Of a stretch of 36,020 nt of DNA, positions 1-36,020 are shown piece by piece; the first letter of the stretch is position 1, and each line of letters begins with the position of its first letter. This stretch comes from an uncultured Thalassovita sp. (lineage in GTDB: Bacteria > Bacteroidota > Bacteroidia > Cytophagales > Flammeovirgaceae). The position numbers were made by a program, and so were the translations under genes. The stretch spans positions 1 to 36,020 of the forward strand of contig CAKZMZ010000449.1 of NCBI GenBank assembly GCA_937129345.1. Direction: 5' to 3'. A model generated the notes under the pieces. It searched no databases and had not been told where the DNA came from. It worked only from the letters and a program-made list of their open reading frames with translations.

Positions 1-1
1 G

Positions 2-301
2 ATTAAAGCTGCCGTAAAAATGGAAGATGAGGAAGAGAAAAAAGCAGCCACTATATACATAGGCAAACTAATGAAGTCTTTCTATGCTTCTTGGAACAAA
101 GAAAACATAAGCGATGATGTGATAGTGAAACATCTCTATGAGATGTCGGAACGTCAAATAGATTTGCGTGATCAACTCGGGCAAGCAGAAACACTTTTTA
201 ATATTAGCAATTTTAAAGAAAAAGGCCCCGAAAGGCACGACAACAGCAGCAATGACAAAAGATCTAGGGGCTCAAATAAGAGAAGAAGAAGGAGAAGATA
301 G
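2..301 (+). CDS. DUF4290-like protein, C-terminal part (5' end outside window)
   Basis: The frame is open upstream of the annotated Met (..IKAAVKMEDEEEKKAATIYIGKLMKSFYASWNKENISDDVIVKHLYEMS..). It resembles the C-terminus of the conserved Bacteroidota DUF4290 family and has a basic R-rich tail. Confidence 0.6.
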   Translation: MKAAVKMEDEEEKKAATIYIGKLMKSFYASWNKENISDDVIVKHLYEMSERQIDLRDQLGQAETLFNISNFKEKGPERHDNSSNDKRSRGSNKRRRRRR

Positions 302-322
302 CACTTTTTATTTTCTACCTAT

Positions 323-357
323 AAAAAAGCAACTGTTCAAAATTCAGTTGCTTTTTT
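323..357 (+). terminator. Intrinsic terminator after the DUF4290-like gene
   Basis: Perfect 13-bp arms AAAAAAGCAACTG / CAGTTGCTTTTTT around a 9-nt loop, ending in a T-run. Confidence 0.85.
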
Positions 358-463
358 GTTTGCTTATATTTATGGAAAGTTTATTTCATTAAACTTTTTA
401 ATTTTTGAATGTAAATTTGTTCAACTGTGCTGCTCAGCATAACAGACAAAAACTTTATATAAA

Positions 464-1396
464 ATGAATAGGAGGAATTTTTCTAAAAAAGTACTGGCTT
501 TCTCATCACTTGCCCCTTACTTTTTTACAGGTATTGGCAACCTAGCATTTGCTCAAAATGGCAAAAAGCCCGTAATTATTGATGCGGATACCGCCAACGA
601 AATTGACGATTTATACGCCATCGTTCGAATGATTATGGCAGAAGAGTTTAATGTGCTCGGCCTATGTTCTGCTCAGTGGTTCCATCAATTATCCCCTATA
701 AACTCTGTACAAGAAAGTCAACGGCTTAATGATGATTTATTAAGGTTGATGGGTAGGCAAGATATTCCCGCACCTTTAGGCTCTGAAATGAAAATGGGCA
801 AACCTTGGGGCGGTTACGAGCCTGCCGATTCTGTAGCTGCAAGGTTTATCATTAATGAAGCTAAAAAAGAACGCGGCGAAAAATTAACCATTATCGCTCT
901 AGGAGCTGTTACCAATGTGGCATCGGCCATTGCTTTGGCGCCAGAAATCGTTTCTAATATTCAGGTTTTCTCATTGGGCGGAAGATATGAAGATGATAAA
1001 AAGCTTTGGGATAAGAATGAGTTCAATGTGCGTAGAGACCTAAACGCATTTAATTACCTACTAGATACTGAAGGGCTAGAGTTTAACGTAATGCCAGTAA
1101 ACATACTCTTCGATTTTAAATTTACACAAACCGAAATTACCGATAGACTTTAAGGTAAAGGTGGTGTTTGGGATTATTTAGTGGCCCGTTGGAAAAGCAA
1201 CGCCGCAGGCGACGGAGTAAGGATATTTTGGGATTTGGCCTTAGGAGTAGCTGTGCTAAAACCCAACCTAGCTACGCTTGTAAAAAGAAATACACCACCT
1301 CAGAATAAACAAAGGCAGGTAGGCGTATACACCGCTATAGATACACAAGCCATGATCAAAGATTGGTGGGACTTTTTCGAGGAAAAAGCCAAATAA
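464..1396 (+). pseudogene. Inosine/uridine-preferring nucleoside hydrolase-like protein with one in-frame TAA (1151-1153)
   Basis: The N-terminal part has the nucleoside hydrolase signature VIIDADTANEIDDLYAI and an RR-containing signal peptide. The ORF stops at ..TEITDRL* and continues in the same frame as GKGGVWDYLVARWKSNAAGDGVRIFWDLALGVAVLKP..FFEEKAK*, with no frameshift. Confidence 0.8.
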
Positions 1397-1403
1397 CCTT
1401 TCA

Positions 1404-4400
1404 TTACTCCTTTAGCACTTTTTTAGTATAGGTTTTGTCTCGCAAAGATATTTTTAGTAAGTACATTCCACTTGGAATTTTGCTTAAATCTATCCTATAA
1501 AAATGGGGTTGCTTTTGAACGTTTATAGAAAGCATCTTCCCCTTGAGGGTATGCAGTTCTATATCCGACGATTCAATCTGCGGAAATCTTGCTATGTTTA
1601 AATAGCTTTGAGCTGGCGAGGGAAAGATTACGACTTCATTAAGCACTCTACCATTTGGCAGTAAAACGTTGTTTACAGAAGTAATGGTATTTTGCCAGAC
1701 ATACAGTTCTTTTTCTTCGATATATGTGCAGCCCAAAGTATCTTTTACTAAGAGCTGCACTATTTGGGTTCCTACAGAGTCTAAGGTGATTTCGAAGTCT
1801 TGTCCATTACCCGACTGTCCTTTACTAGTTGTCCAAGTCCATTCAAGGCCATAAGCTGCTTTTGCTAGCAAGCTACCTGCCGCTATATTTACAGAATCGG
1901 GCATACTTATCAACTCTGTATCAGGAGAAGGATAGATGTCTATAAAAATCTGCTTTTTATCGCTCTCTAGGTCATCTGAGGTATTGCTTACCTCTAAAGA
2001 AACAGGATTTATAATGTTCTCTATTGTGTACTCCAACTGCTCAGCAATAAGCTCATCTCCCATATAAAACCTAAAACTGTTACCATTTTCAGGCGCAATG
2101 TTTAAGTCATTTCCAAAGCATACAAAAAAAGTATCTTTTACTGCAGGCAAGGGCGATTGTTTCAGAGCTACAATTTCATTAGATGAAAAATTAACACAAG
2201 GTACTTCACTGCTTACTCCTAAAGTAATGTTGTAAATATCTTTTTCAGCATAGGTGTGGTAAATAGTATCCATGTTTTCGTACTGTACGCCATCTCCCAT
2301 GTTCCAATGTAGAGAGAGGCCTTCTGTATTATTGGCCACTACTTTAAAAGTCTCACCGACTACTACATCATTTGGCACCTCCCAACTTACATTTTGGGTA
2401 GTATTTGAAAAATAAAGCGTTACAGCAACTTTTTCACTCTCAAATACGCTGTTGTGGTTGCTCACCCACACTATAGCTGAATCGCTAGTAGCTGGTACTT
2501 TTAGGGTGTTACCTTGAGCAAATGGTTGTGTGGCAGATTTTTGTGTGTAATACTTGTAATGCTCGCCGTCTTCCCAAACCAATAATGCACTATCGGCAGC
2601 ACAAAGTGTGGTATCCTGCACAAGCGGTGACTTGCTGTAGTATGGTGTATAATCTAGTTCTATAGCGGCCATGGCCATTTGTTCTCGTAATTCTAACAAA
2701 GAATGGCCTGCTACCAAAATGTATGGGACCTCCAATGTATCGTTTGGCGCCACGTTAAGAAAAGCTTGGCTATTTACCTGTAATACATCTGCATCGCCTG
2801 TAAAATTTTCTTGCAGTTCCCCTGTAAGCATTTGGTATTTTCCTGCATCAGAAAAAGTATCATTTGGGTTTAGTTGAGTATAGCCATGTCTATCTATGGT
2901 TGTTGTCTTGGCACTTTGGCTAAAAAGTTTTATCCCGAAATACAAGTCTTGGTGGTGCACATATCCAAAATCGTAAAGACTATCCCAAGCAGCCGTGTTG
3001 ATGTTTTTCTCATCCAATAAAAAATTGGTATACAGGCCTATAGCAGCATCCTTAATGGTGTCTGTACCCACATTGGCAATCTTATAGTTCAATTCTAAAT
3101 AGGGCCTGTGCTGATGTAAAGTGATAATTTGTTGTAGGTGCGTATCGGGATGCTTAAATACATCATAAAACGATTCTGTAATTTCTATCGAGCTATCGCC
3201 AATTACTGTTTGGATAGGTGTAAGTTGGGTAAAATCTGTACTTTTAGAAGTATCGACCACGCAAATGGCATCAGACACTTTTGTAGAATCTGTACCATAG
3301 ATCGCACCTGCATCAAATATGAGTTGCCTGTTTTTCCATTGTAGACCTAAGCCGTAGAGAGTGCCCTCATTTCCTATGTAGCCAAGTCGCCCGCTGCCCT
3401 CTAAACTCAACTTCCAATTTCCTTTCGTAATGTCAAAAAAGGCATCTGAATAAAGGAAAAAATATTGATAATCTTCATAATCACCATCTATGTAACTGAG
3501 CTTGAAATACATCTGATGGTTTTCTGGCAATGCTTCGCTTAAGCTTACCTTAAAGGGCGAAATAATGTTGTTGATAGAGTCTAGCTCATTTAAAGCGCCC
3601 AACTCAAAAACACTGTCGAGCATTTGCACATGTGGTGATAGAGATGTGATACTTACTTTGGCCGTATCGCTTAAAGCACTTAAAAAATTTGTAAACGACA
3701 TTGTAAGATTAGCCGTATCACCGCGAACCATAAGCCCTTTTCCCGAGCCTACCAAATTAAAATCGCTTGCTCTTACAGCTCTAAGACTACTGCCTTTTTG
3801 TAAAGCTTTTAATGTGTTTAGTCTGCCCTTTCCTAATTTATCTTTAAAGTTGATGTTGCCAGCCAGATGGTATACATCGTCGGCAGATACACGCAGAACC
3901 TCTGCAATTTGCTTGGCTGTGTAGTTTGGATAAGCCGCCCTTAGCAAGCCCGCAATTCCTGCAACAAAAGGCGCTGCATAAGAAGAACCTGTTACAGCTT
4001 TATATTCTTCTCCATTGCTTAGGTATGTGGTAGGCACTTGGTGACCTGGCGCTAACAAGTCTACAAAATAGCTATAACTTCCGGTCCAAAACCTTTCATC
4101 ATTTTGCATAGAGTGAGCCACAGAAAGTACATTTTCATAAGAAGCAGGATAAAAATCCCAATGCCCATTGGTATTGCCTGCTGCTGCGATTATCAACACA
4201 TCGTGCACTTCGGTTATGTAGTTGATGATGTCTTGCTCGTACTGAGAAACACCTCCCCCTTGCCTACCCAAAGATATGTTGATAACTTTACACCCATTTT
4301 CGGCTGCGTACAACATCGCTTCAAATACATTGAATATCAACCCTGATGAAGTAATGATACTTATAGGCATAAAGCGTGTGTCGTGGCCTGTTCCGAAAGT

Positions 4401-5129
4401 TCCGAATGCATCGTTGACTTTGGCAGCTGCCACTCCCGAAACTTCGGTACCATGGCTAAAAATATCATTTACATTGGTACTCATTTCAGCCATATTATAA
4501 CCTAATGAGTCATCTACATAGCCATTGTTATCGTCATCTACACCTGCTTGGCCGTATCTTTCTGCGTTATTGTAATATAATTGCGGTGCCAAGCTAGGAT
4601 GATCGATTTTTACTCCGGTATCTACAATGCCGATCACTACTGATGTATCTCCTTTTGAAATATCCCACGCTTCATAAGTTTGGGTATTTACATGGCCCCA
4701 ATGTGCACCTTGGTGTGTGTCATTAGGCGTATAGAGCAATTGGTAAGCATGTAAGGGTTCTGCATATTCTACCCACTCCTCAGCGCTTAATTGTTTAATG
4801 CGTTTGGCTTTTTCTACCTCGGGTACCATAACTTTATAAATAGCGCCTAGGTCATTGGCAATCTTGGCTTTTTCGCGCAAACGCCTGTTCGAGGCTGTAT
4901 TGAGGTTTTTTGTATTCCTTACTTTTCTTAGATTGGTGAGGCCCAAACTCCGCAATTTTTCTTCATTTGCATCTAAACCTTGTGTTGCATATCTAGCATT
5001 GGCAGCCTTTTCTTTAACCTTTACTACAATGGTAGACAAACCTGCTTGCTGGGCATGTGTTTCGCCCCAAAAAGAAAAGATGATCAGGTAAAAAAATAAG
5101 GAATGAAAAGTAGAATACGTATTTGCCAT
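1404..5129 (-). CDS. Secreted S8 (subtilisin-like) serine peptidase with PKD-like domain and T9SS type A sorting domain
   Basis: Catalytic blocks: GIVDTGVKIDHPS (Asp), SHGTEVSGVAA (His), GSSYAAPFVAGIAG (Ser). PKD-like segment LHWNMGDG..YHTYAEKDIYNITL. C-terminal IFPSPAQSYLNI...GMYLLKISLRDKTYTKKVLKE is a Por/T9SS sorting signal. Confidence 0.93.
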   Translation of the reverse strand: MANTYSTFHSLFFYLIIFSFWGETHAQQAGLSTIVVKVKEKAANARYATQGLDANEEKLRSLGLTNLRKVRNTKNLNTASNRRLREKAKIANDLGAIYKVMVPEVEKAKRIKQLSAEEWVEYAEPLHAYQLLYTPNDTHQGAHWGHVNTQTYEAWDISKGDTSVVIGIVDTGVKIDHPSLAPQLYYNNAERYGQAGVDDDNNGYVDDSLGYNMAEMSTNVNDIFSHGTEVSGVAAAKVNDAFGTFGTGHDTRFMPISIITSSGLIFNVFEAMLYAAENGCKVINISLGRQGGGVSQYEQDIINYITEVHDVLIIAAAGNTNGHWDFYPASYENVLSVAHSMQNDERFWTGSYSYFVDLLAPGHQVPTTYLSNGEEYKAVTGSSYAAPFVAGIAGLLRAAYPNYTAKQIAEVLRVSADDVYHLAGNINFKDKLGKGRLNTLKALQKGSSLRAVRASDFNLVGSGKGLMVRGDTANLTMSFTNFLSALSDTAKVSITSLSPHVQMLDSVFELGALNELDSINNIISPFKVSLSEALPENHQMYFKLSYIDGDYEDYQYFFLYSDAFFDITKGNWKLSLEGSGRLGYIGNEGTLYGLGLQWKNRQLIFDAGAIYGTDSTKVSDAICVVDTSKSTDFTQLTPIQTVIGDSSIEITESFYDVFKHPDTHLQQIITLHQHRPYLELNYKIANVGTDTIKDAAIGLYTNFLLDEKNINTAAWDSLYDFGYVHHQDLYFGIKLFSQSAKTTTIDRHGYTQLNPNDTFSDAGKYQMLTGELQENFTGDADVLQVNSQAFLNVAPNDTLEVPYILVAGHSLLELREQMAMAAIELDYTPYYSKSPLVQDTTLCAADSALLVWEDGEHYKYYTQKSATQPFAQGNTLKVPATSDSAIVWVSNHNSVFESEKVAVTLYFSNTTQNVSWEVPNDVVVGETFKVVANNTEGLSLHWNMGDGVQYENMDTIYHTYAEKDIYNITLGVSSEVPCVNFSSNEIVALKQSPLPAVKDTFFVCFGNDLNIAPENGNSFRFYMGDELIAEQLEYTIENIINPVSLEVSNTSDDLESDKKQIFIDIYPSPDTELISMPDSVNIAAGSLLAKAAYGLEWTWTTSKGQSGNGQDFEITLDSVGTQIVQLLVKDTLGCTYIEEKELYVWQNTITSVNNVLLPNGRVLNEVVIFPSPAQSYLNIARFPQIESSDIELHTLKGKMLSINVQKQPHFYRIDLSKIPSGMYLLKISLRDKTYTKKVLKE

Positions 5130-5222
5130 AGCGCGCCCATTCTTCTGTTAATGATTATTAAGAACGGTGCACTTTAAAGGCTAATCTGCATAAAAAGCAG
5201 ATTTATATCTTCATGTAATTTT

Positions 5223-5642
5223 TTAGCCCATTAAGGTAATTACCAAGTTTCTACCCGATGCATGATTGCGATGTTCGCAGAGGTAGATACCTTGCCAAGT
5301 CCCTAAATTAAGTCTGCCATCAGTAATGGGAACCATTACGTTATTGCCCAAGATAGAAGCCTTGATGTGTGCCGGCATGTCGTCTGAGCCTTCATAGTCA
5401 TGTTTGTAGTAGGGCATATTTTCTGGCACCATTTTATTAAAGTGGCTCTCAAAATCTTGCCTTACTGTTGGATCTGCATTTTCGTTAATGCTCAAACTTG
5501 CCGAAGTATGTTGTATAAATATATGTGCCAAGCCCGCTTTATAGTCGCTTAGCTCGAGTACATTTTTCTCTATGAGATGTGTTATTAAATGAAAGCCACG
5601 CCTAAAAGACGGTAGCCTAAAAGTGGTCTGAAAAGTTTGCAT
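5223..5642 (-). CDS. YjbQ family protein (secondary thiamine-phosphate synthase enzyme family)
   Basis: 139 aa with HTSASLSINENADPTVRQDFE, HIKASILGNNVMVPITDGRLNLGTWQGIYLCEHRNHASGRNLVITLMG, which are typical YjbQ/UPF0047 motifs. Confidence 0.9.
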   Translation of the reverse strand: MQTFQTTFRLPSFRRGFHLITHLIEKNVLELSDYKAGLAHIFIQHTSASLSINENADPTVRQDFESHFNKMVPENMPYYKHDYEGSDDMPAHIKASILGNNVMVPITDGRLNLGTWQGIYLCEHRNHASGRNLVITLMG

Positions 5643-5723
5643 ATCTATTCAAAAAATTTAACCTATGAACTAAGTCTTGGACTACGAGTCGTATACTGAA
5701 GCTCACGGGCTTGATTGTCATAT

Positions 5724-7328
5724 TTACTTTATACCAGGCTGCTTTAAGACAAAGCCTTCTTTTTCTTTGGCTTCATCTACAATCTTTTTAACATCTTGCA
5801 AAAGCTTTTTTGCATCGTAAATTATGCCATCTTTAATGGTATATTTTACGCCTCCTACGCGAGTTACTTCGTTGTCTTCATTTAATTTAATCGCTCCTGT
5901 ACCGTATAATACTTTTAGGTTTGCTAGTGGATTTTCTTCTACCAGAACCATATCTGCCAGTTTACCAATCTCTATAGAACCTATCTCTTTGTCTCTACCT
6001 AAAGCTTCTGCTCCTTTTAAGGTTGCTGCCCGAATTACTTCTAAAGGATGGAAACCCGCTTCTCTCAACAATTCCAGTTCTCTGATATAGGCAAAACCAT
6101 ACAATTGATAAATGAAGCCTGAATCTGATCCGGTGGTTACTCTGCCACCTCTGTTCTTATATTCATTCACAAATTCCATCCATAATTGATAGTTTTTCTT
6201 CCAGGCTACCTCGTCTTCTGTAGACCAAAAATGCCAGTAAGAACCATGTGACACCCTGCTTGGCTGGTAAAATCTCCAAAGCGAAGGCAAGGTGTAATCT
6301 TCGTGCCACTCGGCCCGCCTTGCCCTCATCAAATCTCTACTTGCCTCGTAAATGTTGAATGTTGGATCTAAGGTAAAATCTAGTTCGAGTAATTCGTTCA
6401 TCACAGCATTCCATTTTTCTGAGTGGGGTTCTGCTGCCTGGGCCCAAAGCCTACCGGCTTGCTCAAATCGGTCTTGCTCGTTTTGGTAATTATAATCTGC
6501 TGGATAATCTTGAATGGTTCTATCATCGAAAAGTGCTTCTGGCAAGCCATACCAATGTTCCATAGAGGTAAGGCCCATTCTAGCAGTATTAAGCACATTG
6601 AGCCAAGCCACATCTAACTGTGCATGATGACAGGCCGAACGCAAACCAAGCTTGCCCGCTTCATCTAGGGCCGCTTCCATTATGTCTGGCCTAGCGCCAA
6701 AAAACTTAATACCATCGGCACCTTGCTTAGAGACTTTTTGTACCCATGCGCGTGCTTCTTCTGGCAAGGCTATTTTCTTTTCGTTACCTAAACCAAAAGC
6801 TGGGTACGCTTCTATTCGTGGTGCTGTAATGGTATTTTTATCGCTTTTTTCTTTGTGCTCCAGCACCCAATCTAAGCCATTACCTGTAGAAGGATCCCTA
6901 ATGGTAGTGATGCCATGCGCCATCCATAGCTTAAAAACATATTCTGCGGGCGTACCTTGCGACTTACCTCCAATGTGCCCGTGCATATCTACAAACCCAG
7001 GTAAAAGATACATCCCTTCTGCATCAATAACTTTTGCATTATCTTCTGCTTTTGGCCTTCTTTTTTCGCTGATGTTAACCCCAGGATAGCCAACTACTTT
7101 TATATCGGTGATGATGTTGTTCTCAACCACTACATCAACTGGGCCCAAAGGTGGGGAACCCGCCCCATTGATCAGCGTAGCACCTCTTATGATCAATTGT
7201 TTATAAGGGCCTTCGCCTTGAGTTCTATCAGGGGCTTTTTGTATGGCTCTATCTTGTGTGTGGACTTTTTGTATGAAAAAGATTAAAAATACAAATACTA
7301 CCAGAGGCTGGTAAAAAGAAATCTTCAT
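5724..7328 (-). CDS. Secreted amidohydrolase family (imidazolonepropionase/dipeptidase-like) protein
   Basis: LLPGFVDMHGHIGG (HxH metal motif), GITTIRDP, HHAQ, TTGSDSG, AATLKGAEALGRDKEIGSIEIGKLADMVLVEENPL. N-terminal signal peptide. Confidence 0.9.
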   Translation of the reverse strand: MKISFYQPLVVFVFLIFFIQKVHTQDRAIQKAPDRTQGEGPYKQLIIRGATLINGAGSPPLGPVDVVVENNIITDIKVVGYPGVNISEKRRPKAEDNAKVIDAEGMYLLPGFVDMHGHIGGKSQGTPAEYVFKLWMAHGITTIRDPSTGNGLDWVLEHKEKSDKNTITAPRIEAYPAFGLGNEKKIALPEEARAWVQKVSKQGADGIKFFGARPDIMEAALDEAGKLGLRSACHHAQLDVAWLNVLNTARMGLTSMEHWYGLPEALFDDRTIQDYPADYNYQNEQDRFEQAGRLWAQAAEPHSEKWNAVMNELLELDFTLDPTFNIYEASRDLMRARRAEWHEDYTLPSLWRFYQPSRVSHGSYWHFWSTEDEVAWKKNYQLWMEFVNEYKNRGGRVTTGSDSGFIYQLYGFAYIRELELLREAGFHPLEVIRAATLKGAEALGRDKEIGSIEIGKLADMVLVEENPLANLKVLYGTGAIKLNEDNEVTRVGGVKYTIKDGIIYDAKKLLQDVKKIVDEAKEKEGFVLKQPGIK

Positions 7329-7368
7329 GAGACAGTTTTAAAAAATGATTATTCTCTAAACCATTAAT

Positions 7369-7390
7369 ATTACAAAATACGCCTTGTAAT
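7369..7390. promoter_or_regulatory. Inverted repeat upstream of the amidohydrolase gene
   Basis: ATTACAA-N8-TTGTAAT, a perfect 7-bp dyad 41 bp or more upstream of the start codon at 7328. Function unknown. Confidence 0.3.
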
Positions 7391-7691
7391 AAAAATTTCT
7401 GTTTATTGAAATAAAGGATATATACGCTAAAATTCATCCTTTTTTCAACAGTATCCTATTAAAATATATGAGTGGGATTTTAAAAGGTTAAGGAATGAAA
7501 ATTACGCTCGAATCAAAAAAAATAGATGATTGCCAACTTTTATGAGCCAATTGTATAGCAGGCAATCGAGCATCAACAAAATTTATTATTAAAATAATTT
7601 GAACTGATTAGACCTTACTATTTGTTAATAAACCGAATTCGCATTTCAAGAGAAATAGCGATGAAATAATAGTAAATTAGCTGTAGATGTT

Positions 7692-7720
7692 AGTCATGTC
7701 TGGTTTTACCGGGCATGACT
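7692..7720 (-). terminator. Strong stem-loop immediately after the flippase-like gene (putative terminator)
   Basis: 12-bp stem AGTCATGTCTGG / CCGGGCATGACT (two G-U pairs) with loop TTTTA, 2 nt past the stop codon of the 7723..8751 gene. The T-run is on the plus-strand side, so orientation is uncertain. Confidence 0.55.
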
Positions 7721-7722
7721 TT

Positions 7723-8751
7723 TTACTTTTTGGCAAAATAAACCATGCCTATTAAGCCCAATCCTATTTGATAAACCGTTTGAAAACCGTGGTTGACAAT
7801 GGCCAATGAATTGCCTTGTAAGTGTGTAAAACCAAAAATTACTACGGCTTGTGCTACTATAAAATGATAAGCGCCCAAACCGCCTCCTTGTATGGGTAAA
7901 GATTTGGCAATACTACCCATTGCCATAATAACCAAACCTGCTTTTACACTGGCGTCTATGTCAAAAGCAAAAAACCATAGGTAAGTACTCAGAAAATAAT
8001 TGAACCAAATCAACAGGGTATAAATGATAAACAGCGAGGGTTTTTCTACATTTCTAATAGACGTTATACCGCGCCAAACTTCGTAAAAACGCGATTTGAT
8101 TTGTTTTTCTCTTATAAACTTTATAATTCTGCCCTTAAATAACCATAGCATTAATACAAAAAATAAGAGGATGAATACAGCAATGGAAAGCAACATCCAA
8201 ATATCATTAAACCAACCCAAACCTACCTTAAGAACAGGTTTTACCATATATTCTAAGGTAAAAACGGCTATTTCCTCATAAGCCCAAAGTACCGAGATTA
8301 TGCAAACAAATAAGAGGGATAGCACATCTATAAAACGCTCTGTAATTACAGTGCCAAATGCCGACTTAAAAGGGATGTGGTCTGCTTTTTTTAGGGCTAC
8401 ACATCTTGTGATTTCACCCATGCGTGGTATGGCATAATTTACCATATAACCGAACATTAAGGCATTAAAAGCCTTTACCAAACCTGGTCTATGCCCTAAG
8501 GTTTTTAATAAGAGCAACCATCTTAATGAGCGGATGATGTTATTGAAAACAGACACAAAAAATATGGGTATTGCCCACCAATAATTTACACTTTTTAAGC
8601 TGGCTAGTAGGTTTTCTGTACCCTGGTTTTGGATAATAAAATAAAGTAGTCCTATACCTATGGCACTAAAAAATGCGTAATAAAGCAATTGCTTGCTCTT
8701 GCCTTGTCTTTTCCACTCCTCAGGAAGCTTTATTACAGCAAGTGTATTCAT
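7723..8751 (-). CDS. Lysylphosphatidylglycerol synthase/UPF0104-type flippase-like transmembrane protein
   Basis: 342 aa, multiple TM helices; FFVSVFNNIIRSLRWLLLLKTLG, FGYMVNYAIPRMGEITRCVALKK, GTVITERFIDVLSLL, SIAKSLPIQGGGLGAYHFIVAQAVVIFG match the LPG_synthase_TM pattern. Confidence 0.88.
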   Translation of the reverse strand: MNTLAVIKLPEEWKRQGKSKQLLYYAFFSAIGIGLLYFIIQNQGTENLLASLKSVNYWWAIPIFFVSVFNNIIRSLRWLLLLKTLGHRPGLVKAFNALMFGYMVNYAIPRMGEITRCVALKKADHIPFKSAFGTVITERFIDVLSLLFVCIISVLWAYEEIAVFTLEYMVKPVLKVGLGWFNDIWMLLSIAVFILLFFVLMLWLFKGRIIKFIREKQIKSRFYEVWRGITSIRNVEKPSLFIIYTLLIWFNYFLSTYLWFFAFDIDASVKAGLVIMAMGSIAKSLPIQGGGLGAYHFIVAQAVVIFGFTHLQGNSLAIVNHGFQTVYQIGLGLIGMVYFAKK

Positions 8752-8754
8752 TAT

Positions 8755-11499
8755 TTAATAAGTCAGTTTAAAATCGAGCTGATTGATTTGTTGCATAATT
8801 TGAGCAACCTGCTCTGCAATATTACAACTACGCTTTATTTCATCTACTATTTTGTCTTTCAATTTTTTATCTAATCGCTGCCCTTTGTATTTTTTTCTCA
8901 ATTCTAAGATTTTCCATTCTACAGGAGACTTGCCTTTTAGTTGATATTCCCAAATTACAGAAGGTAAGCCCCCAACTTCCAATTCATCATTGATCAAAAT
9001 GCAGCCTATTTTTTTTAGTATTTTGATTTGTTCTAGTTTTTTTACTGAATCGTCTTCATCTATATTTTTTATTTTTATTTGAGGGCTATTTTCCAATTCT
9101 CCTAAAAAGGCCTTACTGAGTGCCTTACCAAAGAAAATCCACTCCCACATATTGTACAAAAATGGAATTTTTGGTTCACCAAAAGCCAAATGGTAGCCAA
9201 ATATTTCTTTGTATTGAGCACTATTTAAGATAGCCAAACTGTAGTAAAATAAATGTTCTTTAGTAAGAAAACCCAGTTCTTTTCGACAAGCATTTTCGGC
9301 TTTTACAAAGGTTTGAACCAAAGCTAAAAATCGGTTGATTTCGTTCTCGATGGTGCTCAGCAGTTTTTTCCTTTCTCTAGCATCCTTTTTTAAAATTTTT
9401 ACTTTTTTAAGAAAAGCCTCGGCAATTTCGTAGTATTCGCTTACCTCTTTCGAAACCCTTTCTTCTTTGTTTGCTACGCATGTAGCTTCTAATTGCAAAG
9501 TAAACTTGTTGAGTACAGGTAAACTTAAAGTTACTTTTTTTAAGTTTTCGATGTGTCCACTCAGTTTTTGGTCTTTTTGGCGTGTATTTTCGGTAAACTT
9601 CACCTCAACATTGCTAACCAAAATGTTTCGAAAATATAAATAAGCAGTATCTGAAATATTAAATTCTTTGCCTCCCAAAAGCGGTAAGCAAAAAAGCTTA
9701 TCTAAAAAGCTATAGGTAGGAAAATAATCTGTGGTAATGACCAAGCTATCCTTCTCAGTATGATCAAAGGCGATACACAAAAATTGATTATTTCTGTAAA
9801 AATCAATATCTGCAAACTCTAAATCGCTATAAACATGCTTTGCAGCTACGTTTATTGGGGCATTAAAAGGTTTCTTTAATAGCTTTACAGCTCGATTATT
9901 AGCAAAGTTGGTTTCGGGAGGCAGTTTCTTTTCCTTTTTAAAAAGAGGCAGAAATCTTTTATTAAATATAGCCTCATTGTTATTGGCTTTTGCATACAGA
10001 GGAAATACGTTTTTATGATGATATGGAAACCATTGTTTTTGGTCTGTAGGCAATTGCCATCGATCCTCCTTCACTAAATCTGATTTGACGCTTTTGTAAC
10101 AGAGTTTTTTTGCTATATTATCACTTTCCAAATAGGCAATAGTAGCGCATAAAGGCTGATCAAGTTGTATTTCCTCTATTTCTCCAGAAAAGTTCTTAAC
10201 TAACCAACCCCTTACATTACCAAACTTATGGTTGTACAATAAATGATTTTCTTGCAAAGAAATCAATTTTGTATTTGCAGGTAACTGTTCGACTACATTT
10301 CTAAAATATTCTTTTTTAACCTCTATACTTTTGTAATTTTTCGATATAGGGCTCGCTTCATTTTCGGTGTAGGTGTTCGTTGGGTAGGTTAAAAAGTCTA
10401 CTGCAAAGAGTGCAGCATGTTTAAAATTTGGTAGCATATTTTCATTTTCTACTTTGTAGGAAAATAATTTTTCGCTTGTTTCTCCAACATTATCCAACAT
10501 TGCCAAATCTACTAATGCATGCTCAATAGAAGACGCTAAACGATGTGATTTAAAAGTGCAAAAAGCTGTATAAAACGCCCAAAGAGATTCACTTAAAACA
10601 AAAACCTTGTGACTTTGAGATGTATCTAAAATGATGGCAGTCAGATCCAAGCCTATGCTTGTAGATACCATTATTTCTGAGTGATCAGTAATGTAATGTG
10701 TAAGATAGTCTAGATACTTAACTTTAATTTTTACTAAATCTGATACTGCAAAATCCTCCTCCTTGCCTTTTTCTCCTAATGCAATTTGGGTACTTTCTAA
10801 AATGTATTCGAGTGTAATATGTAAATTATCGCTTTTTTGGATAAGATTGCTGACAAATAAACAGGCTTCTTCACTTAAAACATCAACTTTTTCCTCTAAT
10901 TTCTTTGAGGTTTCTTGAAACAGAAAAAATATGTTGTTTTTTTGAAGTGTCTCTAAATATTGCTCTTTACCTCTTATAGTTTCAAAAAATAGCCGATGAA
11001 AAAACATCCATTTTAAGAGCACCGCTGTTCTATATTTTTTATTGATGGATTTTCTGAAAAAGCCATCTAACTTTTGGAAGTTTTTAAGCGCTTCTTGTTC
11101 ATGGGTCAGTTTTGAATAGAAGGAAAGAAAATCACGCTTTAATATTGAAATAGCTTTTCTATCGTCTTTGTGACAGATTTTTCTGAAAAATTTGAATATT
11201 TTCTCCTCGATTTCGCCCAGTGCCTCACTTAGCTCTATTTCCTTTGTTTCTTTCCTTGAACTTAAAGTTAGACTGGAATCATTTAGAATTATGGCGTTAC
11301 CCTTTAAATCTTTCCCGTTGTCTAAAATTAAATCGGCTATAACTGTTCCTTTCTTACTAAAAAGGTTAAAGCGCTTTGCATCAACTTCTACAATTAGCAA
11401 ATCATTTTTAAATACTGCTTCGATGATGTAGGTCAAAAAAGGGGAATATTTGTCGTATTCCCCTTCTAAGTATTTCTTGAAAAATCGAAAGCTATTCAA
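8755..11499 (-). CDS. 914-aa protein with a Type ISP restriction-modification C-terminal (specificity) domain-like region; no recognisable catalytic motifs
   Basis: The C-terminal third, LFYYSLAILNSAQYKEIFGYHLAFGEPKIPFLYNMWEWIFFGKALSKAFL...ILINDELEVGGLPSVIWEYQLKGKSPVEWKI..RRKYKGQRLDKK.., follows the order seen in Type ISP/IIG enzymes (FYYIYAVLY..YR..Y..FL...FPRIPF....F..L..LG..L..LH...I.IN....GV.PEVWEYQIGGY.. W). No NPPY, no DPAxGSG and no PD-ExK motif found by eye. Confidence 0.6.
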   Translation of the reverse strand: MNSFRFFKKYLEGEYDKYSPFLTYIIEAVFKNDLLIVEVDAKRFNLFSKKGTVIADLILDNGKDLKGNAIILNDSSLTLSSRKETKEIELSEALGEIEEKIFKFFRKICHKDDRKAISILKRDFLSFYSKLTHEQEALKNFQKLDGFFRKSINKKYRTAVLLKWMFFHRLFFETIRGKEQYLETLQKNNIFFLFQETSKKLEEKVDVLSEEACLFVSNLIQKSDNLHITLEYILESTQIALGEKGKEEDFAVSDLVKIKVKYLDYLTHYITDHSEIMVSTSIGLDLTAIILDTSQSHKVFVLSESLWAFYTAFCTFKSHRLASSIEHALVDLAMLDNVGETSEKLFSYKVENENMLPNFKHAALFAVDFLTYPTNTYTENEASPISKNYKSIEVKKEYFRNVVEQLPANTKLISLQENHLLYNHKFGNVRGWLVKNFSGEIEEIQLDQPLCATIAYLESDNIAKKLCYKSVKSDLVKEDRWQLPTDQKQWFPYHHKNVFPLYAKANNNEAIFNKRFLPLFKKEKKLPPETNFANNRAVKLLKKPFNAPINVAAKHVYSDLEFADIDFYRNNQFLCIAFDHTEKDSLVITTDYFPTYSFLDKLFCLPLLGGKEFNISDTAYLYFRNILVSNVEVKFTENTRQKDQKLSGHIENLKKVTLSLPVLNKFTLQLEATCVANKEERVSKEVSEYYEIAEAFLKKVKILKKDARERKKLLSTIENEINRFLALVQTFVKAENACRKELGFLTKEHLFYYSLAILNSAQYKEIFGYHLAFGEPKIPFLYNMWEWIFFGKALSKAFLGELENSPQIKIKNIDEDDSVKKLEQIKILKKIGCILINDELEVGGLPSVIWEYQLKGKSPVEWKILELRKKYKGQRLDKKLKDKIVDEIKRSCNIAEQVAQIMQQINQLDFKLTY

Positions 11500-11552
11500 A
11501 ATAGGCCAAGTTATATTTTACGCATCGGATAGAAACTTATCAGAAACGCAAC

Positions 11553-12872
11553 TTACTTGTTATTGTATAAATAGTTTAAAGTGAGCATAGATAAAGTCTC
11601 AACTCCTAATTTTAAACCGTTGTCGTCAATAAAAAAATCAGGTGTATGATGTGGCGCAGCTTCTTCTGGCTTCATTCCTTTTGGCATACCGCCCAAAAAG
11701 AAAAATAAGCCAGGTACTTCTTCTTGAAAAAATGAAAAATCTTCTGCCCCTGTTTTCGCAGGAATTTGTCTTACATTTTCTTCGCCAGCCATTTCTGTTA
11801 ATATAGGCAGCATTTTAGCTGTTAATTCTGGGTCATTGTAAGTAACCGGTACTCCTTTAAGAATATCGACCTCTGCTTCCGCTCCGGCACTTTCTGCAAT
11901 TTTAGTGGCAGTAAGTTCTATTTTTTCATGAATTCGCTCTTGCATTTCAGTATCTAAGGTGCGTATCGTTCCCGTCATCTCAAGCTCTTCGGGAATAATG
12001 TTGTGCCTGACACCACCCTTTATGGTACCTACTGTAACCACAGCAGCTTCGTTTGTTAAATCTACTTGCCTACTGACTATGGTCTGTAATCCATTTACAA
12101 TTTGTGAAGCTACAACAATTGGATCTACCCCACCCCAAGGTTGCGAACCATGACTTTGCTTACCCTTTACCTTTATTCTAAAAAAATCTGCTGCTGCCAA
12201 GGTACCTCCTGGCTTGTATGAAATTTTCCCCACTTCCGTCTGCGAGTTAATATGAAGACCAAAAATCGCATCTACTTTAGGGTTTTCTAATACGCCTTCT
12301 TCTATCATCATTTTTGCTCCGCCGCCCTCTTCAGGTGGTGCACCTTCTTCTGCTGGTTGAAAGATAAACTTGACCGTGCCGCTTATATCATCCTTCATCT
12401 GAACAAGTAACTCTGCTACACCCATTAGTATCGCTACATGGGTATCATGACCGCAAGCATGCATAACGCCTACATCATTGCCATTATAGGTAGAACGCAC
12501 TTTAGAGGCATAAGGCACATCTACCCTTTCTACTACTGGCAAAGCGTCCATATCTGCCCTCAAGGCAACTACAGGACCTGGCTTACCGCCTTTTAGTATG
12601 CCTACAACACCCGTATAGGCTATTTTGGTTTTAACTTCTATACCCAAACTTTCTAAGTGCTCTGCAACTTTAGCCGCAGTCTTAAACTCCCTATTTGAAA
12701 GCTCAGGGTTTTGGTGAATCTCTCTACGCCACTTAATTACTTTCTCGTTTAACTCTTCTGCTAACTTAAGCACTTTTTCCTTTTGCTTTTTAGGCTGTGC
12801 TGCTATCTCTAAGCTTGTAAAAACTTGTGAGAATATAAATGAAAGTAGGATAATGCTAATTTTTTTCATCAA
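11553..12872 (-). CDS. M20 family metallopeptidase / amidohydrolase (hippurate hydrolase-like), with signal peptide
   Basis: WRREIHQNPELSNREFKTA, VALRADMDALPVVE, MHACGHDTHVAILMG, FIFQPAEEGAPPEEGGGAKMMIEEG, TGAEDFSFFQEEVPGLFFFLG. Confidence 0.95.
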   Translation of the reverse strand: MMKKISIILLSFIFSQVFTSLEIAAQPKKQKEKVLKLAEELNEKVIKWRREIHQNPELSNREFKTAAKVAEHLESLGIEVKTKIAYTGVVGILKGGKPGPVVALRADMDALPVVERVDVPYASKVRSTYNGNDVGVMHACGHDTHVAILMGVAELLVQMKDDISGTVKFIFQPAEEGAPPEEGGGAKMMIEEGVLENPKVDAIFGLHINSQTEVGKISYKPGGTLAAADFFRIKVKGKQSHGSQPWGGVDPIVVASQIVNGLQTIVSRQVDLTNEAAVVTVGTIKGGVRHNIIPEELEMTGTIRTLDTEMQERIHEKIELTATKIAESAGAEAEVDILKGVPVTYNDPELTAKMLPILTEMAGEENVRQIPAKTGAEDFSFFQEEVPGLFFFLGGMPKGMKPEEAAPHHTPDFFIDDNGLKLGVETLSMLTLNYLYNNK

Positions 12873-12873
12873 C

Positions 12874-13989
12874 TTAAGTATTTACTGCTTGCAACTTAAT
12901 CATCTCAATAAAACCATCAAATAAGTACCTTGAATCATGTGGGCCAGGAGAAGACTCTGGGTGATACTGCACTGAAAATGCAGGTTTATTCTTCACTTTT
13001 ATACCTTCTACAGTATTGTCATTTAGGTTGATGTGCGTAACCTCTACTACCTCAGACTTTTCGATATCTTCGCTACTTACGCTAAAACCGTGATTTTGAG
13101 AGGTAATTTCGCATTTACCAGTAATTAAATTCTTTACAGGATGATTGAGCCCTCTGTGCCCATGATGCATTTTATAAGTGCTGATGCCAGTGGCCAAAGC
13201 CAAAATCTGATGCCCCATGCAAATACCGAATAGAGGAATTTCTTGCTCTAGGATTTTTTTCACTGTTTCAGCAGCATATTTTGTAGAGGCCGGATCACCC
13301 GGACCATTAGATATAAAATATCCATCTGGCTGCCACTGCTGCATTTCTTCAAACGAAGTTTTAGCAGGAAAAACCCTACAAGTACAGTTTCTTTCTTTTA
13401 AGCTTCTGAGGATATTCGTTTTTATTCCCAAGTCAAGTACTGCTACCTTAAATTCCTCATTGTCAGCTTTATAGTCATAATACTCTTGAGCTGAAACTTG
13501 AGTTGATAACTCTAAACCTTGCATAGAAGGTACTTTTTCAAGTTCACTTTTAAGTTCGTCTATATCTAAGATTTCTGAAGAAATAATAGCGTTCATAGCA
13601 CCCTTCTCTCTTATATGCCTTACGAGCTTTCTGGTATCTATGCCTGCAATGCCTACAATACCCGAATTTTCAAGATACTTTTGCAGAGAACTGTCAGCTG
13701 TTTTACGTGAGTATATATCAGAAAATGTTTTTACAACTAAGCCCTTGATTTTTACAGAAGAAGACTCTGTTTCGGCATCTAATGCTCCGTAATTGCCAAT
13801 ATGAGCCGTTGTATTTACGATAATTTGACCAAAGTAAGATGGATCTGTGTAAATCTCTTGGTAACCTGTTAAGCCTGTATTAAAGCAAATTTCTCCACCG
13901 CTTGTACCCTGTAGGCCAATAGAAGATCCTTTAAAATTTGTGCCATCCTCTAGCAGCAACACCGCGGGTTTTCTGTTAGCTTCCTGCAT
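12874..13989 (-). CDS. carA: Carbamoyl-phosphate synthase small subunit
   Basis: GEICFNTGLTGYQEIYTDPSYFGQI, ISNGPGDPAST, LFGICMGHQILALA, SVQYHPESSPGPHDSRYLFDGF. Confidence 0.97.
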   Translation of the reverse strand: MQEANRKPAVLLLEDGTNFKGSSIGLQGTSGGEICFNTGLTGYQEIYTDPSYFGQIIVNTTAHIGNYGALDAETESSSVKIKGLVVKTFSDIYSRKTADSSLQKYLENSGIVGIAGIDTRKLVRHIREKGAMNAIISSEILDIDELKSELEKVPSMQGLELSTQVSAQEYYDYKADNEEFKVAVLDLGIKTNILRSLKERNCTCRVFPAKTSFEEMQQWQPDGYFISNGPGDPASTKYAAETVKKILEQEIPLFGICMGHQILALATGISTYKMHHGHRGLNHPVKNLITGKCEITSQNHGFSVSSEDIEKSEVVEVTHINLNDNTVEGIKVKNKPAFSVQYHPESSPGPHDSRYLFDGFIEMIKLQAVNT

Positions 13990-14008
13990 GTTTATTTATT
14001 AAAAATTG

Positions 14009-14040
14009 AAAAAAAAGGGAAATGAAGTTAATCATTTCCC
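14009..14040 (-). terminator. Intrinsic terminator between rplQ and carA
   Basis: Minus-strand GGGAAATGA-TTAACT-TCATTTCCC followed by TTTTTTTT; perfect 9-bp stem and U-tract. Confidence 0.9.
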
Positions 14041-14073
14041 TAAAATTAATATTTAAATCTAAGACGATAATTT

Positions 14074-14655
14074 TTATTCATCGCTTTTCTTTTTTTCATC
14101 CTCTTTTTCTACGCTTTCATCTTCACTAAGCGCTTCGCTTGTAGCGCTTTCTTCTGTATCAGCACTAGCCTCTTCAGTCTGTGTAGCTTGAGCCTGAGAC
14201 TGCTCAGCAGTTTCTGTATTCTTCGACTTTTTGCGACGGCGGCGACCACCTCTTCTAGTTTTAGACTTAGAGTCTCCAGCTTCTTGTAATAATAATTCGT
14301 TGTAATCAACAAGCTCTATCATACAAGTTTCTGCATTATCTCCTAATCTAAAACCTGTTCTTATTATTCTTGTATAGCCACCAGGTCTGTTTGCTATTTT
14401 ATCAGAAATCTCATTAAAAAGAATGGTAACCGCTTCCTTATCTTGCAAGTATGAAAATACAGTTCTTCTAGAATGTGTAGTATCTATTTTTGATTTTGTC
14501 AAAAGAGGTTCTACAAATTTCCTAAGTGCTTTTGCCTTAGCAACAGTTGTGGTAATTCTTTTGTGTTTAATTAGAGAAGAAGCCATATTAGATAACATAG
14601 CCTTTCTGTGCGAAGCTGTTCTGCTTAAATGATTTATTTTTTTACCGTGTCTCAT
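14074..14655 (-). CDS. rplQ: 50S ribosomal protein L17 with acidic low-complexity C-terminal tail
   Basis: [52 protein letters not shown]; tail of about 55 aa rich in E/S/K. Confidence 0.97.
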
Positions 14656-14705
14656 GAATTTCTAAAATTTAAATCGAGGCCGTCCACGAAAAGTCACAGC
14701 TCTAT

Positions 14706-15695
14706 TTAATCCTCATCAAGTTTATATTTTGAAACATCCATTCCGAATGTGAGATTTTTCTCAGCAATAAGTTGCTCTAGTTCTGTTAGCGACTTCTTAC
14801 CAAAATTTCTAAATTTCATCATATCAGAAATCTCTAAGCTGGCCAAATCCCCTAATGTTTTTACATCAGCAGCCTTCAAGCAATTATATGCTCTTACTGA
14901 TAAATCAAGATCTGATAGCGGAGTCTTCAATAATTTACGCATGTGCAAGAACTCCTCGTCAATAGGCTCTTCTTCTGGTTTACTATCAGGCTGGAAGGTC
15001 ATTGTTTGATCAGAGAATAACATAAAGTGCTGTATCAGAATGTTAGCAGCGCCTTTTAATGCATCTTCAGGATGTATAGAACCATCGGTTTCAATATCCA
15101 AAAGCAATTTCTCATAGTCAGTTTTTTGCTCAACCCTTGTATTCTCAACGCTAAACTTTACATTTTTTATCGGCGTAAAAATAGCATCGATTGGAATGTA
15201 TCCAAATACTTGTTCTGCAGGTTGATTCTCCTCAGCCGGCACATATCCCCTACCTTTTTCAACAGTTAGTTCAACCTGAAAAGTTATAGAAGGGTCAATA
15301 TGACAAACAACAAAATCGGGATTTAAGATTTTGTAATCTGTTGTAAATTCTCCTATGTCACCAGCAGTAAACTTTTCTTTTCCAGTGATGCTAATATTAA
15401 TTTTATTGTTAGGACTTTCTGATGTTTTCTTGAATCTAACCATTTTTAGATTCAGGATAATTTCCGTTACATCTTCTACAACTCCTTCAATTGAGGAGAA
15501 TTCGTGGAGGATGTCTGGGAATTTAACCCCAACTATAGCATAACCTTCTAGCGAAGACAATAATATTCTTCTCAATGCATTTCCTACTGTTACACCATAA
15601 CCTCTTTCTAGTGGCTTGAACTCGAACAGGCCGTGAAAATCATCGGCTTTATCCATTACCACTTTATCTGGCATTTGAAATGCTAAAATTGACAT
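14706..15695 (-). CDS. rpoA: DNA-directed RNA polymerase subunit alpha
   Basis: [37 protein letters not shown]-terminal alpha-[49 protein letters not shown]. Confidence 0.98.
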
Positions 15696-15737
15696 AAGTC
15701 TAAATATTTACAGATGTTGAAAAAATATGTTGAATTA

Positions 15738-16343
15738 TTATTTAGAGTACAATTCAACAATGAGTTGTTCTTTTATATTTTCTGGTATTTCCTCTCTTTC
15801 TGGCATATTCAAAAATTTACCAGCTAAGCGAGTACCATCCCACTCAAGCCAATTATATTTTGATATTTGCCTTCCGGAAACACTTTCTTTTATTACTGAA
15901 AGTGATTGAGATTTAAGCCTCACACTAACAATATCGCCAGGTTTTAGAGTATAAGAAGGAATATTTACAGTCTCGCCGTTTACTGTGATGTGCTTATGCG
16001 ATACCAATTGTCTAGCTCCAGCTCTAGTAGGTGCAAGACCTAATCTATATACAGTATTGTCTAATCTGGCTTCTAAAGATTGTAACAAATTAGTACCAGT
16101 AATACCTTGCTTACTTGCAGCTTTTTCAAATGTATTTCTAAATTGTTTCTCTAGTAGTCCATAAGTATTTTTAGCTTTTTGCTTTTCGGCAAGCTGCACT
16201 GCATACTCAGACTTTTTCCTTCTCCTCCCTTTACCATGTTGGCCCGGGGGATATGGTTTTTTCTTTAATTCTTTACAAGGACCAAAAATTGGGTCGTTAA
16301 ACTTTCTAGCAATCTTGGACTTTGGACCTATATATCTAGCCAT
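15738..16343 (-). CDS. rpsD: 30S ribosomal protein S4
   Basis: [22 protein letters not shown].., [31 protein letters not shown]. Confidence 0.98.
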
Positions 16344-16370
16344 TACAAATAAATATTTAAAACTTTCGAA

Positions 16371-16763
16371 TTAAACCCTTCTTCTTTTCGGAGGTCTACA
16401 ACCGTTGTGAGGAAGCGGAGTTACGTCTTTAATAGTGGAGACTTCTATACCTGAATTCTGAATGGTTCTAATAGCAGACTCTCTACCTGCACCAGGACCT
16501 TTAACAAATACCTCTACTTTTCTTAGACCTAAATCGTACGCCACTTTTGCACAATCTTGTGCTGCCATTTGAGCGGCATATGGTGTATTTTTCTTAGATC
16601 CTCTAAACCCCATTTTTCCTGCAGAAGACCAAGAAATTACCTGACCTTCTTTATTAGTGATAGAAATTATGATATTGTTAAAGGATGCTTTTATGTGAGC
16701 CTCACCAAGAGACTCAACTACTACCACTCTTTTTTTAGCTTTGTCTTTTCTTTTCTGCGCCAT
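16371..16763 (-). CDS. rpsK: 30S ribosomal protein S11
   Basis: [65 protein letters not shown]. Confidence 0.98.
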
Positions 16764-16773
16764 GTTTCAAATA

Positions 16774-17151
16774 TTACTTAGTAGCTTTTTTCTTATTTGC
16801 AACTGTTTTCCTCTTACCTTTCCTTGTTCTAGAGTTATTTTTAGTTCTCTGTCCTCGTACAGGTAAACCTCTCCTATGCCTTAAACCCCTGTAACAGCCA
16901 ATATCCATCAATCTTTTTATATTGAGCTGCACCTCTGATTTAAGTTCACCTTCTATCTTATATTCATTAGTTATGATATCCCTAACTTTATTGGAATCGT
17001 CGTCACTCCAATCTTGTACTTTCTTGTCCTCAGAGATTCCAGATCTCAAAAGAATAGACCTAGCTGAAGAATAGCTGATACCATATATATAGGTAAGTGC
17101 TATAATTCCTCTTTTATTATCAGGTATGTCAACTCCAGAAATACGTGCCAT
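16774..17151 (-). CDS. rpsM: 30S ribosomal protein S13
   Basis: [25 protein letters not shown]..; [27 protein letters not shown]. Confidence 0.98.
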
Positions 17152-17174
17152 TGCTTATATCTTTATTAAAGTAA

Positions 17175-17291
17175 TTAACCTTGTCTTTGCTTAAACCTAG
17201 GGTTCTTTTTGTTGATTACATAAAGCTTACCCTTTCTTCTAATTATTTTGCAATCTGAACTTCTTTTCTTGATTGATGCTCTTACTTTCAT
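17175..17291 (-). CDS. rpmJ: 50S ribosomal protein L36 (zinc-independent type), missing from the ORF track
   Basis: Manual translation: [38 protein letters not shown] (38 aa), in the canonical position between infA and rpsM. Confidence 0.97.
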
Positions 17292-17298
17292 AGTAATT

Positions 17299-17517
17299 TT
17301 ATTTATATCGATATACAATTCTACCTTTGGTTAAATCATAAGGTGTCATCTCTAGTTTAACCTTATCTCCAGGTAGTATTCTAATGTAATTCATTCTCAT
17401 TTTGCCTGAAATGTGAGCTAAAATAGTGTGGCCATTTTCTAACTTTACTCTAAAGCGAGCGTTTGATAATGCTTCTACTATTGTTCCATCCAGCTCTATG
17501 TTATCTTGTTTAGGCAT
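17299..17517 (-). CDS. infA: Translation initiation factor IF-1
   Basis: [72 protein letters not shown]. Confidence 0.98.
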
Positions 17518-18292
17518 ATTGCTTATCTAAAACTTTTTCAATGTATTCAAATGTAGTTAATATGTCGGGCTTACCGTCTTTAAAAGCTACTGTATGCTCA
17601 TAGTGAGCAGAAGGCTTTCTATCTTTTGTTCTAATCGTCCAACCATCTCTTTCTTGAACAATATTTTTGGCTCCTAAATTAATCATAGGCTCTATTGCTA
17701 TAACCAACCCATTTTCAATTTTTGTTCCTCTACCTCTTTTGCCAAAGTTAGGAACATCCGGTTTTTCATGTAGATTTTTACCTACTCCATGTCCAACCAA
17801 CTCTCTCACTACTGAAAAACCTTTTTTCTCTACAAAAGACTGAACTGCAAATGATATATCTCCAATTCTAGAGGTCGGTTTCATAGATGAAATTGCCTCA
17901 TATAAAGACTCCTTAGTGGTTGCAAGTAGATTTTTTATATCTTGCCCAATTTCACCAATTGCATAAGTGTAGGCACTATCTGCGTGAAAACCGTTTCTAA
18001 ACACTCCACAATCGATAGAAACTATATCTCCCTCTTTAAGTTCATATTCACTAGGTATACCGTGCACGACTACCTCATTAACAGATATACATAATGATGC
18101 TGGAAAACCATTGTAATTTAAAAAAGATGGTACCGCATTGTGGTCTTTAATGTACTCTTCAGCAATCTTATCTAATTGCTTAGTGGTAATACCTGCCTTT
18201 AATGCCTTCGCTACCTCTGCATGTGTCCTTCCTAACAAATCACCATTGTCTCTAATGGTTTCTATATCGTCTATAGTCTTATAATAAATCAT
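17510..18292 (-). CDS. map: Type I methionyl aminopeptidase
   Basis: [73 protein letters not shown]; 8-nt overlap with infA. Confidence 0.97.
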
Positions 18293-18295
18293 TAT

Positions 18296-19624
18296 CTATA
18301 TAGCTGGTACATTCTGAGAAGACCTACCTTTCAGTTTACCAGACTTCATCATTCCTTCATAATGGCGCATCAATAGATAGCTTTCGATTTGCTGTAAGGT
18401 ATCTAAAATTACTCCCACCATAATTATTAGGGAAGTTCCGCCATAAAATTGAGAAAAGTTTATACTTACACCTGCCGCGTTTGCAAAAGCTGGCAAAACT
18501 GCCACTATAGCTAAAAATAAAGCTCCAGGCAAAGTTATTCTATCAAGGACTGCACTAATATAATCTGAAGTAGGTTCTCCAGGTTTCACACCTGGTATGA
18601 AAGCATTATTCCGTTTCATATCATCAGCCATTTGCTTTGGATTTATGGTAATGGCCGTATAGAAGAATGTAAATAATATAATCAGTATCGCAAACGTAAC
18701 ATTATACTCTACTGAAGTAAATGTTGCAAAAGTTTGAGATATGTATCTTGCTGTATCACTTTGATCAGCCCACAAAGAAGCTACTAAAGAAGGTAAGAAC
18801 ATGAGCGACTGAGCAAAAATAATTGGCATTACATTCGCGGAGTTTACCTTCAGTGGAATATAAGAACGCTGACTTTTACCGGGTTGTCTCTTAGCTCCCC
18901 CCACTACCTGACGGGCATACTGTACGGGTATTCGTCTAATAGCAGTTGTCAACAATACCACACTCATTACAATAAAGAAAAGTGCCAAAAACTCTAGTAC
19001 CAACAGCAATAAACCTCCTGTACCCTTCTCACCAACTTCTTGAACAATAGCAAGAGGAAAACTAGAAATAATACCTATCATGATAAGCATAGAAATGCCG
19101 TTTCCTATACCTTTCTCTGTTATCCTTTCGCCTAACCACATACAAAATATAGTACCCGCAGTTAGAATAATCATTGATGAGAAAACAAAAAACGACCGCT
19201 CAATCATTATAGCCTCAGCCGGTATCGTAGCGGCTAAATAACCTGATGCCTGAGCCAGTGTGATAACTATAGTTAGGACACGAGTAATTTGATTAATCTT
19301 TTTCCTGCCAGACTCTCCCTCTTTCTGCATTTTCTGAAAATAGGGAACCGCCACTGAAAGTAACTGAATCACAATTGAAGCAGAGATGTATGGCATAATA
19401 CCTAAAGCAAATATGGAAGCACGACTAAAGGCTCCACCCAAAAATGTATTAATCATACCAAAAAAGTTATTGGTAGTTTGATTTAACAAATCTGGGTTTA
19501 CTCCAGGAAGAACTATAAAAGAGCCAAGTCTAAAAACCACAAGAAAACCTATGGTATATAGGATTCTTGTTCTTAGCTCTTCAATAGAGAAAATATTTCT
19601 TATGGTATTAAAGAAACGCTTCAT
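18296..19624 (-). CDS. secY: Preprotein translocase subunit SecY
   Basis: RILYTIGFLVVFRLGSFIVLPGVNP; FALGIMPYISASIVIQLL; GNGISMLIMIGI; PFIPGVKPGEPTSDYI-type motif. Confidence 0.98.
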   Translation of the reverse strand: MKRFFNTIRNIFSIEELRTRILYTIGFLVVFRLGSFIVLPGVNPDLLNQTTNNFFGMINTFLGGAFSRASIFALGIMPYISASIVIQLLSVAVPYFQKMQKEGESGRKKINQITRVLTIVITLAQASGYLAATIPAEAIMIERSFFVFSSMIILTAGTIFCMWLGERITEKGIGNGISMLIMIGIISSFPLAIVQEVGEKGTGGLLLLVLEFLALFFIVMSVVLLTTAIRRIPVQYARQVVGGAKRQPGKSQRSYIPLKVNSANVMPIIFAQSLMFLPSLVASLWADQSDTARYISQTFATFTSVEYNVTFAILIILFTFFYTAITINPKQMADDMKRNNAFIPGVKPGEPTSDYISAVLDRITLPGALFLAIVAVLPAFANAAGVSINFSQFYGGTSLIIMVGVILDTLQQIESYLLMRHYEGMMKSGKLKGRSSQNVPAI

Positions 19625-19626
19625 AA

Positions 19627-20073
19627 TTATATAATGATTGCTTTACCTCCAGCAGTCTCTATAGCAGACTTTGCCGATGCTGAAAATGCATGAGCTTCTA
19701 CTTCTAACTTGAGAGTAAGCTCACCTTTATTAAGTATTTTTATCCTATCTTTCTTAGATGCGATACCGTAATTGGGATAATCACTTAGTGCAAAGCTAGT
19801 AATATTATTTTTTTCAGCAATGGCTTGTAAAGATTGAACGTTAATAGGCTTATACTCAACCCTATTAGGGTTTTTAAAACCAAACTTTGGAACCCTTCTT
19901 TGCAAAGGCATCTGTCCGCCTTCAAAACCTTCTTTTTTGCTATAACCAGACCTTGATTTTGCACCTTTGTGTCCTCTAGTACTTGTTCCGCCTTTTCCTG
20001 ACCCTTGGCCTCTGCCTATCCTTTTCTTTTTTTTAGTTGAACCTTGTGCAGGCCTTAAACTGTGAAGTTTCAT
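19627..20073 (-). CDS. rplO: 50S ribosomal protein L15
   Basis: MKLHSLRPAQGSTKKKKRIGRGQGSGKGGTSTRGHKGAKSRSGYSKKEGFEGGQMPLQRRVPKFGF. Confidence 0.98.
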   Translation of the reverse strand: MKLHSLRPAQGSTKKKKRIGRGQGSGKGGTSTRGHKGAKSRSGYSKKEGFEGGQMPLQRRVPKFGFKNPNRVEYKPINVQSLQAIAEKNNITSFALSDYPNYGIASKKDRIKILNKGELTLKLEVEAHAFSASAKSAIETAGGKAIII

Positions 20074-20084
20074 AACAGAAATTT

Positions 20085-20264
20085 TTATATCTCTTCTACA
20101 CTTACTAAGTGGCTTACTTTATTTATCATACCTTGGATTTGAGGAGTTAACTCAAATTCTCTCGATCTGTTTATTTTCCCTAAGCCCAAAGACTGTATCG
20201 TCAGTTTTTGTTTCTGTGGCTTTTTAATAGTACTTCTTACTTGTGTTACTCTTACTTTAGTCAT
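20085..20264 (-). CDS. rpmD: 50S ribosomal protein L30, missing from the ORF track
   Basis: Manual translation: MTKVRVTQVRSTIKKPQKQKLTIQSLGLGKINRSREFELTPQIQGMINKVSHLVSVEEI* (59 aa), between rpsE and rplO. Confidence 0.96.
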   Translation of the reverse strand: MTKVRVTQVRSTIKKPQKQKLTIQSLGLGKINRSREFELTPQIQGMINKVSHLVSVEEI

Positions 20265-20276
20265 AATAACTTAGAA

Positions 20277-20798
20277 TTAGCCATTGAAAACTTTCTCTAA
20301 TTTAACCCCTCTTTGCTGAGCCACTGAATAAGGATCTCTCATTTTTAAGAGTGCGTCAAAAGTAGCTTTAACAACATTATGAGGATTTGAAGAACCCTTA
20401 GACTTTGCCAGTACATCGTGGATACCTGCAGACTCTAGAACCGCCCTCATTGCACCACCAGCTATTACTCCAGTACCAGGTGCCGCCGGTTTCAAAAGTA
20501 CCAGTCCACCGCTGTACTTACCAATCATTTGATGAGGGATTGTACCTTTCAATACAGGTACTTTTATAAGATTTTTCTTGGCATCGTCTATTCCTTTTGT
20601 AATTGCATCAGTTACCTCGTTGGCTTTTCCTAGTCCATAACCCACAACACCATCTCCATTTCCAACAACCACGATAGCAGAAAAGCTAAACCTCCTACCT
20701 CCTTTTACCACTTTGGCTACTCTTTTAATTGCAACTACCTTTTCAGTAAGTTCAATATCGCTTGCCTTTAATTTTCTAATGTTACCTTGATTAGACAT
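20277..20798 (-). CDS. rpsE: 30S ribosomal protein S5
   Basis: [61 protein letters not shown]. Confidence 0.98.
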
Positions 20799-20808
20799 AA
20801 TGCTTTAA

Positions 20809-21162
20809 TTAAAATTTTAAACCGCCCTCTCTTGCACCTTCTGCTAAAGCTTTAACTTTTCCATGGTAAAGATACCCATTTCTATCGAAAACAATTTGCT
20901 CTATACCTTTCTCCTTTGCCTTCTTGGCAATCAGCTTACCTAACTCTGTAGATAAGGTTGCATTTACACTTTTCTTATCAGCATCAATCTCTTTGGTTGA
21001 AGCTGAAAGTAAAGTTGAAGATTTTACATCATCTATAATTTGCGCATAAAGGGTTGTATTACTCTTAAAGACAGATAATCTTGGTTTAGATGCAGAACCC
21101 TTTATCTTCTTTCTTATGCGATACTTAATCTTTGCCCTTCTATTTTTTTTATTGAAAGCCAT
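20809..21162 (-). CDS. rplR: 50S ribosomal protein L18
   Basis: [57 protein letters not shown]. Confidence 0.97.
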
Positions 21163-21171
21163 AATTCTATA

Positions 21172-21723
21172 TTATTTAGCTGCACTTTTACCTGCTTTTT
21201 TACGAACTTGCTCACCTAAGAATCTAATACCTTTTCCTTTGTAAGGTTCAACTTTTCTTAGTTTCTTAATCTCTGCTGCAACGTGACCGATAAGCTGCTT
21301 ATCAATACCTTCTAGAGTAACCACAGGATTTTTACCTTTGGCTGTTTCTGCTGAAACAGATATTTCGCTTGGTACCGCAAAGTAAACATTATGAGAATAT
21401 CCGAGATTCAATTCCAAGATATTTCCTGATGCTACTGCTTTAAATCCAACACCAACCAACTCTAGTTGTTTTTTGTATCCTTCGGTTACACCTATAATCA
21501 TGTTGTTAATGAGAGACCTGTACAGACCGTGCATTGCCTTAAACTTCTTCTGCTCAGAGGGTCGCTCAAGCTTTACCTCACCATCCTCGACTTTAACAGT
21601 AATGTCAGGATTTATATCTTGAGTAATAGTCCCTTTCGGTCCCTTTACCTCAACTACATCACCATTTACACTAACACTTACACCGGAAGGTATCGCAATC
21701 GGAGATTTTCCTATTCTTGACAT
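21172..21723 (-). CDS. rplF: 50S ribosomal protein L6
   Basis: MSRIGKSPIAIPSGVSVSVNGDVVEVKGPKGTI; PYKGKGIRFLGEQVRKKAGKSAAK. Confidence 0.98.
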   Translation of the reverse strand: MSRIGKSPIAIPSGVSVSVNGDVVEVKGPKGTITQDINPDITVKVEDGEVKLERPSEQKKFKAMHGLYRSLINNMIIGVTEGYKKQLELVGVGFKAVASGNILELNLGYSHNVYFAVPSEISVSAETAKGKNPVVTLEGIDKQLIGHVAAEIKKLRKVEPYKGKGIRFLGEQVRKKAGKSAAK

Positions 21724-21757
21724 CTTTCTATCTTTATAATTTTCTCAATTGGCAAAA

Positions 21758-22153
21758 TCAGTAGATGTAGCAGAGCACTTCTCCTCCGACTTTTAAAGAT
21801 CTTGCCTCCTTATCAGTTATAACACCTTTGGAAGTCGACAAAATAGCTACCCCTAGACCATTTAATACCCTAGGTAAAGAATTAGCTTTTGCATACTTTC
21901 TCAAACCTGGTCGGCTTACTCTTTCGAGATGAATCATAGCAGGTAACTTAGTAGATGGATTATACTTTAAAGCCACCTTAATTTTACCTTGCGCTGTTGA
22001 GTCATCAAACTTGTAGCCTTGTATGTATCCTTTGTCAAAAAGGACTTTGGTGATTTCTTTCTTTAGGTTAGAAGCAGGAATCTCAACGACTCTACGGTTA
22101 GCACTTAATGCGTTTCTCAACCGTGTCAAATAATCAGCTATTGGATCTGTCAT
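21758..22153 (-). CDS. rpsH: 30S ribosomal protein S8
   Basis: MTDPIADYLTRLRNALSANRRVVEIPASNLKKEITKVL; LGVAILSTSKGVITDKEARSLKVGGEVLCYIY. Confidence 0.98.
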   Translation of the reverse strand: MTDPIADYLTRLRNALSANRRVVEIPASNLKKEITKVLFDKGYIQGYKFDDSTAQGKIKVALKYNPSTKLPAMIHLERVSRPGLRKYAKANSLPRVLNGLGVAILSTSKGVITDKEARSLKVGGEVLCYIY

Positions 22154-22195
22154 TACTATTATTAATTTACAGCTATGAGCTAAATTATACCATTA

Positions 22196-22465
22196 TTACC
22201 AGCTAGCTTTCTTTACACCTGGTATTTTACCTTGAGAGGCCAACTCCCTAAAAACTACCCTAGATATCCCAAACCTACGCATGTAGCCTTTTGGTCTACC
22301 AGTAATCAAACACCTATTATGCAATCTTACTTTTGAAGAGTTTCTCGGTAACTTATCAAGCGCTTCATAATCTCCTTTCGCCTTGAGCTCTTCTCTTTTA
22401 GCAGCATATTTGGCTACAAGTGCCTGTCTTTTTCTTTCTCTAGCTTTTACTGATTCTCTAGCCAT
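22196..22465 (-). CDS. rpsN: 30S ribosomal protein S14
   Basis: [77 protein letters not shown]-type sequence. Confidence 0.98.
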
Positions 22466-22470
22466 ACTTT

Positions 22471-23028
22471 TTATTTTTGATTCATAAATGGCATACCAAA
22501 CATCTTAAGCAACTCTAGACATTCCTCATCAGTTTCTGCCGACGTTACAAATGTGATATCCATTCCAGATATTTTCTTTACTTTATCAATAGAAATTTCG
22601 GGAAAAATAATCTGCTCTTTAACACCTAAGGTGTAATTCCCCCTACCGTCAAAGCTCTTATCGCTTATCCCTTTGAAGTCTCTTACTCTAGGTAATGATA
22701 CAGAAACCAACCTGTCCAAAAACTCATACATACGGTAGCCCCTTAGCGTAACTTTAGCACCTATGGGCATCCCTTCTCTCAATTTAAAGTTTGAGACTGA
22801 CTTCTTAGCATAGGTAGGAACGGCCTTTTGACCAGTGATTACTGTCAATTCTTCTATTCCTATATCAATCAATTTCTTATCTGCCACTGCCTCTCCAATT
22901 CCTTTGTTGATAGAAATTTTCTCAAGTTTTGGTACTTGCATTATAGACTTGTATGAAAATTTCTGCCTTAAGGCAGGCACGATTTGTTCTAAATATTGCT
23001 TTTTTAACCTTGGTGCTGACATGATCAA
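22471..23028 (-). CDS. rplE: 50S ribosomal protein L5
   Basis: [79 protein letters not shown]. Confidence 0.98.
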
Positions 23029-23369
23029 TCAATAAATTGTCCTGTTTTCTTAGAATATCTTTTCAACTTTCCAGAGTCATCCCTCTTTCTTCCGGTTTTT
23101 GTCCTCTCTCCTGTTTTTGGGTCGACCAACATCAAGTTACTTACATGTATACCTGCTTCAGTTTTTTCAACTCCCCCCTCTGGACTCTCTGCTGAAGGCT
23201 TAATATGCTTTGTAACCATGTTAAGACCCTCAACAATAGCCCTGTTTTTCTCTCTGAGCATCTCTAGCACTACACCTGACTGTCCCTTGTGATTGCCAGA
23301 GATTACCTCAACTTTATCTCCTTTCTTAATGTGGAATTTCCTTATTTTATTAATTTTCTTCATAATCAA
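23025..23369 (-). CDS. rplX: 50S ribosomal protein L24
   Basis: [47 protein letters not shown]. Confidence 0.97.
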
Positions 23370-23734
23370 AGAACTTCTGGCGCTAAAGAAACGATTTTCA
23401 TAAATTGCTTTTCCCTTAATTCTCTTGCTACTGGACCGAAAATCCTAGTACCTCTTGGCTCGTCATTGTTATTAAGCAAAACAGCAGCATTATCTTCGAA
23501 CCTTATGTAAGAACCATCTTTTCTTCTGACCTCTTTCTTTGTTCTTACTATAACAGCCCTAGAGATTGTGCCCTTTTTCAAATTACTTGAAGATATCGCG
23601 GACTTAACCGTTACAACTATCTTGTCACCAACAGAAGCATATCTTTTTCTAGTACCACCGAGTACTCGTATACAAAGAACTTCTTTAGCCCCACTATTGT
23701 CGGCAACATTTAATCTTGATTCTTGCTGTATCAT
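23366..23734 (-). CDS. rplN: 50S ribosomal protein L14
   Basis: [72 protein letters not shown]. Confidence 0.98.
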
Positions 23735-23778
23735 TTATCTAATTAAAAAGCTTGTCAAACGTAAATTAATAGTGCAGA

Positions 23779-24033
23779 CTATTTAGCCCTTTCTAAAATC
23801 TCCACAAGTCTCCATCTTTTCTTCTTGCTAAGCGGTCTTGTCTCCATAATCCTTACCCTATCGCCAATGTTGCAGTCATTCTTATCGTCATGAGCCATAA
23901 ACTTAGTAGTCTTCTTCATGAACTTACCATAAATAGGATGCTTTACCTTTCTTTCTACCGCAACTACTATAGAAGACTGCATTTTGTTGCTGGTAACTAT
24001 ACCTGTTCTTTCTTTTCTAGAATTTCTTTCCAT
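23779..24033 (-). CDS. rpsQ: 30S ribosomal protein S17
   Basis: [71 protein letters not shown]. Confidence 0.97.
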
Positions 24034-24055
24034 AACCTTGAAATTGAGGCAGCGA

Positions 24056-24376
24056 TTACTTGCTGGCTTTTTCTACAATCTCTTTTACTTTAGATAGTTT
24101 AATTTGCGAGTCGAAGGTGCTTTCCTGAAAGAATGTCCTTACATTATAATTGGTCAACTCTCCTGATTTTACCTTCTCAATAATACTATCAATCGTTCTC
24201 GCGTGCAATTCAGTCTTTAATTTTGCAATCAACTTCCTCAAATCTTTTATCTGAGCAGGATTTTCTATCGGAGAAATAGAATGAGCAAATTTTAAAGATT
24301 GCATACTTTTCTGAGACGTTGCGATTTTATCTTTTAACTCTTCTACAGACAGAGCCTTGATTTCAGCGTTCTTCAT
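24056..24376 (-). CDS. rpmC: 50S ribosomal protein L29 with a roughly 43-aa C-terminal extension
   Basis: The first ~63 aa ([60 protein letters not shown]) is L29. It sits between rplP and rpsQ. Confidence 0.93.
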
Positions 24377-24379
24377 AAT

Positions 24380-24799
24380 TTAAAATTGATAATCTCTCCT
24401 TACTACCATTTTAGTTTTTACAGGTAACTTCTGAGCCGCTAGCCTCAATGATTCCTTTGCCAACTCATACCCAACACCGTCAGACTCGAACAGAACTGTA
24501 CCGGGCTTTACTCTGGCCACCCAATATTCAGGCGAACCCTTGCCCTTACCCATTCTAACTTCTGCTGGCTTTTTCGTAACAGGCTTATCAGGAAATATCC
24601 TAATCCATACCTGACCTTCCCTTTTCATTGCACGAGTAATGGCTATCCTGGCAGCTTCTATCTGCCTAGAAGTAATCCAGCCCGCTTCAAGAGATTTGAT
24701 ACCAAAACTACCGAATGATATCTCACCGCCTCTTCTAGCCAAACCTCTCACCCTACCTTTCTGCTGTTTTCTGTATTTCGTTCTTTTTGGTTGTAACAT
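24380..24799 (-). CDS. rplP: 50S ribosomal protein L16
   Basis: [95 protein letters not shown]. Confidence 0.98.
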
Positions 24800-24878
24800 A
24801 ATGTTATTATTAAAAGCAGATACGGCGCATCTAACGCTATATGACCAATAAGTAATAAATCAATTTTCTCGAGACTTA

Positions 24879-24900
24879 CATCTATGTTTTATGATAGATG
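24879..24900 (-). promoter_or_regulatory. Hairpin in the 5' leader of the rplP-rplQ operon
   Basis: CATCTAT-N8-ATAGATG, a perfect 7-bp dyad within the predicted ~120-nt leader upstream of rplP. Confidence 0.4.
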
Positions 24901-24922
24901 CAGTATCTCCTGAAATGGAATG

Positions 24923-24953
24923 CAAAGATAAATAACTATATATCTATTGCAAA
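24923..24953 (-). promoter_or_regulatory. Bacteroidota-type promoter driving rplP and downstream genes
   Basis: Minus strand TTTG-N19-TATCTTTG, an exact match to the Bacteroidota -33 TTTG / -7 TAnnTTTG consensus with 19-nt spacing. Confidence 0.85.
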
Positions 24954-24977
24954 TTTTACTGTAAATATTTTGTAGTA

Positions 24978-26129
24978 CTACACCAAAGAAGCACTCGTGA
25001 GCAATTCACTAAGCTTTTCGCAGGCAAAATCTATTTCTTCTAGTTGATTATACTTACTAAATGAAAACCTTATGGTGGCCCTTTCTGTAGGATTGTACTG
25101 GTTTAGTGCCGAAATTACATGAGAGCCGGCCTGAGCACCACTTGAACAGGCACTTCCTCCAGAAACTGATATACCTGCCAAATCGAGACTGAAAAGCAAC
25201 ATGCCGTTGGCTTCAGATGGCGGCAAACTTACGTTTAAAACCGTGTATAAACTATTGCCCAAATCTGAAGAGTTTCCGTTGAACTTTACATCAGCAATCC
25301 TTTTTGATAAGTTCTCGACCATCCTACGTTTTAAGCTTAGAATGTGCTTTTTGTGGGATTCCATATCTCTAATGGCAATTTCCAATCCTTTTGCAAGGCC
25401 GATAATGCCTGATACGTTTTCTGTGCCACCACGCATTTCCCGCTCTTGATTGCCTCCTGTAATAAATGGCTTTAACTTACTATTCTTATTTACATACATG
25501 AAGCCAACCCCTTTAGGCCCATGAAACTTATGAGCAGAAGCCGCTAGGAAATCAATATCTAAATCTTTGAGGTCAATATTAAAATGCCCTACTGTCTGCA
25601 CGGTATCTGAATGAAATAAGGCAGCATGTGCCTTACAAATATCTGATACCCTTTCGATATCAAGCAAATTGCCTATTTCATTATTTCCATGCATTAAGCT
25701 TACCAAGATGTCTTCCCCATGTGCGAGCATCTCTTCTAGCTGATCTAGGTTCAGGTTCCCATTTTCGTCAAAATCTAAATAAGTTACCTTTACCAATCCT
25801 TCTTGCTCGAGCTCTTGCACAGTATGCAACACAGCATGATGTTCTAATTTGCTAGTAACAATCTGCTTTACTTTTTTTGAAGCCACTAAAGTTCTTAAAA
25901 CTGTATTGTCTGATTCTGTGCCACCCGAGGTAAATATGATTTCCGAAGGATGCGCATTTAACAAACCTGCCACTTGTTTTCTTGCCTTTTCTATAGCAGC
26001 TTTTACCTCGCGGCCATGCGCATGCGTAGAAGAAGGATTGCCATAAAACCTTTCAAGGTAAGGTAGCATGACCTCCAATACCTTGGGGTCGAGTTGGGTC
26101 GTAGCGGCATTATCTAGATAGACGTTCAT
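24978..26129 (-). CDS. Cysteine desulfurase (NifS/IscS family, class V aminotransferase)
   Basis: VYLDNAATTQLDPKVLEVMLPYL..YGNPSSTHAHGREVK; SAHKFHGPKGVGFMYV (PLP Lys); SVSGGSACSSGAQAGSHVISAL (active Cys loop). Confidence 0.95.
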   Translation of the reverse strand: MNVYLDNAATTQLDPKVLEVMLPYLERFYGNPSSTHAHGREVKAAIEKARKQVAGLLNAHPSEIIFTSGGTESDNTVLRTLVASKKVKQIVTSKLEHHAVLHTVQELEQEGLVKVTYLDFDENGNLNLDQLEEMLAHGEDILVSLMHGNNEIGNLLDIERVSDICKAHAALFHSDTVQTVGHFNIDLKDLDIDFLAASAHKFHGPKGVGFMYVNKNSKLKPFITGGNQEREMRGGTENVSGIIGLAKGLEIAIRDMESHKKHILSLKRRMVENLSKRIADVKFNGNSSDLGNSLYTVLNVSLPPSEANGMLLFSLDLAGISVSGGSACSSGAQAGSHVISALNQYNPTERATIRFSFSKYNQLEEIDFACEKLSELLTSASLV

Positions 26130-26242
26130 GATTTGGATGTTTGTAATTTTTTTACAAAACTAATAAAAGAGTTTATTAAACTTAGATAAAGAGCCAGCTG
26201 AAGTACATTTTAAACCGATACTTGTTCTACGCATAAATTCTA

Positions 26243-27259
26243 TTACTCAGCATCCAACTTCCACTGCTTTTCGTTGACCTTATCCTTTACAATATCTAAT
26301 GTCTCTGAAACAACGCCAAGAGCCAGTTCATTAAACTTTTCATCATTGGCAGTGTGTAACAAACCGTCGAATACCAAAGAGGCGATTTCCTCTACTGCTT
26401 TATCTCTATGGTTGGCCACGTCTTCTACCGCTTCATTAATTACATTAAATACAATGTCGCTTACTAGTTTTTCTACCCTATCAGCTACATAGCTGCCAAG
26501 TATAGGCACTAACTCTAGAGTCATCACTTCTTTATTTTTCTCCATGGCCCGCACCATTAATTGATCGATGTATTTTCTGATATCTTCCCTATGCAATTGA
26601 TAGGTATTGCTCAAGGCCACGTCGACCCGTTCTGAAATCCAATGGGTAATTTCTTCTTTTTGAGGTACCAAAACGTCTTCTACGATTTTGTTTGAGACGG
26701 GGCTTCCTTTTTCAAATTCTGTTTTTACGCCATCTATAACATTGACCACTACCCGATCTGACACTTCCTCTAAGAAGACCTTATAATAGAACTTTATTTG
26801 CTTAAAAATCCAAGTGTTGGTCAGGTTGATCACTCCCATGCGCTCTAAGCGATAGACCATAGAAAAGACCCGAAGTACCCTTAAAAACCTAAATCCTCCT
26901 AAAGGGATACAGCCTAATACATCATACCAATGTATAAATGGATAAAATATCCAACTATGGTAGGTTTTTCTGTAAATAGCCAAAGCCCATCTAAAAAGCA
27001 GTTCTGCTATAAAGATGCTCACAAACACAAGATCTATCAGAATAAAGTTCTCGTGTATAGCCTGATCATACCAAGCAAAAAACACAGGAGCCACCTCAAA
27101 ATAAAAATCTCTAATGATTTGGTAGGAGTAAGTCCACTCAAAAAGTATTAGAAATAAATTGGCCGACACCAAAGCCAACATAATAACATCAATCGCAAAA
27201 AACTCTAAATCATGGCTTTTTTTCAGTTTGTCTAAGTTGAATAGCTTCTTCTGATTCAT
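26243..27259 (-). CDS. Voltage-sensor-like (ion-transporter-type) membrane protein with long cytoplasmic helical C-terminus and no apparent pore module
   Basis: Four hydrophobic N-terminal segments. S2-like ILIDLVFVSIFIAELLFRWA, S3-like WYDVLGCIPL, S4-like FRFLRVLRVFSMVYRLERMG (R spaced every 3). About 180 aa of hydrophilic helix follow. Confidence 0.6.
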   Translation of the reverse strand: MNQKKLFNLDKLKKSHDLEFFAIDVIMLALVSANLFLILFEWTYSYQIIRDFYFEVAPVFFAWYDQAIHENFILIDLVFVSIFIAELLFRWALAIYRKTYHSWIFYPFIHWYDVLGCIPLGGFRFLRVLRVFSMVYRLERMGVINLTNTWIFKQIKFYYKVFLEEVSDRVVVNVIDGVKTEFEKGSPVSNKIVEDVLVPQKEEITHWISERVDVALSNTYQLHREDIRKYIDQLMVRAMEKNKEVMTLELVPILGSYVADRVEKLVSDIVFNVINEAVEDVANHRDKAVEEIASLVFDGLLHTANDEKFNELALGVVSETLDIVKDKVNEKQWKLDAE

Positions 27260-28769
27260 CTAAAAGTATTTTTTGTTTTGCTGACAAGTATAACCAATAT
27301 ACCGACTCATTGCGCCCCAGATACTGAGCATTGAACCAAGCAGCCTCCCTAAGCTTTGTAACACTTGGGCTGTTGGCCACATTATTTTGATCTTCAACTC
27401 GATCTTTTACAATATATCTTAGTGTAAAATATGGAATATTGGCAAAGAAGAGAAAAACAAATAGCAAATGGTATTTATACTTATAGTTGAGTGCTGAAAA
27501 ATACTGTATGAAAACGATGCTGATGATAAACAAAGAAGGTACGGCCGCACGCATTAAAAAGTCATTAAAGTAACCGACTACATAAAAAGGAATAACAAAC
27601 AGAACAGCAATTGCCGCCCACCAAATCAGCTTCCAATCTTGATTTTTTACAAAGCGGTAACTTAACCAAGCATAAATACCAAACTCTATCATCAAAAAGA
27701 CGAATATTTTCGGCAGCCAAGATTTACCCGGAATGGCTTCCCAAATCCATCCGCTTTCTGCTATGCTGTAATGCGCTTGAAAGAAGAAAGCTACCAATAC
27801 AGTAAGCGATAAAGCGCCGAGCAAATTCTGAAAACTGATAAATGATAGAAATCCCTTTTTAAATAAAAGCATCAATAAAATAATGGTCAATCCTATAGAA
27901 TTAAACACAGACCAAATAAAAGTGAGCGATACAATAAAGGCCGCACTCTTTAAGGATTTTAATTGAGAGAATTGATGAAAAATCAAAGCGGCTGCCAGCC
28001 AGCCTCCCAACACGTGCTGCGGGCACCAAGTCATACTGACTATAGGTGCATAAAACTGTAGCATATTGTTGTGCACCACGGCTTCTGCTGCAATTTCTTC
28101 CCTAAAAACATGAAAGGGTATCAAATCTCCTAATAAAACCCACTTTACAGGAATCTTAAATAACGCATATAAAAAGTCTTGTCCGCCAAAAAATAAGAAT
28201 ATGAGCATGGCGATTAAAGGTAGATTTTTTCCTTTCCAAAGCAGTACCCATCTTAGCACCGAGTAAACTCCAAAAAAAGTCCACAAAAACATTAAAGCAT
28301 CTGCCCAAGCAATGCCCACTAATTTTGCCAGCAAAGCCACAGGCAAATAGTAAGCAAGATAATAATTGAGATGTACAGCGCTTTCGACCAAAAAATTCTC
28401 TTGATAGACAACCGGCCAAGGCTGCACAATTAAGTCTCGCAAAACTCCATAATGCTTGTCCTGATCACCTTGGAAAGTAAAGCCGCCAATGCCAGAAACA
28501 GCACAGACCACTACGGCAACCGCAACAACCAATAAATGAACCCGAAAAGATAGGTTGTCCTCTTTTATGCCATTAAATTTTCTATGGAAATCTGACAAAA
28601 CCAGATAGAAAGACCCCAATAGAATAAGTAAGACCACCAAGGCCAACTCCCACCTAAACCATCCTGCTACAAAAATGAGATTGGGCAGCAATAAGTAAAG
28701 CAATGAAAAGAAAGTAAGTCGATATGTGCTACTTTTTTTAAGTAAGTTTAGCTTATGTAATACGTCCAT
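27210..28769 (-). CDS. Polytopic membrane protein, tandem paralogue 4 (uncharacterised, possibly GT-C-like)
   Basis: GIGGFTFQGDQDKHYGVLRDLIVQPWPVVYQ; LNYYLAYYLPVALLAKL; TWCPQHVLGGWLAAALI; YFNDFLMRAAVPSLF; AWFNAQYLGRNESVYWLYLSAKQ. Confidence 0.8.
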   Translation of the reverse strand: MDVLHKLNLLKKSSTYRLTFFSLLYLLLPNLIFVAGWFRWELALVVLLILLGSFYLVLSDFHRKFNGIKEDNLSFRVHLLVVAVAVVVCAVSGIGGFTFQGDQDKHYGVLRDLIVQPWPVVYQENFLVESAVHLNYYLAYYLPVALLAKLVGIAWADALMFLWTFFGVYSVLRWVLLWKGKNLPLIAMLIFLFFGGQDFLYALFKIPVKWVLLGDLIPFHVFREEIAAEAVVHNNMLQFYAPIVSMTWCPQHVLGGWLAAALIFHQFSQLKSLKSAAFIVSLTFIWSVFNSIGLTIILLMLLFKKGFLSFISFQNLLGALSLTVLVAFFFQAHYSIAESGWIWEAIPGKSWLPKIFVFLMIEFGIYAWLSYRFVKNQDWKLIWWAAIAVLFVIPFYVVGYFNDFLMRAAVPSLFIISIVFIQYFSALNYKYKYHLLFVFLFFANIPYFTLRYIVKDRVEDQNNVANSPSVTKLREAAWFNAQYLGRNESVYWLYLSAKQKILLDESEEAIQLRQTEKKP

Positions 28770-28771
28770 AG

Positions 28772-30316
28772 CTACTCTTCTTTTTTTGTAGAAAGATGTA
28801 GGAAATAAAAAGAGCGGTTATCGCCAAAATACTGCGTGTTGAACCAAGCTTCCTCAGCCAATTTATTAAGACCACCCATATCGCCGATCCGTACCCTGTC
28901 CGAGGCAAAACCATTTTGCCAGCGTTCTTTCAAAAAACCAGGGAAATGTATCGCTATAGATATGGCTTGTGGAAGCACCACGCCAGCAAAAACTAAAATC
29001 ATCAAAAAATATTTGCAATGGCTTTTTATGCCCTGAAATGCTTGGTAAGCCAATAAGCTTAACAAGAACAGAGAAGGTACTACCGCCCGCATAAGCAAAT
29101 CGTTCATGTTGCCCAAAACAAAAATAGGAATGAGGGACATAAATAATAGGATTGAATAAAACATAAATCTATCTATCTTACTATATGCAAAATAATATAT
29201 GGCTAAAGCGATATATAAAAACTCAAATAATAAAAATACTGGCCATTTGTAGAATAATTTATCCCACTCTATATATTGCCATATAAAGCCTGAATCTGAA
29301 ATGGAGTGATGTGATAGAAAGAAAGAAAGTACAAAAAAACCTAGTAAGATACCGATGCCGTTTTCCCAGCTTATCCAACTGGTAAAATTTCTATGTTTAA
29401 AAAACATGGCAGCTATTATTGGTAAAAAGCCCGCCACATTAAAAACTGACCATAGCGGCATGAGGCAAAGAATGAACAAAACATACTGCTGTCCTTTATT
29501 TTTTGTGTAGATGTAATACAGCAAGGCAGTGGCCAACCAAGCCCCAATAATGTGTTGCGGTGCCCATGATATCGCAAAAAAGTTGGTAGGATACCGCAAA
29601 ATGGTATTATGAAAAACACAAACTGTAGATACTTCCTGCTCAAAAATGCTTTGGGCAATGGCCTTATCACCCAAAAAACCATTAATGTTGAGCTTGATAA
29701 AGGCATACAAATAATCTTGCCCGCCTAAAAAAAGCAAAAAACACAAAGGCCAAAAAACATGCTTGGTTTTACCCAAGACCACAAACCACAAAAAAGCCAA
29801 ATAAAGCCCTAGAAAGGACCACAAAATAATCCAATTGTCTACTGAGTTGGGATGAGTTATTTTAGCCAAAGCGGCAGGCGGTAAAAAGTAGGCAAAATAA
29901 TAATTTAAATGCTGGGGCCCTTCTAAACCGTGTACACTATCGTAAACAACAGGCCAATCTTTATAGACCAAATCGTATAGCATGCTGTAATGCTTAATAT
30001 GGTCACCTTGAAAATGAAACCCGCCTATGCCCGAAAACCAACAAATAAAAAGGGCTGCAAAAGCAATTAATAAATGTTGTTTTACAGTAGGAATTTGTAA
30101 GTCAGTATCCAACCTAAACTTCCAAATTGATATCCAAACCAACGATGCCAAGCCAAACAATAAAACAGCCCAATAAGTCCTGAACCAAGTAGCGAAAAAA
30201 AGTAAGTTTGGTAACAAGAGATACAAAACAGTACTATTGAAGAAAATCCTATGAAAATTCTTTTTTTCCTTCATCCGATGTTTTTCAACATGAGTATCTA
30301 TCGTCAATTCAGTCAT
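28772..30316 (-). CDS. Polytopic membrane protein, tandem paralogue 3 (uncharacterised, possibly GT-C-like)
   Basis: GIGGFHFQGDHIKHYSMLYDLVYKDWPVVYD; LNYYFAYFLPPAALAKI; SWAPQHIIGAWLATALL; NMNDLLMRAVVPSLF; AWFNTQYFGDNRSFYFLHLSTKK. Confidence 0.8.
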   Translation of the reverse strand: MTELTIDTHVEKHRMKEKKNFHRIFFNSTVLYLLLPNLLFFATWFRTYWAVLLFGLASLVWISIWKFRLDTDLQIPTVKQHLLIAFAALFICWFSGIGGFHFQGDHIKHYSMLYDLVYKDWPVVYDSVHGLEGPQHLNYYFAYFLPPAALAKITHPNSVDNWIILWSFLGLYLAFLWFVVLGKTKHVFWPLCFLLFLGGQDYLYAFIKLNINGFLGDKAIAQSIFEQEVSTVCVFHNTILRYPTNFFAISWAPQHIIGAWLATALLYYIYTKNKGQQYVLFILCLMPLWSVFNVAGFLPIIAAMFFKHRNFTSWISWENGIGILLGFFVLSFFLSHHSISDSGFIWQYIEWDKLFYKWPVFLLFEFLYIALAIYYFAYSKIDRFMFYSILLFMSLIPIFVLGNMNDLLMRAVVPSLFLLSLLAYQAFQGIKSHCKYFLMILVFAGVVLPQAISIAIHFPGFLKERWQNGFASDRVRIGDMGGLNKLAEEAWFNTQYFGDNRSFYFLHLSTKKEE

Positions 30317-30319
30317 GCT

Positions 30320-31816
30320 TCAATCTCTACTTAAATACTTGCCATAGAAAGAATCGCCCTCACCCAAATACTGCCTATGGAACCAATGCTTTTTCTCCAT
30401 GTCTTTAAAAAGTGTATTGTTCTCAATCTTGGGCAGGCCTGTTTGCCATTTTAAATGATGTAAATGCGCTATCATTAAAAAAAATGAAAAAGAGCAAGTA
30501 GCGAGAAATAAAACAAGCAAGTGTTTTTTAAAGCGATGACTCATGCTCTTATAAAAAGCGACAGTAGCCAACACAAATACAAAATGCAAAGGCATTGAAG
30601 CCCGCATGAGCAAATCATTGTATAAACCGAGTACATACCAAGACAAGGCAAATAAGCTCAAGTTACAGAGCATCCACAGCCTAAAAATTGAATGTTTTTT
30701 TAGAGGGATGAACATCAACAAGACATAAATGCCGAATTCAAAGACTATAAAGCTAAGCAGTCTAACAAACCAGTACTTTGAAGGATTATGTTGCCAAATC
30801 CAACCCTGTTCACTAATGGGTAAATGAGACTGAAAATAAATGAAAACCAAGAGGCCTAAAGGCACGCCCAACAATAGGTTGGCATTCGAAAAAACAGCTT
30901 TTCCTTTTTGAGAAATAATACCATATAAAAAAATTGGCAACAGGCCTATGGTGCCTAAAATAGACCAAAGGGCACTTAAAGACAAAACCAAAACACTTAG
31001 CGAATTATCTTTTTTATAAATGCTGTTTACCATTAAAGCAGTAGCCAACCATGCACCTAAAGCTTGCTGTGGCACAAATGTAAAATCAAAAGCTGCTGAA
31101 AATTTTCTCAGAGTAAAGTCATAATAAGACATTTGCCACATGAGCTCTTTTAAGAGGTCTCTACTACCTTCTACATCAAATGCAGCATGAAAAGCATGTT
31201 TGCACAAGGTAAAAATAGTATCCTGCCCATCTAGCAAAAAGAAAATGACCAATGGCAACAGTATGCTTTTCTTACTTTTAGTCAACCTCACAAGCCAGCA
31301 CAAAACAAGATACAGTCCCAAAACTGATTCAAAAAATAGAAATACCAAAGCTGCTTGCAGGCCCAGTATTTTGCCAAGTAGCGCCGCAGGCAGGTACCAA
31401 GCAAAGTAATAAACCAAGTACAGCTTTTCGCCTTTATCTATAATACTAACCGGCCAAGGACTTTCTACTAAAATCTTTAGAATAGCATGATGCTTGGGCA
31501 AATCGCCCTGCGGCAAAAACAAACCAACACCTGTAAGCAGGCAGGCCAAGAAAGCAATGAGTAAAAGCCATAAGTTGGCTTTATCACTAAAAAAGTCATT
31601 GACCCAATGCCTTATATCTAGATTAAAGTTTACGGCCTTTAATTGCTTATAAACCACCAATACAAATAGAATGAAAACAGCACTCGCAATCCATCCTTTA
31701 AACCAAAAAAGTACAAAAATCAAGTTGGGCAATAGCAGATATGCTACTGAAAATAGTACCAAAGGTTCCGCACGAGCCGTCTGTTTACTATCCCTTATTT
31801 CCAATAACTTATTCAT
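30320..31816 (-). CDS. Polytopic membrane protein, tandem paralogue 2 (uncharacterised, possibly GT-C-like)
   Basis: GVGLFLPQGDLPKHHAILKILVESPWPVSII; LVYYFAWYLPAALLGKI; TFVPQQALGAWLATALM; LYNDLLMRASMPLHF; HWFHRQYLGEGDSFYGKYLSRD. Confidence 0.8.
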   Translation of the reverse strand: MNKLLEIRDSKQTARAEPLVLFSVAYLLLPNLIFVLFWFKGWIASAVFILFVLVVYKQLKAVNFNLDIRHWVNDFFSDKANLWLLLIAFLACLLTGVGLFLPQGDLPKHHAILKILVESPWPVSIIDKGEKLYLVYYFAWYLPAALLGKILGLQAALVFLFFESVLGLYLVLCWLVRLTKSKKSILLPLVIFFLLDGQDTIFTLCKHAFHAAFDVEGSRDLLKELMWQMSYYDFTLRKFSAAFDFTFVPQQALGAWLATALMVNSIYKKDNSLSVLVLSLSALWSILGTIGLLPIFLYGIISQKGKAVFSNANLLLGVPLGLLVFIYFQSHLPISEQGWIWQHNPSKYWFVRLLSFIVFEFGIYVLLMFIPLKKHSIFRLWMLCNLSLFALSWYVLGLYNDLLMRASMPLHFVFVLATVAFYKSMSHRFKKHLLVLFLATCSFSFFLMIAHLHHLKWQTGLPKIENNTLFKDMEKKHWFHRQYLGEGDSFYGKYLSRD

Positions 31817-33360
31817 GGCTTTTTGGCTAGATACTTATAAAAAAAGGAATCCACTTTACCGAAATACTGAGTATTGAACCAAGCTTGCTTATTGATGAGC
31901 GTAAGCGTTTCGGCTTGGGCTACAGAAGGGCCATAGCGCTTTTTTACACGATGCGACCCATTGAAATAATAGCGAAAACAACATAGCATCACAATAAAAA
32001 CTAAAGCGTATTTCAACTTAAGGCTTATGTTAGCTTGCATTGCCTTGGCCACTAAAAAAATGAGTGAATACCAAGCAGGACCCGTAGCCCGCATGGCAAA
32101 GTCTGCATTTTTACCAATAAAAATAAGCGGGAAAATCGCTAGAACTATCACTGCCAAAAACAGTAAGTATTTGTAATCTTGTTCAGCCCTAATGAGAAAA
32201 AAGACCAACAGAGAAATTATTCCGAATTTAACCAAAATGAAGATAGGGTATTTTACAAAGAAGTTGATATGTGGCAGGGCTTCCCATATCGATTTAATTG
32301 GCTGGGGCAAATGTGCTAGGTAATAGCTTGAAAACAGCAAGCAAAGTAATATGCCTAAAACATTGGCAATAGAAAATATTGATGAGGTGTTTTTAATCAA
32401 TATCAGTAAAACCAAGGGCAACAAACCAAGGGCAACAAACGGAGACCATAATAAAGTCAATCCCAAGGTGAGTATGCTGGCGTCAGATTTAGTTGGATGT
32501 AAAAGATTTTGAAGTAATAGTGGAGTGGCTAATAACATGGGCAAGGTATGCTGAGGTGCCCATTCGTATTGGGTCAAAAAAGTTGCATAGCTCGGCGTAC
32601 GGTTATCAAATATAATGTCACCGGTATAAAGCTCTGAAAGAAAAAGCCCTACATTGTAATCACCTTGAATTATTCCCCTACCTAAGAATTTTAGCAAGCC
32701 ATAAACATTCTCCAAATCGCCAAAAAACAACAGCAATAAAACCCACCAAAATCGTTTCAACTTGGCGATGCGCACGAACCAACAAAAACCTAGAAATAAA
32801 CCTATGCTCGACCAAATGAGTACAAACAGTTCTACAAATGAGGCACTTGTAAGCTTTGCCAAAAATACTGGCGATAAGTACCAAGCCAAGTAGTAGTCTA
32901 AGAAAACAGGTTCAGAAATAAATGGGTGGTTAGTATAAGTAACTGGCCAATTTTTTAGCAGTAAATCTCTCAATACCGCATGGTGCTTTTCATAATCTAC
33001 CACTTGAGGTTGAAAGTTGCCAATACCTACATACCAAGTAAGCAGCAAGGCCAAAATCGCATAAAACAATAAATGGCTTTTAGTGAATTGTACCGTTCCA
33101 TTTTTCTCCATTTTATTTTGAACGGAACGGTTGATTGTATAAGAAAGGGCTATTATAAATGGGATACCTATGCAAGGTTGTAACCAAGTACCTAAAAAAA
33201 TAAGATTGGGCAAGGCCAAATAAACGTAAGTGCCAACGCGCAGATACTCATGCTGTGTGCAGCTATGGCGAGTATTTCCAACATTAAAAAAAGATTGAGA
33301 TGGCAAAAGATGTTTAGGGTAAATCTTTTGCTTTTGCCTCAATAAAAAAGTCTCCAACAC
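31813..33360 (-). CDS. Polytopic membrane protein, tandem paralogue 1 (uncharacterised, possibly GT-C-like; GTG start)
   Basis: GIGNFQPQVVDYEKHHAVLRDLLLKNWPVTYT; LDYYLAWYLSPVFLAKL; EWAPQHTLPMLLATPLL; KNADFAMRATGPAWY; AWFNTQYFGKVDSFFYKYLAKKP. Overlaps the next gene by 4 nt (31813-31816). Confidence 0.8.
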   Translation of the reverse strand: MLETFLLRQKQKIYPKHLLPSQSFFNVGNTRHSCTQHEYLRVGTYVYLALPNLIFLGTWLQPCIGIPFIIALSYTINRSVQNKMEKNGTVQFTKSHLLFYAILALLLTWYVGIGNFQPQVVDYEKHHAVLRDLLLKNWPVTYTNHPFISEPVFLDYYLAWYLSPVFLAKLTSASFVELFVLIWSSIGLFLGFCWFVRIAKLKRFWWVLLLLFFGDLENVYGLLKFLGRGIIQGDYNVGLFLSELYTGDIIFDNRTPSYATFLTQYEWAPQHTLPMLLATPLLLQNLLHPTKSDASILTLGLTLLWSPFVALGLLPLVLLILIKNTSSIFSIANVLGILLCLLFSSYYLAHLPQPIKSIWEALPHINFFVKYPIFILVKFGIISLLVFFLIRAEQDYKYLLFLAVIVLAIFPLIFIGKNADFAMRATGPAWYSLIFLVAKAMQANISLKLKYALVFIVMLCCFRYYFNGSHRVKKRYGPSVAQAETLTLINKQAWFNTQYFGKVDSFFYKYLAKKP

Positions 33361-33375
33361 GGCCTTAATAAGTTA

Positions 33376-33409
33376 AAAAAATAAATGCCTATTCTAAGAC
33401 TAGGCATTT
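33376..33409 (-). terminator. Intrinsic terminator after the SDR-type threonine dehydrogenase gene
   Basis: Minus strand AAATGCCTA-N9-TAGGCATTT followed by ATTTTTTT. Confidence 0.8.
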
Positions 33410-33448
33410 TATAAGATAACTGTACCGCAATGGGTAAATTGTAGTAAA

Positions 33449-34450
33449 TCAATGGTTTTGTACCAATGCTAGGTCTTTAATTTCCTTCAAGTTTTTTAGC
33501 ATGTCGGCCACCATACTTTTTAAATCGTAGTTGGGTTCCCAATTCCAGTCATTTCTAGCTTGGGCATCGTCAATGACTTCTGGCCAAGAGTCAGCAATTT
33601 TTTGCCTAAAGTCGGGCGCATATTCGGTCGTAAATGAGGGATATGATTTTTTGATTTCATTAAAAATTTCTTCAGGGCTAAAAGATATGGCCTGAATATT
33701 ATATGAAGTGTGTACGCTCAGTTTTTCCTTATCTGCCTCCATTAGATCTAAAGTGGCTTTAATGGCATCGGGCATGTACATCATTGGCAAAACTGTATCT
33801 TTTGAGAGAAAGCAGGTAAATTTTTCACCTTGTACCGCTTTATGGAAAATATCCACAGCATAATCTGTAGTGCCACCACCGGGCAAACCTTGGTAACCTA
33901 TTAAGCCGGGATACCTCAAACTTCTTACATCCAACCCAAACTGATCATGGTAATATTGGCACCAAAGCTCTCCTGCATGCTTGCTTATGCCATATGCCGT
34001 ACTAGGCTCAATAACTGTGTTCTGAGGAGTAGGATTTTTGGGGGAATTAACACCAAAGACGGCAATGGAACTCGGCCAGTAAATCTTGTCCAACTTCCAT
34101 CGTCTACCCGCTTCTAGCACGTTTAGCAAACCATCCATATTAATGCGCCATGCTATATGGGGATTTTCCTCGCCTTTTGCCGAGAGAATAGCAGCAAGAT
34201 GGTAAATTTGGGTGATTTCTAACGATTCAATAATTTCATAGAGCCGGTTGGTGTCCGTAACATCTAAAGCCTCGAAGTGGTTGGTGGTTTTTTTTACAGG
34301 CTCTTTTAAATCACTGATAACTACATTTTCAACCCCATATATTTTGTTAAGTTGTTCGGTTAGTTCAGAGCCGAGCTGCCCGCAAGCACCTGTTACTAAG
34401 ATTTTTGGCGTACGCACCTTATCTGCTACTCCTTTTGTATTTTCTTCCAT
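33449..34450 (-). CDS. NAD-dependent epimerase/dehydratase, SDR-type L-threonine 3-dehydrogenase
   Basis: KILVTGACGQLGSELTEQL (Rossmann); YHLAAILSAKGEENPHIAWRINMDGLLNVLEA; PSSIAVFG; STAYGISKHAGELWCQYYHDQFGLDVRSLRYPGLIGY; LPMMYMPDAIKATLDLM. Opposite kbl. Confidence 0.9.
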   Translation of the reverse strand: MEENTKGVADKVRTPKILVTGACGQLGSELTEQLNKIYGVENVVISDLKEPVKKTTNHFEALDVTDTNRLYEIIESLEITQIYHLAAILSAKGEENPHIAWRINMDGLLNVLEAGRRWKLDKIYWPSSIAVFGVNSPKNPTPQNTVIEPSTAYGISKHAGELWCQYYHDQFGLDVRSLRYPGLIGYQGLPGGGTTDYAVDIFHKAVQGEKFTCFLSKDTVLPMMYMPDAIKATLDLMEADKEKLSVHTSYNIQAISFSPEEIFNEIKKSYPSFTTEYAPDFRQKIADSWPEVIDDAQARNDWNWEPNYDLKSMVADMLKNLKEIKDLALVQNH

Positions 34451-34570
34451 TTTCTGATAGTTTATGTTGTTATTGGTATTGCAAAGTTAAGTACTAGCAA
34501 ACTCTAAGCTGTAGTAATTTGCTCTTTTTATGCATAATTCCGATTTGTTATCATTTGAAATCTAAATGCC

Positions 34571-34578
34571 TATTTTTG
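34571..34578 (+). promoter_or_regulatory. Possible -7 element (TATTTTTG) directly before the start codon of the 81-aa ORF
   Basis: Matches TAnnTTTG, but no TTTG at the expected 19-nt upstream spacing. Ends 4 nt before ATG at 34583. Confidence 0.3.
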
Positions 34579-34582
34579 CATT

Positions 34583-34828
34583 ATGGCTGAGTTTGAAGAA
34601 TACCTAAAAGGTAAAAAAATTGATCCTGAAAAATTTAAATCAGGAGAACCGGAGACTTGGAGCAAGTTTGAAAAACTCTTCTATCAAGTAAGTCCAAAGA
34701 GCTTTACCATGCAAAAGCTTTTTTTAATCAACCAATTGCGTAGAAGATTCCATTTTGAAGGAGGAAAAGAAAATACCAACAAAACAACTACAGCTAAAAA
34801 AAGACCTATTATTAAACGCAAAGCTTAA
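34583..34828 (+). CDS. Small basic conserved-type hypothetical protein (81 aa)
   Basis: MAEFEEYLKGKKIDPEKFKSGEPETWSKFEKLFYQVSPKSFTMQKLFLINQLRRRFHFEG.. has normal codon-like composition and lies 29 nt upstream of kbl on the same strand. Confidence 0.7.
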   Translation: MAEFEEYLKGKKIDPEKFKSGEPETWSKFEKLFYQVSPKSFTMQKLFLINQLRRRFHFEGGKENTNKTTTAKKRPIIKRKA

Positions 34829-34857
34829 AAATTTTAACCCTAAACAACATTTAAGGT

Positions 34858-36020
34858 ATGTACCAACAATTTCAACCCCAAATACAAAAAGAAATAGAAG
34901 GCATAAAAGAAGCTGGACTATATAAAAATGAACGTGTGATCACTTCTCCACAAGGTCCAGAGATTACGACCGATACAGGTAAGACCGTTTTAAATTTTTG
35001 TGCCAACAACTATCTAGGCCTTTCCTCGCATCCAAAAGTGATAGAGGCCGCCAAAAAAGCCATAGATAGCCATGGTTTCGGCATGTCTTCGGTAAGATTC
35101 ATTTGTGGCACACAAGACATCCACAAAGAATTGGAAAGAAAGATTTCTGAGTTTTTAGGAACAGAAGACACCATTTTGTACGCAGCAGCTTTTGATGCCA
35201 ATGGTGGCGTATTTGAACCACTACTCGGGCCGGAAGATGCCATTATTTCAGATGCACTTAACCATGCATCTATCATCGATGGTGTAAGATTATGCAAAGC
35301 CAAGCGCTTCAGATACTTACATAATGATATGGAAGATTTAGAAGCTAAGTTGAAAGAGGCGAATGCAGCAGGCGCCAGGCAGAAAATCATCGTAACCGAT
35401 GGCGTATTCTCTATGGATGGCACCATTGCCCAATTAGATAAAATCTGCGCATTGGCAGAAAAGTACGAGGCCATGGTGATGAGTGATGAATGCCATAGTA
35501 CAGGCTTTGTAGGAAAAACAGGCAGGGGCGTGCACGAGCACTGCGGCGTAATGGACAAAATGGACATCATCACAGGTACTTTGGGCAAAGCCTTGGGCGG
35601 TGCTTCGGGCGGTTTTACTTCTGGCAAAAAAGAAATTATTGACCTATTACGCCAGCGTTCTAGGCCTTATCTGTTCTCCAATACTTTAGCCCCTGCCATT
35701 ACGGGTGCTTCTATAGCTGTATTAGACATGCTCTCAGAAACCACTGAATTGCGCGATAAGCTAGAGTGGAACACCAAATACTTTAGAGAAGAAATGACCA
35801 AAGCCGGTTTTGATATCAAGCCCGGTGAGCATGCCATTGTGCCGATTATGTTATATGATGCGGTACTTTCCCAGCAATTTGCCGAAAAGCTATTAGACAG
35901 AGGCATTTATGTAATTGGCTTTTACTACCCTGTAGTACCAAAAGGCAAAGCAAGGATCAGGGTACAACTTTCTGCCTCGCATGAAAAAGAACATTTGGAT
36001 AGGGCCATTAAAGCTTTTAC
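34858..36020 (+). CDS. kbl: Glycine C-acetyltransferase (2-amino-3-ketobutyrate CoA ligase), 3' truncated by window end
   Basis: Manual translation: [85 protein letters not shown]..; [52 protein letters not shown]. Open to the window end, so absent from the ORF track. Confidence 0.97.

Follow-up and report, generated by a model that had tools for sequence, protein, structure and literature searches.

A tandem array of four diverged membrane-protein genes

In the 36,020-nt stretch of DNA from an uncultured Thalassovita sp. that we analysed (hereafter, the window), ORF calls place four genes for polytopic membrane paralogues of about 500 aa each head to tail on the minus strand (Table 1). The genes of paralogues 4 and 3 overlap by 4 nt and are followed by gaps of 3 nt and 2 nt, in agreement with the preliminary description of the array (junctions of -4, +3 and +2 nt). 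A terminator-like hairpin (TGCCTA, 9 nt, TAGGCA and a T run) was found upstream by direct reading of the sequence, its 9-nt loop lying beyond the reach of the pattern scan; given this putative element, the array may constitute its own transcription unit.

Table 1 Features of the array in the window
Feature	Coordinates	Strand	Length	First-loop motif	Remarks
Terminator-like hairpin	33375..33406	-			Between upstream SDR gene and array
Paralogue 4	31813..33360	-	515 aa	VDYEKHH	First array gene, GTG start; GT-C-like membrane protein
Paralogue 3	30320..31816	-	498 aa	GDLPKHH	GT-C-like membrane protein
Paralogue 2	28772..30316	-	514 aa	GDHIKHY	GT-C-like membrane protein; AlphaFold model made
Paralogue 1	27210..28769	-	519 aa	GDQDKHY	GT-C-like membrane protein

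When the genome was searched with the paralogue 1 protein, the other three were recovered at E values of 4e-86, 9e-71 (paralogue 3) and 1e-55 (paralogue 4), and no fifth copy of the family was found. Pairwise identity within the quartet is 27-35%. The proteins are, as first described, homologous, well beyond what chance would give, yet strongly diverged. All five motifs originally picked out by eye are present in each of the four paralogues, but across 49 members of the family only the aspartate of the DxxKH motif is invariant (Asp in 49/49, His or Arg at the His position in 48/49, Lys in 10/49). Other strongly conserved features of the family comprise an N-terminal YLxLPNLxF, WP, K152, P-[QN]-[HQ], W289 and G-x-x-N-D-x-x-x-R. 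Paralogue 4 has Ala in place of the family's N405 and retains the Asp, K152, W289, D406 and R410.

Sequence searches

Searches of all four paralogues against Pfam and NCBIfam gave nothing above cut-off, leaving the family without a covering model. A TgpA_N match to paralogue 2 was rejected as spurious (4e-5, under the cut-off, in one of 49 members). Neither PF13231 (PMT_2/ArnT) nor DUF2298 (PF10060, 'YYY') matched any of the 49 members at E 1, although the D...H, WP and YY elements look similar to those of DUF2298; this likeness was dropped as an identification, since the profile went unmatched, and DUF2298 is nearly absent from the phylum. YfhO (PF09586) matched one of the 49 members, at E 0.4 only, and the AftA/Emb Pfam models and Glucos_trans_II were unmatched. 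Searching PDB sequences with the profile of the family yielded nothing useful, nor did comparison of a profile HMM with the PMT_2, N-terminally truncated YfhO, Wzy_C (PF04932) and MFS sets. Profile-profile comparison with the same sets gave probabilities of 6.5% for PMT_2, 0.5% for Wzy_C and 0.1% for MFS, values too weak to decide; the known GT-C sets PMT_2 and truncated YfhO also missed each other in this test.

Predicted fold

Structures were predicted with AlphaFold for paralogue 2 (pLDDT 89.3, pTM 0.92) and for a homologue (pLDDT 87.3, pTM 0.91). Foldseek with the homologue model returned AftA at probability 1.00 (E 1.4e-3 and 5.7e-3), EmbC at 0.95, AftD at 0.82 and PglB at 0.72, each of them a GT-C(A) enzyme, all other matches among the 50 listed being at or below 0.69. 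With the paralogue 2 model, EmbA, EmbB and AftA had the highest query TM-scores listed, 0.27-0.34, whereas non-GT-C structures scored no more than 0.14; the first match, which was also the best GT-C match, was PIG-U (probability 0.47, E 0.15). The conserved GT-C transmembrane module is recognised in the homologue model and more weakly in paralogue 2's own model; no match reached an E value below 1e-3 with either, and the viral structure library yielded no informative match. The preliminary description had found the acidic first loop reminiscent of GT-C glycosyltransferases, a guess that the Foldseek results, the position of the invariant aspartate and the GtrB-like neighbourhood described below all support.

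PIG-U is a eukaryotic subunit of the GPI transamidase that is described as enzymatically inactive (PMC7801869), and its place at the top of the paralogue 2 list raises the possibility that the quartet consists of GT-C-fold pseudoenzymes or scaffold subunits, forming a hetero-oligomer with one or no catalytic member. Translational coupling of four paralogues would suit such a complex, and heterodimeric GT-Cs exist (EmbA-EmbB, PDB 7bvc). We regard this explanation as unlikely, given that D105, H109, K152, W289, D406 and R410 are retained in all four paralogues and that homologues occur mostly in single or dispersed copies. A lipid-linked-sugar flippase, or another transporter of unrelated fold, would equally be a membrane protein with GtrB-like genes as neighbours, a setting that calls for a flippase as well, and transporters are scattered among the Foldseek matches of both models; however, their query TM-scores with the homologue model do not exceed 0.21, compared with 0.31-0.41 for the GT-C matches, and this identity, which is also at odds with the MFS profile result and with the aspartate position described next, seems very improbable.

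An invariant aspartate at the tip of a predicted juxtamembrane helix

Asp105, the aspartate of DxxKH, is the one charged residue that is invariant among the 49 members. In the paralogue 2 model it directly precedes a helix (106-118) that follows a transmembrane segment (78-94), and in the homologue model D96, directly before helix 97-109, occupies the same position. GT-C(A) enzymes have an essential Asp at the tip of juxtamembrane (JM) helix 1, a signature of this class (PMC12041299), and D105 is placed in the models like this catalytic residue, at the JM helix 1 tip in the first catalytic extracytoplasmic loop. The positive-inside charge pattern of 49 sequences predicts that D105, N405-D406-R410 and the C terminus lie outside, so that the putative active-site side would face the periplasm. 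R410, which precedes a late transmembrane segment, and K152 are each conserved in 46/49 members and may, going by position alone, correspond to the lipid-phosphate-binding basic residues of GT-C(A) enzymes, among which is an Arg in a late extracytoplasmic loop. Together with the predicted fold and the GtrB-like neighbours, the placement of the aspartate also backs the earlier view of these proteins as enzymes rather than structural proteins.

Linkage to GtrB-like synthase genes

No glycan-synthesis gene that would link the quartet itself to such a pathway was found in the window, and the GtrB of this genome is encoded on a separate contig. At several homologous loci, by contrast with the window, a GtrB gene and a GT-C-like gene occur together. 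GtrB-like GT2 genes occupy 13 of 96 gene positions adjacent to family members and 1 of the 456 remaining positions (8e-10 in a Fisher test, uncorrected for relatedness), and the best PDB match of the encoded proteins is GtrB sll0501 (6e-81), followed by ArnC. A survey of the order added four GtrB-like genes within 2.3 kb of a homologue, and one operon, in genome G643, encodes FdtA, a QdtB-like protein, an ArnC/GtrB-like protein, a methyltransferase and, last, the homologue. Moreover, a GtrB at least 60% identical to that of the window's genome was present in 4 of the 6 family genomes that have the gene and in 0 of the 12 that lack it. These neighbours suggest, indirectly, a polyprenyl-phosphate sugar as the donor.

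Polytopic, periplasmic-facing enzymes near surface-polysaccharide genes could also be GT-C(B)-type polymerases or ligases (O-antigen ligase/Wzy-like) that use diphosphate-linked glycans, and a Wzy_C ligase-like gene does lie on the GtrB contig of the genome. The linkage, however, is to synthases of the GtrB type, which make monophosphate-linked sugars, the WaaL fold reached a Foldseek probability of only 0.12 with the homologue model and the Wzy_C profile scored as poorly as given above; we consider this the least probable of the explanations weighed here.

Distribution and origin of the four copies

Homologues were found in Bacteroidota, Verrucomicrobiota, Acidobacteriota and Pseudomonadota, the polyphosphate-accumulating Accumulibacter among the carriers, and no relatives were found in phages, plasmids or viral contigs. 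Conservation of the quartet's order, which had been proposed as a check, was not observed: across 391 genomes of the order, none of the matches listed formed a further tandem array larger than a pair. The tree does not unite the four paralogues in a single clade, and it places three of them with orthologues from related genomes; recent tandem amplification was rejected as their origin on this ground. The orthologue of paralogue 4 is in a genome of the same genus (G001); in G005/G010, that of paralogue 2 lies directly upstream of kdsB and that of paralogue 1 adjoins the same SDR/aminotransferase pair; for paralogue 3, no one-to-one orthologue was found in the tree. As judged from this tree, divergence of the four copies predates the split of the related genera. 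Two reasons had been offered for the retention of four copies, separate substrates or a hetero-oligomer. The former fits better than an obligate complex, since in related genomes the orthologues of single copies are found by themselves at scattered loci, and the age of the copies likewise favours four separately specialised enzymes.

Proposed function

Given the predicted fold, the invariant aspartate and the partner genes in other bacteria, GT-C glycosyltransferases are the most likely identity of these proteins. We are accordingly confident, short of certainty, that the four genes represent an unnamed GT-C(A)-fold family of periplasmic transferases using polyprenyl-phosphate sugars, old and separately evolving, with differing preferences. 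In the proposed pathway, a cytoplasmic GtrB/ArnC-like GT2 enzyme would put a sugar on polyprenyl phosphate, a flippase would carry the loaded lipid across to the periplasmic side, and there the GT-C protein would move the sugar onto an acceptor. LPS or another glycan or glycolipid of the cell surface is the probable acceptor. Asp105 would be the catalytic residue, and His/Arg109, Lys152 and Arg410 may assist in holding the sugar and the lipid phosphate. The four enzymes, differing in donor or acceptor preference, would have been gathered into one operon in this lineage. With somewhat less than even confidence, we further propose that this GT-C(A) family of at least four phyla serves GtrB/ArnC-type donors including rare 3-amino-3,6-dideoxy sugars, and that the four enzymes of the array decorate a single surface glycan, each at its own position or with its own sugar.

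What is new is most likely the family, unnamed, spread over four phyla and lacking a Pfam or NCBIfam model, and its kind, GT-C, is already known. If it is named as a GT-C family, many proteins now called hypothetical would gain a functional class, and a superfamily whose members are difficult to detect would be extended by one branch. The single-copy homologues next to GtrB, like the FdtA-QdtB-GtrB operon, open donor and activity to direct testing, and the array of four genes lends itself to the study of divergence in GT-C specificity.

Among known systems, GtrA-GtrB-Gtr(type) O-antigen glucosylation and the GT136 three-component systems (PMC11127046) resemble the loci of several lineages in which a GtrB/ArnC-like synthase gene lies beside that of a GT-C-like protein; they differ in that the window quartet is not beside GtrB, the GtrA flippase was not found in its genome and Glucos_trans_II is unmatched. 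With ArnC-ArnT/PMT_2 the family would share GT-C(A) logic, with an Asp in the first catalytic loop on the periplasmic side and, putatively, a polyprenyl-phosphate donor, but it has two extra N-terminal transmembrane helices ahead of that loop. The closest structural matches of the homologue model are the mycobacterial arabinofuranosyltransferases AftA, EmbA-B-C and AftD, which are GT-C(A) enzymes and likewise have an Asp after a transmembrane segment at a juxtamembrane helix. The genes embC, embA and embB, too, are paralogues in tandem. Sequence similarity between these enzymes and the family is undetectable, and the window proteins lack a large C-terminal domain. Some homologues are longer, one of 874 aa (L076) carrying an extra C-terminal region of about 350 aa.

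The array encodes members of a predicted GT-C glycosyltransferase family

The four membrane proteins very probably belong to a family of predicted GT-C(A) glycosyltransferases that are most likely active and use polyprenyl-phosphate sugars; as far as Pfam and NCBIfam coverage goes, this would be a new family of a known kind. Neither Pfam nor NCBIfam has a model that fits the array proteins or other family members, and no solved structure matches them by sequence. As the preliminary description had it, the genes lie head-to-tail with a 4-nt overlap and gaps of 3 and 2 nt, judged by ORF coordinates, and their products are homologous yet strongly diverged: a genome search with paralogue 1 returned exactly the other three (E values of 4e-86 to 1e-55) and no fifth copy, and pairwise identity is 27–35%. 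Every sequence motif listed there was found in all four proteins. At the upstream end, a terminator-like hairpin has a T run that stops approximately 15 nt short of the first array gene's GTG start, so that a promoter downstream of the hairpin would have no obvious room; a leader or attenuator is possible.

Features of the array and of other genes of the window
Feature	Position	Strand	Description
Paralogue 1	27210-28769	-	519 aa ORF
Paralogue 2	28772-30316	-	514 aa ORF
Paralogue 3	30320-31816	-	498 aa ORF
Paralogue 4	31813-33360	-	515 aa ORF; first array gene
Hairpin	33360-33480	-	terminator-like; between upstream SDR gene and first array gene
Downstream gene	26243-27259	-	338 aa; ATG overlaps paralogue 1 end by 50 nt; membrane N-terminal part, sub-threshold Ion_trans match, long C-terminal part; no family
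Type ISP-domain gene	8755-11499	-	914 aa; Type ISP restriction-modification C-terminal specificity domain match (3e-18)
LPG_synthase_TM gene	7723-8751	-	PF03706 membrane protein
Subtilase gene	1404-5129	-	1241 aa; PKD/Ig domains, secretion-system sorting tail (Por_Secre_tail)

The suggested GT-C resemblance is weak in the model of paralogue 2 and clearer in that of a Burkholderiales homologue, L024, whose gene adjoins a GtrB-like gene. The L024 model (pLDDT 87.3, pTM 0.91) matched AftA with a Foldseek probability of 1.00 (E 1.4e-3, 5.7e-3), followed by EmbC (0.95), AftD (0.82) and PglB (0.72); among the 50 matches listed, the best non-GT-C protein was AmtB (0.69), and the O-antigen ligase WaaL reached only 0.12. 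For the AlphaFold model of paralogue 2 (pLDDT 89.3, pTM 0.92), the top PDB match was the GT-C-fold protein PIG-U (0.47), and the highest query TM-scores belonged to EmbA, EmbB and AftA (0.27–0.34), with non-GT-C matches at or below 0.14. No match of either model falls below E 1e-3, so what supports the predicted GT-C(A) assignment is that the leading matches are consistently GT-C(A) enzymes, and not any single score. Profile–profile comparison was uninformative, even between two known GT-C sets (one truncated).

Candidate active-site residues

According to work on AftB, an essential Asp at the JM helix 1 tip is common to all GT-C(A) enzymes (PMC12041299). The invariant Asp of the family directly precedes helix 106–118 in the paralogue 2 model, after TM helix 78–94, and helix 97–109 in the L024 model. 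Across the 49 aligned members, the proposed DxxKH motif appears to be essential only in part: all 49 have Asp105 (paralogue 2 numbering) and 48 have His or Arg at position 109, whereas the Lys varies. The array proteins all keep D105, K108, H109, W121, P122, K152, P253, W289, G402, D406 and R410; paralogue 4 has Ala in place of N405. With cytoplasmic loops marked by positive charges, the Asp105 loop, the N405-D406-R410 motif and the C-terminus are predicted to be periplasmic. In GT-C enzymes, a late Arg is known to contact the lipid phosphate (PMC7801869); by its position, R410 is a candidate for this role.

Homologues adjoin GtrB-like and sugar-biosynthesis genes

A GT2 gene occupies 13 of the 96 positions adjacent to homologues versus 1 of 456 other positions (Fisher test, 8e-10, kinship ignored), at loci spanning Emticicia, Accumulibacter, Sulfuritalea and one MAG each of Burkholderiales, Verrucomicrobiota and Dyadobacter. 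The one such neighbour tested was closest to GtrB sll0501 (6e-81) and ArnC. The order survey also shows GtrB-like genes at distances of 156, 293, 1020 and 2212 nt from the homologue (genomes G649, G670, G643 and G366, respectively). The G643 operon runs FdtA/QdtA-like ketoisomerase, QdtB-like aminotransferase, ArnC/GtrB-like GT2, methyltransferase and homologue, a set that could plausibly make a dTDP-3-amino-3,6-dideoxy sugar, load it onto its lipid carrier and transfer it. Proteobacterial loci also carry NeuB, GT41 and ABC transporter genes. In G005, kdsB follows the paralogue 2 orthologue by 57 nt with an MsbA-like gene near, an order repeated in G010; in this one lineage the neighbours hint at LPS.

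In the window genome itself, a GtrB homologue is encoded on a different contig, in the company of GT2 and Wzy_C-ligase-like genes. Among family genomes, 4 of the 6 that carry a homologue of the array genes, but none of the 12 that lack one, encode a GtrB with 60% identity or more to that of the window genome (p 0.005, kinship ignored). GtrA–GtrB-type three-component systems of the same logic have been described (PMC11127046); the window genome has GtrB, but a GtrA flippase was not found in it.

Distribution and the reason for four copies

Relatives occur in Dyadobacter, Emticicia, Runella, Siphonobacter, Rhabdobacter, Accumulibacter, Sulfuritalea, a Burkholderiales MAG, Verrucomicrobiota and Acidobacteriota, and searches of phages, plasmids and viral contigs gave none. 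Within the window's order, the gene is present in 49/391 genomes and 18/130 genera at one to four copies, minimum values as at most four candidates were scored per genome. Conservation of the quartet's order, raised earlier, was not borne out: among the matches listed for the 391 genomes, no array outside the window exceeds two members; in G560, two homologues lie side by side, preceded by a GT2 and then an SDR gene.

In the family tree, paralogue 1 pairs with a G005/G010 gene that shares its SDR and aminotransferase neighbours with the window array; paralogue 2 groups with a second G005/G010 gene at a different place and paralogue 4 with a gene of the same-genus genome G001, whereas paralogue 3 stands alone. 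These pairings indicate that the duplications are older than the split of these genera and that copies can exist apart. Of the two reasons first offered for keeping four copies, the tree thus favours separately specialised enzymes, and an obligate four-part complex is unlikely, given that orthologues of single copies stand apart in relatives; pairing between array proteins is compatible with these data. G001 is 77% complete with its family copy at a contig end, which limits the view of the array in the genus.

Some family members are longer: L076:7925-10549 (-) encodes an 874-aa protein with an extra C-terminal region of approximately 350 aa, of no known family and predicted to be periplasmic, and further long ORFs occur in G458, G465, G637, G620 and G646. 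In two Dyadobacter genomes (L041:4978-9419, L048:5070-9545), a conserved 371–372-aa protein outside any known family lies between two divergent family members. A Runella homologue (L018:5688-16597) lies amid several B12-binding-type radical SAM proteins, a nucleotidyltransferase and methyltransferase-like genes. Elsewhere in the window, the Type ISP-domain gene sits between metabolic genes and adjoins the LPG_synthase_TM gene.
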